A stretch of DNA of 56,600 nucleotides, taken from positions 1 through 56,600 of the forward strand of contig QZKO01000003.1 in the NCBI GenBank assembly GCA_003599505.1, read 5' to 3'. The notes below the pieces were generated by a model that ran no database searches, was not told the DNA's origin, and saw nothing but the letters and a program-made list of their open reading frames with translations. Position numbers and translations under genes: made by a program. Position 1 is the stretch's first letter; every line of letters begins with the position of its first letter. Source of the stretch: Nitrospiraceae bacterium (GTDB lineage: Bacteria; Nitrospirota; Thermodesulfovibrionia; UBA6902). Of the stretch, positions 1 through 56,600 are shown one piece after another.

Positions 1-2
1 CA

Positions 3-563
3 TCTGAAGAGGGCCTGCTGGTTGTAAACGGAATGAGCTACTCGGGCAGGTCCTCGGCATTCTCTAATTCAGCGATCGTTGTAACGTGTCATACGGACGA
101 TTATGGATCAACGGACCCATTGGCCGGCATCGAGTTCCAAAAGAAAATAGAGCGCAGGGCCTTTGATGCCGGAGGCGGAAGATGGAAGGCGCCTGCGCAG
201 AACCTGGTGGATTTTTTGCGCGGAAGAATCTCGGTTGACTTAAATAAGAATTCTTACAGGATGGGGGCCGAGGCTGCCGATATGAATGAAATCTTCCCTC
301 CATTTGTTTACGGGACGCTTTTGTCCGCATTTAATAAATGGAAGGAGGACTGTCCATTATTTGTTTCGGAGCACGCGATATTGTTAGGCGCGGAAACAAG
401 AACTTCCTGCCCTGTAAGAATCAAACGCAGCGAAAAATATGAGTCCGTAACCATAAAAAACCTGTACCCTATAGGCGAAGGTTCGGGATATGCAGGCGGT
501 ATAACGAGCTCGGCCGCTGATGCCATAAAGGCTGTGGAGTGCAGTCTTCTCCCCTGTTCTTAG
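3..563 (+). CDS. C-terminal part of an FAD-dependent dehydrogenase (COG2509 type), cut by the window edge
   Basis: The frame is open from base 3, so the gene starts outside the window and about 186 C-terminal residues are seen. Near the start NGMSYSGR is visible, and close to the end YPIGEGSGYAGGITSSAADA, the glycine-rich FAD-contacting segment that ends the uncharacterised FAD-dependent dehydrogenases of COG2509. The first methionine (base 33) is internal to the domain and is not the real start. The family is predicted to be a cytosolic NAD(P)/FAD oxidoreductase of unknown substrate. The family assignment rests on these motifs only; the substrate cannot be inferred. Confidence 0.75.
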   Translation, partial: SEEGLLVVNGMSYSGRSSAFSNSAIVVTCHTDDYGSTDPLAGIEFQKKIERRAFDAGGGRWKAPAQNLVDFLRGRISVDLNKNSYRMGAEAADMNEIFPPFVYGTLLSAFNKWKEDCPLFVSEHAILLGAETRTSCPVRIKRSEKYESVTIKNLYPIGEGSGYAGGITSSAADAIKAVECSLLPCS

Positions 564-731
564 CCGCCCAATTCTTCCCCGGGACTACAAGCAATATCTG
601 CATTACCTAAGTTAATATAGATGCTGCTGATTTTACGGACTCACTGCCGGGCTTAGAAACCTTTCTCCGGAGAAAAAAAGATTACATGCCTTATCTGCGG
701 GGTGAGTGTATGAAAGGAAATATAAACAGTA

Positions 732-2747
732 ATGGATATACACAGAGAAATAGCGCGCCTGAATCCCAGGCAGAGAGACGCGGTCCTGCATACCGACGGC
801 CCGCTCCTTGTCCTTGCCGGGGCCGGCTCGGGCAAGACGAGGGTGATAACCATGAGGACCGCGTACCTCATACACACAGGAATCCCGGCAGGGTCGGTCC
901 TGGCGGTCACTTTTACAAACAAGGCCGCGAAGGAGATGAAAGAAAGGGTAAAGTCCATGGTGCGGGGCGGAAACGGGACTCCCGTTATCTCAACGTTTCA
1001 TTCCCTCTGTCTCAGGGTCCTGAGGCGCGAGATCGAACACCTCGGTTACAGAAAAGATTTCACAATCTACGACACGTCGGACCAGGTTTCACTCCTGAGA
1101 AACATCCTGTCGGAAATAAAATTCTACGATAAAAGCTTCAAGGCCGAATCCATCCTGGAAAATATCAGCCGGAGCAAGAACGATTTTATTCAGCAGGGGA
1201 CCTGTTCATCCGGCGGTCCCGTAGAGGAGGCCTCCGCATATATTCTTCCCCGGTACCGCGAGGCGCTGCAGTCCATGAATGCGCTGGACTTCGATGACCT
1301 CCTCCTGCTTACTTTAAAGCTCTTTAAAGAACATCCCGTGGTCCTTGAAAGGTACAGGGAACGTTTCAGGTATATAATGGTCGATGAGTATCAGGACACA
1401 AACCGCGTCCAGTATGATTTTATCAAACTTTTGGCCGGCGGGAGAAGGAACCTCTGTGTAGTCGGGGACGATGATCAGTCCATATACGGCTGGAGGGGAG
1501 CGGACCCCGGCAATATCCTCGATTTCGGAAAAGACTTTCCGGGCACCGTTACGGTAAGACTCGAACAGAACTACCGCTCCTTCGACCATATCCTGAAGGC
1601 GGCGAATGGAGTAATAAGCAACAACAAAAGGAGAATGGAAAAATCCCTCTGGACAGAAAAAGGACCGGGTCCCAAAGTCAATATTTTTCAGGCTGTCGAC
1701 ACGGAAGACGAGGCGGAATGGGTTGCCGACAGGATCTCAACGATAAAAGACATGAAGAATATGCCCTGCGAAAATATGGCCGTTATTTACAGGGCGAATA
1801 CCTTTTCACGTCCCTTTGAAGAGGCCCTGAGAAGGAAGAGGGTCCCCTATTCGGTAGTGGGCGGGACAAGCTATTTCGAGCGTCAGGAGATCAAAGACCT
1901 CGCAGCGTATCTCAAGATCATTGCAAATCCCTCCGACGACATGAGTCTTTTAAGAGCGGCCAACGCCCCGAAGAGGGGGATCGGCACATCAGCGCTCGGC
2001 GCGCTTTCTGATTTCGCCCGCTCCAATTCAATGGGTCTTCTCGACGCCTTCGGGAAAGCGGCCGTGATTGGGGGTCTCGGCAAAAAAGCGGCTTCCTCGG
2101 CTGAAGGCCTTTTTAAACTTATCTGCCGTTACAGTGACATGTTCAAAAAGGGCCGGGAGATGGGCAAAATTTTCGGGGCCCTGATCGAGGAGATAAATTA
2201 CAGGGATTATATCATCGGGCTTTATAAGACGCCTGATGCCGCTTACAGGAGGACAGAAAACATAGACGGGTTCGTCGAATCCATAACCCACTATGAGTCC
2301 ACGGAGGAATCGCCTTCCCTGCACGGTTTTCTTGAGACAATGGCGCTCACAGACCTGGTTGAAGAGAAAGAGGAGAAAGGCGGGCGGGGCGTGACCCTCA
2401 TATCCTTTCATTCATCGAAGGGGCTGGAATTCCCGGTGGTATTTATCGCAGGCATGGAGGAGGACATCATTCCGCACAGGAAATCCTCTGACAGCGATGA
2501 AGGGATTGAAGAGGAAAGAAGGCTTTTCTATGTGGGGATTACAAGGGCGATGAACGAGTTGTTCATTACATATACTGAGCACAGGTCAAAGTACGGAAAG
2601 CAGGCCCCTTCCGTCCCATCCAGATTCCTGAAAGAGGTCCCCGAAGAGGCAGTCAATAAACTCGACAGGTTCGAAGAGCTTGGACCGGAAGAGGAGAAGG
2701 CTTACGTGAAAAAATTATACGACAACTTCATGGCAAAACTCGGGTAA
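732..2747 (+). CDS. UvrD/Rep/PcrA-family 3'-5' DNA helicase
   Basis: This superfamily 1 helicase unwinds DNA in repair or replication restart using ATP. The 671 residues carry the full motif set: Walker A GAGSGKT at 30-36, motif II VDEYQDT near 217, GDDDQSIYGWRGA near 245, LEQNYRS near 277, motif V HSSKGLEF near 560 and VGITRA near 601. Length matches Rep/PcrA (about 670-720), slightly short at the C terminus, where the PcrA/UvrD Tudor-like tail is not obvious. The start is ATG at 732; there is no convincing Shine-Dalgarno, but TATAAA lies at 721-726, five bases upstream, so the mRNA may be leaderless. It could be named rep, pcrA or uvrD; I cannot separate these. Confidence 0.93.
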   Translation: MDIHREIARLNPRQRDAVLHTDGPLLVLAGAGSGKTRVITMRTAYLIHTGIPAGSVLAVTFTNKAAKEMKERVKSMVRGGNGTPVISTFHSLCLRVLRREIEHLGYRKDFTIYDTSDQVSLLRNILSEIKFYDKSFKAESILENISRSKNDFIQQGTCSSGGPVEEASAYILPRYREALQSMNALDFDDLLLLTLKLFKEHPVVLERYRERFRYIMVDEYQDTNRVQYDFIKLLAGGRRNLCVVGDDDQSIYGWRGADPGNILDFGKDFPGTVTVRLEQNYRSFDHILKAANGVISNNKRRMEKSLWTEKGPGPKVNIFQAVDTEDEAEWVADRISTIKDMKNMPCENMAVIYRANTFSRPFEEALRRKRVPYSVVGGTSYFERQEIKDLAAYLKIIANPSDDMSLLRAANAPKRGIGTSALGALSDFARSNSMGLLDAFGKAAVIGGLGKKAASSAEGLFKLICRYSDMFKKGREMGKIFGALIEEINYRDYIIGLYKTPDAAYRRTENIDGFVESITHYESTEESPSLHGFLETMALTDLVEEKEEKGGRGVTLISFHSSKGLEFPVVFIAGMEEDIIPHRKSSDSDEGIEEERRLFYVGITRAMNELFITYTEHRSKYGKQAPSVPSRFLKEVPEEAVNKLDRFEELGPEEEKAYVKKLYDNFMAKLG

Positions 2748-2790
2748 CCAGTCCTGACTTCATCAATAAAGGCACATCCGTGTTGTTTGA

Positions 2791-2819
2791 TTGACAGCCG
2801 TTATTTTTTTTGATACATA
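2791..2819 (+). promoter_or_regulatory. Predicted sigma-70 promoter for the gene at 2855
   Basis: A perfect -35 TTGACA (2791-2796) is followed by a 17-base spacer and TACATA (2814-2819). It is followed by AGGAGG about nine bases before the ATG at 2855, so this unit has a normal leader. Confidence 0.55.
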
Positions 2820-2854
2820 TTAATTAAGGAAGCACGGCAAAGGAGGTTTATACC

Positions 2855-3475
2855 ATGGTGAAGACAATTGAGCAATTAAATAAAGAAGACGTTAAGAAAG
2901 CGATAATGCGTTTGCATGATCTGGCTGAGGGGGCTGAAAACTGCCTGTTATCACTTCAGACCGCGTTCATTTACAATACAACAACGCCGCTGGAGGGCTT
3001 CAGCGAAACAGCCGGTAATATCAGGCAGGCGGAGGCCGGACTGACCCGGAAGCTGGCGGAGATCGCTGGCGATGACCCCGGGATTAAGCGGTATGTCCCG
3101 GTCCCCGGACACCTCCTGATAATAGGAGAGAAGCTTGAAAAATTAAGAGAACTGATGGAGAAGAAAATAAAAGGAAACGTCCTCTTCTCCGATAAGGCAG
3201 TAAAGGAAACGATCTTCCTCCTTCAAAGGCTCGGTGAAATCCTCTGGACGGCCTCTTCCCTTATGCTCGCGAGGAATACGTTTCTTGGAATGTATATTGA
3301 TGAATCCGTCCTGAATCTCGGAAAACTGGCGGATGAATATGCTTCCCAGCATGAGGAGAGGCTGATAGAGGGCCTTTGTCTGCCGGTAGCTTCATCGATA
3401 TATATCAATATGCTCGATGCCATCAGGAGCATAGCCTGGAATATAAAAGAGATAGCAAGGCATCTTGTCTCCTGA
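2855..3475 (+). CDS. Helical hypothetical protein, PhoU-like in pattern
   Basis: This 206-residue protein has no signal peptide or membrane segment. It is predicted to be almost entirely alpha-helical, with amphipathic heptads and the repeated two-bundle look of PhoU-like proteins. I see no catalytic motif. The start is secure: AGGAGG sits at 2841-2846 upstream of ATG 2855, with a consensus promoter before it. It stands alone, convergent with the IF-2-like gene downstream. A PhoU-type role in phosphate regulation is only a guess from the helix pattern. It could equally be an unrelated helical bundle. Confidence 0.6.
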   Translation: MVKTIEQLNKEDVKKAIMRLHDLAEGAENCLLSLQTAFIYNTTTPLEGFSETAGNIRQAEAGLTRKLAEIAGDDPGIKRYVPVPGHLLIIGEKLEKLRELMEKKIKGNVLFSDKAVKETIFLLQRLGEILWTASSLMLARNTFLGMYIDESVLNLGKLADEYASQHEERLIEGLCLPVASSIYINMLDAIRSIAWNIKEIARHLVS

Positions 3476-3499
3476 CGTTTTATTTGCTGCGCCGGCGCT

Positions 3500-4258
3500 T
3501 TATAATCGCTTTACGCCGCCGGCGGGTTGCCAGCCCGGCGTTTTATGGGCAGGGGAATAGCGGAAGCTTTCAACAATGTCCGCGATTTTCGCTTTATTAA
3601 AATCTCTTATTTTTATCCCGACCTTCTGTCCCGGAATCGCTTTTTGAACAACATTTTTTTCTATATGCATGGATTCTATCGTGCCGGAATAGACAGGCCC
3701 CATCGCGGAAATAATGCGAAAATGCTGGCCGACAGCCAAATGGCCGTCCAGGACTTCACAGCCTATAATAATCCCTTTCCGGCTGCTCTTGAAAAGCGCT
3801 ATGATTCTGGCGCTGCCTGTTATTGTTTCTTCCTGTAACACATGGGGGGCCATGCCTTCGGCGATACCTCGCAAGTCATCTGTCAGCTTGTAAATCACGT
3901 TATACAGCCGCGCTTCAACGTTGTGCTCAATCAGCTCCCTGTCTACGCCTGACGGCACATCCACCTGAAAACCGGCTATGAGCCTGCTCCCTGTCTCTGC
4001 CATCAGGATGTCTGATTTATGAATATCTCCAATACCGCTGTAAATGATATGTATGCCGGTGTCCGGCGGCGCAGCTTTCACAACCGCGGCAGAGACCGCC
4101 TCCAGACTCCCGGTGGAGTCACACTTCAGGACCATCTCCAGGGCCGGCTTTGCGCTCTTTACGGAAGCGTCACGCGCTCCGGGTTGATGAGTATGCAGCC
4201 ACTCCTTGCTTTTTGCAGGAGCTACCGGATAAAAGGCTTTATTATGTTTATGAGTCAT
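3500..4258 (-). CDS. Stand-alone IF-2 C-terminal domains (III and IV) protein, no GTPase
   Basis: Residues from about 38 on follow the C-terminal half of translation initiation factor IF-2. One segment carries VLKCDSTGSLEAVSAAV and GIGDIHKSDILMA (IF-2 domain III, with VIYKLTDDL before the linker helix). A second segment carries KGIIIGCEVLDG and KIADIVESF (domain IV, the fMet-tRNA-binding beta barrel in IF-2). The G domain and domain II are absent: the protein has 252 residues against roughly 700-1000 for IF-2. A basic, His-rich N terminus of about 35 residues has no IF-2 counterpart. ATG 4258 is preferred; an in-frame TTG at 4267 is possible. The gene follows the terminator of the hsp20 gene, so it is probably its own unit. 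The intact frame argues against a decayed infB copy. Function is unknown; it might bind initiator tRNA or the ribosome without GTP hydrolysis. Confidence 0.8.
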   Translation of the reverse strand: MTHKHNKAFYPVAPAKSKEWLHTHQPGARDASVKSAKPALEMVLKCDSTGSLEAVSAAVVKAAPPDTGIHIIYSGIGDIHKSDILMAETGSRLIAGFQVDVPSGVDRELIEHNVEARLYNVIYKLTDDLRGIAEGMAPHVLQEETITGSARIIALFKSSRKGIIIGCEVLDGHLAVGQHFRIISAMGPVYSGTIESMHIEKNVVQKAIPGQKVGIKIRDFNKAKIADIVESFRYSPAHKTPGWQPAGGVKRL

Positions 4259-4265
4259 TCTCTTC

Positions 4266-4292
4266 AAAAAGAAACCCCGGCTTTTGCCGGGG
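4266..4292 (-). terminator. Rho-independent terminator after hsp20
   Basis: CCCCGGC and GCCGGGG (4275-4292) form a seven-base-pair GC stem with a four-base loop. Read on the minus strand, a T-rich run follows (the complement of 4266-4274). The IF-2-like gene starts immediately behind it. Confidence 0.8.
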
Positions 4293-4319
4293 CTTCCATC
4301 CGCAGGTCATCACAGAGGG

Positions 4320-4817
4320 TTAATCGATCGAGATCTTTTTGTGCTTCTTTTCAGCTTCCTTCAGCATCGGGATTCTCAGCTCGAGCACGCCCTTATCATA
4401 GTGAGCGATGATCTTCTCCGTATCCAGATCGCCGGGCAGCTCGAATCTGCGATGGAAGGTTCCGAAATAGCGCTCGCTCCTGTAATAGTCGCCCTTTTCG
4501 ATCTTCTCTGTCTTCGTCTTCTCGCCGGAAATAGTGAGCATATTTTCGCTCAGGTCAATCCTTATGTCTTCCTTCTTCATGCCGGGCAGGTCGGCTTTCA
4601 GCACTACGAAGTTGTCTTCCTCGTAAATGTCGACAATCGGTGTAATCCCATACAGTTCGGAACGGAGGTCAACATCAGAGAAAATCGACGGAGTCAGCAG
4701 CGAAAACGGTCTCTTCCACATATCTTCGAACCACTTTTCAACATCATAGAACGGAGTCACGGGAAAAGTTCTCTCTCTTTCCCTCTTGACCAGATCTTTC
4801 AATCCTTTTACCGCCAT
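4320..4817 (-). CDS. Hsp20/alpha-crystallin small heat-shock protein
   Basis: This ATP-independent holdase chaperone keeps unfolding proteins soluble. The protein has 165 residues. A variable N-terminal arm (1-55) precedes an alpha-crystallin domain with VDIYEEDNFVVLKADLPGM near 60-80, ISGEK and YGTFHRRFELP-like strands near 96-125 and the hallmark GVLEL segment near 142. A Lys-rich tail with a degenerate I-x-I-type motif (RIPML) ends it. It is of normal family length. The Shine-Dalgarno GGAGGTG lies just upstream of ATG 4817 but can be folded into a hairpin (see the next entry). A strong terminator follows the gene. Confidence 0.95.
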   Translation of the reverse strand: MAVKGLKDLVKRERERTFPVTPFYDVEKWFEDMWKRPFSLLTPSIFSDVDLRSELYGITPIVDIYEEDNFVVLKADLPGMKKEDIRIDLSENMLTISGEKTKTEKIEKGDYYRSERYFGTFHRRFELPGDLDTEKIIAHYDKGVLELRIPMLKEAEKKHKKISID

Positions 4818-4860
4818 AATTACACCTCCTCTCCGGAGGAGAATTCTCTACCTCCTCCTA
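4815..4860 (-). promoter_or_regulatory. Possible RNA thermometer or switch in the hsp20 leader
   Basis: Read on the minus strand, three purine/pyrimidine blocks follow each other: GGAGGAG, then CTCCTCC, then GAGGAGG (which contains the ribosome-binding site). The middle block can pair with the third (stem CTCCTC/GAGGAG, loop CGGA), hiding the Shine-Dalgarno. It can instead pair with the first, freeing it. Small heat-shock genes are the classic targets of leader thermosensors (ROSE, fourU). The pairing is seen in the sequence; the switching is inferred. Confidence 0.5.
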
Positions 4861-4983
4861 ACTTAATTTTATCTCTGTTTTTTATAGAATGCAAGCGGTT
4901 TTTATCTTTATTAATCGAGGAGTTGCATGACTAAGGACGCAGGCTTGTTTTAAGGCCGCAAGGGCGTGAAACAACGATGATTT

Positions 4984-6678
4984 TCAGACGCCTTTTTCAG
5001 CCATCCACCTGGTCATCACATTCTCTAACACATTCAGGGGCAGGGCGCCGTTTTCAAGGAGCCTGTCGTGAAATTCCCTGATATCGAACCCCGGACCGAG
5101 GGCCTTCTTTGCTTTTTCTCTCAATTCGAGTATTTTCAATTCACCGGTCTTGTACGCAAGGGCCTGTCCGGGCATGGCAATATAGCGGTCAACTTCTACC
5201 TCTATTTCGTGGTCTTCCTCACCGGAATTTTCCCTGCAGTATCGTACCGCCTCATCACGGCTCCATCTGAAGAAATGGATGCCCGTATCCACGACAAGCC
5301 TCACGGCCCTCCATATTTCAAACATCAGCCTGCCGTATTCGGAAAAATCATCTTTGTAAAAACCCATTTCCCCGGCAAGTTTTTCAGCGTACAGGGCCCA
5401 CCCTTCTATAAAGGCTGTGGAGCCTTCATATCTTCTGAAGTCAGGCAGACCCTTCCTCTCCTGCATGAGGGCTATCTGGAGATGGTGTCCCGGGACAGCC
5501 TCATGATAAGACAGCGCTTCCGTGATAAACTTCGGTCTTTCTTCCGGCTTGTACGTATTCGCGTAAAAATAACCGGGCCTGGAGAAATCATCCGGCGGCG
5601 GATAGTAATACGCGGCAGGGGCCGCCTGCTCCCTGTATTTTTCAATCTCTTTTATGTCGTATTCTGCTTTGGGCAGCGCCCCGAAATAATCAGGAAGCCG
5701 CTTATCCATGTGAGACAGGATGTCCCTGTAACTGTCAAGGATCTCCTGCCGGTCCCTGAAATTAAGCTCCTTTTTTTCCTTGATATAATCGGTAAACTCC
5801 CTGATGCTTCCGGTGAACCCTATCTTCCGCATGATCTTTTCTATTCCGCTGCTTATTCTCGCGACCTCGTTTTTGCCGGTTTCGTGGATCTCTTCCGGAG
5901 ACAGGTCTGTTGTGGTGTGGTACCTCACAAAAAAACCGTACATGGCAATTCCATCAGGCAAGGCCCATATCCCTTCCTGCTCCCTGCAGCGCTTTATGTA
6001 TTCCACGCTCAGATATTGATGCAGTTTTACGTAGGCAGGGGTCACACGCGAGGTGAGCGCTTCTTTTATTGAAGTTTTTATTCCCTCCCTGTCCTGCTCT
6101 GAAAAACCGTCATTCAGTTTCAGGACAGGTGAATACAACGGGTTCTCCTCCGGAGAGAATTTCGTAAAGGTCTCTGCCTGTCCGGCGGCGGTCTCCATGT
6201 TCCTTTTATAGGCCGTCATTCCGAGGCTTATGCCTTTTTGCAGGTTTTCAATGACCTGTTCTATCTGGCGGGGGAAGGCATTTAACCGCGCAATGTAATT
6301 TTCCATGTCCTCCAGTGTGTTGAAAGGGTGAAATTCAATAAGCTGTGGAAAATCGATATGCGGACCCGACATCTGATCAAGCGGCAGGTAATGGGTTTTG
6401 AAATCGTGCATCTTTATGTGGTTCTGAAGGGTGTCCTGGAGGAGGTCGCGGTCCAGTTTATCTTCCGGGGTCAGGAGCTTTTCATCGAGCCCCCCGGTTT
6501 TAGACAAGAGGTCTTTAAAATATTCAGCCTGCGCTGCCATCGATTCCTCTGACAGGTCTTCAAGAGCGTCATCATAACGGTGGTCACCGATATAGGTCGC
6601 AAACGTGGGATGGTGTTTAAGGATATATTCCCAGTAATCCTTGAGATGGCGATTTAATTCTTTGTTCCCGTTATTCAT
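4984..6678 (-). CDS. DUF885 family metallopeptidase-like protein
   Basis: This 564-residue protein is a DUF885 (COG4805) member, a family fold-related to M2/M3-type zinc peptidases. The diagnostic HEAVPGHHLQIAL segment lies near 393-405 and contains the presumed zinc-binding histidines. EGWALYAEKL near 427 supplies the second conserved glutamate. There is no signal peptide, so it is likely cytosolic, unlike many relatives that are lipoproteins. Substrates are not established. The start ATG 6678 fits the family's N-terminal helix (LNRHLKDYWEY); no good ribosome-binding site is visible. It is a single gene followed by a short gap to the hsp20 promoter region. Confidence 0.85.
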   Translation of the reverse strand: MNNGNKELNRHLKDYWEYILKHHPTFATYIGDHRYDDALEDLSEESMAAQAEYFKDLLSKTGGLDEKLLTPEDKLDRDLLQDTLQNHIKMHDFKTHYLPLDQMSGPHIDFPQLIEFHPFNTLEDMENYIARLNAFPRQIEQVIENLQKGISLGMTAYKRNMETAAGQAETFTKFSPEENPLYSPVLKLNDGFSEQDREGIKTSIKEALTSRVTPAYVKLHQYLSVEYIKRCREQEGIWALPDGIAMYGFFVRYHTTTDLSPEEIHETGKNEVARISSGIEKIMRKIGFTGSIREFTDYIKEKKELNFRDRQEILDSYRDILSHMDKRLPDYFGALPKAEYDIKEIEKYREQAAPAAYYYPPPDDFSRPGYFYANTYKPEERPKFITEALSYHEAVPGHHLQIALMQERKGLPDFRRYEGSTAFIEGWALYAEKLAGEMGFYKDDFSEYGRLMFEIWRAVRLVVDTGIHFFRWSRDEAVRYCRENSGEEDHEIEVEVDRYIAMPGQALAYKTGELKILELREKAKKALGPGFDIREFHDRLLENGALPLNVLENVMTRWMAEKGV

Positions 6679-6814
6679 GGCTTAATGGTTGATGACGCCC
6701 GCTAAATATGTTTACAGGAATATTACCATGCCTCTGTGCAGGAGTCTATATACGTAAATGTCTTGCCATTTGTCCCCAGTTTCAAGCCCGCCCAATACCC
6801 CCGCTACGTTCATC

Positions 6815-7120
6815 TCAAACAGCTTTGGAATAAACTCTTACTTCCTGTTCTAAACGCTTTCCAATCTCATCAGCAGTCACATCTAAATCATACTGTGACT
6901 GCAATCCAAGCCAAAACTCGGCAGACGTTCCAAAAAACCTTGCCAATCTCAACGCTGTATCTGCTGTAATTCTCCGCTTCTCAAGAACAATTTCGTTAAT
7001 ACGTCTTGCAGGTACACCGATACTTAAAGCAAGTTTATTTTGAGTCAGACCCATGGGTTTAAGAAACTCTTCCATGAGAACTTCGCCGGGATGTATTGGT
7101 TGCAACTTTTTAGTCTTCAT
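6815..7120 (-). CDS. higA: HigA-type antitoxin (XRE/HTH), toxin gene missing
   Basis: It belongs to the HigA addiction-module antidote family: 101 residues with IHPGEVLMEEFLKPMGL at the start, an XRE helix-turn-helix (LTQNKLALSIGVPARRINEI, about 26-45) and RFFGTSAEFWLGLQSQYDL at the C-terminal side. It normally binds DNA and neutralises HigB. ATG 7120 is chosen because homologues start at MKTKK; an upstream in-frame ATG at 7195 would add 25 residues unlike the family. higB normally lies directly upstream, but here only about 100 bases separate higA from the inverted repeat of the transposase element. The toxin was therefore probably lost or displaced by that insertion. Confidence 0.82.
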   Translation of the reverse strand: MKTKKLQPIHPGEVLMEEFLKPMGLTQNKLALSIGVPARRINEIVLEKRRITADTALRLARFFGTSAEFWLGLQSQYDLDVTADEIGKRLEQEVRVYSKAV

Positions 7121-7218
7121 ATTTCTGTTACCTCTAATGAAGGGAATGGGTGACCCCGTACGCCTGACCCGTTCTCTAATTTCTTGAGGAGTCATGGAAA
7201 ACGAATGGGAAAACGAAT

Positions 7219-8264
7219 GGGGTCAGGCTTAAATATTGAGTTTTTTTAATATACCGATAACTCTTCCCATCTCTTCTTTATATCGGCTTCTGTCTTTGAG
7301 AACTATCGATATTATAGCAGGATCTCTTTTTATATATTCACCTATCTCTTTCCCCTTATATCCATATTCCTTTGCTGCGAGAATTAATAATTTCCTGCCT
7401 GTTGATATCCGAGCAAATTTGCTTTTTCCATGTATCTGCTTAAGCGTGACCCCTGTTATCTTTTCCACTCCTTCTGATATCATTCTCAGACTGTACTCTC
7501 TTTCCCTCTTGCTGTTTTTAAATTCTACGTCATACTTTTCCATCACATTATCAAGAAACTCTTCACTGCCGAGTACCCGTTGTTCAACTGTTCTATAAAC
7601 TTCCTCTCTCTTTATAGCCAACCCATCCCCCATAAATTCTCTGTAAAGTTCTTTCGACCTCACCCGGTCTTCCGAAAACATCCGTAAAACACGGTCCGTG
7701 TCAACAAGCCCGTTATTTTGTCCTTTATCCGCATAACACTGATGACTGCTCCACTTGTACTCATTTAAATCTTGGACCATCTTCGCTCTTAAAGGATTCA
7801 TGTGAATGTATTTAACAAGTGAAAGCAAATATGCGTCCCTGTCACAGAGGATCGCTTTGTATCTTCCCTGAAACAGATGACCGACCATCTTATATCTTCT
7901 GTTGAAATACATGGTATAACTCTGGTTTATTCCCTGCTGAATCTTTGAAAGAGGCGTTCCCCCTGTTTCAATTAGCAGATGTATATGGTTGCTCATTAAT
8001 ACAAAACTATAGAGACGAAACTGATGGCGCTTTTTATAATTGGAAACTATTTCAAGATATTTTAGAAAGTCCCTTTTATCCCTGAATATCTTTTCTCTCC
8101 AGTTGCCCCTTGTTATGACGTGATAGAACGCCCCTTCGTATTCTATCCTCGGTTTTCTTGCCATGTCCCCACTTCTTTAATGATAATTAAAACGGTAATA
8201 GCTTACAATCAGTTCTTATTTTATTTCAAGCCAGATAAATATCTCAATTTTTAAGCCTGACCCC
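7219..8264 (-). mobile_element. RAYT element bounded by 22-base inverted repeats
   Basis: The transposase gene is framed by 7219-7240 (GGGGTCAGGCTTAAATATTG then AG) and 8243-8264. The second is its reverse complement with one mismatch in 22. The left repeat overlaps the transposase stop codon. The core GGGGTCAGG matches the palindrome found inside mqnE at 28572-28598, so these repeats look like the REP sequences this enzyme handles. TGACCCCGTACG lies at or near both outer borders (7151 and 8259) and again at 9019. Confidence 0.7.
7229..8164 (-). CDS. REP-associated tyrosine transposase (Y1/HUH family) with C-terminal DnaA-like HTH
   Basis: The first 150 residues form a Y1 HUH nuclease domain. 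The metal-binding NHIHLL (H60, H62) is followed by the helix QSYTMYFNRRY holding the nucleophilic tyrosine (Y83 or Y86) and GHLFQGRYKA. The C-terminal 100 residues (around 225-311) resemble a DnaA C-terminal helix-turn-helix, as in long RAYT proteins. RAYTs cut single-stranded REP hairpins. The frame is intact at 311 residues. It stands alone between inverted repeats with no partner gene, as is typical of domesticated RAYTs. Confidence 0.9.
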   Translation of the reverse strand: MARKPRIEYEGAFYHVITRGNWREKIFRDKRDFLKYLEIVSNYKKRHQFRLYSFVLMSNHIHLLIETGGTPLSKIQQGINQSYTMYFNRRYKMVGHLFQGRYKAILCDRDAYLLSLVKYIHMNPLRAKMVQDLNEYKWSSHQCYADKGQNNGLVDTDRVLRMFSEDRVRSKELYREFMGDGLAIKREEVYRTVEQRVLGSEEFLDNVMEKYDVEFKNSKREREYSLRMISEGVEKITGVTLKQIHGKSKFARISTGRKLLILAAKEYGYKGKEIGEYIKRDPAIISIVLKDRSRYKEEMGRVIGILKKLNI

Positions 8265-8270
8265 GTACGT

Positions 8271-8891
8271 TCGTATCTGAACGTACTGGACACGATATGG
8301 AAAACGAAGAAGGTACAGGAGAGATTTGAGGCGCGGCTAATCCGTTATGCTGATGACTTTGTCGTATTGTGTAAAGGCAATACGGAGAGGATATTAAAGG
8401 GGATAAAGACAGTACTCGGGGACTTGCAATTAAGCCTTAACGAGGAAAAGACAAAAGTGGTAAACGCAAGGGAGGAGAGCTTCAACTTTCTTGGGTTTAC
8501 GATTAAGGTAAAGGAGAACCCGGGAACCGGAAAGAAATTTCCTTTAATAGTGCCGTCGAAGAAGGCGATGCGGCACATAAAGGCGGAGATAAAGAAACTG
8601 ACCTGCAGGCGGAACTCTGCATTACCGAAAGAGATAGTCGTCAGCAAAGTCAACGAGATCGTCAGAGGATGGGTGAACTATTTCTACTATGGAAACTGTA
8701 GCAATGACCTGCTGAAACTGAAGGGATATCTTGACGAAAGAATTAGGACGTACCTGCGACGCAAGCATCAGGTGAAGAATCGGGGATATAAAACATTCCC
8801 CTATCGGTACTTGTATGAAGACCTCGGCTTATATAAGATACCGACAACAGCCCCGTGGACTCAGAAAGTGAAAGCCTCTGGAAGAAGATGA
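8271..8891 (+). pseudogene. ltrA: Truncated group II intron reverse transcriptase/maturase
   Basis: The frame opens at 8271 with YLNVLD, the segment that normally follows SPLLSN in intron RTs, so everything before RT block 4/5 is lost. The catalytic RYADDFVVL box is retained at about 8340-8369. The thumb and maturase (GIIM) domain follows: VNEIVRGWVNYFYYG and RRKHQVKNRGY. The last 206 residues of an enzyme of about 420-480 remain. No start codon or ribosome site exists for it, and a TTG at 8367 lies inside the active-site block. Confidence 0.8.
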
Positions 8892-8987
8892 TTGGAAAGC
8901 CGTATTCGGGAAAACTGAATGTACGGTTTGATGAGGGGGAACTGGAGACAGGGCATCTCTTGCCACTGCGCCAGTTCTCTACTCTAC
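8271..8987 (+). mobile_element. 3' remnant of a group II intron (RT end, domains V and VI)
   Basis: The 3' end of a bacterial group II intron is present. After the reverse-transcriptase fragment, a 34-base domain V lies at about 8896-8929: AAGCCGTA pairs with TACGGTTT, inner stem TTCGG pairs with CTGAA, tetraloop-like GAAAA, and the catalytic AGC lies in the first strand. GATGAGGGGG and a domain VI-like stem follow, ending in CTCTAC near 8987. The 5' part of the intron is missing; the break is exactly at the RAYT-element border, so the intron is dead. Confidence 0.75.
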
Positions 8988-9032
8988 CCGTACGTTTCCC
9001 GTACGTTTCCGTACGTTTGACCCCGTACGTTT
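8988..9032 (+). repeat. Four irregular copies of CCGTACGTTT
   Basis: CCGTACGTTT occurs at 8988, 8999, 9009 and 9023, directly after the group II intron end. The last copy lies in TGACCCCGTACGTTTGACCC, which resembles TGACCCCGTACGCCTGACCC at 7151-7170 on the far side of the RAYT element. A related word also sits at the 8259-8270 junction. It looks like a scar of repeated insertion at one site. Confidence 0.6.
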
Positions 9033-9072
9033 GACCCGCTGCTTACCCGATTATACAAATATCAGCAATAAA

Positions 9073-9897
9073 TTAAGGTTCATTAATTATGCCTGCCTCC
9101 GTTACTAATTGAAAATTTAAGGTACCTTTTCGTTTAATTTTAATAATAGATTGCTCTCCACAATTTGAGCATTCAGTAAGTAATCTCATGCCTCCACCTT
9201 CAAGCGAGACATCATCTTTTGATAAAGGATGATCTGCACCGCAATATGCGCACTCCCATTCTATCTCAAGATATGGGGAAAGATTGATTTGAGGATTTCG
9301 CCACTGAATGCGATGAAGATTAGAGAATTCATCGATCTTAATCTTGGGATAAGAATCTGGGATATTGCACGGAAGTTCAAATTTATCTTCTTCATCTGAA
9401 AAGATATCCATATTTTTAAAGAACCTAAACTTTTTTGCTGTTAATGCTTGATAAATACCTCGAATAATTAAAATCATCCCTGTCCAGAAGAGTATTACGA
9501 ATAGAGTCCGCAAAAAAGTATGACTAGACAGCATAGGAACGACAGGTACTGTTATGATTATTAGCACAACTCCAAATAATGAGTTTTTAAGACCCCGCTT
9601 TCTTTCTAAGGAACGCTTCTTATTATGAATGTAGTTCAAGTCATCTTCATTACTAAATTCAAAGTCATAACCACATTCACAGATTTTCAATGTATTACTA
9701 ACGAACTTGTTGCAATATGGACATATTTTTTCAGTAATACCTATAGTCCGATCATTTCTTTCTAATAAGATATCTTGAATGACTTTTATAGACTCTTGCG
9801 TATATATACATTTCTCTTTGTTTTCTATATAAAGAATTCTTTCCAATTCGGAGGTACTCATATTTTCATATATTTTCTTAAGCTCCGCAGGATTCAT
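9073..9897 (-). CDS. Membrane protein with zinc-ribbon pairs, function unknown
   Basis: Residues 59-76 hold CPYCNKF and CECGY, a four-cysteine ribbon. Two adjacent membrane helices lie at about 103-147 (SLFGVVLIIITVPVVPM and TLFVILFWTGMILIIRG). The C-terminal part has a second ribbon, CAYCGADH then CSNCGE near 216-246. No family is recognised. The base composition is clearly more AT-rich than the flanking chromosome, which suggests transfer. An attC-like palindrome lies directly upstream of its start, so it may be a cassette gene. Confidence 0.6.
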   Translation of the reverse strand: MNPAELKKIYENMSTSELERILYIENKEKCIYTQESIKVIQDILLERNDRTIGITEKICPYCNKFVSNTLKICECGYDFEFSNEDDLNYIHNKKRSLERKRGLKNSLFGVVLIIITVPVVPMLSSHTFLRTLFVILFWTGMILIIRGIYQALTAKKFRFFKNMDIFSDEEDKFELPCNIPDSYPKIKIDEFSNLHRIQWRNPQINLSPYLEIEWECAYCGADHPLSKDDVSLEGGGMRLLTECSNCGEQSIIKIKRKGTLNFQLVTEAGIINEP

Positions 9898-9920
9898 GGC
9901 ATTAAATTATTTGTATCGTT

Positions 9921-9992
9921 CGCCATAACCGGCGGGCAAAAGCGTCGCTTCGCTCTGCTTTTGCCCGTCCGCGTTGATGGCGTTGTTAGGGC
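9921..9992 (-). repeat. attC-like long imperfect palindrome
   Basis: CGCCAT...ATGGCG form the outer arms (9921-9926 and 9977-9982). Inside them, AACCGGC and CGGGCAAAAGC-type segments pair with their complements around a short loop. GTTAGGGCG lies at 9986-9994, close to the integron core GTTRRRY. The length and bulged hairpin resemble an integron recombination site, but a matching second core on the 9905-9920 side is not clear and no integrase is in the window. Confidence 0.4.
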
Positions 9993-10393
9993 GTCTTTGC
10001 ATTTTTGATTGATGACGGTACTTCACCTGCGTGTTCAATGTTCAACACTTGCTTTGGCGTTTCTACTTTTGTGTTCATTTCGTGGCCGTAGGTATAGATA
10101 AGGTAGTTTTCAACCTCATCGACATTTGCGAGTGCCTCGTCGTCAAGTTGACCGACAAAAAGTTGCCCGCCATGCCTCAAACAACCTTCAATCCAATGAC
10201 GGTAGCCTGCGTTATAGCGGCCACTTGCATGAAGGTTGTCCTTTTTGCGCTTGTGACCACCAAAGAAGCTGTTGTGTGCCTTGCCCCAATAGAATGGCTT
10301 GTCGTTCCATTGATGAAGGTAAATGATGCGTGAAAAGTCTTTTGCCTCATCATAGCTACGGCAATGTTTCCATGTGATTTTCATTTGGCGCAT
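9986..10393 (-). CDS. GIY-YIG nuclease-like small protein
   Basis: This is a 135-residue protein in which IIYLHQW (about 23-29) and FYWGKA (34-39) match the two strands that name the GIY-YIG fold. They are followed by RYNAGYRHWI with an arginine and tyrosine, and EVENYLIYTYG near 93-103 supplies the expected metal-binding glutamate. GIY-YIG domains cut DNA in repair, restriction and mobile introns. Similarity is motif-level only. The start could be M1 (10393) or M4 (10384). It sits between two GTTAGGG-containing palindromes, in the layout of an integron-like cassette read on the minus strand. Confidence 0.55.
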   Translation of the reverse strand: MRQMKITWKHCRSYDEAKDFSRIIYLHQWNDKPFYWGKAHNSFFGGHKRKKDNLHASGRYNAGYRHWIEGCLRHGGQLFVGQLDDEALANVDEVENYLIYTYGHEMNTKVETPKQVLNIEHAGEVPSSIKNAKTP

Positions 10394-10733
10394 GCCTCAT
10401 TGAACCCTAACGCCATGGATATCTGTTAGGGTAATAAACATGAACTTTTCAATTCTCGAAAATATCGTTCTTCATCGCAACATATGTGAGTGTTAGTCTC
10501 TGGGAAGTAGCGATGTTCCAGAGAAAGCCCGCCCTTTATCCTGTGTAAGACTCGCCCCATGAGACAACCTGTATGAAAAAATGAAGAGCGTGATTTGATT
10601 CTAATCAGGGTAGAAGAGAAAATCAAGAAAAAAATCTTTGCCATACCTCTCTTGCCTTCCCCATCTTTGCTTAAACATTTCCACAAAAGATGCCGATAAC
10701 ATAAATAAATTCTTTCATGAAACAGGAGGACTT
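10394..10733. other. 340-base gene-free stretch before lemA
   Basis: At the left end an inverted repeat ACCCTAAC/GTTAGGGT (10404-10432) matches the cassette-border word next door. The rest is moderately AT-rich with no supported gene; an 86-codon minus-strand frame at 10426-10686 has no ribosome site or recognisable sequence. The lemA promoter should lie here, and the lemA ribosome site AGGAGG sits at 10724-10729. Confidence 0.5.
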
Positions 10734-11309
10734 ATGATCGGATGGATTTTATTGGGGGCGGTAGTACTGTTCGTACTGTGGGTGATTATAATTTTTAACA
10801 GCCTTATATCGCTCAGAAATAACGTCCAGAACGCCTGGAAGCAGATCGACGTCCAGTTAAAACGCAGGCATGACCTGATCCCGAACCTTGTCTCCTCTGT
10901 CAGAGGGGCGATGGAGTTTGAACAGGACACCCTTGAAAAGGTAATCAACGCGAGGGCAAAGGCGGTTTCCTCGGTCGGGACGCGGGACAGGGCCGGCGCT
11001 GAAAACATGCTCACTCAGACTTTAGGGAAACTTTTTGCGGTCATGGAGAATTATCCCGACCTTAAATCAAACGTGAATATCATGCAACTGCAGGAAGAGC
11101 TGACATCGACAGAGAATAAAGTCGGTTTCTCAAGACAATTATATAACGACCTCGTGGCGAATTACAGGACCAGGCAGGAAGTTTTTCCAAACAATATCAT
11201 CGCGTCACTGTTCAGCGGCTTTCAGAAGGAGGAATATTTTGAGGCCGCGCCCGCGGAACGGCTCGTGCCGCCGGTGAATATAAACATACGGAAAAGACAG
11301 ACCTGCTGA
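10734..11309 (+). CDS. lemA: LemA family membrane protein
   Basis: LemA proteins are small membrane-anchored helical proteins of unclear role, usually encoded beside an M48 peptidase, as here. One N-terminal membrane helix (GWILLGAVVLFVLWVIIIF, 3-21) is followed by the family signature SLRNNVQNAWKQIDVQLKRR and HDLIPNLV. FNYNR-type YNDLVANYRTRQEVFP lies near 145-160. It has 191 residues, normal length. ATG 10734 is chosen over an upstream in-frame ATG at 10638 because AGGAGG lies right before it and homologues begin at the membrane helix. Confidence 0.93.
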   Translation: MIGWILLGAVVLFVLWVIIIFNSLISLRNNVQNAWKQIDVQLKRRHDLIPNLVSSVRGAMEFEQDTLEKVINARAKAVSSVGTRDRAGAENMLTQTLGKLFAVMENYPDLKSNVNIMQLQEELTSTENKVGFSRQLYNDLVANYRTRQEVFPNNIIASLFSGFQKEEYFEAAPAERLVPPVNINIRKRQTC

Positions 11310-11346
11310 CAAAATAAGTAAAGGCTGTACGCCTTGCGGCAAATAA

Positions 11347-12963
11347 ATGCCCATTACTTTTATTGATATTGAGCGTCAGAAGAGCTGGCGGATCATCATC
11401 TTTCTGTCTGTACTCATCGCGCTGTATTTCATGATATCCATCGTGATAGTCGCGCCTTTTTACCTGACGTTTCCGTTAGGGATATCTTTCCATGGGCCCT
11501 TTCCCCCCGGACCGTCGACCTTTATAAAGGTTTTTATTTTTTCCATAGTCATAGCCTCCATACATTTCTGTCTCTCTTCCCTGAACGCGGTTGAATATAT
11601 AAAGAAAGGCCTCGGCGCGATTGAACCGGACAAGGAAGATGAAATTCACAGGCAACTGGTGAATATCGTGGATGAGATACAGATCGCAGCCGGCGGAAAA
11701 GTCAAAATTCAATGCCTGGTCATCCCGACCCTTTCAGTAAACGCGCTGTCGGCAGTGGACCTCAGGGGGCGGGCGATAATCGCGATTACGGAAGGGCTGC
11801 TGTCGAGGCTTTCAAGGCCGCAGCTTGAAACGGTAGTCGCGCATGAAGCTTACCACATCCTTTCGGGGGACTGCCTTGAGACAACGGCCGCGGCCAGCCT
11901 GTTCGCGATACCGTCTTCCGCAATTGACAAGGCGGGCGCCGCCTCTGAAGGCCGCATATTCCTTGCGCCGGCATTCCTTTTCGCGTGGCTTATGGTAAAG
12001 GTCAGTTATATCCTGAACATGTTTGTCTCGCGGGAGCGTGAATACCGGGCGGACGCCGGAGCGGTCCGCATGACAAGGAACCCGTTGGCGCTGGCGGAGG
12101 TTTTGTACATGCTCTCACGGCACTGGAAAGGAGCGGGCTGCATAGGGGCCGGGATTGAAATGCTCTGTATCATGAATACCTCGGACAGCGCTCTCGATGA
12201 ATCAGAGGGCTGGTTGGCGGACCTCATGTCAACCCATCCCCCTGTCAACAAAAGGATAAAAATACTTTTGAATATGGCGCGCGCGGGGCTTTCCGCGCTT
12301 AAGGACCGGTTGAAGGAAGGGCCCGGGGGAAATTTCACCGAGACGTCCCGGGAACTTTTTTACGCCCTCGATAACAAATATCAGTGGCAGGGCCCTTTTA
12401 CCATGACGGAACTTGCCCTGCTGCCGTGGCTGTCCGCTGATACGTGGACCAGCAACAACGGCGACGCGGTGGCGAAGGCATCGCAGACACCTCTCGCGGA
12501 GGTTATATTCACGAAACGGTTTGCAGATGACAGGAGGGCCGTATCGGGTTATCTTTGTCCTTCCTGCCGTCATCCGCTGACGCCGGAGACATATGAGAAA
12601 ACAAAAATATACCGGTGCGGATTTTGCGGCGGAGCGCTGGTGGACGACGTCAAGCTGCCGCGGATAATCGTGAGAAAGGACGTAAGATATTCAGAAAGGA
12701 TCACCGCGCTGTCAAGAATGACGCTCAGTGAAAATCAGCTCAAAACAATTAACAGGAATAAAAACAGGTCCGCCGGGGCGGTAAATCTCCTGCATTGTCC
12801 GAAATGCGGAAGCAGGATGAACAGGACCTTCTACAGTATGGCTTATCCGGTTGAGCTGGACCGGTGCAGTTACTGCGGCCTGAGCTGGTTTGAAAATGAC
12901 GAGCTCGAAATACTACAGTGCATGATAGACAACAGGATGGCATCGACAAACCCGTCTCTCTGA
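11347..12963 (+). CDS. M48 (HtpX-like) metallopeptidase with GYF-type insert and two zinc ribbons
   Basis: This is a membrane zinc peptidase. Two N-terminal membrane helices (about 14-40 and 57-75) precede AHEAYHI (HExxH at 166-170). A third hydrophobic stretch near 209-225 leads to the third zinc ligand in SREREYRADA. After the peptidase domain comes a GYF_2/DUF4339-like piece (YQWQGPFTMTEL). Two zinc ribbons follow: CPSCRHPL...CGFCGGAL, and CPKCGSRM...CSYCGLSWFE of TFIIB type. It lies 37 bases after lemA, so the two probably form an operon. The M48 core is about 300 residues; the 538-residue length comes from the extra sensor-like modules, perhaps used in substrate or partner recognition. 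Confidence 0.88.
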   Translation: MPITFIDIERQKSWRIIIFLSVLIALYFMISIVIVAPFYLTFPLGISFHGPFPPGPSTFIKVFIFSIVIASIHFCLSSLNAVEYIKKGLGAIEPDKEDEIHRQLVNIVDEIQIAAGGKVKIQCLVIPTLSVNALSAVDLRGRAIIAITEGLLSRLSRPQLETVVAHEAYHILSGDCLETTAAASLFAIPSSAIDKAGAASEGRIFLAPAFLFAWLMVKVSYILNMFVSREREYRADAGAVRMTRNPLALAEVLYMLSRHWKGAGCIGAGIEMLCIMNTSDSALDESEGWLADLMSTHPPVNKRIKILLNMARAGLSALKDRLKEGPGGNFTETSRELFYALDNKYQWQGPFTMTELALLPWLSADTWTSNNGDAVAKASQTPLAEVIFTKRFADDRRAVSGYLCPSCRHPLTPETYEKTKIYRCGFCGGALVDDVKLPRIIVRKDVRYSERITALSRMTLSENQLKTINRNKNRSAGAVNLLHCPKCGSRMNRTFYSMAYPVELDRCSYCGLSWFENDELEILQCMIDNRMASTNPSL

Positions 12964-12978
12964 TGGTATGTTAATTTC

Positions 12979-13794
12979 ATGAAGGCGGGCTTTTATCAGT
13001 TCAGTCCGGCATTCGGGGAAAAAGAGGAAAATATCCGGAAGGTCCGGTCCGCGGTAAAGGATGCGGACATCGACCTCCTTGTGCTTCCCGAATTTTTTGC
13101 GACGGGCTATCAGTTCATTTCCGGGGAAGAAGTGGCGGAGCTCGCTGAACCCGTACCTCATGGACACACAACCGAAGCGCTGACGGCTTTGTCCCTTGAA
13201 AAAGGCATTTATATTGCGGCAGGGCTGCCTGAAAGACACAGAGACCGGTTTTACAATTCCGCTGTGCTCACGGGCCCGGAGGGTTTTATCGGCGTTTACC
13301 GCAAGACGCATCTCTTCTTCGAAGAAACACTTTACTTCACACCGGGCGATACAGGGTTCAGGGTATGGGACACGAAGATCGGGAATATCGGCGTCATGAT
13401 ATGCTTTGACTGGTTTTTTCCCGAGGCGGCGAGGGCCCTTGCCCTGTCAGGCGCTGATGTTATCGCGCACCCCGCGAACCTGGTCCTGCCGTACTGTCCT
13501 GATTCCATGCCTGTGAGGTGCCTTGAAAACAGGGTATTCGCCGTGACTGCCAACAGGATTGGAGAGGAAAGCAGAAAAGAGGGAAAGCCCCTCAGGTTTA
13601 TAGGCAAAAGCGAAATCGTTTCTCCTGACGGCAGGATACTGGTACGAGCACCTGAAGACGAAGAGGCGCTGATGACAGCGGAAATCGACCCGAAGGCGGC
13701 AAGAGACAAGAGGTTAAACCCCTTTAATGACATGTTCAGGGACAGAAGGCCGGAGATGTACGGGAAATCCGGAAGAGGCAATCAAAGGTCATGA
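12979..13794 (+). CDS. Carbon-nitrogen hydrolase (nitrilase superfamily)
   Basis: It hydrolyses a non-peptide C-N bond (amide, carbamoyl or nitrile); the substrate is not determinable. The Glu-Lys-Cys triad is intact: E38 in LVLPEF, K109 in YRKTHLF and C142 in VMICFDWFFPE. The 271-residue length fits the omega-amidase/N-carbamoyl hydrolase branch. It is cytosolic. The gene follows the M48 gene by 15 bases and overlaps mnmA by four (ATGA), so it is co-transcribed with both. TATGTT shortly before the ATG could be a -10 for an extra internal leaderless start. Confidence 0.88.
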   Translation: MKAGFYQFSPAFGEKEENIRKVRSAVKDADIDLLVLPEFFATGYQFISGEEVAELAEPVPHGHTTEALTALSLEKGIYIAAGLPERHRDRFYNSAVLTGPEGFIGVYRKTHLFFEETLYFTPGDTGFRVWDTKIGNIGVMICFDWFFPEAARALALSGADVIAHPANLVLPYCPDSMPVRCLENRVFAVTANRIGEESRKEGKPLRFIGKSEIVSPDGRILVRAPEDEEALMTAEIDPKAARDKRLNPFNDMFRDRRPEMYGKSGRGNQRS

Positions 13795-14906
13795 AAGTGA
13801 TTGTCGCCATGAGCGGCGGCGTTGATTCATCAGTTGCCGCTTATCTCCTCAAGAAACAGGGCCATGAAGTGACGGGACTGAGCTTTGAACTGTGGGACAG
13901 ACGGGACTTGCAGGGATCAAACGTGTGCTGCTCTGTTGAAACCATTGAGCTTGCGAAAGCGGTCGCGAAAAGGGTGGGAATAGAGCATTACACGGTGGAT
14001 GTGCGAGATGCCTTCTACACGCACGTGATCGAGGGCTTCTGTGAGGCCTACCTTGACGGTATAACGCCGAACCCGTGCATCCTGTGCAACAAATATATAA
14101 AATTTGATTTCCTTCTTCAAAAGGCAGGGGAGCTTGGAGCGGAGCTCGTTGCCACAGGCCATTACGCGAGGATAGAGAGAGGCGAGAGGCGAGAGGCAAG
14201 GGGCAAGGGGGAAAAAATTCAAGATTCAAAATTCAAAATTCAAGAAGCCCGTTACTCGTTACTCAAGGGTATTGACTCCAAAAAAGACCAGTCATATGTA
14301 TTGTACGTAATGAAGCAGGAAGAGCTTTCAAAGACACTGTTTCCACTTGGTGGGCTAAGGAAAGAAAATACAAGGGATATCGCGAAAGAGCTCGGCCTTG
14401 AAACAGCCTTGCGTCCGGAAAGCCAGGAAATATGCTTTGTCGGCAATGAGAAATATATTGATTTCATAAAGGGGTTCGCTCCTGAATCCCTGAACCCGGG
14501 ACCTGTTGTTAATATGGAAGGGAAGGTATTGGGTGAACACAAGGGTATCGCGTTTTATACCATCGGACAGAGAAAAAGACTCGGGATATCTTCATTAAAA
14601 CCGCATTATGTTGTTCGCATAGACCGGGTTAAAAATACAGTTGTTGTCGGTTCTAAGGTAGATGCAATGGTGAAAAATTTCAGGGTCACGGCCTTAAACT
14701 GGATATCCGTCGACACACTGGCAGGTCCTGTCCGGGCCTCTGTCAAAGTCAGATCAGCCATGAAAGAAGCCCCGGCAATATTGACCCCTGAAAAAGACGG
14801 CGGGGTGTTTGTAGGCTTTGACGAACCGCAGTGGGCGCCTGCTCCGGGACAGAGCGCGGTATTTTATGATGACGACATAGTCCTCGGCGGGGGCATAATC
14901 AGATAA
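13791..14906 (+). CDS. mnmA: tRNA-specific 2-thiouridylase MnmA, with a repeat-derived insertion
   Basis: MnmA adenylates and thiolates U34 of tRNA-Glu, Gln and Lys. The PP-loop SGGVDSS lies at 8-14 and LVATGHYAR near 119-127. The nucleophile cysteine sits in NPCILCN (C96 and C99), and the persulfide cysteine C215 in QEICFVGN. With cysteine at both 96 and 99 it has a CxxC+C arrangement rather than the DxxC of E. coli, an arrangement linked with Fe-S-dependent thiolases; that link is inference. Residues about 129-153 (positions 14171-14252) are an insertion of degenerate tandem repeats absent from E. coli MnmA, placed between the conserved HYAR and SLLKGID. The total is 371 residues. Confidence 0.95.
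   Translation: MKVIVAMSGGVDSSVAAYLLKKQGHEVTGLSFELWDRRDLQGSNVCCSVETIELAKAVAKRVGIEHYTVDVRDAFYTHVIEGFCEAYLDGITPNPCILCNKYIKFDFLLQKAGELGAELVATGHYARIERGERREARGKGEKIQDSKFKIQEARYSLLKGIDSKKDQSYVLYVMKQEELSKTLFPLGGLRKENTRDIAKELGLETALRPESQEICFVGNEKYIDFIKGFAPESLNPGPVVNMEGKVLGEHKGIAFYTIGQRKRLGISSLKPHYVVRIDRVKNTVVVGSKVDAMVKNFRVTALNWISVDTLAGPVRASVKVRSAMKEAPAILTPEKDGGVFVGFDEPQWAPAPGQSAVFYDDDIVLGGGIIR
14171..14268 (+). repeat. Degenerate tandem repeats inside mnmA
   Basis: Three short-period blocks run together: GGCGAGA/GGCAAGG units (14180-14211), ATTCAAG/ATTCAAA units (14217-14245) and a doubled GTTACTC (14250-14264). They keep the reading frame and encode the charged loop of about 25 residues in MnmA. Related purine-rich units occur in mqnE (28529) and thiL (54611). 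Confidence 0.85.
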
Positions 14907-14948
14907 TATTAAATAAAAATTTCTGTTTTATTTTTTAAAATTTCATTG

Positions 14949-14954
14949 TATACT
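14949..14954 (+). promoter_or_regulatory. -10-like TATACT placed for a leaderless mRNA
   Basis: TATACT ends eight bases before ATG 14963 with no Shine-Dalgarno between them. No good -35 is visible. Confidence 0.4.
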
Positions 14955-14962
14955 TATCTGCG

Positions 14963-15934
14963 ATGCCGAAATACAGGATAGGATGCAGCGGATTTCTATA
15001 TGATTCGTGGAAAGGGGTCTTCTATCCTGAAGACCTCCCGCACAGATGGTGGCTTTCCTTTTACATGGGGAAGTTCAACTCTGTTGAGCTGAATGTCACC
15101 TTTTACAGGCTCCTGAAAAAAGAGGCCTTTGAAAGGTGGTACAAGGAAACCGCGCCTGATTTTGTGTTCTGCCTGAAAGGAAGCAGGTTTATAACACATG
15201 TCAAGAAACTTAAGGACGTTGAACTGCCGCTTTCAACTTTCTTCAATGCAACGGCCCCCCTGCTTGAAAAACTGCATGTTATCCTCTGGCAACTGCCGCC
15301 GAACCTGAAGCTTAATATGAAGAACCTCGAGGACTTCATCGAAAACCTGAAGCAGTATCCTGTCCGTCACGCCTTTGAGTTCAGGCATAAAAGCTGGCTT
15401 ACAAAAAAGGTCTTCAACCTCCTGTCAGCGGCGAACATGGCTGTATGCACGGCTGACTGGCCGGATTTTGTTAACGATGTCCCGGCCACCGCCAACTTTA
15501 TCTATATTCGCCGGCACGGCGAAGGTGGAAACTATTCAACAAATTATACAACTGAACAGTTAAAGCGTGACGCCGCGATGATAAAAGAATACCTGAAACA
15601 GGGCAAGGACGTATATTGTTACTTCAACAACGACGCCTTTGCATATGCCCCCAGGAACGCGATAGAGCTTCGGGATATTCTCGAAGCGACTCTCCCGAAG
15701 TCTTTAACGGAGAAGGCCGGGGAGAAAAAAATAAAGGCGGAAAAGAAGAAACCGGAAAAGAAAAAGCCGCAGAAGAAAGAGCCTGTAAAAAAGCAAGTCA
15801 CGAAGAAAAAACCGGTCAAAAAGAAGACCGCGCCTAAAAAAGCCGCTGCAAAGACCGTTAAGAAAACCCCCAAAAAACCGGCCGGGAAACCTGCAAAGAA
15901 GGCTCCGCCGAAAAAAGGCCAAAAAAGAAAGTAG
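14963..15934 (+). CDS. DUF72 (YecE-like) protein with a Lys/Pro/Ala-rich histone-like tail
   Basis: Residues 1-250 are a DUF72 TIM-barrel-like domain: RIGCSGFLYDSWKGVFYP at the start, NSVELNVTFYRL near 39-50, FEFRHKSW near 138-145, and YCYFNNDAFAYAPRNA near 215-230. The biochemical role of the family is unknown. The last 75 residues are made almost only of Lys, Pro, Ala and Thr in KKP- and KKA-type units, like bacterial histone H1-like proteins. This suggests nucleic-acid binding. The tail is absent from typical DUF72 proteins (about 240-280 residues). Confidence 0.88.
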   Translation: MPKYRIGCSGFLYDSWKGVFYPEDLPHRWWLSFYMGKFNSVELNVTFYRLLKKEAFERWYKETAPDFVFCLKGSRFITHVKKLKDVELPLSTFFNATAPLLEKLHVILWQLPPNLKLNMKNLEDFIENLKQYPVRHAFEFRHKSWLTKKVFNLLSAANMAVCTADWPDFVNDVPATANFIYIRRHGEGGNYSTNYTTEQLKRDAAMIKEYLKQGKDVYCYFNNDAFAYAPRNAIELRDILEATLPKSLTEKAGEKKIKAEKKKPEKKKPQKKEPVKKQVTKKKPVKKKTAPKKAAAKTVKKTPKKPAGKPAKKAPPKKGQKRK

Positions 15935-15942
15935 ACAGGATT

Positions 15943-16013
15943 TTCAGAGAAAACAGCAAATCTGTCGTGGTTGTTGTAACGCTTGACGAAAAGGGCGAGC
16001 CGATAAGTCACGG
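15943..16013 (+). pseudogene. Fragment of a second copy of the downstream protease gene
   Basis: These 71 bases match 16856-16926, inside the intact protease-TPR gene, with about seven mismatches. They still encode FRENSKSVVVVVTLDEKGEP followed by ISHG against FKENSKAVVVVVTLDKKGEP in the intact gene. The match breaks off just before the stop of the DUF5615 gene. The differences include amino-acid changes, so it looks like an older diverged paralogue truncated by insertion of the DUF433/DUF5615 module. Confidence 0.75.
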
Positions 16014-16019
16014 GATGAT

Positions 16020-16355
16020 TTAGACATACATCAACTGGTTTTTTATGGAATCAGACGAGTAAAATTCAAGAAGGCGGGCAATTCTCCGCGCTAATTCATA
16101 AACATTCCTTCTTGTGGCGATGATAATGCCAAAGTGCTCTTTATTTGCCTTAATAAACTCTGCATACAACTTCTCGTAATGAACTCTATTATGTGTTAAA
16201 AATGTGCATTTGAGTTTTATTGCGTGTTCAAGTTGTTCACGGTCGGATCTTGTGAGCATTTTTTCATCGAGAGGCGTAACGACAGAATACCCTTTTGCTG
16301 CAAGCAAAGGTTTTAACAGAACATCAACGTCTTCATCAAGGTAGATGGAAATCAA
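16020..16355 (-). CDS. DUF5615 PIN-like protein (putative toxin)
   Basis: This 111-residue protein starts YLDEDVDVLLKPLLAAKGY, the first acidic strand of PIN-like DUF5615 proteins. FLTHNRVHYEKL near 62-73 holds the second acidic/asparagine site, and GIIIATRRNVYELARRI follows. PIN-like enzymes are usually RNases. It overlaps the upstream DUF433 gene by four bases, a frequent pairing regarded as toxin-antitoxin-like. Activity is inferred, not shown. The pair is read opposite to its neighbours and lies between a gene relic and its intact copy. Confidence 0.75.
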   Translation of the reverse strand: MISIYLDEDVDVLLKPLLAAKGYSVVTPLDEKMLTRSDREQLEHAIKLKCTFLTHNRVHYEKLYAEFIKANKEHFGIIIATRRNVYELARRIARLLEFYSSDSIKNQLMYV

Positions 16356-16627
16356 TGGACTGAAGGATGGATGAGGTTTTCAGGGATTTTATTTTTTTCT
16401 ATGTAATCATTGATCTCATCCTTGTGATCGCTGTAATAACTCAGCGCATCAAATACCTGTGCGAGAGTGAGATGAGGGAGATGGATTACAATTTCTTCAG
16501 GTGAAAGACCGAGCCGCCAGTTTTCGACAATTGCACGCACAGGTGTTCTCGTTCTCTTAATAATAGGCTCACCGTCAAGGATTGCGTCATCGTGAACAAC
16601 GTAAGGATGCAGAGTGGCTGTTTCCAT
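16352..16627 (-). CDS. DUF433 protein (putative antitoxin)
   Basis: DUF433 proteins are small winged or homeodomain-like DNA-binding proteins paired with PIN-like partners. Visible features are HDDAILDGEPIIKRTRTPVR near the N terminus, then NWRLGLSPEEIVIHLPHLTL, a helix-turn-helix-like segment, and VFDALSYYSDHKDEI. ATG 16627 gives 91 residues; an in-frame TTG at 16645 would add six. Stop and start overlap with the DUF5615 gene (ATGA), indicating translational coupling. The gene probably represses its own promoter, which faces the protease promoter. Confidence 0.75.
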   Translation of the reverse strand: METATLHPYVVHDDAILDGEPIIKRTRTPVRAIVENWRLGLSPEEIVIHLPHLTLAQVFDALSYYSDHKDEINDYIEKNKIPENLIHPSVH

Positions 16628-16684
16628 AATCTGAATTTTAACCAATGGTGCTGGATTTGTAAAGGTTTAAGCGCCTTATTCAGG

Positions 16685-16736
16685 ATGTTATCGCAATAGA
16701 AAATCTGTAGTAATCTCACATCCGATGTGATAACAT
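16685..16736. promoter_or_regulatory. Nested inverted repeats in a divergent promoter region
   Basis: Between the divergent DUF433 and protease genes, ATGTTATC (16685-16692) pairs with GATAACAT (16729-16736). Inside them, TCACAT and ATGTGA (16716-16730) flank a three-base centre. They look like operator sites, possibly for the DUF433 antitoxin. Confidence 0.4.
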
Positions 16737-16759
16737 GATTATCAAATAGAGGGGTAACA

Positions 16760-18295
16760 ATGTTGATTATGAAATCTCCCCATCTGCTTTTTATTATTAT
16801 AGCCATCGGGTTAATAATTTCCCCTGCCGTCTCCTCTGCCGATGCGGATAACATATTCAAAGAAAACAGCAAAGCAGTCGTGGTTGTTGTAACGCTTGAT
16901 AAAAAGGGAGAGCCGATAAGTCAGGGAAGCGGCTTCGTTGTCAGAGCGGACGGGGCAATAGTCACAAATTATCATGTTATCAGTAATGCAAAGGATATTA
17001 AGGTGAAAGTAGGGGACAAAATTCTGGATGTTGAGGGGTTAATTCATACCGACAAGGAGAATGATCTGGTAATTCTCAAGGCAAAAGGCGAGAAGCTGCA
17101 GGCGGTAAAGCTTGGAGATGTATCAAAGGTGAATGTCGGCGAGAAAGTTTATGTCATCAGCAGTCCGGAAGGGCTTGAGAATACGATTTCGGACGGCCTA
17201 CTTAGCGGGATAAGAGAGATAGACGAAAAAATGAAAATCCTCCAGATAACCGCACCCATCTCTCCGGGCAGCAGCGGCGGTCCTGTTTTCAATACCGCCG
17301 GGGAAGTTATCGGGGTTGCAACATTCCTCATAAAAGAAGCGCAGAATCTGAATTTCGCGATGCCGGTGAATTTGGTCAAAGATAAAGGTGATAGTAAAAA
17401 AATCTTGGCATTAAAAGAAACTGAAATAGAGGATTATGAAAAGACGGCGGAATATTGGTCTTCTCTTGGATATTCCTATTGGATATCGGGTCGGTATGAA
17501 GAAGCAATAGATGCTTGCAGGCAAGCAATAAAGATTAGTCCTGAAGACGCCCGATCACATCAAATTCTTGGTGCTTCCTATGATGTTTTAGGCCTGAATA
17601 AGGATGCAATAGAGGCTTATAAGCACGCTATAAAGATTAACCCCAATGATTGGTCGTCCTATCACAATCTTGGTAATATTTATTTGGAGTTAGGCATGCT
17701 TAAGGAAGCAGTGGATGCATACGAACAAGCGGTACGAATTAACCCGGATTTTGCAGAGTCATATAAAAAACTTGGTTACGCCTATGGGAAATCAGGAAGG
17801 GCTACGGACGCGATCGAGGCATTCAAGCAAGCAATACGAATTAATCCTGATGATTCAACAGCTCATATCAATCTTGGTGTTTCCTATGAGAAATCAGGAA
17901 TGAGTAAGGAAGCAATAGAGGCATTCAAGCAAGCAATTCGAATTAATCCTGATTATGCTGAGGCTCATAACGACCTTGGCATTGCCTATGGAGAATTGGG
18001 AATGTACAAAGATGCAATAGGTGCATACAAGCAAGCAATAAAAATTACGCCTGATGATATACAAACTCATTACAAACTTTATAATGCCTATTGGAAATTA
18101 GGAATGTTTAAGGAAGTGAAAGAGTCATGTAAGCAAATTATACAGTTTAAGCCTGATGAAGCAAAGGCGCATCTTGGACTTGGCCTGTCATGCGTATTAT
18201 TGGATGAAACAGGCTGCGCTTTAGAGGAATATAAGATACTGAAAAAACTTAATCCTGAGATGGCAGAGGCATTGTTTAATGTCATTTATAAATAA
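16760..18295 (+). CDS. Secreted trypsin-like serine protease with eight TPR repeats
   Basis: A signal peptide (about 1-27, cleavage near AVSSA) directs it to the periplasm. The DegP/HtrA-like protease domain has H72 (TNYHV), D102 (KENDLVIL) and S172 (PGSSGGPVF). No PDZ domain follows. Instead eight consecutive 34-residue tetratricopeptide units run from about 232 to 505, many with the AIEAFKQAIRINPD consensus. The TPR array replaces PDZ as the likely substrate- or partner-binding part. ATG 16760 has GAGGGG a few bases upstream. An orphan piece of a related gene lies at 15943-16013. Confidence 0.9.
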   Translation: MLIMKSPHLLFIIIAIGLIISPAVSSADADNIFKENSKAVVVVVTLDKKGEPISQGSGFVVRADGAIVTNYHVISNAKDIKVKVGDKILDVEGLIHTDKENDLVILKAKGEKLQAVKLGDVSKVNVGEKVYVISSPEGLENTISDGLLSGIREIDEKMKILQITAPISPGSSGGPVFNTAGEVIGVATFLIKEAQNLNFAMPVNLVKDKGDSKKILALKETEIEDYEKTAEYWSSLGYSYWISGRYEEAIDACRQAIKISPEDARSHQILGASYDVLGLNKDAIEAYKHAIKINPNDWSSYHNLGNIYLELGMLKEAVDAYEQAVRINPDFAESYKKLGYAYGKSGRATDAIEAFKQAIRINPDDSTAHINLGVSYEKSGMSKEAIEAFKQAIRINPDYAEAHNDLGIAYGELGMYKDAIGAYKQAIKITPDDIQTHYKLYNAYWKLGMFKEVKESCKQIIQFKPDEAKAHLGLGLSCVLLDETGCALEEYKILKKLNPEMAEALFNVIYK

Positions 18296-18345
18296 GAAAG
18301 CAAATAAAATTTAGATGACTTTAATTAGGTAAGAGTTCATTCAAC

Positions 18346-19134
18346 TCAGCAAAGCTGCTCTAAAAACTTCGCCATATTCCGAAGAGATTCTACACGATCT
18401 TTTGGTATTCCAATCTGCCGAAAATGCATAGTTTCATTTCTTGTAGCGTTTACTTCTTCAAGATGTTTTATAAAGCGTGATCTGGAGATTTTATATTTGC
18501 TGAAACGGTTCCATTTCTTTTCATTCTCCAGCAACCTGATATAATCGCCAAATGTTAAGTCGGACGACGATTTAATTTCTCTTTCTTTAGAAGAATGAGT
18601 TTGTGTTTTTTTTATTTCATCGGGAGTGAAATGGTCATCAATAAGCTGTCTGATAATACATTCTATTTTGCCTATAAGGAGAAAAGGTTCCACTAAGTCA
18701 ATAAAGCGGGTTGTAATATCCCAGGTAGTTACAATACCGATAATCTGTTTATCATTGCTTCTAACGAGAATGAAATCCTCACTGAAGATACGCTTAAGAG
18801 CATCGAGCAAATCTGTATCATCGTCTAATATGATTTCGGGCGGACAGGGTTTCATACATTTCCCTACCGTAGTACATTCCCTTCCTAATGCATATGCTTC
18901 TCCAATTGACCGCCAACTGATATAACCGTCAACCTTTCTGGCATTTTGCATAACCGGCAATTGAGAATAGTCGTTTATCATCATGATAGTGATAGCGTCC
19001 TTAATATCGTCATCACGCGATACAAATTTTAGCGGATGATTTTTGGTTAATAATTCCCTGAGCTTAGGTATGTTGTTAACAATAGGCAGTGGCGCATCTT
19101 CCGGATTATTCTGAATCATGGGCTTCCTTTCCAT
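18346..19134 (-). CDS. CBS-pair protein with a C-terminal HEPN-like domain
   Basis: Residues 30-150 form two CBS motifs: FVSRDDDIKDAITIMMINDY with QLPVMQ, and ILDDDTDLLDALKRI with IIGIVTTWDI. Such pairs usually bind adenine nucleotides. The C-terminal 110 residues are helical and end with ATRNETMHF, where R232 and H237 match the Rx4H motif of HEPN ribonucleases. The residue after the arginine is Asn, the usual one. Together they suggest a nucleotide-gated RNase or RNA-binding protein. The assignment of HEPN is from the motif and helix pattern. Start at M1 (19134) or M6; both are plausible. It is a single gene. Confidence 0.75.
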   Translation of the reverse strand: MERKPMIQNNPEDAPLPIVNNIPKLRELLTKNHPLKFVSRDDDIKDAITIMMINDYSQLPVMQNARKVDGYISWRSIGEAYALGRECTTVGKCMKPCPPEIILDDDTDLLDALKRIFSEDFILVRSNDKQIIGIVTTWDITTRFIDLVEPFLLIGKIECIIRQLIDDHFTPDEIKKTQTHSSKEREIKSSSDLTFGDYIRLLENEKKWNRFSKYKISRSRFIKHLEEVNATRNETMHFRQIGIPKDRVESLRNMAKFLEQLC

Positions 19135-19370
19135 TTCAGTCTCTTTGCCCGTTATTTTCTGTTTCTCGAAAACGGATATTATCCTAATTTTATCAAATCA
19201 TAAAGTTTATTCTATCATTATAATAAGCTGATCTTAAAAACCTGAGAACGAGCACTCTCAGATTGACACCATGTAACATAAAAGCCGCACTGGTCATGCC
19301 TGATAAATCTTTATGTCAATAAGGCTCAGATAAACCGTATTTGATTTTCCATCTCTTCAGGGGAGATGGA

Positions 19371-19400
19371 TTTACTAACACTCTTTAATAAGTTTACAAT
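19371..19400 (+). promoter_or_regulatory. Predicted promoter giving a leaderless cbbQ-like mRNA
   Basis: TTTACT (19371-19376), 18-base spacer, TACAAT (19395-19400), then five bases to ATG 19406. There is no Shine-Dalgarno. Confidence 0.45.
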
Positions 19401-19405
19401 GAACT

Positions 19406-20215
19406 ATGGCTGAAACTATAAGGACGGAAGAGTATATCCTTGAAGAAGAGCCCTATTACCTGCCTTCCGGCAAGGAAATAGATATCTTTGAATCGGCTTA
19501 CAGGAACTTGATACCGGTCATTCTTAAAGGCCCCACCGGCTGCGGCAAGACCCGGTTTATGCAGTACATGGCATGGAGGCTTAAAAGGCCTTTGATAACG
19601 ATTTCGTGCCATGACGACCTTACCGCTTCCGACCTTGTCGGCAGATACCTTGTGCGCGGCGGGGAGACGGTCTGGATTGACGGGCCTCTTACACGGGCAG
19701 TAAAGGCAGGCGGGTTTTGCTATCTTGATGAGATTGTTGAAGCAAGGAAAGACACCACGGTTGTAATACATCCCCTTGCCGATGACCGGAGAATCCTCCC
19801 TGTGGAAAAACTCGGGGAGCTCCTCAAGGCGCCTCCTGAATTTCTCCTGAGCATATCCTACAACCCCGGATACCAGAGCGTGCTCAAGGACCTGAAGCAG
19901 TCCACGAGACAAAGGTTTCTTGCCATAGAATTCAGCTATCCCGACAGGAAGCTTGAAAAAGAAATTATCACGCATGAGACCGGCGTTAATGAAATTACCT
20001 CGGAAAAACTTGTAAACCTCGCGGAGAAGACCCGGAACCTCAAAGACAGGGGCCTTATTGAAGGGGCGAGCACAAGGCTTTTGATACACGCCGCGAAACT
20101 TATCGCTTCAGGCATAGAACCAAGGAAGGCCTGCGAGGTCGCGATCACCTCCCCCCTTACCGACGACCATGAAATGCTCGCGGCGCTTTCTGAGCTTGTA
20201 AGCTCCATATTCTGA
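19406..20215 (+). CDS. CbbQ/NorQ-type MoxR AAA+ ATPase
   Basis: This is an AAA+ ATPase of the MoxR branch, whose members work with a VWA-domain partner to activate metalloenzymes or RuBisCO. Walker A is GPTGCGKT (42-49) and the Walker B-like segment is [10 protein letters not shown] near 110-119; [17 protein letters not shown] carries the sensor/arginine region. The protein has 269 residues, normal length. Its stop overlaps the start of the VWA gene by one base, so they are one operon. No RuBisCO, nitric oxide reductase or other recognised client lies in the window. Confidence 0.88.
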
Positions 20216-22467
20216 TGTATGGGATCGAGGAAAAATACAGGGAACATCTGAGAGAAGAGCTTATCAAAAACCTTCGCCTTGATTTTTTTGACGAAGAAGA
20301 GATAGCGGCGGTCTTCAGAGACCTTGAATTCCTTGACAAAACTATCAGCCAGAAAACTCTGGCCCTCTGTCAAACCCTTTCCCATGCCAGCTCTTCACTT
20401 GTACCGAAGACCCTTAAACGCATCAAGAACGCCTCCCGCTTCCTTTCGCCGAAAGAGATGGAGAGATGGATAACACATGCCTTTGATCTTCTGGACCATC
20501 AGGGAGTCGAGCCCTTTATAAGTTTTATTTCAAGGATTGATGAAGAGTCTCTATGGGATTTTCTGATGCCGAAAGGGCTGTCCCTTCAGGAAGCGGCCCC
20601 TGTCCTTGAAACTTATCTGACGGGCATTTCAGGACTTGAGCTGAAGATTGCGCCCGGCCAGGAGTCTTATACCGACACATCAACGATATATCTTCCGCCT
20701 TTTCTCGGCAAATATGAGGAGCGGGACAAAAATTTTCTTCTCTATAAACTTATGACGGCCTTCAAATGGGCGCAGATATCACAGGGGACCCTGACCCCTG
20801 ACGCTGAAACGTTACAAGCCCTTATTAAAGACAGCGGCCCGGACCATCCTGACATCGAAACGTTTTTCAGGCTTTTTCCGGAAAAGGAGCTTGCCGTAGA
20901 CCTGTATAATATCCTCGAGGCCGTGAGGCTCGGGTCGTTTCTGGAAAGAGAGCTTCCCGGGCTTATGCAAGAGGCGCGGGACGTGAAGAAAGATTTCCTG
21001 AAAGAGAGGCCGCCTCTTTCGGACCTGCCGGAGAAAACCGCCTTTGTGGAAGCGCTTTATCAGTTCTATTTAAAAGAAGACACCGATAAAACACCTTACG
21101 GAATTCCTGAGGCGCTGATTGACCCGGTCCTGTCCTTGAGAATAGGAGCGCCTCACGGTGAGAGCATGAGAACTCTTATCCGGCTTTATGACACGGCAAG
21201 CGGACTCGCGGGCGCGTATCAGCCGGGAAGTTATCTGCTTTTATTGGGCACTATCAAGCCGGAAGAAGTTTCCCTCCACCTGAAGTCCGAGAGGCGCGCG
21301 CATAAAAAGAAACTTGAAGGGTTAATCACGAAAATATTAAACATGCCTGATTTCGAGCCGCAGAAAGCGCCTTCCCGCAGATTTGTCTTCCGCGAAGGAC
21401 AGCCTGAGCCCGCGAAGGAATACCTCCTTATAAAAGGCAGGATTATAGAACTTGACAGGGAGACGAAAAGCTTTATAGAAGAGAGGGGCGGGATACCGGG
21501 CGGCATAATGGTCAAGGGGGCGGATATCGGGGGGGCCGGATGTCCCATGACGCTGACCGGGCTCGTGGAAGAGGAAGAGAGTTTTACAGAGGCGGACGGA
21601 GGCATAAAGTACGATGAGTGGGATTATAAGAGGGGTGGATACAAGAAACACTGGTGCACCCTTTATGAGCATGATATTCACCCCGGACATGAGCCGTTCG
21701 TAGAAGCAACACTTAAACGCTACAGCGGTTATGTAAATATTCTGAGGAAAAAATTCGAGCTCTTAAAAAGAGAACCGAAGATCGTCAGGAGACAGAAAGA
21801 AGGGGACGACATAGATATCGATGCAACGGTCGAGGCCTTTGCCGACATCTGCGCCGGACTTTCCCCCGCTGAAAATTTCTTTACAAAATATGACCGGCAG
21901 GGGCGGAATTTTGCCGTCCTGTTTCTCCTCGACATGAGCGGCTCTACCAAGGGATGGGTCAATGTGGCTGAAAAGGAATCCCTTGTGCTTATGGCAGAGG
22001 CGCTGGAGGCCCTCGGGGACAGGTACGCCGTGTACGGCTTTTCGGGCATGACAAGAAACAGGTGCGATTACTACCGCGTAAAAGGGTTTGGGGAGCCTTA
22101 TTCCGATATGATAAAACGGCGGATAAGCGGCATCGCGCCGAAAGATTATACGCGCATGGGACCGCCTATCCGACACTCGGCAAAGATACTTAAGTCAATC
22201 GACGCAAAGACAAAGCTCTTTATCACCCTCAGCGACGGCAAGCCCGAAGACTACGACGCGTATAAAGGGGACTACGGCATCGAAGATACGAGAAAGGCGC
22301 TTGTAGAAGCAAAGGAGCAGGGCATATATCCATTCTGCATAACCATCGACAGGGAGGCAAGCTCGTACCTTAAATATATGTATGGGGAAGTAAACTATAT
22401 CGTAATAGATGACGTGAAAAAGCTCCCGAACAGGATAACAGAGATATACAGGAGACTTACCACGTAG
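20215..22467 (+). CDS. CbbO/NorD-like VWA-domain protein
   Basis: The partner of the preceding ATPase, 750 residues. A long helical N-terminal region (1-550) is followed by a von Willebrand A domain: the MIDAS motif DMSGS near 573, TRMGPPIRHS near 640 and ITLSDGKPEDYDAY near 675. Such proteins tether the MoxR ring to its client through the metal site. The VWA domain is complete. Only the overlap with the ATPase gene and the following small membrane protein gene give context, so the client enzyme is unknown. Confidence 0.86.
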   Translation: MYGIEEKYREHLREELIKNLRLDFFDEEEIAAVFRDLEFLDKTISQKTLALCQTLSHASSSLVPKTLKRIKNASRFLSPKEMERWITHAFDLLDHQGVEPFISFISRIDEESLWDFLMPKGLSLQEAAPVLETYLTGISGLELKIAPGQESYTDTSTIYLPPFLGKYEERDKNFLLYKLMTAFKWAQISQGTLTPDAETLQALIKDSGPDHPDIETFFRLFPEKELAVDLYNILEAVRLGSFLERELPGLMQEARDVKKDFLKERPPLSDLPEKTAFVEALYQFYLKEDTDKTPYGIPEALIDPVLSLRIGAPHGESMRTLIRLYDTASGLAGAYQPGSYLLLLGTIKPEEVSLHLKSERRAHKKKLEGLITKILNMPDFEPQKAPSRRFVFREGQPEPAKEYLLIKGRIIELDRETKSFIEERGGIPGGIMVKGADIGGAGCPMTLTGLVEEEESFTEADGGIKYDEWDYKRGGYKKHWCTLYEHDIHPGHEPFVEATLKRYSGYVNILRKKFELLKREPKIVRRQKEGDDIDIDATVEAFADICAGLSPAENFFTKYDRQGRNFAVLFLLDMSGSTKGWVNVAEKESLVLMAEALEALGDRYAVYGFSGMTRNRCDYYRVKGFGEPYSDMIKRRISGIAPKDYTRMGPPIRHSAKILKSIDAKTKLFITLSDGKPEDYDAYKGDYGIEDTRKALVEAKEQGIYPFCITIDREASSYLKYMYGEVNYIVIDDVKKLPNRITEIYRRLTT

Positions 22468-22471
22468 GACC

Positions 22472-22840
22472 ATGACAGGCGGACGCAAAAAGACAGGAAT
22501 AATTTTAAGCGTAATAGGATACCTGCTGTCTCCGCTTTCGTGGTGGAATGATTTATACCTGAATATTCCGCTGGCTTACGCGGGCGCATGGCTTGTCAGC
22601 CTGTTTTACAAGCCGGCTTTTCTTGCAGCATTTATTGCCTGTTACTGGATAACGAATATAGCCGGCTTTGTCCTGATGCACAAGGGAATAGAAAAGATCG
22701 TCAAAAAAGAAGCGATTAAAAAATCATATTCTAAAAGAGATATTCTTAAAGACATCGTCCTTTCGCTGGCCTATACGGGGTTAATAGTCATACTGGTTAA
22801 ATTGAATGTGATAAGGCCGGTCGAAGAGTATTTTAAATAA
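22472..22840 (+). CDS. Small integral membrane protein, unknown function
   Basis: This is a 122-residue protein with three hydrophobic segments (about 9-21, 33-65 as a hairpin and 93-112) separated by a Lys-rich loop (IEKIVKKEAIKKSYSKRD). SPLSWWNDLYLNIPLAY is a distinctive amphipathic stretch. No family is recognised. It begins four bases after the VWA gene, so it belongs to that operon and might anchor the ATPase-VWA complex or be its membrane client; this is inference from position. Confidence 0.65.
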   Translation: MTGGRKKTGIILSVIGYLLSPLSWWNDLYLNIPLAYAGAWLVSLFYKPAFLAAFIACYWITNIAGFVLMHKGIEKIVKKEAIKKSYSKRDILKDIVLSLAYTGLIVILVKLNVIRPVEEYFK

Positions 22841-22941
22841 GGACCGGAATGATACGCGCAAGCGAGTCCGGTCCCGGCTGCGTATTGTTTGAAAAATGCA
22901 AACAAACGTATACATAATGTATCCATTTCCGAATTTTCCGC

Positions 22942-22969
22942 TTGCATTTTCTTCATCGAATGTTATAAT
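22942..22969 (+). promoter_or_regulatory. Predicted promoter giving a leaderless scpA mRNA
   Basis: TTGCAT (22942-22947), 16-base spacer, perfect TATAAT (22964-22969), then eight bases to ATG 22978 with no ribosome site. Confidence 0.6.
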
Positions 22970-22977
22970 ATTTTCCA

Positions 22978-23823
22978 ATGCCGGAGGTGCTGGACACGCA
23001 CATATCCGAGGTTGAACCTCGACAGCAGGGTGGTTCGGCAAGCAGCGCCGAAACCGGATCACTCAATAATTTTCATTTTAAGCTTCCGGTATTTGAAGGC
23101 CCCCTGGACCTCCTCCTCCACCTGATAAAGGAGAACAAGGTCGATATCTACGATATCCCGATTGCGGAAATAACCCGCCAGTACATTTCTTACCTTGAGC
23201 TCATGAAATATCTGAACCTTGAGATTGCCGGCGAGTTTCTTGTGATGGCCGCGACTCTCATCCATATAAAGTCCAGAATGCTTCTACCCCCGGATGAAGA
23301 GAAGAAACAGGAAACCGACGAAGACCCGAGGTCCGAACTGGTCCTGAGACTTCTTGAATATCAGGCTTACAGAGAGTCCTCCGGTTTCCTCAGGGAACGT
23401 GAAAGCGCCTGGAAACATGTCTTCCGCAGGGGCGCCCCCGACCACAAAAGTATCGAGATCGAGCCCGAACCGCAGCTTTTTGAAGCTGACGTCTTCGCCC
23501 TTATGACCGCTTTCAGAAAACTCCTCGAAAAGGCCCCCGCGCAGATAATCGAAATCACGAGAGAGACCCTCACTGTTTCAGACAGGATAAATTTTATCAT
23601 GGAACGGATCGAGAAAGAGGACGGGGTAAGGTTTGAGGCGCTGTTTGAAGAAGGTTCTTCACGGGTGACGCTTATCGTGACGTTCCTGGCGCTGCTTGAG
23701 CTTGTCAGGCTCGGCCTGATAAAGACATATCAGGAAAAGGCATTCGGCGTCATCTGGATCATCAACCCGCAGAAGCAGCCCGGCCCGGCGCCGGACGAGG
23801 CCGGTCAGGAAGCGCTATCCTGA
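22978..23823 (+). CDS. scpA: Segregation and condensation protein A
   Basis: ScpA is the kleisin that bridges the SMC dimer and ScpB for chromosome condensation. After a non-conserved 30-residue leader, the family N terminus FEGPLDLLLHLIKENKVDIY (about 39-58) is followed by LEIAGEFLVMAATLIHIKSR and the C-terminal winged helix (VTFLALLELVRLGLI). The 281 residues are normal. ATG 22978 is supported by a TATAAT eight bases upstream. The partner scpB is not downstream: a convergent HEAT gene overlaps the last nine bases. Confidence 0.93.
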   Translation: MPEVLDTHISEVEPRQQGGSASSAETGSLNNFHFKLPVFEGPLDLLLHLIKENKVDIYDIPIAEITRQYISYLELMKYLNLEIAGEFLVMAATLIHIKSRMLLPPDEEKKQETDEDPRSELVLRLLEYQAYRESSGFLRERESAWKHVFRRGAPDHKSIEIEPEPQLFEADVFALMTAFRKLLEKAPAQIIEITRETLTVSDRINFIMERIEKEDGVRFEALFEEGSSRVTLIVTFLALLELVRLGLIKTYQEKAFGVIWIINPQKQPGPAPDEAGQEALS

Positions 23824-24207
23824 AAAAGCTTTAGCTCCGCTCCGTATTGTCTCTATCGCCTCGATAACAGTTTCTTTGACCATTTCATGTTCATCATCGA
23901 TTGCGTCTGACAAAAAAGGCAGTGCCTCTTCGTGACCGATGAGGCCCAGAAGATAGGCTGCGTCGCCCCGGATAGTGGGTCCCGGGTTTTTCAATGCCTT
24001 CGCGATACCGGGGATCGCGGTCCTGATATCGCCGCCGTGTTCCGGCATAAGGGTTTCCACAAGAGCTACGGCGCCGAGCCGCACCCGGCTCCTTTCATCT
24101 TCGAGCATATCTCCTATTAAGGGGAAGAGTTTTTTGTCGTATTTAAACATATCAATGATGTTCTCAAGGAAACCATTCTCCATGTAATCTGCTATCAGCT
24201 TTTTCAT
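23815..24207 (-). CDS. HEAT-repeat protein
   Basis: A cytosolic 130-residue protein built of about three HEAT-like helical pairs: RVRLGAVALVETL, TIRGDAAYLLGLIGHEEALP and MVKETVIEAIETI. Such scaffolds bind proteins. Its ATG overlaps the selD stop region by four bases, so it is translated with selD. Whether it has any role in selenium metabolism is unknown. The 3' end overlaps convergent scpA by nine bases. Confidence 0.75.
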   Translation of the reverse strand: MKKLIADYMENGFLENIIDMFKYDKKLFPLIGDMLEDERSRVRLGAVALVETLMPEHGGDIRTAIPGIAKALKNPGPTIRGDAAYLLGLIGHEEALPFLSDAIDDEHEMVKETVIEAIETIRSGAKAFSG

Positions 24208-25229
24208 TTAACAATAATCCTGCCTTTGCCCTTTACAACCCCCCCGATGATCCAGTAAGGCATTTTCTCCCTCCCCGCGATCTTTTCAAACTTCTTCAAA
24301 CCCTTCGGAGGAAGCGCGATCAGCATGCCGCCTGAGGTCTGGGGGTCTGACAGGACCAGTTGCGCGCCTTTGGAAAAATCCGGGGGGAATATGACGTCCC
24401 TGCTGCAGAAATCGAGGTTTCTCCTCGCCCCCCCCGGGGCCATTCCTGCCCCGGCAAGTTTTTTTACCCCGTTCATTACAGGGACACTGTCATAAAGGAC
24501 GACAAGGTCTGTTTTCGAGTTTTTCGCGATGTTTAATCCGTGACCCAGCAGCCCGAATCCGGTGACGTCCGTTGCGGACCTGGAGCCTGAAAGAACAGCG
24601 GCTTTTGAAGCGGTCTTATTAAGCAGCAGCATGGAGGCAACAGCCCTGTTCAGGGCCGCGCCCTTCACCTTTCCTTTTTTGGCCGCGGACGTGATGATGC
24701 CTGTGCCGAGAGGTTTTGTGAGGACGAGGATATCCCCCGGCGCCGCCCCCCCTACTTTCAAAATAGTTTTTTTGTCTGCTATGCCCGTTACCGAAAGACC
24801 GAATTTGAATTCCCTGTCTTCAATACTGTGCCCGCCGATAAGACATGTGTCCGCTTCCGCGAGTTTATCAATACACCCTTTCAGTAATTTTCTGATGACG
24901 GTAGGCCCGAAATCACAGGACGAAAACCCGAGGAAGGCAAGCGCCGAGAGGGGCGCGCCTCCCATGGCATACACATCGCTTACGGCGTTTGCCGCGCAAA
25001 TCGCCCCGAAAGTATAAGGGTCGTCAACAATCGGCGTGATTACATCTATTGTCTCAACAAGGAGACGGTCTTTGAAACGCACGACGCCCGCGTCATCGCC
25101 GGGACCAACGACAACCCTCTGATGTTTGCATTTATGCAGGTCTGTCAGAATTTCGGAAAGGTCCGCCGGACCCAGTTTTGCCGCTCAGCCGCCTGCAGTC
25201 ACTTTTTCAGTAAGCTTCACTGCTTTCAT
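24204..25229 (-). CDS. selD: Selenide, water dikinase, itself a selenoprotein (in-frame UGA at codon 15)
   Basis: SelD makes selenophosphate from selenide and ATP for selenocysteine synthesis. The uninterrupted frame starts only at 25082, missing the active site. Reading upstream past a TGA (25187-25185) to ATG 25229 restores the family N terminus: KLTEKVTAGG-U-AAKLGPADL, then VVVGPGDDAGV. Sec therefore sits at residue 15, exactly where SelD proteins have Cys or Sec followed by a conserved Lys. The length becomes 341 residues, normal for the family. TTGACA-17-TATCAT precedes the ATG by eight bases, supporting this start. Downstream motifs include ISDPQTSGGMLIA-type LSDPQTSGGMLIA near 305. A hairpin of bacterial SECIS geometry follows the UGA. 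Confidence 0.95.
25160..25187 (-). promoter_or_regulatory. Candidate bacterial SECIS hairpin of selD
   Basis: Starting at the UGA (25187-25185), the mRNA carries GGTCC and GGACC (25172-25168 and 25164-25160), a perfect five-base-pair stem closing the three-base loop GGC. The loop begins 18 bases after the UGA and starts with G. Bacterial SECIS elements typically have the apical loop 16-37 bases downstream with a G in its first positions. It recruits SelB with Sec-tRNA. Confidence 0.7.
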
Positions 25230-25237
25230 TGTAGATA

Positions 25238-25266
25238 ATGATACTGAAAAGATTTTACCTTGTCAA
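25238..25266 (-). promoter_or_regulatory. selD promoter, leaderless geometry
   Basis: On the minus strand: perfect TTGACA (25266-25261), 17-base spacer, TATCAT (25243-25238), then eight bases to ATG 25229. No Shine-Dalgarno. Confidence 0.75.
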
Positions 25267-25291
25267 AAAATCCCGGGCCGCCTTACGGATT

Positions 25292-25321
25292 TTGACTTTT
25301 CACCGGGAGTTTCTGTATTTT
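25292..25321 (+). promoter_or_regulatory. PHP-gene promoter, leaderless geometry
   Basis: TTGACT (25292-25297), 18-base spacer, TATTTT (25316-25321), then eight bases to ATG 25330. It is divergent from the selD promoter. Confidence 0.5.
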
Positions 25322-25329
25322 ACAATGTC

Positions 25330-25983
25330 ATGATTGATTTGCACACGCATACCCTTTTAAGCGACGGCGCGCTTCTGCCGTCGGAGCTTGTTCAAAGGGC
25401 TTACAGCGCGGGGTACCGCGCGCTGGCCCTTACGGACCATGTGGATATGTCCAACATCGATTTTGTAATCCCGAGAATAGTGGAGGCGGTAAAGGAACTT
25501 CGTCCTTATTCACAATTGACGCTTATCCCGGGCGCGGAGATAACGCATGTGCCTCCGAAGCTAATCGAAAAGATGGTCGGGAAGGCGCGGGACCTCGGCG
25601 CTAAAATAGTGGTTGTGCACGGCGAAACCCTTGCCGAACCTGTGGCCCCGGGCACAAACAGGGCAGGGATAGAGGCCGGCGCGGACATCATTTCACACCC
25701 CGGCTTAATAAGCAGGGAAGACGCGTTGACGGCGAAACAAAAGGGCGTGGCGCTTGAGATAACATCAAGGAAAGGACATTGCATTTCCAACGGCCATGTT
25801 GCAAAAGTCGCCTCGGAGACCGGCGCGGGGCTTGTCATAAATACCGATACTCACGGCCCGGAAGACCTGATCACCCTTGACCGCGCGGTTATGGTCCTCC
25901 TTGCCGCCGGGATCGCGGAGGAGAATGCCGGTTCTGTCCTGAAAAACGCGGAAAGACTCGCAGATAAAATATGGAGGGATTAA
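25330..25983 (+). CDS. PHP-domain histidinol-phosphatase-like hydrolase
   Basis: This is a polymerase-and-histidinol-phosphatase domain metal hydrolase of 217 residues. The metal ligands are visible: DLHTHTLLSDG at 3-13, LTDHVDMS near 36-43, GAEITHV near 74-80, VVVHGE near 96-101, ISHPG near 120-124 and NTDTHGPEDL near 178-187. ATG 25330 is chosen because the domain starts at residue 2. A longer frame from 25126 would run through the selD coding region on the other strand and its promoter. It is the first gene of a unit with the TPR protein (stop and start adjoin). Confidence 0.85.
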   Translation: MIDLHTHTLLSDGALLPSELVQRAYSAGYRALALTDHVDMSNIDFVIPRIVEAVKELRPYSQLTLIPGAEITHVPPKLIEKMVGKARDLGAKIVVVHGETLAEPVAPGTNRAGIEAGADIISHPGLISREDALTAKQKGVALEITSRKGHCISNGHVAKVASETGAGLVINTDTHGPEDLITLDRAVMVLLAAGIAEENAGSVLKNAERLADKIWRD

Positions 25984-26730
25984 ATGCCCAGGATTATCAA
26001 GAAAAAACCCGTTAAAAAGAAACCCCTTAAAGAGCCGGAGGTGAAAACCGCCGCCCTCGAAGCATTGGATTTAATGAAGCAGAGACGGAAACAGGCAATT
26101 ATAATTATTTCGGTGATCGCGGCGGCCGCGCTCCTGCTTGTGATTTTTAAATTCTATGTATCTTCACAGAATCAAAAAGCCCATTCCTTCGAACTGGAAG
26201 CGGCCAAATATTATTACAGGGAAAAACCTTATGACGCACTTCCTGATGAGGAACGGTGGAAAAAGGCGCTCGATCTCTATAAAAAATCAGTCGAAGTAAA
26301 AGCGACTCCGTCCGCGCTTTTTTATCTCGGCAACAGCTATTACAATCTCGGAGATTATGAAAACGCGATAAAGCAGTATGATATTTTCACGGACAAATTC
26401 AGCAAAAACCACGCGGTCCTGCCGCTCGTTTATCAGAAGCTTGCGTCCGCGTATTTCAGGACCGGAAAAAACGACAGGGCCCTCGAAACACTCGGCAATC
26501 TCTCCAAAGCCGGAAACGGTGTCTTCAGGGATACGGCCCTGCATCTTGAGGCAAATTATTATGAGAGCGCCGGAGATACCGTGAAGGCGATGGAGAAGTA
26601 CAAGGCGCTTGCGGATGAATTTCCGGGCTCGCCTTGGGCCGGGGAGGCGACTGCTAAAATCGCCCAAAGCGCTAAAAAGGAAAATACGGGTGCGCCCGGG
26701 CAAGCAGTGGAGGGGACAACCAATAAATAA
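25984..26730 (+). CDS. Single-pass TPR membrane protein
   Basis: It has 248 residues. A Lys-rich cytoplasmic N terminus (KKKPVKKKPLKEPEVK) precedes one membrane helix (AIIIISVIAAAALLLVIFKF, about 38-57). At least three tetratricopeptide units follow, including SALFYLGNSYYNLGDYENAI, LVYQKLASAYFRTGKNDRAL and DTVKAMEKYKALADEFPGSP, which should lie in the periplasm. The layout resembles YfgM-type proteins that assist outer-membrane or secreted proteins. The start immediately follows the stop of the PHP gene. Confidence 0.8.
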   Translation: MPRIIKKKPVKKKPLKEPEVKTAALEALDLMKQRRKQAIIIISVIAAAALLLVIFKFYVSSQNQKAHSFELEAAKYYYREKPYDALPDEERWKKALDLYKKSVEVKATPSALFYLGNSYYNLGDYENAIKQYDIFTDKFSKNHAVLPLVYQKLASAYFRTGKNDRALETLGNLSKAGNGVFRDTALHLEANYYESAGDTVKAMEKYKALADEFPGSPWAGEATAKIAQSAKKENTGAPGQAVEGTTNK

Positions 26731-26821
26731 GCCGCTGTTGCGTCAACTGACCGTTATTGCATTTGAAATCAATCCTCAGTACAATAAATTAGTTAACACT
26801 GTTTTTGGAGGTGACGTATAA

Positions 26822-27661
26822 ATGAATGCTCTCAAAACAACCGTTCTCATGGCGGGTCTCACGCTTATTCTTGTATGGGCAGGGGCTGCCATGGGCGGCA
26901 GGTCAGGCATGACAATGGCGCTGATGTTCGCGCTGGTCATGAACCTCGTTACTTATTGGTTCAGCGACAAGATTGTGCTTAAAATGTACAGGGCCAACGA
27001 GGTCACGGAAAGAGACGCCCCGGAACTTTATTCGATTGTGAGAAGACTCGCGCAGAAAGCGGAGCTCCCTATGCCGAAGGTTTATATAATCAATCAGGAC
27101 CAGCCGAACGCGTTTGCCACCGGAAGGAACCCGTCCCATGCCGCGGTCGCTGTGACAACAGGCATAATGAATATCCTGAGCAGGGAAGAGCTTGAGGGAG
27201 TTATCGGACATGAGCTCGCACATGTCAAGCACAGGGACATCCTCATCGGCACAGTAGCCGCAACAATTGCCGGCGCGATAAGCTACCTCGCGCAGATGGC
27301 GCAGTGGGCGATGATATTCGGCGGCAGACATGACGATGACGAAGGGGGAAGCCCCGTGGCGGCGCTGGTAATGATGATCGTAGGGCCGATTGCTGCAATG
27401 CTCATCCAGATGGCGATATCACGCTCAAGGGAATATTCCGCTGATGCAGGCGGCGCGCGTATTGCCGGGAACCCGAGGTACCTTGCGGGCGCTTTAAAGA
27501 AGCTGCATATGGCATCTCAAAGGATACCCCTTGACGCGAAGCCTGCCACTGCTCATATGTTTATCGTCAATCCGCTTTCAGGAGGCGGGGTATTGAAACT
27601 TTTCAGTACCCATCCCCCGGTTGAAGAGAGGATAGCAAGACTCGAAGCCATGGCAAGATAA
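26822..27661 (+). CDS. htpX: HtpX membrane-bound zinc protease
   Basis: HtpX degrades misfolded membrane proteins together with FtsH. The protein has 279 residues, with two N-terminal membrane helices (about 6-22 and 25-42) and [12 protein letters not shown] with HExxH near 129-133. Two further hydrophobic stretches lie near 142-160 and 178-197, and [11 protein letters not shown] supplies the third ligand. The ribosome site GGAGGTG precedes ATG 26822. This is a canonical HtpX, distinct from the larger M48 fusion at 11347. A strong terminator follows. Confidence 0.95.
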
Positions 27662-27676
27662 GACCTGAAGATCAAC

Positions 27677-27724
27677 ACAGGATTCAGGATGCCGGGAACA
27701 CATCCTTGAATCCTGTTTTTTTTT
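27677..27724 (+). terminator. Rho-independent terminator of htpX
   Basis: ACAGGATTCAGGATG and CATCCTTGAATCCTGT form a stem of about 15 pairs with one bulge, followed by nine T (to 27724). Confidence 0.9.
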
Positions 27725-27742
27725 AGGAAAACACCTCAAACC

Positions 27743-28894
27743 ATGTCCATTAATAAAATTGAAAAAAAAGTTTTATCCGGGAAACGCCTGTTACCTGAAG
27801 ATGCGCTTGCGCTGTTTCAGAGCGATGATATCTTTACTGTCGGCAGAGTTGCAAATTTAATTTCCGAAATCAGGAACGGCAAGAACGCGTATTTTATACA
27901 GAACCACCACATAAACCCCACAAACATCTGCGTCAACCGCTGCAAGTTCTGCGCCTTCAGCCGGTCAAAGGGTGAAAAAGGGGCATATGAGTTAAGCATA
28001 AAAGAGATTGTTAAGAAACTTGGCACAAAGGCACAGAGGCACAAAGGCACAGAGGGTTTTTCAGAGGTTCACATTGTCGGCGGTCTCCATCCTGACCGGC
28101 AATTTGATTTCTATATCGAGATGCTGGAGCAAATCAAAAAACGCTTCCCGCAGATGCATGTAAAGGCATTCACCGCCGTTGAAATCGACTACTTCTCAAG
28201 GCTAAGCGGTTTGTCTCTTGCTGATACATTAATTGAACTTAAAAACGCCGGTCTTGACTCCATGCCCGGGGGGGGAGCGGAGATATTCGACGCGCGTGTA
28301 AGAAACAGCATCTGCCCTGAAAAGATTTCAGGCACGCGGTGGCTTCAGATAATGGAAGCCGCGCACAATGCCGGGATCAAAACAAACGCAACAATGCTTT
28401 ATGGTCATCTTGAAACTTACAGGCATAGAGTCGGACATATGCTGAAACTCCGGGAACTTCAGGACAGGACAGGCGGGTTTCAGGCATTTATCCCTCTTGC
28501 GTTTCATCCGATGAATACGGAATTAAGTCGGAAGGCGAAAGGCAAAAGGCAAAAGGCAAAACCGGGCCTTATGGGGTCAGGTTTTAAACCTGACCCCACA
28601 AGGGGCACGTCAGGCATTGATGATTTAAAAACAATCGCAATAGCGAGGCTCTTTCTCGACAATTTCCAGCACATCAAGGCGTACTGGGTAATGCTTGGTG
28701 AAAAGATCGCGCAGCTTGCGCTTATGTTCGGGGCCGATGACCTCGACGGGACGATAATAGAAGAAAAAATCACCCACTCCGCAGGGGCGCTTTCCGGCAG
28801 CGCGTTGACGCGTTCACAGTTGATTAATCTGATTGAGAAGGCGGGGAAAGTCCCGGTGGAGCGGGATTCGTTTTACCGGCCGGTTAAAGGATAA
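27743..28894 (+). CDS. mqnE: Aminofutalosine synthase MqnE (radical SAM), with two repeat insertions
   Basis: MqnE joins carboxyvinyloxybenzoate to S-adenosylmethionine to make aminodeoxyfutalosine in futalosine-route menaquinone synthesis. The radical-SAM cluster cysteines are C63, C67 and C70 (NICVNRCKFC); EVHIVGGLHPD, DSMPGGGAEIF and TNATMLYGH are family hallmarks. Two stretches are foreign to the family. Residues about 94-106 come from GGCACAGA-type tandem repeats. Residues about 262-287, after FHPMNTEL, come from GGCAAAA repeats plus a 27-base palindrome. Both keep the frame. mqnC follows after one base. Confidence 0.93.
   Translation: MSINKIEKKVLSGKRLLPEDALALFQSDDIFTVGRVANLISEIRNGKNAYFIQNHHINPTNICVNRCKFCAFSRSKGEKGAYELSIKEIVKKLGTKAQRHKGTEGFSEVHIVGGLHPDRQFDFYIEMLEQIKKRFPQMHVKAFTAVEIDYFSRLSGLSLADTLIELKNAGLDSMPGGGAEIFDARVRNSICPEKISGTRWLQIMEAAHNAGIKTNATMLYGHLETYRHRVGHMLKLRELQDRTGGFQAFIPLAFHPMNTELSRKAKGKRQKAKPGLMGSGFKPDPTRGTSGIDDLKTIAIARLFLDNFQHIKAYWVMLGEKIAQLALMFGADDLDGTIIEEKITHSAGALSGSALTRSQLINLIEKAGKVPVERDSFYRPVKG
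28021..28056 (+). repeat. GGCACAAA/GGCACAGA tandem repeat in mqnE
   Basis: Four octamer-like units, alternating GGCACAAA and GGCACAGA, encode GTKAQRHKGTEG between helix and strand of the MqnE barrel. Confidence 0.85.
28529..28560 (+). repeat. GGCAAAA tandem repeat in mqnE
   Basis: Heptamer units (GGCGAAA, then GGCAAAA three times) encode RKAKGKRQKAK. They lie directly before the REP-like palindrome. Confidence 0.85.
28572..28598. repeat. REP-like perfect palindrome inside mqnE
   Basis: Arms TGGGGTCAGGTTT and AAACCTGACCCCA (13 bases each) are separated by one T. The GGGGTCAGG core is shared with the inverted repeats that frame the RAYT transposase at 7219-8264. It is translated in frame as part of GLMGSGFKPDPTR. 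Confidence 0.85.
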
Positions 28895-28895
28895 A

Positions 28896-30005
28896 ATGAA
28901 ACGCCTGAGCAGAAAAGAAGCCCTGACCCTCCTCAAATCAGCCGACCTGTTAGGGCTCGGCGCTATAGCAGATAAGGTCCGGAGGAAACTGCATCCTGAA
29001 GGCGTTGTCACGTTCATCATTGACCGCAATATCAATTACACGAACGTGTGCATAAATAAATGCAAGTTCTGCGCGTTCTACAGGGATGAAGACAGTCCTG
29101 AAGCTTACGTGCTTGGCAACCGAAAGCTTTTTAACAAAATAAAAGAAACAATCGCGCTCGGCGGGACGCAGATCCTGATACAGGGAGGACTGCATCCGGA
29201 ACTTGGCATTGAGTATTACGTTGACCTTTTAAAAAGTATAAAGAGCAGATTCCCGGTCCATGTCCATGGTTTTTCACCTCCTGAGGTTTGCTACATGGCG
29301 GACAAGGCAGGCCGTTCAATAAAACAGACACTGGAGACTTTGAAAGAAGCCGGGCTTGATTCAATTCCCGGCGGGGGCGCGGAAATCCTTTCCGACAGAA
29401 TCCGTGAGCAGATCAGTCCGAAAAAAATCGGCAAGGACCGATGGCTTGAGGTGATGGAGCAGGCGCATCGCATCGGCATGAAGACAACCGCTACAATGAT
29501 GTTCGGCAGCATAGAAACTCCGGAAGACATTATCGAGCACCTTGACGCAATCAGGCGATTGCAGGACAAAACCGGCGGTTTTACGGCGTTTATTCCATGG
29601 AGCTTCCAGCCGCTTAATACAGAGTTGGGAGTTAAGAGTGAAGAGTTGAGAGTTAAGAAACGACAGAGGAACTTCAAACTCCAGAACTCCAGAACTCTGA
29701 ACTCTGAACTCCATACCGCTACAGCGGCGGACTATCTGCGGGTGCTTGCGCTTTCGAGGATATATCTCGACAATGTTCCAAACTTGCAGGCGTCGTGGGT
29801 GACCCAGGGGCTTAAGCCCGCGCAGGTGGCCCTGAGGTTCGGCGCAAATGACTTCGGGTCCACAATGATTGAGGAAAATGTTGTCGCTGCCGCGGGCGTG
29901 AAATACCGGGTTTCAATCGAAGATATTACAGGCGCAATCAGGTCTGCCGGTTTCAAACCCGCGCAGAGGGACATGTACTACAATATTATAAAAAAAAGGC
30001 GTTAA
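28896..30005 (+). CDS. mqnC: Dehypoxanthine futalosine cyclase MqnC (radical SAM), with repeat insertion
   Basis: MqnC cyclises dehypoxanthine futalosine in menaquinone synthesis. The radical-SAM cysteines are C52, C56 and C59 (VCINKCKFC). ILIQGGLHP, HGFSPPEV, LDSIPGGGAEI and TTATMMFGS are typical. ATG 28896 is chosen because it lies one base after the mqnE stop and matches homologue starts. An insertion of about 29 residues (243-272) follows FQPLNTEL, before ATAADYLRVLALSR. It is encoded by short degenerate repeats (29621-29712), at the same structural point as the second insertion of MqnE. Length is 369 residues. Confidence 0.93.
   Translation: MKRLSRKEALTLLKSADLLGLGAIADKVRRKLHPEGVVTFIIDRNINYTNVCINKCKFCAFYRDEDSPEAYVLGNRKLFNKIKETIALGGTQILIQGGLHPELGIEYYVDLLKSIKSRFPVHVHGFSPPEVCYMADKAGRSIKQTLETLKEAGLDSIPGGGAEILSDRIREQISPKKIGKDRWLEVMEQAHRIGMKTTATMMFGSIETPEDIIEHLDAIRRLQDKTGGFTAFIPWSFQPLNTELGVKSEELRVKKRQRNFKLQNSRTLNSELHTATAADYLRVLALSRIYLDNVPNLQASWVTQGLKPAQVALRFGANDFGSTMIEENVVAAAGVKYRVSIEDITGAIRSAGFKPAQRDMYYNIIKKRR
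29621..29712 (+). repeat. Degenerate tandem repeats inside mqnC
   Basis: One block of GAGTTGGGAGTTAAGAGT-type units (29621-29659) is followed by AACTCCAG/AACTCTG units (29677-29712). The two blocks are partly complementary, so the stretch can fold back on itself. Confidence 0.85.
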
Positions 30006-30013
30006 CATGCACG

Positions 30014-30853
30014 CTACTCGCAGAAGCAGAGCTCATTTGCCTGGTGCTTCAGTTCAGCGGCTTTATTCCCTGTAATCGACAGCAGCCTCCGGATATCTCT
30101 TTCGTCCATTTGCGCGAGCTGCTTCATGAGGATTATCCGGTGATCTATTAATTTTCTGATCTGGTACGAGTTCAGAGTCGACAATACCGTAACCGGATAC
30201 AGTTTTTTGCTCTCAATCATCTTCTCAAGGCTGTTGCCGTCAGGGTATCTCCAGCTCTTCATCCTGAGGCCCATGCATTCAGCGTACTGAATGGCGTCTG
30301 AGGTGAACCGGGTATTTGTCACCAGCCAGCCGGTAAAAGTCCTGTCGGGATAGCGGGCCTTCATGACAGGCCTGAGGTCCTGAAACCGTGAATGAACATA
30401 CATGGCGACCTTTACGTCAGGCGCGTTTTCAGCGTTGTTGCGGTATTTGCATTCGACTGACACGACCTCCCTGTCGTTTGCCGCAAACACATCGATTTCG
30501 TGCTTCACGCATTTCCCTTCGAGGATTATCCCGACATCAACATGATATCCATATTGCCGCATTATCTCACCGAAATATTTTTCAAAGGGATAGCCTGAAG
30601 GCCCGAGTCTCATAAGTCCTCTCTTTAAGGAATACCTCAACCCGGTCGCGCGGTTAAACTGCCGGAGATACTTTTGCGCAAGCCTGTAAATCCTTTTTGT
30701 GCTCATATAGGGAGATATTTCAGAGGTAATTTTTTCGAGTATCTCCCCGGCCTGGTCCCGGTCGGTGCCCGACCGGATTAGGGAATCAAGCAGTTTCCGG
30801 GAGCTGAAGTCCTCAATAACGCCGGATGCTTTTTTTATTTTTATATTATTCAA
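30014..30853 (-). CDS. ATP-cone plus Mrr-like restriction endonuclease-fold protein
   Basis: The first 85 residues resemble an ATP-cone: IKKASGVIEDFSSRKLLDSL and RYSLKRGLMRLGPSGYPFEK. Residues 95-190 carry a PD-(D/E)xK nuclease core: the segment HEIDVF with D121, then VSVECKYRN with E134 and K136, so all active residues are present. The C-terminal 60 residues are helical. ATP-cones sense ATP/dATP in ribonucleotide reductases; Mrr-like cores cut DNA. This suggests a nucleotide-regulated nuclease. The start is TTG 30853. It is a lone gene, convergent with mqnC. Confidence 0.78.
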   Translation of the reverse strand: MNNIKIKKASGVIEDFSSRKLLDSLIRSGTDRDQAGEILEKITSEISPYMSTKRIYRLAQKYLRQFNRATGLRYSLKRGLMRLGPSGYPFEKYFGEIMRQYGYHVDVGIILEGKCVKHEIDVFAANDREVVSVECKYRNNAENAPDVKVAMYVHSRFQDLRPVMKARYPDRTFTGWLVTNTRFTSDAIQYAECMGLRMKSWRYPDGNSLEKMIESKKLYPVTVLSTLNSYQIRKLIDHRIILMKQLAQMDERDIRRLLSITGNKAAELKHQANELCFCE

Positions 30854-30893
30854 TTCTGGAAATTACGTCAGGTTATATTTTTCTTTTTTGTTT

Positions 30894-30928
30894 TATCTGT
30901 GCCTATCTGTGTTAATCCGTGGCTGAAT
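30894..30928 (+). repeat. Degenerate repeat word shared with 48172-48232
   Basis: Contains ATCTGTGTTAATCCGTGGCT, which reappears, inverted and slightly changed, in the mtnP-apt gap. Part of the scattered short-repeat family of this genome. Confidence 0.6.
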
Positions 30929-31030
30929 GATTTTTACAGAATTATAACAATTTTTCAGAGCTTGTGTTTGCGGAACGGTTTTTTTCATATGAAAGTCGCG
31001 CCAACACCCAAATTCCAGTCCTTAATCATA

Positions 31031-31036
31031 TATAAT
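31031..31036 (+). promoter_or_regulatory. TATAAT six bases before the mutS2 start
   Basis: Perfect -10 hexamer at 31031-31036, six bases before ATG 31043, with no ribosome site. No good -35 is seen. Confidence 0.5.
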
Positions 31037-31042
31037 TACCGC

Positions 31043-33442
31043 ATGGACGAACATACCCTCCGTGTGCTTGAATTCGACAAGGTGCTTGAAATGGCCGCTG
31101 TCTTTGCAATTACGGGGCCGGGGAGGAGCGTTGTTCAGAAAACAAGACCCCTCAAGCGCGTTGAAGAATGCAGGCGTCGGGTTGAGCTCGTTTCCGAATG
31201 CCTGAAGCTCCTGTCCGAAGGACGGACCCCGGGAATCGAGCATTTTGATGACCTCACTCCGCTGTTCCGGAAAGTCAGGCCGGCGGACGCCGTGCTTGAA
31301 CCTTTTGAATTAAGCTCGTTCCTTCCCCTTTTTCATTCCGCGTTCAACCTGAAGATATTGAGCGAAGACCCTTCATGCGCGGGACTCGGTGAAATGGTTT
31401 CACGTCTCGTAACCCATCCTCACATCAGAAAGGCGATCGGGGGCGCGATAGACAGGGAGGGGAAGATCCGCGATAACGCATCAGCGGAGCTCTCTTCCAT
31501 CAGGAAAGGCATCAGGTCCTGCGAGGCCAGGATAAAGAACATCCTTGAGGGGATATTGAAACAGAAAGAGACAGCGCCTTATCTGCAGGACTTTTATATT
31601 GCTGAAAGGAACATGAGGTGGGTCATCCCGGTGAAAAGGGATTTCAAAAGCCATATACCGGGCGTAGTCCATGATATCTCAAATACCGGGGAGACGGTCT
31701 ATGTCGAACCGTATTCCATACAGCAGCCCGGCAATGAGCTTGAGTCCCTCCGGGCCGAAGAAAAGCTTGAAGAATACAGGATACTCAGAAGCCTCGCGTC
31801 TCTTTTGAGAGAACACCTTTATGAAATAGAAGAAGACTGCAAAATTGTAGCAAAGGTCGACGCCTTGCAGTCTATGGCAGGATTTGCAAAACAGATGGAT
31901 ATGTCCCCTCCTGAAGTCAGTGAAAAGGGGTATATGAGAATCATGAGGGGCCGGCATCCGCTCCTCTGGAAGACACTGAGGAAAGAGAACCGCGGGGACA
32001 GGCTGGTGCCTCTTGATATCGAAACCGGCAGGGGCCATTCCTGCATGGTCATTACCGGGTCAAACGCGGGAGGGAAGACCGTATCACTCAAGACAATCGG
32101 CGTATTGACCCTTATGGCGCTCTCCGGGATGCACATCCCCGCGGAATCAGGGACTGTGATTCCATTTCTGGAAAACGTGCTTGCGGACATCGGCGATGAA
32201 CAATCCATTGAACAGAACCTCTCAACATTTTCAGCGCACATTACCCGTATATCCGAGATAATCCGCCAGGGCCGGGAGCGCTCCCTGGTTATCATTGATG
32301 AACTCGGGACCGGGACCGACCCGGAGCAGGGCGGCGCCCTGTCATGCGCTGTATTGAGGAAACTGAACCGGCAGGGCGCGCTCACGCTTGTGTCGACTCA
32401 CCTCGGTATGCTCAAGGCCTTCGCCCATACCGAACCCGGCATGGTAAACGCCGCGATGGAAATGGAGGAATCGCTCATCAAAGGTGTCTCAACATACAGG
32501 CCCACCTACAGACTTGTCACGGGAGAACCCGGCACGTCGCACGCGTTTGAAATCGCGGAATCTCTGGGTCTGGGCACGGACGTCATCAGAGAGGCAAGGG
32601 AATTTATCCGGGATGAAGGCGGCAGGATCGAGTCGCTTATCACGGAGCTGAAAAAGAAGACAACAGAGCTCGATGCCGGGCTTAAAGAGACGGAGGGCCT
32701 GAAACAGGAATCCGGGCGTCTCCGATCACAATTGAAAGATGATCTCCTGCGTCTCGAAACGAGGGAAAAGGAAACCCTGGCAGGGGCCCTGAGGGAAGCT
32801 GAAGAGATTATAAGGAAGACGAAGAGAGAGGCGCGTGAAATTATTGAGAATCTGAAACAGGCAAACCTGGAGGAAGCAGGAGGCACAGTAAAAGCGCTTG
32901 ATAAGAAACTTGAGGAAATCGTTACGCGCCGTAAAGAGCTTTCCCCTGAAAAGATACAACGGCTTAAAGAAGTCAAAGAAGGGCAGCGCGTTTTTGTCGG
33001 CACTATCGGTAAACACGGCATGGTCCATTCAGTAAACATGAAAACCCGAAGATGCAGGGTAACGGTTGAGGGTAAGGAGATAGAGGTTGCAGTCGGTGAT
33101 CTTTCCGGACCGGCAGAGGATTTTGCCGATAAGCAGGCAGGACCCCGCAAGGGCGAACGGCCGTTCGCCTCTATAAACATACCCGAAAACATTAACGTCC
33201 CCAATGAATTAAACGTCATAGGCCGGCGTGTCGACCCTGCCCTCTCGCTCATCGAACGGTATCTTAATGACGCGTCAATGGCCGGGATGAAGCAGGTAAA
33301 GATAATCCACGGGATAGGCACGGGAATACTTGGCGGCGCCATAAGGGAGTATCTCAGAGACCATCCCCTTGTTGAGAGTTTCAGGAAAGGGAACGAAGAC
33401 GAAGGCGGCCCGGCGGTAACAGTGGTTTTATTGCAGGCTTAA
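31043..33442 (+). CDS. mutS2: MutS2 ATPase/endonuclease
   Basis: MutS2 suppresses recombination or rescues collided ribosomes, depending on species. Walker A is GSNAGGKT near 339-346, with SLVIIDELGTGTDPEQG (Walker B) and STHLG after it. A long coiled-coil clamp spans about 530-640. The C-terminal Smr nuclease domain is complete (LNVIGRRVDPALSLIERYL and IIHGIGTGILGGAIREYL). Length is 799 residues, normal. ATG 31043 is chosen because homologues begin at LRVLEFDKVL; an open frame from 30899 adds non-conserved residues encoded by repeat sequence. Confidence 0.95.
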   Translation: MDEHTLRVLEFDKVLEMAAVFAITGPGRSVVQKTRPLKRVEECRRRVELVSECLKLLSEGRTPGIEHFDDLTPLFRKVRPADAVLEPFELSSFLPLFHSAFNLKILSEDPSCAGLGEMVSRLVTHPHIRKAIGGAIDREGKIRDNASAELSSIRKGIRSCEARIKNILEGILKQKETAPYLQDFYIAERNMRWVIPVKRDFKSHIPGVVHDISNTGETVYVEPYSIQQPGNELESLRAEEKLEEYRILRSLASLLREHLYEIEEDCKIVAKVDALQSMAGFAKQMDMSPPEVSEKGYMRIMRGRHPLLWKTLRKENRGDRLVPLDIETGRGHSCMVITGSNAGGKTVSLKTIGVLTLMALSGMHIPAESGTVIPFLENVLADIGDEQSIEQNLSTFSAHITRISEIIRQGRERSLVIIDELGTGTDPEQGGALSCAVLRKLNRQGALTLVSTHLGMLKAFAHTEPGMVNAAMEMEESLIKGVSTYRPTYRLVTGEPGTSHAFEIAESLGLGTDVIREAREFIRDEGGRIESLITELKKKTTELDAGLKETEGLKQESGRLRSQLKDDLLRLETREKETLAGALREAEEIIRKTKREAREIIENLKQANLEEAGGTVKALDKKLEEIVTRRKELSPEKIQRLKEVKEGQRVFVGTIGKHGMVHSVNMKTRRCRVTVEGKEIEVAVGDLSGPAEDFADKQAGPRKGERPFASINIPENINVPNELNVIGRRVDPALSLIERYLNDASMAGMKQVKIIHGIGTGILGGAIREYLRDHPLVESFRKGNEDEGGPAVTVVLLQA

Positions 33443-33504
33443 CGTTTAAGGTGTCTTGTGCTATAGTATTTGCACAATAAAAATAAGCTGGTTGGGAGGT
33501 CCTC

Positions 33505-34797
33505 TTGATACCGCGTTATACAAGACCTGAAATGGCAAAGATCTGGGAGCCGGAGAATAAATTCCGGAAATGGCTCGACATAGAGATAGCGGCCTGCGAG
33601 GCCTGGGCCGGGCAGGGTGAGATCCCGAAAAAAAGCCTTGCAGCCATAAAGAAAAAAGCGAAATTCAATATCTCCCGGATTGACAGGATAGAAAAGACCG
33701 TCAAACACGACGTAATAGCATTCCTCACATCGGTTGCCGAACATGTCGGTCCCGACTCACGTTTCATCCATAAGGGGCTTACCTCTTCGGACGTACTCGA
33801 CACCGCGCTCGCCCTCCAGATGAAAGAAGCCGCCGGCATCATCATTAAAGACGTCAAAGAGCTCATGGCCGTTTTGAAGGCCGGCGCGTTCAAATATAAA
33901 AACACCCTGCGGATGGGCAGGAGTCACGGCATACACGCCGAGCCCACGACATTCGGGCTCACGTTCGCGCTGTGGCATGAAGAAATGAAACGCAACCTGT
34001 CCCGCGTAATAGCGGCAAAGGAAGTCATAAGCTGCGGGAAGCTGTCAGGCCCTGTCGGCACCTTTTCCAATATACCGCCGGTTATTGAACAGCTCGCGTG
34101 CCGGAAGCTCGGATTGAAACCCGCCCCTGTTTCCACGCAGATCATACAGAGGGACCGGCATGCTGAATTCATGAACGCCCTCGCCCTTACAGCGGCTTCC
34201 GTTGAAAAAATCGCCGTGGAGATCAGGCATCTCCAGCGCACCGAAGTGCATGAGGCGGAAGAGCCTTTTGAAAAGGGGCAGAAAGGCTCCTCGGCCATGC
34301 CGCATAAAAGGAACCCGATAGGATGTGAAAATCTGAGCGGGCTCGCGAGGGTCGTGCGCTCAAACGCGCTGGCCGCGATGGAGAATATCGCCCTGTGGCA
34401 CGAACGGGACATCAGCCACTCTTCCGTGGAGAGGATAATAATCCCCGACAGCGCGATACTTATCGATTATATGCTCGCGCGCCTGACAGGGATACTGAGG
34501 GGGCTTATCGTCTACCCGGAAAGGATGCTGGAGAATATCAGGAAAAGCTACGGGCTTTATAATTCCCAGCGCGTTATGCTGAAACTGATTGAAAAAGGAC
34601 TGAGCAGGGAAGACGCCTACCGCATGGTGCAGAAAAGCGCCATGCTGAGCTGGGAGCAGAGAAAGGATTTTAAAGATATATTAAGGAAGGACCCGGTTGT
34701 AAAAAAATATCTTTCCGGTAAGGAAATTGACGGCATCTTTGACCTGAAATATTACACAAAGAATGTGAATTATATTTTCAAACGGGTATTTAAATAG
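33505..34797 (+). CDS. purB: Adenylosuccinate lyase
   Basis: PurB catalyses two fumarate-releasing steps of purine synthesis. The 430 residues begin IPRYTRPEMAKIWEPENKF, typical of the bacterial short form. The signature SSAMPHKRNPIGCENLSG (near 264-281) contains the catalytic serine loop. GRSHGIHAEPTTFG near 136-149 and TSSDVLDTALALQ near 93-105 complete the active site. The start codon is TTG 33505, with GGGAGGT five bases upstream. The 3' end overlaps the convergent histidine kinase by eight bases. Confidence 0.96.
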   Translation: MIPRYTRPEMAKIWEPENKFRKWLDIEIAACEAWAGQGEIPKKSLAAIKKKAKFNISRIDRIEKTVKHDVIAFLTSVAEHVGPDSRFIHKGLTSSDVLDTALALQMKEAAGIIIKDVKELMAVLKAGAFKYKNTLRMGRSHGIHAEPTTFGLTFALWHEEMKRNLSRVIAAKEVISCGKLSGPVGTFSNIPPVIEQLACRKLGLKPAPVSTQIIQRDRHAEFMNALALTAASVEKIAVEIRHLQRTEVHEAEEPFEKGQKGSSAMPHKRNPIGCENLSGLARVVRSNALAAMENIALWHERDISHSSVERIIIPDSAILIDYMLARLTGILRGLIVYPERMLENIRKSYGLYNSQRVMLKLIEKGLSREDAYRMVQKSAMLSWEQRKDFKDILRKDPVVKKYLSGKEIDGIFDLKYYTKNVNYIFKRVFK

Positions 34798-36943
34798 CCG
34801 GCTCATCCAGGATCTCCCTTACCTTTTTCAGCAGTTGGTCCGGCATAATGGGCTTAGACAGGAAGTTCAACCCCGAATCAAGTATTCCCCTGGTGTGGAC
34901 AATCTCCGCGGTATACCCGCTTATAAACAGCGCCTTCACCTGCGGGTTGATCTTTTTAATCTCTTCATAAGCTTCTCTTCCGTTTTTCTTCGGCATTATC
35001 ACGTCAAGGATGACAAGATTGACCGCTTCCTTACGCGCTGAGAATTTTTCTACTGCTTCATGGCCGTCCCGGGCCTCTATGACGGTATAACCGAATTCAC
35101 CGAGGATCGAGCCCGCAAGCTTTCTCAGTGATTCGTCGTCCTCGGCTATGAGGATTGTCTCTGCTCCTCCTTTTATCAAAGTAACAGGGCGGCTCTCTTT
35201 TACCTCTCTTTCTTCAACCCTTAGAAGTGGGAGATAAATATCGAATGTAGTGCCGGTCCCGAGCCCGCTGGATACCATAATGTAACCGTTATTCTGCTTT
35301 ATCGCCCCGTAGACCATCGCGAGCCCGAGCCCGGTGCCCCGGCCTACTTCTTTTGTCGTAAAAAAGGGCTCGAAGATCCTCGCCCTTGTTTTATCATCCA
35401 TTCCGGCGCCGGTATCCGTTATGGAAAGAAGAGCGTATATGCCCGGTCCGCCGAAACCGTGTTTCTTTATGAACTGCTCATCCATAGTCGTCATTTCGGT
35501 CCTTAAGGTTAATGTGCCTCCGCGGGGCATGGCGTCTCTCGCGTTGGTAGCGAGGTTCAGCAATATCTGTTCGATCTGCCCGCTGTCGGCAAGTATCGTC
35601 AGCGGTCTTTCATCCAGGACAAGCTGCGTCTCTATGTCTTCACTGATTACCCTGCTCAGCAGTTTCTGGACATTCCTTATGACCATATTTAAATCAACCG
35701 GCCTCGGACTGATAAGCTGTTTCCTGCTGAAGGCGAGCAGGCTCTGCGTCAGATTAGCGCCTCTTTCCGATGACGCGATGATCTGTTCGAGATGGATTTT
35801 CAGGGGGTCGTCTTTCCTCATCTTCATTTTTATGATATTGGCGTAACCGATGATCGCCGTAAGGATGTTGTTGAAGTCATGCGCGACCCCGCCGGCGAGG
35901 ATTCCAACGGCCTCCATCTTTTGCGCGTGGAGGAGCTGGTCATGGAGCCTCTGACGCTCTTCGGCCGCCAATTTACGCTCGGTGATGTCTACGATCAGGC
36001 CGTCATAAGCTATGAGCCTGCCTTCACGGTCATATCTCGGCACAGGGGTGTTCCTTACCCATCTGACATCGCCTCTTTTGTGAATAATCCTGTGTTCTAT
36101 CGGCTCCCTGGTTTCTCCTGAAAGCAGCCTTTCGGAATGCTTTATTACCTGTTCCCTGTCTTCTTCATGCACCATATTCAGCCAGAGGAAAGGGTCGGCG
36201 TCATATTCTTCGGTTGCGTATCCGGTTACGGCGATACAGCCGGGCCCGTGCTTTGTCGATAGCGGCCGGCCGTCTTTTATGTCGACAGTAAAGATATAGT
36301 CCGTAACCGAATCGATAAGCTTTTTATACCGGGCCTCGCTTTCCCGCAGCGCCTTTTCAGAGCGTTTGCGTTCAGTGATATCGGAGCGCATTATTTCCTC
36401 TTTTTTCTTAAGTTCATCGATCTGCAGTGAATTCCGGATCGCCTGCGCGAGTCTCGGGGCGATAATCTGAAGGACCAGACGGTTGCTCTCTCCTATGCCG
36501 TTTACTTTCGCGGCAGCGACATTCAGTGTGCCTATGCACTGATTGTTGACAATGAGAGGTATTAATAAATATGACTTGAAGCCTGCTTCAAGAAGGATTT
36601 TGTCAACCTCATATTCAGGCTTCTGTTTTTTGATATTCGGCTGGTAAAGCGGCTCAACCCGCCGGACTGCTTCAGAAAGGGCTGATTTTTCAAAAGAAAG
36701 GAAATCCCCGGATTCCAACCCCCTGATCTCCGTTACCGCGTCATAGATCATAAAACCACCCTTCTCCTGCTGAAGAAGGGCAATGGATACTCGTGTGATG
36801 CCAAGACGGGTCTGTATAAATTCCAGCGCCTTATGGGCAACGGCAGAGAAATGCAGACAGGCTATCTCTTCCTCAAACTCTTTGAGGATATGGAGAATCT
36901 TTTGAAAAGAAGTCCTTTTATCCACTTGCGGATATCCGCTCAA
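34790..36943 (-). CDS. Hybrid sensor histidine kinase (GAF-PAS-HisKA-HATPase-REC)
   Basis: A soluble two-component sensor of 717 residues. In order: a GAF-like domain (about 30-170), a PAS domain with PAC (about 205-325), the H-box GGVAHDFNNIL with H355, and a HATPase with NLATNARDAM, DTGAGM and GTGLGLAMVYG (about 460-570). A receiver domain with D647 in LVILDVIMP and a conserved K in SKPIMP ends it. There is no transmembrane segment. The start is TTG 36943, ten bases after the DUF882 stop, so both are one transcript. The signal is unknown; GAF and PAS often bind haem, flavin or nucleotides. Confidence 0.92.
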   Translation of the reverse strand: MSGYPQVDKRTSFQKILHILKEFEEEIACLHFSAVAHKALEFIQTRLGITRVSIALLQQEKGGFMIYDAVTEIRGLESGDFLSFEKSALSEAVRRVEPLYQPNIKKQKPEYEVDKILLEAGFKSYLLIPLIVNNQCIGTLNVAAAKVNGIGESNRLVLQIIAPRLAQAIRNSLQIDELKKKEEIMRSDITERKRSEKALRESEARYKKLIDSVTDYIFTVDIKDGRPLSTKHGPGCIAVTGYATEEYDADPFLWLNMVHEEDREQVIKHSERLLSGETREPIEHRIIHKRGDVRWVRNTPVPRYDREGRLIAYDGLIVDITERKLAAEERQRLHDQLLHAQKMEAVGILAGGVAHDFNNILTAIIGYANIIKMKMRKDDPLKIHLEQIIASSERGANLTQSLLAFSRKQLISPRPVDLNMVIRNVQKLLSRVISEDIETQLVLDERPLTILADSGQIEQILLNLATNARDAMPRGGTLTLRTEMTTMDEQFIKKHGFGGPGIYALLSITDTGAGMDDKTRARIFEPFFTTKEVGRGTGLGLAMVYGAIKQNNGYIMVSSGLGTGTTFDIYLPLLRVEEREVKESRPVTLIKGGAETILIAEDDESLRKLAGSILGEFGYTVIEARDGHEAVEKFSARKEAVNLVILDVIMPKKNGREAYEEIKKINPQVKALFISGYTAEIVHTRGILDSGLNFLSKPIMPDQLLKKVREILDEPAI

Positions 36944-36953
36944 AAATTAGCTG

Positions 36954-37538
36954 TTACCAGTACCGGACTTCTCCCACATCCAGATGGACAAAACCGGCCC
37001 TTGGATAGTACCCGACTCCGCCGCCTTTAAGGTCAATCGCGGCGAGCCTGAGCGCCTTTGTTGAGAAACCGGGAACGCGTATATCGACAGCCTGGCCGAA
37101 CATATGCAGGCTGTTTTTGGCCACCCCTCTTTTGTGTTTCCTGAGCCTGGCATTTGTTTGAGGAGTACGATACCCGGATATGATATGGAACGGCCCGGTA
37201 ATCTTTAGTTTTTCCCTGAGCGCGAAAAGAAGGTCCAGTAAATTCGTATCGATAACCTCAATAGTTTCTGTCAGATGGTCCCGGAATATATGATTTATTT
37301 CATTAAGCACATCGGTTATGTATTGCCCGTTGCTCCAGTAGTCAGCGTTCAGGGTCTCGCCTGTGTATGTATTGTAAAAAAACAGGGACTTTTCAGGCAG
37401 CAGTAATTCTTTTACAGTTGAAAAAGCCTTGCGGGGCATTAAACTTGACGCCATTGTAATAAGTCCGCCGGCGAGCAAACCCCTTCTGCTTACCATGAGG
37501 TCCAAAGCTGCCCTGATTTTTTTCTCAAATAAATTCAT
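36954..37538 (-). CDS. DUF882 (YcbK-like) M15-type peptidase with Tat signal
   Basis: Residues 17-38 hold SRRGLLAGGLITMASSLMP, a twin-arginine-like export signal. The mature domain is of DUF882/peptidase M15 type: ISGYRTPQTNARLR near 121-134, SLHMFGQAVDIR near 144-155 and GFVHLDVG near 183-190, giving the His-Asp-His zinc site. Such proteins act on peptidoglycan cross-links. The ribosome site AAGGAGGT is well placed before ATG 37538. The gene is followed by the hybrid kinase in one unit. Confidence 0.87.
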   Translation of the reverse strand: MNLFEKKIRAALDLMVSRRGLLAGGLITMASSLMPRKAFSTVKELLLPEKSLFFYNTYTGETLNADYWSNGQYITDVLNEINHIFRDHLTETIEVIDTNLLDLLFALREKLKITGPFHIISGYRTPQTNARLRKHKRGVAKNSLHMFGQAVDIRVPGFSTKALRLAAIDLKGGGVGYYPRAGFVHLDVGEVRYW

Positions 37539-37637
37539 GGGTTGTACCTCCTTTTTAAGACATTAAGAGGCATTATATCATGTAACCGTTTTTTTTTCAA
37601 TTTTTTGGAAGCCGGTTTTTCGGAGCATGTTTCTCTC

Positions 37638-37666
37638 TTGACTATTCCCGGCCTTAACGTTATATT
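37638..37666 (+). promoter_or_regulatory. Strong promoter with leaderless geometry for the 37672 gene
   Basis: TTGACT (37638-37643), 17-base spacer, TATATT (37661-37666), then five bases to ATG 37672; no ribosome site. Probably drives the ferredoxin and possibly the pilus genes too. Confidence 0.65.
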
Positions 37667-37671
37667 CATGC

Positions 37672-38619
37672 ATGCCGGGGAAAAAGTATAAACCCATATC
37701 GCTGGGCCGGGTTAAAACCTGCCGGTTAAAGACGAGGATGAGCAAGGTCGGGCTCGATAAGGCCGGCCGGCCTTTTCGCGGCGGGGACTTCCGGGATTTT
37801 TTAGGCAGCCTTCCGGACCTCCTCGCGGTAAAGGATTTCAGGGCAGTCGTCGATTCAATTATAAGAGCAAGGAAAAGCAGCAGGCCCGTAATCCTCGGCA
37901 TGGGCGCGCATCCGATAAAGGTCGGCCTCTCGCCGGTCATCATAAACCTGATGGAAGCCGGCGTCATCACAGCCGTGGCGATGAACGGCGCGTGTATCGT
38001 ACATGACTTTGAGCTCAGCCTGATGGGCCGCACATCCGAGGACGTTGATATCGAACTGTGCAGGGGGACCTTCGGCATGGCAGAGGAGACCGGCAGGGAA
38101 ATAAACAGGGCCGTTAAGACCGGCGCCGGAAAGGGTTTCGGGATCGGCAGATCAGTGGGTGAATACATATTAAGGAGTAAGGCTGATTATAAGGAGCTGA
38201 GCGTTCTGGCGGCGGCGGCACGGCTGGGCATCCCGGCAACGGTCCATATCGCCATAGGAACGGATATCATCCATATGCATCCCCAGGCAGATGGAGCTGC
38301 AATGGGGAAAGGCAGTCTGACGGATTTCAGACTCCTGTCTTCCGTAATTTCCGACCTTAAAGGGGGGGTTTACATCAATCTCGGCTCGGCGGTCATATTG
38401 CCGGAGGTTTTTCTGAAGGCAATCGCCGTCACAAGGAACCTGGGCTATAACGTCAAAAATTTTACGACCGTGAATATGGACTTCATACAGCATTACAGGG
38501 CGCGCGAAAACGTGCTGAGGCGCCCTGTCCTTTCAGGAGGGAAAGCATATGCCCTGACAGGGCATCATGAGATAATGTTCCCGCTGCTTGCGGCCGCGGT
38601 GATGGAGAAGACCCTATGA
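37672..38619 (+). CDS. Deoxyhypusine-synthase-like protein, function unknown
   Basis: This 315-residue cytosolic protein has a Rossmann-like layout: PVILGMGAHPIKVGLSPVII, then AVAMNGACIVHDFELSLMG, TSEDVDIELCRGTFGMAEET and VHIAIGTDIIHMHP, and INLGSAVILPEVFLKA near the end. The pattern recalls bacterial deoxyhypusine-synthase-like proteins that bind NAD, but the active-site lysine region cannot be confirmed by eye. Bacteria lack hypusine, so the substrate would differ. Its stop overlaps the ferredoxin start by four bases (ATGA), suggesting an electron-transfer partner. Confidence 0.6.
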   Translation: MPGKKYKPISLGRVKTCRLKTRMSKVGLDKAGRPFRGGDFRDFLGSLPDLLAVKDFRAVVDSIIRARKSSRPVILGMGAHPIKVGLSPVIINLMEAGVITAVAMNGACIVHDFELSLMGRTSEDVDIELCRGTFGMAEETGREINRAVKTGAGKGFGIGRSVGEYILRSKADYKELSVLAAAARLGIPATVHIAIGTDIIHMHPQADGAAMGKGSLTDFRLLSSVISDLKGGVYINLGSAVILPEVFLKAIAVTRNLGYNVKNFTTVNMDFIQHYRARENVLRRPVLSGGKAYALTGHHEIMFPLLAAAVMEKTL

Positions 38620-38807
38620 GGCCTGTCGTTGATGAAGATCTCTGCATAGGCTGCGGCAACTGCGCGGAGATATGCCCTGCCGTCTTTCAGCTTATCGACG
38701 AAAAATCGAAGGTCGTCGACCCTGAAGGCTGCGAGTTCGCCGACTGCTGTGAAGCGGCCGCGGAGAACTGCCCGGTGGAAGCGATAACGCTTGTTGAGGC
38801 TGAATAA
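38616..38807 (+). CDS. Small 4Fe-4S ferredoxin
   Basis: A 63-residue electron carrier. LCIGCGNCAEICP (C10, C13, C16, C20) gives the main cluster-binding set and ENCPVEAI near 52-59 supplies the distal cysteine. The extra cysteines in GCEFADCCEAA take the place of a second full cluster motif, so it is likely a single-cluster ferredoxin of Thermotoga or Desulfovibrio type. It is translationally coupled to the preceding gene and stands 45 bases before the pilus operon. Confidence 0.9.
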   Translation: MRPVVDEDLCIGCGNCAEICPAVFQLIDEKSKVVDPEGCEFADCCEAAAENCPVEAITLVEAE

Positions 38808-38852
38808 CAATTGTGTTAAAATGTTGCATCACTACGGGCAAGGAGAGACCAT

Positions 38853-40196
38853 TTGAGAAAGACCGCGGCGGTCAGCTTCGAAGGAGATTCGGTAAGAATC
38901 GTTCACGCCTCAGTCAGAGGCAAAGGCATCACGGTCAAAAAAACTGAAACAGTCCCTGAAAATGAATTCGACAATTACCTCCGCCGTGAAAAGGCCTCGG
39001 AGTTCATCGTAACCTGCCAGTTCAGGGAATCCCATCATGACATCGTCACAACACCCGTTGTCAAAGAGCAGTTTCTGAGAAAGATCGTAGAGTCTGAAAT
39101 AAGAAAGGTCATTACGCAGAAGGATTTTTCCTTTATCTGCGCCCCTGTCGGCGAGAAGGTAGTCGAAAACAGAAAGGTGATGGAAGTCTTCTATTACGCC
39201 GTTCCTGAAGACCCGGTCCGGAATGTTGTAGAGAGGTTTTACGACAACGGAAAGACGGTCAGTGCTTTATATCCTTCCGTGTTTTCAGCGGCGGCGCTGA
39301 TCGGTCACGGGGTTTACGGTGAAGCCGCCATGGGAATATTCGGCGCGGGAAAGTCACGTTCCGCGTTTTTTATAAAAAAAGGAAAAATTTATTTTATCAG
39401 GAATTATGAATCCTTTGAATCGGAGCTCTCCGACTTCGACATACAGAACATCAACATGACGACCAGCTACTGTTTTCAGAACCTCAGGTTGAATCCCTCA
39501 TCGGTTTTCCTGATCGGCGCCCTGTCGGACCCTCTCCATATAAACACCATGACTACCGCTCCCCTCGCGTGTCTTTCCAGGCCTGAATACATCCATTGCG
39601 ACAGGGAGATATTCAATGAATTCATTGTCCCGGTCGCCTCTTTTCTTGCGCCGAAGACCTCGAGCATCCTGAGCGGGGGGTTCAGGATGCTCTATCAGGT
39701 AAAGAATTATATGGCATATGCGACAAAAGCCTTTATCATACTTGCGCTTTTATGCGCCGGCGCCGTCTCTTACGAATTCAGGAATATGACTGAAAAGAAA
39801 AAGCAGATACAAACTGCAAAAAAGAGCGGAGTTGATATTGTGAATGTTTTAGCGGAATACGACGCCAGAAAAGAAAAGGTAAACAAGTATATGCCGGTTG
39901 TGGAATTTCTTAACAGGCCCTCGCCGGACCTTCAGAGGCTGCTGATCTCCCTGGGAACAACGGATATTAAAGGGATAACGCTGAACAAGGTCAATGTCCT
40001 GTCTGAAAATGACAACAGCCTTTCCGTCATCTTTGAAGGGACCGCCCTTTCAGACACCTACGCGGCGATGCAGGATTCCCTGGACCATATGGCGGAAGAG
40101 CTGGTCAAGCTCGGGAATATGGAAATAACAAGACGTTCGGTTGAACTTAAGGACCGGACGTTTACAATAGAGATGAAATATAAAGCGGCCCCATGA
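38853..40196 (+). CDS. PilM/PilN-like (MshI/GspL-type) pilus assembly protein
   Basis: The N-terminal half (about 1-280) has the actin-like layout of PilM/GspL: KTAAVSFEGDSVRIVHA at the start and GEAAMGIFGAGKSRSAFF as a phosphate-loop-like turn. One membrane helix (AFIILALLCAGAVSYEF, about 291-309) is followed by a periplasmic coiled coil and a PilN-like ferredoxin fold. It therefore fuses the PilM and PilN roles, as in MshI or GspL. The start is TTG 38853 with AAGGAGA upstream. The next gene starts four bases before its stop. Confidence 0.72.
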   Translation: MRKTAAVSFEGDSVRIVHASVRGKGITVKKTETVPENEFDNYLRREKASEFIVTCQFRESHHDIVTTPVVKEQFLRKIVESEIRKVITQKDFSFICAPVGEKVVENRKVMEVFYYAVPEDPVRNVVERFYDNGKTVSALYPSVFSAAALIGHGVYGEAAMGIFGAGKSRSAFFIKKGKIYFIRNYESFESELSDFDIQNINMTTSYCFQNLRLNPSSVFLIGALSDPLHINTMTTAPLACLSRPEYIHCDREIFNEFIVPVASFLAPKTSSILSGGFRMLYQVKNYMAYATKAFIILALLCAGAVSYEFRNMTEKKKQIQTAKKSGVDIVNVLAEYDARKEKVNKYMPVVEFLNRPSPDLQRLLISLGTTDIKGITLNKVNVLSENDNSLSVIFEGTALSDTYAAMQDSLDHMAEELVKLGNMEITRRSVELKDRTFTIEMKYKAAP

Positions 40197-40723
40197 ACTA
40201 TTTCAAATACCTCAAAAGCAGCTTGCCGGCATATATCATAAGCGGCGTTCTGTCGGGGCTGGCGGCTTTTTCCCTGGTGACGGTCCACAGATATAATAAT
40301 TTTCTGGAGAATTCATACGGGACTATTGAAAATATTAATCTCAAAGGCGAAGACGTCGGAAAGGAGATAGCCCGGATAGACGCTCTGACCGGCTACTTTC
40401 AGGATACGTTCGGCGTCAGGGAAGACGGGTTCAACGCTGAAAAACTTATCCTGCGCGCGCTTGATGAAATGAAGGCCGGCCTGAATAACTCTTCGATAAC
40501 GGTCAGCAGATTTGAAGACGCGGGCGGGGAGAAACAGCTTCCTGTGGAAATAAGGGTCCCCGTAACCAATTACAGGACGGTCATTAATTACACGGGTTAT
40601 GTCGAATCATTCAGGCTGCCTGACTTCAGGATAAAGGATTTTTCGTTAATCAAAGAGGCGGGGGGAGGAGTGATCCTCATCATCCAGGGGAGCTTCACGG
40701 CGCCGAAGGGAGGCAGCTTGTAG
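40193..40723 (+). CDS. PilO/GspM-like inner-membrane pilus protein
   Basis: It has 176 residues: a short cytoplasmic N terminus, one membrane helix (YIISGVLSGLAAFSLVTVH, about 14-32), a coiled-coil stretch (about 37-62) and a small periplasmic domain. This is the PilO/GspM plan, which pairs with PilN/GspL. Sequence similarity itself is weak; the assignment relies on topology and position between the PilM/N-like and secretin genes. It overlaps the previous gene by four bases. Confidence 0.62.
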   Translation: MNYFKYLKSSLPAYIISGVLSGLAAFSLVTVHRYNNFLENSYGTIENINLKGEDVGKEIARIDALTGYFQDTFGVREDGFNAEKLILRALDEMKAGLNNSSITVSRFEDAGGEKQLPVEIRVPVTNYRTVINYTGYVESFRLPDFRIKDFSLIKEAGGGVILIIQGSFTAPKGGSL

Positions 40724-40747
40724 CTATGGCTGAGAGCTTGTGTAATT

Positions 40748-41191
40748 ATGGATAACAGGACCAAAATTCTGATTGCCTTTCCATTTGTTTTCATTATAAT
40801 ACTTTTTATCGCGGCAGCCGGCGTCCCTTTCAGGGAAGAGGTCACCGGAGCAGAGGAGCAAATACTGGCCTTCAGCGCCGCCGGACTTGATATAAGGGAA
40901 ACACCCGCGGTTTCTTTTGCCGGGGAAATTAACATCCCTATGAAATTCGACATTCCGGAAACCGTCGTCACCGCGGCCGCGGAAAGTGACACGGCCCCTG
41001 GAAATAACTATAATAACAGTTCTGTTTCCCTGATCGTGGTAAGCGGAAAAAGGAAGATGGCGGTCATCCGGGGCGTTATTGTCAGGGAGGGAGACAGTTT
41101 TGACGGCATGAAAATAGCTGAAATAGGGCCGGACAGGGTCCTGCTGAAAAACAAGACAGAAAAATGGCTGTATCTGGAGAAGACAAAATGA
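40748..41191 (+). CDS. PilP/GspC-like periplasmic pilus protein
   Basis: It has 147 residues with one N-terminal membrane helix (ILIAFPFVFIIILFIAAAG). A proline- and alanine-rich linker leads to a small beta domain at the end: MAVIRGVIVREGDSFDGMKI and DRVLLKNKTEKWLYL. This end is a typical HR domain of GspC or PilP, in which the last strands contact the secretin N domains. The secretin gene starts within its stop codon. Confidence 0.68.
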   Translation: MDNRTKILIAFPFVFIIILFIAAAGVPFREEVTGAEEQILAFSAAGLDIRETPAVSFAGEINIPMKFDIPETVVTAAAESDTAPGNNYNNSSVSLIVVSGKRKMAVIRGVIVREGDSFDGMKIAEIGPDRVLLKNKTEKWLYLEKTK

Positions 41192-42756
41192 AAAGAAATA
41201 CTTTGTCCTTTTTTTGCTGTTCGCTGTTCGCTGTTTGCTGTTTGCTGGCTTTTAACTCCTGCTCCTCTGCGCAGCCTAAAAAAGAAATAAAAGAGGCGCC
41301 CGATTTCATCGCGCAGCAGATGGAGACCTCTTCCACGCGGCAGACCGCCGCTGCGCCGAAGGCCCCGGAGCCGGTCATCCCGGAGTTCGCGCCCGCCAAA
41401 GAAGCGGATTCTCCCCTTCAGACGAGGACGGTGTCCGTCTCGGCCAGAAATACGCCACTGAGGGACGTGCTTTTCATTATCGCGGAGACTGCAAACCTAA
41501 ATCTCGTGATGGAGCGCGGCGTCGACGCGGAGCTGCCCGTTACGATGACGTTAAAAAACATGAGTGTCGGGGACGCGCTCAGCCTGGTCCTTGATTCATC
41601 CGACTATTTCTATTCGGTAAAGGAAAATATCCTTACAGTAAAGGCCGTGGAAACGGAAATATTCGAGATCGGGCATCCCAATGTAATCCAGGAATACAGG
41701 ATAAAAACAGGCGGGGACATCCTGAGCGGCACCTCTTCCGTGTCTTCCGGGGCCGCGGGCAATGCCGTGAGCGGCGATGTGACTATACAGTCGGCCTCGG
41801 ACCCGGTGTCATTTAATTTCTGGGACTCCCTTGAGAAATCTCTTGACACTCTTCTTAAAACCCAGGGCGCTGAACAGTCGCGGAAGGTCCAGCCGGTTTT
41901 CACGGTAAACAGGATGGCCGGCGCCGTAATGGTTACGGCTTCAAAAAAAGACCTGCAGAAAGTAACCGGGTACATCACAAATCTGAAAAAGGTCCTCAAC
42001 AGGCAGGTGCTTGTCGAAGCGCGTATCGTGGAGGTCCAGTTGTCGGAAGGACTGAAATACGGAATAGACTGGAACACGGTCAATAAATGGTTTGGGGTGG
42101 GCAAGACGAGCTTCGGCACCGAGGTGTTTGCGGACATTGTGGACAGCGGCGGTCCGCACTTCCAGTTCACTGTGACTGAAAACGATAATTTCTCCCTCCT
42201 CCTCAGGGCCCTGCAGGAACAGGGTGACGTCAGGACGCTTTCCAACCCGAGAGTGAATATCATGAACGGACAAACCGCTTTGTTGAGCGTCGGCAGAAAC
42301 ACGAGTTTTATATCAAGGGTCGAGACCGTCACTACAAGTGGCGGCGACGCAACTCTTGCCTCAACGACCTTTACGGTGGAAACCAACAGCGTGCTGTCGG
42401 GAGTAATATTCGGAATCGCGCCCTTTATAAACGGCAACGGGGAAATCACCCTTACCATAACGCCGATTGTTTCAAACCTCGTCAGCCTTGAGGAAAAGTC
42501 CATCGGGAGCGGTACAAACGCTGTGGATATAAGACTGCCTACTGTGGACCTCAGGGAGATGACCACCGTGGTAAAGGTGCTGGACGGCCAGATAGTCATT
42601 ATCGGCGGACTCATAGACGAGAAGGAAAGATTAAACGAGGACAAAGTGCCTTTTCTCGGCAAAATTCCCATCCTGGGACCGCTCTTCAGAAGCGTTGATA
42701 ACACGAATGAAAAGACAGAGCTTGTAATCATGCTGATACCGAGGATCGTAAGTTAA
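41188..42756 (+). CDS. Lipoprotein secretin of a type IV pilus/MSHA system (PilQ/MshL-like)
   Basis: It forms the outer-membrane gate for pilus or secretion fibres. ATG 41188 overlaps the previous stop (ATGA); a longer frame from 41164 is less likely. Residues 1-24 are a lipoprotein signal ending in the lipobox AFNSC. Then come an STN/N0-type domain (about 70-125), a central repeat domain and a complete C-terminal secretin domain with VEARIVEVQLSEGLKYGIDW and VPFLGKIPILGPLF. The signal peptide is encoded by tandem CTGTTTG-type repeats. Confidence 0.9.
   Translation: MKRNTLSFFCCSLFAVCCLLAFNSCSSAQPKKEIKEAPDFIAQQMETSSTRQTAAAPKAPEPVIPEFAPAKEADSPLQTRTVSVSARNTPLRDVLFIIAETANLNLVMERGVDAELPVTMTLKNMSVGDALSLVLDSSDYFYSVKENILTVKAVETEIFEIGHPNVIQEYRIKTGGDILSGTSSVSSGAAGNAVSGDVTIQSASDPVSFNFWDSLEKSLDTLLKTQGAEQSRKVQPVFTVNRMAGAVMVTASKKDLQKVTGYITNLKKVLNRQVLVEARIVEVQLSEGLKYGIDWNTVNKWFGVGKTSFGTEVFADIVDSGGPHFQFTVTENDNFSLLLRALQEQGDVRTLSNPRVNIMNGQTALLSVGRNTSFISRVETVTTSGGDATLASTTFTVETNSVLSGVIFGIAPFINGNGEITLTITPIVSNLVSLEEKSIGSGTNAVDIRLPTVDLREMTTVVKVLDGQIVIIGGLIDEKERLNEDKVPFLGKIPILGPLFRSVDNTNEKTELVIMLIPRIVS
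41214..41249 (+). repeat. GCTGTTC/GCTGTTT tandem repeat encoding the secretin signal peptide
   Basis: Heptamer units GCTGTTC (two) then GCTGTTT (two) and a partial copy encode CSLFAVCCLLA, the hydrophobic core of the lipoprotein signal. Confidence 0.85.
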
Positions 42757-44418
42757 ATGAAACTCGGTGAAGTCCTCATTGAAAAGGGCCTGCTGACAAA
42801 GGAAAGGCTGGAGCTTTCTCTCGCCCATCAGAAGGTAACAGGCTCCCTTCTCGGGGAGACGCTCATAAAACTCGGTTTTGTCTCTTCCGCGGAAATAGCC
42901 GGCACCCTCGCCGAACAGGCCGGGATACCTTTCATCGATCTCTCTGAATATAATGTCGCTGAAGACGCCATCCGCCTGGTCCCGAAAGACGTCGCGGAGA
43001 AGACGGGGTTTATTCCGCTCCGCCTGACAGACGGTTCCATAGAAATAGGGATCACCAACCCCTCAAACATCCAGGCCATTGATACCGTATCGAGAATCAC
43101 GGGGATGAAGCCCCGGATATTCATGATAGACAACGCGGGGTTTTATGAGACCCTGGAGAGGGTATATTTCTTTCTTGAAAACCCCATACAGCAGAACATC
43201 CTCGCTGCCATCGAAGAAATAAAATCCTCCCCTGCCGCGCCTGCCGCCGTTGTCGCGGAGCTCGCCCAGAACCTCATTATGGAGGGGATCAGGAGAAAGG
43301 CGACGGATATCCATATCAGCCCTGCCGCCGACACGGTGAACGTCTTTTATCGCGTTGACGGGGTGCTGCAGTACGGCTTTTGCATACCGAAGGCCGCGCA
43401 CGCGGGCGTTGTATCGAGGATAAAGGTGATGTCCATGCTGGATATCTCCGAGCAGAGACTGCCGCAGGACGGCTCTTTCTCCATGGCGTTCCTGAACACG
43501 AAATATGAAATGCGCGTGTCGACGACCCCGACCATTTACGGCGAGAACATAGTCATAAGGGTGCTTGCGGGCACGGGTCAACTGCTGAGGATAGAATCCC
43601 TCGGCTTTGATCCCGTCAACACAAAGCAGTTGCGCTCGCTCTTTCAGAAGCCTTACGGAATAATCCTGATTACAGGCCCTACAGGGAGCGGCAAGACCAC
43701 GACCCTTTACGCGGCGCTGAGAGAAGTGAACCTTATTGAAAGGAACGTGCTGACCGTCGAAGACCCTGTTGAATACAAGCTGAGCTTTGTCAAGCAGACC
43801 GCGGTGAATTTAAAGGCCGGCTATGATTTCGCCCTGGCCGGAAGGAATTTCATGAGGCAGGACCCCGACGTCATGCTGCTTGGCGAGATAAGGGACGAGG
43901 AAACCGCGAGGATCGCGGTGAGGGCCTCCATCACCGGGCACCTGGTCCTGTCCACGCTCCATACCAACGACGCCGTCACGTCCGTTCCGAGGCTTCTCGA
44001 TTTCAAAATCGACAGGTTCCTCCTGTCTTCATCCATACTCGCGGTCGTCGCGCAGAGGCTTGTCAGAAAGCTCTGCGGTAACTGCAAGGAAGAATATACG
44101 GTTTCAGAAGAGGACCGGAAGATGCTGGACGTCTCCCCTGAATTGAACGTATACGGACACGATATTTCCCTCAAGACGGCCTTCAGGCCCAGGGGCTGCG
44201 CCATGTGCGCTCATACCGGCTACACGGGGAGGACGGTCGTCGGGGAGATTTTAGTCGTCAATGATGAAATAAAGGAATATATAGCTGCCGGCGCTTCACT
44301 CCTGAAAATCCGGGAGGCGGCGCTGAAAAACGGCATGGTCCCGCTGAAAATCGCAGGCATACAGAAAATCAAACGGAACGTCACCAGCATCGAAGAGATT
44401 GTAAGGCTGATTGACTGA
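42757..44418 (+). CDS. GspE/PilB/MshE-type assembly ATPase
   Basis: This hexameric ATPase powers pilus extension or secretion. The N-terminal MshEN-like domain (KLGEVLIEKGLLTKERLELS, and GETLIKLGFVS) has the repeat pattern of the c-di-GMP-binding module. The catalytic domain carries Walker A GPTGSGKT near 308-315, Asp-box EDPVEY, Walker B LLGEIRDEETA and HLVLSTLHTNDA. The four-cysteine zinc site is present (CGNC and CAMC near the end). It has 553 residues, normal length. It directly adjoins the secretin gene. No platform protein (PilC/GspF) or pilin follows. Confidence 0.93.
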   Translation: MKLGEVLIEKGLLTKERLELSLAHQKVTGSLLGETLIKLGFVSSAEIAGTLAEQAGIPFIDLSEYNVAEDAIRLVPKDVAEKTGFIPLRLTDGSIEIGITNPSNIQAIDTVSRITGMKPRIFMIDNAGFYETLERVYFFLENPIQQNILAAIEEIKSSPAAPAAVVAELAQNLIMEGIRRKATDIHISPAADTVNVFYRVDGVLQYGFCIPKAAHAGVVSRIKVMSMLDISEQRLPQDGSFSMAFLNTKYEMRVSTTPTIYGENIVIRVLAGTGQLLRIESLGFDPVNTKQLRSLFQKPYGIILITGPTGSGKTTTLYAALREVNLIERNVLTVEDPVEYKLSFVKQTAVNLKAGYDFALAGRNFMRQDPDVMLLGEIRDEETARIAVRASITGHLVLSTLHTNDAVTSVPRLLDFKIDRFLLSSSILAVVAQRLVRKLCGNCKEEYTVSEEDRKMLDVSPELNVYGHDISLKTAFRPRGCAMCAHTGYTGRTVVGEILVVNDEIKEYIAAGASLLKIREAALKNGMVPLKIAGIQKIKRNVTSIEEIVRLID

Positions 44419-44421
44419 GCG

Positions 44422-44598
44422 CTATTTGCGCAGGTCCGCGAGCATGTGCATGATCTGGTCGAGTCTCGTATGGAGCTGGTCGATGCGAACATTAACGGCT
44501 TTGAAATCTTCCTTGTGTTCCCTTTTAATCTGCCCCAACTCATCCTTAATCTCTTTTGTCCGTTCGTCGACAACGTCATAAATCAGCTCAAAAGTCAC
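44422..44598 (-). CDS. Small coiled-coil protein (GTG start)
   Basis: A 58-residue frame with GTG 44598: MTFELIYDVVDERTKEIKDE, then LGQIKREHKEDFKAVNVRID, and a last helix QLHTRLDQIMHMLADLRK. It has charged heptads throughout, so it should form a parallel or antiparallel coiled coil. It ends only three bases from the convergent ATPase gene. GAGAGGGG lies about 13 bases upstream. It was probably overlooked by start-ATG rules. It is the third gene of a small-protein unit on the minus strand. Confidence 0.6.
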   Translation of the reverse strand: MTFELIYDVVDERTKEIKDELGQIKREHKEDFKAVNVRIDQLHTRLDQIMHMLADLRK

Positions 44599-44650
44599 TT
44601 TTCTTACAATGTCCCCTCTCTTTTAACTATGACTTTTTAGTTCCTCAGAA

Positions 44651-44761
44651 TTAATGAGGATGTTTGTGATGTTTATGTTTTTTTTCTGAAAAGTGGAAGT
44701 ACAAGCCGGCTCCAAGTCCTATTAATACTACAGCAATTAATACAATCATAAATGAATTCAT
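44651..44761 (-). CDS. 36-residue membrane protein with a histidine-rich tail
   Basis: The protein is a single membrane helix (MNSFMIVLIAVVLIGLGAGL, 1-20) plus a tail of KKHKHHKHPH type, with five histidines in the last ten residues, suggestive of metal binding. The ribosome site AAGGAGGG sits seven bases before ATG 44761. The ATG overlaps the stop of the 66-residue gene by four bases, so both are translationally coupled. No family is recognised. Confidence 0.7.
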   Translation of the reverse strand: MNSFMIVLIAVVLIGLGAGLYFHFSEKKHKHHKHPH

Positions 44762-44958
44762 CTTGTTCCCTCCTTTTCCGGGGTTACCCATAAAGCCAAT
44801 ACAAACAAAATTATTAATAACAGCGTTCCAATTATGACATTTTTCATACTTAAAGGACTACCCGGCAATAACGCATTTACACCTAAAGCAATTGCAATAT
44901 ACTCTGCCACCTTAAACAACCAATTCGCCGTTTTTTCCCTCTTGTTATAATATTCCAT
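44758..44958 (-). CDS. 66-residue two-helix membrane protein
   Basis: Residues about 13-31 (LFKVAEYIAIALGVNALLPG) and 39-58 (NVIIGTLLLIILFVLALWVT) are two membrane helices; the termini are charged. It resembles short uncharacterised membrane proteins of DUF6722 type, though I cannot verify the family. GGGGGGCAGGG precedes ATG 44958. A well-spaced promoter lies at 44991-45019. First gene of the three-gene small-protein unit. Confidence 0.65.
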   Translation of the reverse strand: MEYYNKREKTANWLFKVAEYIAIALGVNALLPGSPLSMKNVIIGTLLLIILFVLALWVTPEKEGTR

Positions 44959-44990
44959 TCCCTGCCCCCCTCAAAATATTTCATGATTAA

Positions 44991-45019
44991 ATGTTAGCAG
45001 AAACAGGCGAAAACTTCAA
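44991..45019 (-). promoter_or_regulatory. Predicted promoter of the small-protein operon
   Basis: On the minus strand TTGAAG (45019-45014), 17-base spacer, TAACAT (44996-44991), with a 32-base leader carrying a ribosome site before ATG 44958. Confidence 0.5.
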
Positions 45020-45022
45020 AAC

Positions 45023-45057
45023 AAAAAAGGCGCCCCGAATCATCGGGACGCCTTTTT
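45023..45057 (-). terminator. Rho-independent terminator of the porin gene
   Basis: GGCGTCCCGA and TCGGGGCGCC pair with one mismatch around ATGA-type loop bases, flanked by A and T runs, so it can work in both directions. Confidence 0.85.
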
Positions 45058-45080
45058 GAAATTACTGATTTAACTGCTGC

Positions 45081-46454
45081 TTAGAAAGCAAGCTGGATGC
45101 CGTGTCTGACTGCCCACGGGTCATCAAAATTATTGTTGCTGGCTGAGGTCGCAGTTTTCTCATAGATGTCGCCGGCAAAGAGGATGCCTCCTTCGACAAA
45201 GTATTCGAGGTTTGTGTCGATCTGATAAGCGAGGTTGAAGTCGACTTCAACGCCTAAGTCATCTTCTTTGGTGCCGTCTATAAGAAGGACTTTTTCAGAC
45301 GCCTTGAGCCAGTAGAGGTTGAGGGCTGTCTTGAGGTCCTTCATAGGTTTTGCATCAGCGCCGACCTTTAAATAGGTTGTGTTGGCAATGCCTGTATCAG
45401 TGCGGTTGAGGGACGCCCCGGTGGCGGCATTTGTTGCCGCGGTTGCCAGTCTGTAATCATAAATATAGGTAAATTTCTGTGAGCCGTGCTGGGCGGTTAC
45501 GAACTGGTCATAATCATTGTCTGCTGTGTTGTCGTCGCCGCTTCCATAACCGACTTCAGCGTTAACGCCGAAATCGCCGACCTTCATGTTCGCGCCAAGA
45601 ACTCCCGCAATGCCGCTGAAGTCTTTATTGCTGGTCGCGCTTTTAAATTTACCGGTCTGCAAATCAAATTCTCCATAGACCTTTATATCATTGATCTTGG
45701 AGTCGGCCCTTACAGCGATGTTCCAGAGGTCGGTGCCGTCATCTCCGCTGAGATCCTTATCTCTGAGGAAGGTGACGTCGCCGCCCACATTGACCGCGCC
45801 GGCCTTTGAATTCAGGATCAGGGCGTATGCATCGGAGTCATCGTCCGCATTGGATGATCCGCCTTCTGTAACCTTTACTGCCACAAACTCAACTGAGAGG
45901 TTGTCCGAAGGGTTTATGAAGAGGTTGATCGCGTCTTCGCCGAATTTTGAGTGGTTGAGGAACAGGCCTCTGCCGAGCTTGATGGGCATATGGCCGATCT
46001 TGATTCCGGCAGGCATGCCGAGGAGTCCTTTTCCCTCATGTTGGATAAAGGCTTCAAGCACTCTCAACTCGCCCTTTTTGCAGTTGCCTTCCTGGTAAAT
46101 GCCTTTTGTTTCAGGATTTGCGCAGCCCCATGTGTATGTGTCTGATTTGTCGTCAGACCCTGTCTCGAGGTTTACCCTACCCATGGTGTTTTCTGTTGCG
46201 TAGGCGTTTATGTGGAGCCTTACCCTGCCGTCATATTTCGCGTCGTTTTCAGTGGAAGACCCGTCTGCGAGACTTATGATATCCTTTTTGTATTCACCCC
46301 TGAACCTGAGGGAACCGCCGAGCTCGATCGCGGTCTTGCCCTTTGAAATCATAGGCGTCTTCTCTGCCGGCTCGCCCGGATGAACAGCGAATGCCGCTGT
46401 AGTGAGCCCGGCAATGATAAGCATGCTGCATAAAACCAATAAAAGCTTCTTCAT
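45081..46454 (-). CDS. Outer-membrane porin-like beta-barrel protein
   Basis: A signal peptide (about 1-23, ending in AAFAV) is followed by alternating hydrophobic strands typical of a beta barrel, and the last residue is phenylalanine (HGIQLAF), the BAM recognition signal. Segments such as LRFRGEYKKDI, GRVRLHINAYATENTMGRVN and FMHEGKGLLG-type QHEGKGLLGMPAGIKIGHM recall the alginate-export/OprB-type barrels with an N-terminal framework. It has 457 residues. Good ribosome site AGGAGG before ATG 46454. Solute unknown. It is a single gene with its own terminator. Confidence 0.82.
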   Translation of the reverse strand: MKKLLLVLCSMLIIAGLTTAAFAVHPGEPAEKTPMISKGKTAIELGGSLRFRGEYKKDIISLADGSSTENDAKYDGRVRLHINAYATENTMGRVNLETGSDDKSDTYTWGCANPETKGIYQEGNCKKGELRVLEAFIQHEGKGLLGMPAGIKIGHMPIKLGRGLFLNHSKFGEDAINLFINPSDNLSVEFVAVKVTEGGSSNADDDSDAYALILNSKAGAVNVGGDVTFLRDKDLSGDDGTDLWNIAVRADSKINDIKVYGEFDLQTGKFKSATSNKDFSGIAGVLGANMKVGDFGVNAEVGYGSGDDNTADNDYDQFVTAQHGSQKFTYIYDYRLATAATNAATGASLNRTDTGIANTTYLKVGADAKPMKDLKTALNLYWLKASEKVLLIDGTKEDDLGVEVDFNLAYQIDTNLEYFVEGGILFAGDIYEKTATSASNNNFDDPWAVRHGIQLAF

Positions 46455-46748
46455 TCAAAACCTCCTTTTAAAATGTTTGCTTAAGATTTATGTTTATACT
46501 AAAAATCCCATCCCGAATCATTCGGAATGAAGGACAGTTATTTTCTTTAACTATCACCCCCCTCTTATATAAAATCCGAAATTCGAATGTCGAAATACGA
46601 AACAAATTCAATAAAGCTGCGTGTCCTTTTTGCCAGGCTAAGGTAAATTTATACCATCCTGAGGTTTAATTGTCAAGAAAAAATTACATATTTATTATCA
46701 ATGAGCAAAATAAAACACTGTATATTTAGCAAATCTCGTGCTAAGGAA

Positions 46749-46779
46749 GCGGTTAGCGGTTAGCGTTTAGCGTTTAGAT
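46749..46779 (+). repeat. GCGGTTA/GCGTTTA tandem repeat
   Basis: Two GCGGTTA then two GCGTTTA heptamers in tandem, noncoding member of the scattered short-repeat family. Confidence 0.8.
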
Positions 46780-46869
46780 AAGAAAAACAGAGGGTTATGA
46801 TTTCATGCACCCTACTCCCTACACCCTTCACCCTGTCTCTGATTGTGGTATTCATGCAATAGGTAATGA

Positions 46870-46918
46870 TGTAAAAAGGACACGAAAGACAGGCCCCGGG
46901 ACCCGGAAGTCCCCGGGG
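46870..46918 (-). terminator. Possible terminator of the 64-residue gene
   Basis: GTCCCGGGG and CCCCGGGGAC (46894-46918) form a strong GC hairpin. On the minus strand a T-rich segment with five T follows about 15 bases later. Confidence 0.45.
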
Positions 46919-46931
46919 ACCCTGCTTTCTT

Positions 46932-47126
46932 CTAATTCAGCGGGATACTTTTTGACGCTTCTACATAGCCCCTTATCAGATCTTCCTCGTCCTCGTCCCA
47001 GAACAGGTCAATGTGGTCCTTGTCTTTCAGCAGCACCATCTCATTCGCGAAAAGAAGCAGTGAATCGTCGGCTTCAAACCTTGTTATCTGCTCCCGTTTG
47101 TATAATTTGTACGCAAGCTCGTTCAT
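46932..47126 (-). CDS. Small acidic hypothetical protein
   Basis: It has 64 residues, starting MNELAYKLYKREQITRFEAD, with an acidic centre (DLFWDEDEEDLIRGYVEAS). No signal or membrane segment. The ribosome site AAGGAGA is well placed before ATG 47126 and a GC hairpin follows the stop, which both support a real gene. No family is recognised. Confidence 0.65.
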   Translation of the reverse strand: MNELAYKLYKREQITRFEADDSLLLFANEMVLLKDKDHIDLFWDEDEEDLIRGYVEASKSIPLN

Positions 47127-47215
47127 GGTGTGTCTCCTTAAAAGCAGAATATAAATTCAGTGTGAAGAAATTATGAAGGGTTTTGATTTTTTCCATATAA
47201 ATTATCTAATATAGA

Positions 47216-47350
47216 AAATCCGAAATCCGAATATCGAAATACGAAACAAATTCAAAAATTTAAATGTTCAAATGATCAAAACCTTGCCGTTTGGGACATT
47301 TGAATTTTTGTCATTCGATATTGTTTCGAATTTCGTATTTCGTGCTTCGA
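47216..47350. repeat. Facing ATTCGAAATACGAAA-type repeats before mtnP
   Basis: The left block (47216-47271) has CGAAATACGAAACAAATTC; the right block (47299-47350) is a diverged inverted copy containing GAATTTCGTATTTCG. A close relative lies at 46571-46610. The pair could form a long imperfect hairpin. Confidence 0.75.
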
Positions 47351-47405
47351 AGTTACATTTTCTCCGTGTCCAGGTGGTTAATATTTTTTGGGAGGAGACG
47401 CAATA

Positions 47406-48170
47406 ATGATAAAGGTCGGAATTATAGGCGGGTCCGGACTCGATGACCCGAAGATCCTCAAAAACGCGAAAGAAATTGAAGTCAAAACCCCTTACGGCAC
47501 GCCGACGTCGGCCCTCACCTGCGGCGAGATCGAAGGAGTCGACGCGGTCCTTATCGCGCGCCACGGTAAAGACCATTCTATTTACCCGTCGAAAGTAAAT
47601 TTCAGGGCCAATATATGGGCGCTGAAGGAGCAGGGCTGCACCCATGTCCTCGCGTCCACGGCGGTCGGCTCCCTCAGGCAGGAGATCGCCCCCGGGCACC
47701 TCGTGTTTCCAGGCCAGTTTATCGACCATACGAAAAAAAGGGAGACAACCTTTTTCGATGAGGACGTCGTAGTGCATACCTCGATGGCCGAGCCTTTTTG
47801 CCGGGACCTCATCGACCTCCTTGCCTTGTCCGCGGTTGAGTTGAATTTAACGCATCATAAACATAAAACGGTCATCACCATAGAAGGCCCGCGTTTTTCG
47901 ACAAAGGCGGAAAGCCACATGTTCAGAAGCTGGAACGCCGACGTCATAAATATGAGCACAGTCCCGGAAGTCGCGCTCGCAAGGGAGAAAAAGATGCATT
48001 ACGCCGCGATAGCGATGTCCACCGATTACGACTGCTGGCATGAGGAAGAAGAGCCGGTAACCTGGGAGATGATCCTGAACACCATGAAGAAAAACGCCGA
48101 CAACGTGATAAAGCTGTTTCTGAAGGTCATCCCGAAGCTCAGGGCATATGATGATGTTTGTGTGAAATGA
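47406..48170 (+). CDS. mtnP: S-methyl-5'-thioadenosine phosphorylase
   Basis: It cleaves methylthioadenosine with phosphate to adenine and methylthioribose-1-phosphate. It has 254 residues in the PNP/MTAP fold: VGIIGGSGLDDP (3-14), IARHGKDHSIYPSKVNFRAN near 50-69, ITIEGPRFSTKAES near 158-171 and NMSTVPEVALARE with the MTAP-typical substrate loop; DYDCWHEEEEPV is the family end motif. ATG 47406 follows GGAGGAG; a TTG frame start at 47388 is unlikely. Adenine released here can be recycled by the apt gene 84 bases downstream. Confidence 0.93.
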   Translation: MIKVGIIGGSGLDDPKILKNAKEIEVKTPYGTPTSALTCGEIEGVDAVLIARHGKDHSIYPSKVNFRANIWALKEQGCTHVLASTAVGSLRQEIAPGHLVFPGQFIDHTKKRETTFFDEDVVVHTSMAEPFCRDLIDLLALSAVELNLTHHKHKTVITIEGPRFSTKAESHMFRSWNADVINMSTVPEVALAREKKMHYAAIAMSTDYDCWHEEEEPVTWEMILNTMKKNADNVIKLFLKVIPKLRAYDDVCVK

Positions 48171-48171
48171 A

Positions 48172-48232
48172 TTCAGCCGCGGATTAACACGGATGGGCAC
48201 GGATAAGAATCTCGTGTTTATTCGTGGCTGAA
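48172..48232. repeat. Imperfect palindrome in the mtnP-apt gap
   Basis: TTCAGCCGCGGATTAACACG faces CTCGTGTTTATTCGTGGCTG, giving a long imperfect hairpin. It shares words with 30894-30928. Confidence 0.7.
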
Positions 48233-48254
48233 AAAATAATCAGGAGGAGATATA

Positions 48255-48788
48255 ATGCCGATTAAATCAAAAATCCGCACCATTCCGGACCATCCCAAGA
48301 AAGGCATCATGTTCAGGGACATAACCACACTCATCAAGGACCCCGTGGGGTTCAGGCTCGTGATCGATAACATCACCCAGAGGTATGTTAAAGGCGACAT
48401 TGATCTCGACCTTATTGTCGGCATAGAAGCCAGAGGCTTTATTATCGGCGGCGCGCTGTCGTATACACTCGGGAAGGGCTTTGTGCCGATCAGAAAGGTC
48501 GGCAAGCTTCCGGCAGAGGTAGTAAGGCATGAATACCATCTCGAATATGGCACCGATACCGTTGAAATACATAAGGACGCGATATCCAAAGGGACAAAGG
48601 TCCTTCTGGTCGATGACCTCCTTGCTACAGGCGGGACCGCGCTTGCCGCGGCGGCATTGATCGAGAAGCTCGGCGGCTCTGTGGCGGAAATGGCGTTTAT
48701 CGTCAATCTCCCCGACGTCGGCGGAGAGAAGAAGCTGAAGGAAAAAGGATACAAGGTCTATTATCTGACGGAATTTGAAGGAGATTAG
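48255..48788 (+). CDS. apt: Adenine phosphoribosyltransferase
   Basis: It converts adenine and PRPP to AMP. The protein has 177 residues: IRTIPDHPKKGIMFRDIT (7-24), VGIEARGFIIGGAL near 55-68, and the PRPP loop VLLVDDLLATGGTALAAA near 116-133. Its ribosome site AGGAGGAG lies upstream. Position after mtnP makes a methylthioadenosine salvage pair; it would also recover adenine from the aminofutalosine step of the mqn pathway. Confidence 0.96.
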   Translation: MPIKSKIRTIPDHPKKGIMFRDITTLIKDPVGFRLVIDNITQRYVKGDIDLDLIVGIEARGFIIGGALSYTLGKGFVPIRKVGKLPAEVVRHEYHLEYGTDTVEIHKDAISKGTKVLLVDDLLATGGTALAAAALIEKLGGSVAEMAFIVNLPDVGGEKKLKEKGYKVYYLTEFEGD

Positions 48789-48795
48789 GAGGTAA

Positions 48796-50064
48796 ATGGC
48801 GAAGGTAATTCCGTTTAAAGGCGTTTTGTACAATCCGGAGAAGGTGGACGTTAATGAGACCATGGCTCCGCCGTACGATATTATCACTCCCGAGTTCAAG
48901 GAAGCCCTCTATAAAAAAAGCCCGCATAACATTATCCGGGTCGACTTCGGCAAAGATGAGGACGGCGATAATGAGCGTGAAAACCGTTACACGCGGGCCT
49001 CGAAATTCCTTTCCGACTGGCTTCATGCAGGAATGCTGATCAGTGACCCCGGGCCGTCATTTTACTGTTACGAGATATGCTACGAGCTGGACGGCCGGAC
49101 CAGAAAGACAAGGGGCTTTTTCGGAGCGGTCGGGATAGAAGAGCTCGGCGCGGGGAAAATACACCCGCATGAAATGACATATTCAAAGCCTAAATCGGAC
49201 CGGCTGAACATCCTGCGTTATTGTAACGCGAACACCAGCGCTATTTTCTCCCTGTACAGCAGCAGAGAAAGACGCGCGTCCGCCGTCCTTGATGCTGTCG
49301 TCAAAGAGAAACCATATATAGAGGCAAAGAACGGAGACGGTTTTACGCACAGGCTCTGGCGGATAAGCGACAGCGCCTCCATCGGGACGATCATGGAAGA
49401 GATGTCGGACAAGGACATCTTCATTGCCGACGGCCATCACCGGTACGAAACAGCCCTCAAATTCAGGCAGGAGATGGAAAAAAAGGGGATGGTAAAAACA
49501 GGGGAAGAACCGTATAATTACGCGCTGATGTTTTTGGCGAACATCGAAGACGACGGGCTGACCCTCCTGCCTACGCACCGGCTGGTCGAAATCGATTCGG
49601 ACATCAACCCGAAGGAGGCCCTCGGTAAATATTTCGACATACAAAAAATAAAATCCGGGGGCCTGACTGAAAGGCAGGCAAGACAGGAGATGTTCAGCGC
49701 CATGCGGGGCAAGGCCCATTCGTTCGGGATGTTTCTGACAAATTCAAACACCTGTTACGTCCTCTCTTTTAACGGCCCAACAACAGAACCGGACCTGCCC
49801 GGTTGTCTGAAAAATCTTGACGTGACGGTCCTGCACAAACTGATATTCGAGAAATTATTAAAGATCGGCCACTATGAGTATGAGATGGACCCTGATGTCG
49901 CGATAGAAAGGGCCAGGAAGGGCCCCTTTGAGGCTGTTTTTTTCCTGAACCCCACGAAACTGCAGGACGTCAGGGAAGTCGCCCTCGCCGGTGAAAGGAT
50001 GCCCCCCAAGTCTACGTATTTTTATCCGAAGCTTCTGACGGGAATGGTTATTTATAAGTTTTAG
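48796..50064 (+). CDS. DUF1015 family protein
   Basis: This 422-residue cytosolic protein starts AKVIPFKGVLYNPEKV and has MAPPYDIITPEF near 24-35. FIADGHHRYETALKFRQEM near 205-223 is the DUF1015 signature with conserved histidines. Members (SerC-associated in some genomes) have no proven activity. It starts seven bases after apt with AGGAGG in front, in the same transcription unit. No clear anomaly. Confidence 0.88.
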   Translation: MAKVIPFKGVLYNPEKVDVNETMAPPYDIITPEFKEALYKKSPHNIIRVDFGKDEDGDNERENRYTRASKFLSDWLHAGMLISDPGPSFYCYEICYELDGRTRKTRGFFGAVGIEELGAGKIHPHEMTYSKPKSDRLNILRYCNANTSAIFSLYSSRERRASAVLDAVVKEKPYIEAKNGDGFTHRLWRISDSASIGTIMEEMSDKDIFIADGHHRYETALKFRQEMEKKGMVKTGEEPYNYALMFLANIEDDGLTLLPTHRLVEIDSDINPKEALGKYFDIQKIKSGGLTERQARQEMFSAMRGKAHSFGMFLTNSNTCYVLSFNGPTTEPDLPGCLKNLDVTVLHKLIFEKLLKIGHYEYEMDPDVAIERARKGPFEAVFFLNPTKLQDVREVALAGERMPPKSTYFYPKLLTGMVIYKF

Positions 50065-50066
50065 GC

Positions 50067-50723
50067 ATGTCCGTAAATTTAAAACACTCCGTATTAATAT
50101 GGCTTATTAATCAAATCCAGAAATTCGGGCCGGAAAAGGTCGTTGTCCTGGGTAAGACTTATGAGATATCCAGGGACGTTTTCAACCCCGAACGTTATTA
50201 CACAAGCAGGTTTATGGCGGAGCATATTCATGTCGCAGCCGGGGACAAAGTCCTGGACATGGGAACGGGCTCAGGGATACAGGCGGTCACCGCGGCCCGG
50301 ACCGCCGGCAGGGTCATTGCCGTAGATATAAACCCTGAGGCGGTCCGCTTCGCGGCGCGGAATATCAGGGCGCACGGGCTTGAAGAAAAGGTCTCGGTCA
50401 TTCAGGGGGACCTTTTCTCTTCACTCGACCCGGCGGAAAAATTCGACGTTATCCTCTTTACGCCCCCTTATTTTGACGGCAGGCCCGGGACCCTTTTTGA
50501 ACACGCCCTGATCGACCCTGACAAGAGTCTGATAAAAAGATTTTTCGGGTCCGCGAAAAATTATCTGAAAGAAGGCGGATATGTCCAGATGCTGTATTCA
50601 TCAATTGCCGGGAATGAAAGGGTATTGCGGTTGATGCATGGTCTTGGATGGGAATATTCGCTTATGGCGCGGTCAAGGATATGGATGGAGACATTTTTTA
50701 TCTATAAATCAAGACCGCTCTGA
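50067..50723 (+). CDS. Class I SAM-dependent methyltransferase
   Basis: It has 218 residues. The SAM-binding motif KVLDMGTGSG lies at 61-70, AVDINPEAV at 85-93 and the catalytic FTPPYF at 131-136, an (N/T)PPY motif like that of HemK/PrmC, RsmC and TrmN6 enzymes that modify planar nitrogen. A region of about 55 residues precedes the motif. The target may be tRNA, rRNA or a protein glutamine; I cannot decide. It follows DUF1015 with a two-base gap. Confidence 0.82.
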   Translation: MSVNLKHSVLIWLINQIQKFGPEKVVVLGKTYEISRDVFNPERYYTSRFMAEHIHVAAGDKVLDMGTGSGIQAVTAARTAGRVIAVDINPEAVRFAARNIRAHGLEEKVSVIQGDLFSSLDPAEKFDVILFTPPYFDGRPGTLFEHALIDPDKSLIKRFFGSAKNYLKEGGYVQMLYSSIAGNERVLRLMHGLGWEYSLMARSRIWMETFFIYKSRPL

Positions 50724-50822
50724 AACCGTTCCCGCCCCCCCTTTCAATAACTCCTATGACATGGTAAAATAACTCTAATTTTCATCCTTGCTGTCTGGTT
50801 TTTTGTTTCAAAGGAGCGATGA

Positions 50823-51713
50823 ATGATCAACAAAGTAAGAAAGGCCGTGTTTCCTGCCGCCGGTTTGGGGACCAGGTTTTTGCCGGCGACTAAGGCGTCC
50901 CCGAAGGAAATGCTGCCTATTGTCGACAAGCCGTTGATACAGTACGCGGTTGAAGAAGCGGAGCGGTGTCACATAAAAGAATTTATCATGATTACAGGCA
51001 AGTCCAAACGGGCCATAGAGGACCACTTCGATTACGCGTGGGAGCTTGAGGAAAATCTGAAGAGCAAGGGCAAGGACGCCATGCTCGAGGAAGTGCGCCG
51101 CCTGTCGCAGCACCAGTTCGCGTATATCCGGCAGGGCGCTCCCCTGGGTCTCGGGCACGCGATCCTGTGCGCGAGGCCTTTTGTAAAAGATGAGCCTTTT
51201 GCGGTAATCCTGAGCGATGACATTATCGACCCGGACGACGATCTCCTTGAAGAGATGATCCATATTTACAATAAATATGAAGCGACCGTCCTGGCCCTTG
51301 AAAGGGTCCCGAAGGAAGAGATCCACCGGTACGGCGTCATAGGAGGCACGGAGATCAAAAACAATATATTTGAAATTACCGATATGGTGGAAAAGCCGAA
51401 ACCGTCAGCCGCCCCGTCGGATATAGCGATTATCGGCAGGTACATACTTACTCCCGATATTTTTGAGTTTCTTGCGAAGACCCAGCCCGGAAAAGGCGGA
51501 GAAATCCAGCTTACGGACGCCCTGAAGGCCCTGTTAAAGAAAAAGCCCGTCTACGGATATCTGTTTCAGGGCAAGCGCTACGACGCGGGAGACAAGATCG
51601 GTTATCTCAGGGCCACTGTTGAGTTTGCTTTAAGAAATCCCGGGGTGAAAGACCAGTTCAGGGAGTATCTCTTATCCACATTTTCATCTATAATGAGCAA
51701 TAAGGAGAGTTAA
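50823..51713 (+). CDS. galU: UTP-glucose-1-phosphate uridylyltransferase
   Basis: GalU makes UDP-glucose for cell-wall and capsule sugars. It has 296 residues: [20 protein letters not shown] (15-34) is the nucleotide-binding signature, [16 protein letters not shown] near 56-71, and [13 protein letters not shown] near 208-220. AAAGGAG precedes the ATG. The lon gene starts immediately after it with a one-base overlap, an unusual but clear coupling of envelope-sugar and proteolysis genes. Confidence 0.96.
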
Positions 51714-54085
51714 TGGCCGAGATAGATACAAAAGAAGAACGGGAAGTAGAAATCCCGGCGTCGCTGCCGATCCTGCCTGTCAGGGATGTGGTTATCTTCC
51801 CATACATGATCCTGCCTTTATTTGTCGGACGCGATATTTCCATCAAGGCGATTGAGCATGCTGTCGGAGAGAACAAGATGATCATGCTTGTATCGCAGAA
51901 GGACGTCGCGGTTGAAACCCCCTCAAAAGAGGACCTTTATGCCGTAGGGTCCGTCGGGACTATCCTGAGGATGCTCAAACTCCCTGACGGACGTCTTAAA
52001 ATCCTTGTTCAGGGAATTACAAAGGCAAGGATAACCGGTTATACCCAGACAGACCCGTTTTACATCGGCGAGATCGAAAAGCTCATAGAGCCGAAGCATC
52101 CGGAGATAACCGTGGAGATCGAAGCGATGATGCGGAACGTGAAAGAGCTTGTCGATAAATCACTGACGCTTGGAAAGACCTTTCTCCCGGATATAATCGT
52201 CCTTATAGAAAATATCGAAGAACCCGGGAGGCTTGCGGACCTTGTTGCGTCAAACCTCGGACTAAAGGCGGACCAGGCGCAGGCGCTGCTGGAGCAGACA
52301 GACCCGGTCAAGAGACTCAAGAAAATCGGTGAAATACTCAACAGGGAAGTCGAGCTCCTGCTGGTCCAGCAAAAGATACAATCCGACGTGAAAGGGGAAA
52401 TAGACAAGACACAGCGCGAATACTTCCTGAGAGAACAACTGAAGGCGATCCAGAGAGAGCTCGGCGAGATAGACGAAAAAACTGAAGAAATCATGGACCT
52501 GCGCATAAAGATAGAAAGGGCGAAGATGCCCGAGAAGGTCGCGAAAGAAGCGATCAAGCAGATCAACCGTCTTGAAAAGATGCATCAGGACAGCGCTGAA
52601 GCCGGGACGATCAGGACTTACGTCGACTGGCTTGTCGAGCTGCCGTGGGCCAAAAGCTCAAAAGACATGCTCGACCTCAAGAAGGCAAAGAAGGTGCTGG
52701 ACGAAGACCACTATGACCTTGAAAAGGTAAAAGAGCGCATCCTCGAATATCTCGGCGTAAGAAAGCTCAAGGAGAAGATGAAAGGCCCTATCCTTTGTTT
52801 TGTCGGCCCTCCCGGCGTGGGCAAGACCTCTCTGGGCAAGTCCATCGCGCGGTCGCTTGGGAGGGAGTTTTTCCGGATGTCCCTCGGGGGCATGAGAGAT
52901 GAAGCTGAAATAAGGGGGCACAGGAGGACCTATGTCGGAGCCATGCCCGGCCGTATCATCCAGGGCATCAAGACCGCCGGCAAAAACAACCCGGTCTTCA
53001 TGCTCGACGAAGTAGACAAGATAGGCATGGACTTCAGGGGAGACCCCGCTTCCGCGCTGCTTGAAGTTTTAGACCCTGAACAGAACTACGCCTTTTCGGA
53101 CCACTATCTCGGGGTCCCGTTTGATTTAAGCAATGTGATGTTTATAACGACCGCGAACCTTATGGACCCGATCCCTTCGCCGTTAAGAGACAGGATGGAG
53201 ATAATCTCCCTGTCGGGATATACCGCGGAGGACAAGGTCGGCATCGCGAAAAACTATCATATCCCGAAGCAGTTAAAAGAACACGGGATTACGGACAAGA
53301 ACCTGAAAATCAACGACAGCGCCCTCCTGCAGATTATCACCCATTACACGCGTGAAGCCGGTGTAAGAAACCTTGAGCGCGAGATCGCGAACCTTTGCAG
53401 AAAGGTCGCAAGGAAGATCGCTGAAGGCAAGACCGGGAAATATGTCATTTCATCAAGAAATCTTTCAAAGTATTTAGGGGTGCCGAAATACCTCCCGGAA
53501 GAGGAGATAAAGAAGGACGAAATCGGCGTCTCCACCGGACTTGCGTGGACCGAGACCGGCGGAGATATAATCTATATCGAGGCGACGATCATGAAAGGCA
53601 AAGGCGGCATCACTCTTACCGGGCAGCTCGGCGACGTCATGAAAGAGTCGGCCCACGCGGCGCTGAGTTATATCCGTTCAAGGGCCAGGACCCTCGGCAT
53701 CAACAATAACCTTTTCTCTCAAAACGACATTCATATCCATGTGCCTGCGGGAGCTATTCCAAAAGATGGCCCTTCCGCCGGCATAACCATGGCGACCGCG
53801 ATCGCGTCGGTTTTCACCGGCAAGCCGGTCCATAAAAACATCGCCATGACCGGGGAAGTCACCCTCAGGGGGAAAGTGCTTCCCATAGGCGGGCTGAAGG
53901 AGAAAACCCTTGCGGCAAAGAGGATGGGGATTAATAAAATAATCATCCCGAAAAGAAACGAAAAAGACCTCGAGGATATCCCCAAATACGTAAAGAAGGA
54001 TATGCAGTTCATCCCCGTGGAGGATATGGACGAGGTGCTTAAGAACGCGCTTATTACACCTAAGAAGAAAGGGAAAAGCCGGTAG
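51713..54085 (+). CDS. lon: ATP-dependent Lon protease
   Basis: Lon degrades misfolded and regulatory proteins in the cytosol. It has 790 residues: the N-terminal substrate domain ([20 protein letters not shown]), a coiled-coil, the AAA+ module with Walker A GPPGVGKT near 365-372 and Walker [10 protein letters not shown], and the protease domain. The Ser-Lys dyad is intact (DGPSAG with Ser near 688, and Lys near 729 in GGLKEKT). It overlaps galU by one base and thiL by one base. Confidence 0.97.
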
Positions 54086-55050
54086 TGCGGCTTTCAAAAA
54101 TCGGCGAATTCGGCCTTATAAAAAAACTTCGCTCCAGATGCAGGAATACCCCTCCTGAAATTCTTACCGGCATAGGCGACGACTCCGCCGCGATAAAAAT
54201 CGGAAACAGGAAAATCCTTGTCACTACCGACATGCTGATCGAGGGCATACATTTTGACCTTTCATATACGACTTTTTTTCAGTTAGGTTACAAGTTGCTG
54301 GCAGTCAACATAAGCGATATCTTTGCGATGGGGGGATATCCCAAATATTTTTTCATCAGTCTCGGCATCCCTAAGCGTTTTAAACCGGATGATATCGGAG
54401 CGCTTTACTCGGGCATATTAAAGCTCGCGAAAAAATATGATATCGCGATCGCCGGGGGAGATACCTGTGCCTCGGAAAAAGGACTCGTATTGAACGGAAC
54501 ACTTATAGGGACTGCCGGCAGGATAGTGACAAGAGCGGGGGCGCGGGCGGGAGACGGCATATTTGTGACGGACACACTGGGAGATTCCGCGATGGGGCTG
54601 GAGTTACTGAAGAGGCAAAAGGCGAAGGGCGAAAGGCAAGGGGCAAGGGGTGAACAGTTGTTCGCCCATCTCATAAAGAAACACCTGATGCCGGAACCAA
54701 CGCCTGTAAAGGATATTGCTGACATTACATCGATGATTGATATAAGCGACGGGCTTCTGATAGATTTAAGTCATATCTGCGATGAGAGCAAAGCCGGCGC
54801 GGTAATCCATCGGAATAAAATTCCGTTGTCCCGCGAGCTCGCGGACGCCGCAAAAATATCCGGACTGGACCCCCTGCGGTTCGCGTTAAAGGGCGGGGAA
54901 GATTACGCGCTGCTTTTTACCGCGCCACAGGACATTAAAACTAACGCATTCAGGATTGGAGAGATTGTCAGGAAAGGCCGTTTTATCATGGATGAAAAGG
55001 GCAGAAAGACACGGTTTAAGGCAGAAGGATATGAACACTTTAAAGAATAG
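54085..55050 (+). CDS. thiL: Thiamine-monophosphate kinase, with repeat insertion
   Basis: ThiL phosphorylates thiamine phosphate to the active cofactor. It has 321 residues: IGEFGLIKKL at the start, GIGDDSAAIKIG near 27-38, LVTTDMLIEGIHFD near 46-59, VNISDIFAMG near 73-82, GGDTCAS near 126-132 and IDISDGLLIDLSHIC near 212-226. GTG 54085 overlaps the lon stop by one base. About 14 residues near 176-190 (RQKAKGERQGARGE) are encoded by purine-rich tandem repeats absent from E. coli ThiL; they sit in a loop and should be tolerated. Confidence 0.93.
   Translation: MRLSKIGEFGLIKKLRSRCRNTPPEILTGIGDDSAAIKIGNRKILVTTDMLIEGIHFDLSYTTFFQLGYKLLAVNISDIFAMGGYPKYFFISLGIPKRFKPDDIGALYSGILKLAKKYDIAIAGGDTCASEKGLVLNGTLIGTAGRIVTRAGARAGDGIFVTDTLGDSAMGLELLKRQKAKGERQGARGEQLFAHLIKKHLMPEPTPVKDIADITSMIDISDGLLIDLSHICDESKAGAVIHRNKIPLSRELADAAKISGLDPLRFALKGGEDYALLFTAPQDIKTNAFRIGEIVRKGRFIMDEKGRKTRFKAEGYEHFKE
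54611..54651 (+). repeat. GGCAAAA/GGCGAAG tandem repeat in thiL
   Basis: Heptamer units GGCAAAA, GGCGAAG, GGCGAAA, GGCAAGG, GGCAAGG run in frame, of the same type as in mnmA and mqnE. Confidence 0.85.
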
Positions 55051-55128
55051 GGTCCAAGGGTTCCAGGGGTCAAGGGTTCAAGTGAACTGCCTCGGCCCCT
55101 CGAACCCTCGAACCCTCGAACCCTGTTT
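55051..55128. repeat. AGGGTTC/GAACCCT facing repeats between thiL and DUF2062
   Basis: Units like AAGGGTTCAAG in the first half face three tandem CGAACCCT units in the second, giving a long imperfect hairpin. Noncoding member of the scattered repeat family. Confidence 0.8.
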
Positions 55129-55133
55129 TTAAC

Positions 55134-55619
55134 ATGGCTTACTTCAGAGATAAATTCAGGGGAATATTCCAGGTTAAGGACACGCCGCACCGCATCGCCC
55201 TGGCGTTTTCTGTCGGTGTGCTATTGGGGATATCCCCGTTAATCGGGTTTCACTTTATCGGCGCGTTCTTTTTAGCGTGGCTTTTCCGCCTGAACAAACT
55301 TATCACCCTCATAGGGGCAAGCGTAAACAACCCCTGGACCGTTGTCCCCATATCATCTTTCAATGTCCTGGTCGGGGCAAAATTGCTCGGCATAAAAAAG
55401 GTCCTTCCTGATATTGACTGGGGAAGCGTAACTCTCTCAGGCGTCATCAGCAGATTCACCGATATCGACAACTTTATATCAACGCTCAAAAAACTGGCGC
55501 CCCTCCTCACGGCTTTTCTTGTCGGGTCTTTTATCATATGCGTTGTCTCCGCGGTAGCGAGTTATTTTATTATTCATGCCCTGACAAAGAAATACCGGAA
55601 TATAAAACATGCCGAATAA
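55134..55619 (+). CDS. DUF2062 membrane protein
   Basis: It has 161 residues: an amphipathic start (FRDKFRGIFQVKDTPHRIAL), then the DUF2062 core VGVLLGISPLIGFHFIGAF and LIGASVNNPWTVVPI, with hydrophobic helices at about 23-52, 62-80 and 123-147. The function of the family is unknown; it is often near glycosyltransferase or DnaJ-like genes. The next gene starts before its stop (11-base overlap). Confidence 0.87.
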   Translation: MAYFRDKFRGIFQVKDTPHRIALAFSVGVLLGISPLIGFHFIGAFFLAWLFRLNKLITLIGASVNNPWTVVPISSFNVLVGAKLLGIKKVLPDIDWGSVTLSGVISRFTDIDNFISTLKKLAPLLTAFLVGSFIICVVSAVASYFIIHALTKKYRNIKHAE

Positions 55620-56445
55620 GCTGACACGCACTCATGTCCTTCTCTTTATCGCGACTTTTATAACGACGCTGCTTGCCGGCGCCCTGATGAACGGAGTAAT
55701 TCCGTGGGAGCAGCCGGGGAAGATATATCTGGGACTGCCGTTTTCACTCACCCTGCTTTTTATCCTGCTTACGCATGAGATGTCGCATTATTTCATGTCC
55801 CGCAAACATAATGTACAGGCGACCCTGCCCTACTTTATCCCCGCCCCGTCAATCATAGGGACCTTCGGGGCCGTCATCAAGATGAAGCCCCCGATACCCG
55901 ACAGACGCTCACTCATAGATATCGGCGCCTCCGGACCGATAGGAGGATTTATTATCGCGGTTATCGCCTCGGTCATCGGTCTGGGTTTGTCTGAAGTCAG
56001 ACCTGCGGGAGAAATGCGGGAGGGGCTTGTATTCGGCACTTCGATACTTTTTGATTTCCTGTCAAGAGTAATGCTTGATGCCGATCCTGAAAAATATGAC
56101 ATACTGCTCCACCCGGTTGCCTTTGCGGGATGGATCGGCCTTCTGGTAACGTCTTTGAATTTACTTCCCATCGGGCAGCTTGACGGCGGTCATATTACAT
56201 ACGCCCTCCTCGGAGAGAAACACGAATGGATATCAAAAGGCATGGTCCCTGTTCTGATCATTCTCGGCATCGTATACTGGAACGGCTGGCTGCTCTGGGC
56301 GATAATAATGATATTTCTCGGCTACCGGCACCCGCCTGTCGTCTATCCCTGGATACAGCTTGACAGGAAGAGGAAGATAGTCGGCTGGATCGCCCTTTTA
56401 ATTTTTATCCTCACCTTTACCCCGACGCCTGTGAAGGGGATGTAA
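55609..56445 (+). CDS. Site-2 protease (M50) family membrane metallopeptidase
   Basis: It has 278 residues and about six hydrophobic helices. LLTHEMSHYFMSRKH gives HExxH at 56-60 within a membrane helix, and NLLPIGQLDGGHI near 185-197 contains the conserved N-P/D-G third ligand. It resembles the FtsH-like/EGY1 type of S2P without PDZ domains. Such enzymes cut membrane-bound regulators. It overlaps the DUF2062 gene by 11 bases, suggesting coupled translation. Confidence 0.9.
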   Translation: MPNKLTRTHVLLFIATFITTLLAGALMNGVIPWEQPGKIYLGLPFSLTLLFILLTHEMSHYFMSRKHNVQATLPYFIPAPSIIGTFGAVIKMKPPIPDRRSLIDIGASGPIGGFIIAVIASVIGLGLSEVRPAGEMREGLVFGTSILFDFLSRVMLDADPEKYDILLHPVAFAGWIGLLVTSLNLLPIGQLDGGHITYALLGEKHEWISKGMVPVLIILGIVYWNGWLLWAIIMIFLGYRHPPVVYPWIQLDRKRKIVGWIALLIFILTFTPTPVKGM

Positions 56446-56455
56446 GTTTTTCCTG

Positions 56456-56489
56456 GCGAAAGGCAAATGGCTAAGGGCGAAAGGTGCCG
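56456..56489 (+). repeat. GGCGAAA-type degenerate repeat
   Basis: GGCGAAAGGCAAATGGC then TAAGGGCGAAAGG, noncoding; the same unit type as in mqnE and thiL. Confidence 0.75.
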
Positions 56490-56506
56490 ATAATTATTTT
56501 ATGTTA

Positions 56507-56552
56507 TTACTAAGTCAATATGTCACATTTTTACTAAGTTAGAATGTCACAT
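56507..56552 (+). repeat. Two 22-base direct repeats, possible insertion-sequence end
   Basis: TTACTAAGT-(6)-TGTCACAT-type units lie at 56507-56528 and 56531-56552, offset by 24 bases with three differences. Such doubled subterminal repeats are typical of insertion-sequence ends (for example IS21 type). The remaining 48 bases show nothing else. Confidence 0.5.
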
Positions 56553-56600
56553 ATATAATTTTCATTTTGTGAATCGTACAAGCCCTCCAAACATATTTTC

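Follow-up and report, generated by a model that had tools for sequence, protein, structure and literature searches.

The bacterial factor IF2, encoded by infB, is to our knowledge universal and usually present as one gene per genome. In E. coli, the isoforms IF2-2 and IF2-3 arise at internal infB starts and retain the GTPase. They are shortened IF2 forms that occur beside the full factor, as described in PMC3334882. A GTPase-free lone barrel is also found in the PF0907-type EF-Tu domain 2-like proteins (4pgo and 1xe1), whose chains of 90–91 residues hold the barrel only. The fMet pocket of Geobacillus IF2 consists of R654, Q655, F657, G667, and E713 according to PMC4611024. In addition, R700 is the equivalent of E. 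coli R847, and PMC8709274 reports that R847G strongly lowers the affinity for fMet-tRNA. A search of titles and abstracts, with thin coverage of subscription journals, found no published description of a stand-alone IF2 C1–C2 protein. The gene described here encodes a protein of this type. Unlike the E. coli isoforms, it is a separate gene and GTPase-free, and, unlike the PF0907-type chains, its product has a C1 domain before the barrel.

The gene was found in a draft genome of 2.64 Mb in 87 contigs (95% complete), and the window analyzed is one whole contig of 56,600 nucleotides. An open reading frame on the minus strand (3500–4258) runs uninterrupted from an ATG to a stop and encodes 252 residues. 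The program-made list of reading frames places the start at a TTG at 4267, three codons before this ATG. The ATG is backed by an M-x-H sequence at the N terminus in all 11 rows of family f1 in which the start was read, and one row from family f20 (G457) also begins MTHK. The Pfam profile PF11987 (IF-2, C1 domain) matches at 80.4 bits against a cut-off of 27, covering positions 22–116 of 117, which establishes that C1 is present. A weak match to an EF-Tu/IF2-type barrel is given by PF14578 (EF-Tu domain 4; 25.0 bits, cut-off 23.8), and PF03144 stays below its cut-off in this protein. The NCBIfam equivalog model for infB, TIGR00487, is covered only from 385 to 583 of its 587 positions (130.5 bits, cut-off 424.4), and no IF2 profile match from NCBIfam lies upstream of residue 42. 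The TIGR00487 match is confined to this part of the profile, so the protein lacks both the G domain and domain II. The earlier note had described an intact 252-residue gene for IF-2 domains III–IV free of the GTPase, and the reading frame, Pfam, and NCBIfam all bear this out.

Four segments can be distinguished along the minus strand. The N-terminal tail (residues 1–38; 4145–4258) carries the M-x-H start, lies outside the IF2 profile, and is modeled with low confidence. The C1 (domain III) fold follows at residues 39–137 (3848–4144), and the C2 (domain IV) beta-barrel occupies residues 144–234 (3557–3829). A C-terminal tail (residues 238–252; 3503–3547) is modeled with high confidence and has a Trp conserved in 18 of the 20 aligned rows; the proteins from G022 and G035 stop short of it.

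An AlphaFold model built on 71 rows (pLDDT 85, pTM 0.56) replaced a shallow one (10 rows, pLDDT 59.9). The model is confident for C1, C2, and the last part of the C-terminal tail but not for the N terminus; in the C2 barrel, block pLDDT is mostly at least 90. Structure comparison ranks IF2 chains highest, most of them from ribosome complexes, with Z scores of 16.7 to 9a4o and 16.6 to 7unv. The whole-length rmsd to these two is approximately 8 Å, and it ranges from approximately 7 to 19 Å across the top rows, probably because the angle between the domains differs or is uncertain in the model. Taken alone, C1 superposes on 9h9h and 9hfn with an rmsd of 1.8–1.9 Å. For C2, the comparison with 2crv gives a Z score of 14.9 and an rmsd of 4.4 Å over 102 residues, and the PF0907-type barrels 4pgo and 1xe1 match with Z scores of 12.7 and 12.6 and rmsd values of 2.0 and 1.9 Å over 87 residues. 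As modeled, both the C1 and the C2 folds of IF2 are kept.

Orthologues with similar domain limits, which the earlier note had proposed looking for, were found in the same class, which is probably Thermodesulfovibrionia of the Nitrospirota. At E values up to 1e-60, 24 of 230 genomes of the class carry the gene, the window's genome counted in, and 19 aligned orthologues are 52–71% identical. The carriers fall into four families (12 in f1, 3 in f9, 5 in f17, and 4 in f20). No match at this threshold was found in the other 206 genomes, and the gene therefore looks dispensable. A phylum-wide set gave 14 carriers among 395 genomes, every one in the same class. A scan of genome contigs with the single protein returned no match, and an alignment-based scan did find relatives; among the best 80 of its 289 relatives, the short frames came from 13 Nitrospirota loci, apart from one at L179, which is IF2-like and has its 5' end cut by a contig edge. 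No internal stop occurs in 23 of the 24 class matches. The exception is in G022, where the protein ends before the tail, as it likewise does in G035. In G015 the gene is interrupted by an N run, and in G020 it is cut at the end of a contig.

Within family f1 (37 genomes), presence follows genus: 4 of 10 genomes in g1, 4 of 5 in g7, 1 of 1 in g12, 2 of 4 in g14, 1 of 1 in g15, and none in the other ten genera. The chromosomal region of the gene is common to g7 and g15. Given this pattern and the common region, descent with losses fits better than frequent transfer, and we infer that the gene has been kept mainly in this way. A mobile or phage origin was considered and rejected. No relative of the protein was found in viral contigs, and it has no PHROGs or PADLOC family. 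A tblastn search matched 46 plasmid records and 19 phage records, in every case below 60% identity; the 10 plasmid or phage matches listed are 28–32% identical, with 3 annotated as infB and the rest unannotated there.

The tree and two further alignments comprise 20 of the 24 carriers, all except G015 (fewer than 170 model positions) and G420, G452, and G457, which were identified afterwards; an earlier alignment was made without L076 (from G020, cut by a contig edge) and L079 (from G015, with an N run). The tree has 131 rows, comprising 20 stand-alone and 111 IF2 sequences, after one IF2 row shorter than 300 aa (L056) was set aside from 132. All 20 stand-alone rows form one clade with support of 100/100, which every one of the 200 bootstrap trees recovers. 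Summed over its two halves, the stem of this clade measures approximately 1.9 changes per column; the tree is unrooted, and the position of long stems is difficult to establish. The class's own IF2 rows (n = 45) form a separate clade (100/99), and the stand-alone clade lies outside it. These separate clades indicate that the gene is not a recent copy of its hosts' infB. It almost certainly represents a separate family of IF2 paralogues.

The stand-alone gene is under purifying selection, which is weaker than that on infB. Its dN/dS is 0.12–0.29 (nine pairs, three methods) and that of the IF2 C-terminal region is 0.03–0.07 (three pairs), values that are rough, as dS exceeds 1 in some pairs. In three matched pairs, the IF2 C-terminal region is approximately 3 to 9 times more strongly constrained than the stand-alone gene.

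Full infB was not found in the window's own assembly, which raises the question of whether infB could be split here, with the gene as its C-terminal half. The count of infB in carriers covers the 12 carriers of family f1. Nine of these 12 also have an IF2 gene, with eight frames of 764–836 aa and one of 446 aa near a contig start (G015). The remaining three are G026, G023, and the window's genome (G000). In the first, a piece of infB lies at the start of a contig (G026:C70), and the second has an N run inside clpX (L275), a gene that adjoins infB in six of eight relatives (not in G003 or G006). In G007, a noncarrier without a complete infB, clpX lies at a contig end (L276). The clpX–infB region is thus broken in several f1 assemblies by an N run or contig ends, with the result that infB looks absent when it is probably present. 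On the other side of infB, most of the eight relatives have DUF503-, rbfA-, nrnA-, and truB-like genes; names at these loci were assigned by sight, and some frames are masked by overlapping ones. In the window's genome there is no true clpX, with the best match 44% identical compared with 82–86% in G007 and G023. A search for rbfA found none there; as a control, it was run on 14 other genomes and gave a match in 10. The window's genome does have nusA, in a different setting. Since clpX stands apart from infB in two relatives, the absence of rbfA is stronger evidence for a gap.

As rbfA and clpX are missing too, the lack of infB points to an assembly gap and not to a split gene, and such a gap is the likely explanation, seen only through the missing neighbors. 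The check for a full infB elsewhere that the earlier note proposed thus gives an IF2 gene in nine of the 12 f1 carriers and no full infB in the gene's own assembly. The split-gene reading, which draws on that absence, has next to no probability and was rejected: nine relatives carry both genes, the listed matches to IF2s are 29–36% identical compared with 91–99% between IF2 C-terminal regions in three same-family pairs, and the tree and selection also speak against it. The loci of the stand-alone gene also lie apart from the infB locus of relatives (rbfA-like gene, and clpX in 6 of 8). A dying duplicate of infB would account for the patchy presence and for constraint weaker than on infB. It is equally improbable, however, given the lack of internal stops in 23 of 24 class matches, the old clade with its long stem and own invariant residues, and dN/dS well under 1, and it is contradicted by conservation across four families. 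The earlier note had judged the gene not an obvious relic, and this conservation under purifying selection agrees.

Conservation was compared with 51 IF2s, chosen from 112 by a length of at least 600 and low word sharing. Columns kept in at least 85% of these were counted as conserved (n = 62), and a column was scored as kept when 10 or more of the 20 stand-alone rows retained it. On this basis, 39 of 62 columns are kept and 23 are lost. C2 has lost 13 of its 31 columns and C1 10 of its 31 (21 of the 31 before residue 144 are kept), a small difference. Charged conserved columns are lost in 10 of 18 cases and others in 13 of 44, which is no clear excess (p = 0.08). The count of losses is not special to C2; their placement is.

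Pocket residues were mapped onto the stand-alone rows through an alignment with PDB structures. R654 is Ile in all 20 rows and Q655 is Ala in all 20, a position that is itself loose in IF2 (Q in 20 of 51). E713 is lost in 18 rows and retained in 2, and R700 is lost in 19 and retained in 1. F657 and G667 are unchanged in every row. With R700 counted in, two of six pocket residues are therefore kept throughout and the other four are replaced in 18–20 of 20 rows. Also as in bacterial IF2, all 20 rows keep a Cys that we take to be C668, as well as the equivalent of G715. A different Cys, present in all 51 IF2s, is replaced by Val, Ala, or Met in every stand-alone row. G715 is a named IF2 residue in PMC4236685. 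New invariants in the stand-alone C2 include I153, A154, G187–P188, and H198, plus others. The C2 barrel has a median pI of 9.67 compared with 6.56 in the 51 IF2s and a net charge of +5 compared with 0 (p = 2e-10, by a statistic that ignores kinship). The net charge of C1 is about alike (−5.5 and −5 in IF2), and the C1–C2 core overall is slightly acidic (median net −2, compared with −5 in IF2). By its sequence, the C2 barrel is rebuilt, with the fMet pocket largely replaced and the charge moved from roughly neutral to basic. The phrase "tRNA-binding half of IF-2" in the earlier note is accurate for the domains, as C1 and C2 are both there, but not for the residues of C2 that bind fMet-tRNA, which are mostly replaced.

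Neighborhoods of the gene were compared by BLAST clustering at 23 of the 24 loci (all except G452), several of them cut by contig ends. The earlier note pointed to a small heat-shock gene as neighbor; an Hsp20 gene (Pfam) does lie upstream on the same strand (4320–4817, minus), but it is not a conserved partner, as just 3 of 23 loci have one nearby. Two loci, those of the window and of G387, have a UvrD/PcrA-type helicase gene in the vicinity. The sole setting seen across genera joins the four g7 loci and the one g15 locus and includes genes that by sight resemble cmk, rpsA, HU/IHF, and sirohaem synthase; they lie close to the IF2-like gene in g7 and 2–8 kb off in G023. This common setting supports descent more than function. 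No neighbor linking the stand-alone gene to translation was found in the 23 loci.

Between the Hsp20 stop and the ATG of the IF2-like gene lies a terminator-like hairpin of 12 pairs followed by U5 (4270–4297, minus; −23.4 kcal/mol, z −5.5). Its core is found once in the window, with 0.02 expected, and a consensus scan of 3300–5000 reported neither this hairpin nor any promoter. About a dozen bases separate the end of the U run from the start codon. With so little space for a promoter of the gene's own, transcription by read-through or from a start within hsp20 is possible. In two genus mates (L069 and L070), a short inverted repeat with a Shine–Dalgarno-like stretch was seen by eye directly before the start. 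The hairpin or inverted repeat might gate expression.

Several other features were noted in the window. A 206-aa frame (2855–3475, plus) that neither Pfam nor NCBIfam matches at E 0.001 is convergent with the IF2-like gene. A 126-aa HTH_3 protein (6815–7195, minus) resembles a lone HigA-type antitoxin, a label given by sight. A Y1 (IS200-like) transposase (7229–8164, minus) has a weak, sub-cut-off match at its end resembling the DnaA C terminus. A group II intron remnant (8367–8987, plus) has a 174-aa frame with the maturase-specific GIIM domain and, after it, a match to group II intron RNA (RF00029, 46.2 bits, 8895–8987).

The most likely reading, at about an even chance, is a neofunctionalized IF2 paralogue that acts as a GTP-independent RNA- or ribosome-binding accessory factor and not as a carrier of fMet-tRNA. 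The protein is an old bacterial IF2 paralogue cut down to C1 and C2, without the GTPase. Its C2 barrel would use the new basic face, together with a pocket centered on invariant His198, to contact rRNA or the end of a tRNA, and this contact may fall in or near the ribosomal site used by IF2 C1–C2 or by EF-Tu domain 2. The paralogue would then modulate initiation or subunit state alongside IF2 without delivering fMet-tRNA. A role in translation or on the ribosome as such is quite possible, if a little short of even. Against the proposal stand the lack of a translation-linked neighbor in the 23 loci, a charge statistic that ignores kinship, the still slightly acidic C1–C2 core, the similar column losses in the two domains, the weaker constraint than on IF2, and the 206 class genomes with no match at the threshold. 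A more specific version, in which the docking of C1 follows that of IF2 while the rebuilt barrel (with invariant His198, hydrophobic Ile153–Ala154, and a basic rim) would hold a non-formylated, deacylated, or peptidyl tRNA or fill the IF2/EF-Tu site of idle ribosomes, seems distinctly unlikely; it is rated lower because column losses are similar in C1 and C2.

Two other functions can be set against the accessory-factor proposal. The protein could have left translation and become a nucleic-acid or protein scaffold elsewhere, for example in DNA restart or RNA turnover. This reading is a serious contender, though on balance unlikely. The basic, rebuilt barrel would suit it, PMC3334882 ties E. coli IF2 isoforms to effects on replication restart, and a helicase gene lies nearby in the window and G387. 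That association is limited to 2 of 23 loci, however, and the retention of 21 of 31 IF2-conserved columns in C1 also argues against it. Alternatively, the protein could bind fMet-tRNA like isolated IF2 C2, compete with IF2, and modulate initiation under stress. According to PMC4611024, isolated C2 matches complete IF2 in the strength of its fMet-tRNA binding, and the stand-alone rows do keep F657 and G667, with E713 in 2 of 20 and R700 in 1 of 20. The replacement of R654, Q655, E713, and R700 in nearly every row speaks against such binding, as does the strong loss of affinity in the E. coli R847G (R700) variant (PMC8709274). The stress aspect is further weakened by the scarcity of Hsp20 neighbors. 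This reading appears improbable, and an fMet-tRNA role is judged less likely than the new RNA- or ribosome-binding role.

Like bacterial IF2, the stand-alone protein has the C1 fold and a C2 barrel. Unlike IF2, it has no G domain or domain II, has lost R700, carries the invariant His198 and Gly187–Pro188 in a basic C2, and belongs to its own clade at a different locus. We infer that such genes are likely to be annotated as "IF-2," which would mislead marker-gene work. If the version with C1 docking and a rebuilt barrel were true, these bacteria would have a second, GTPase-free way to gate initiation.
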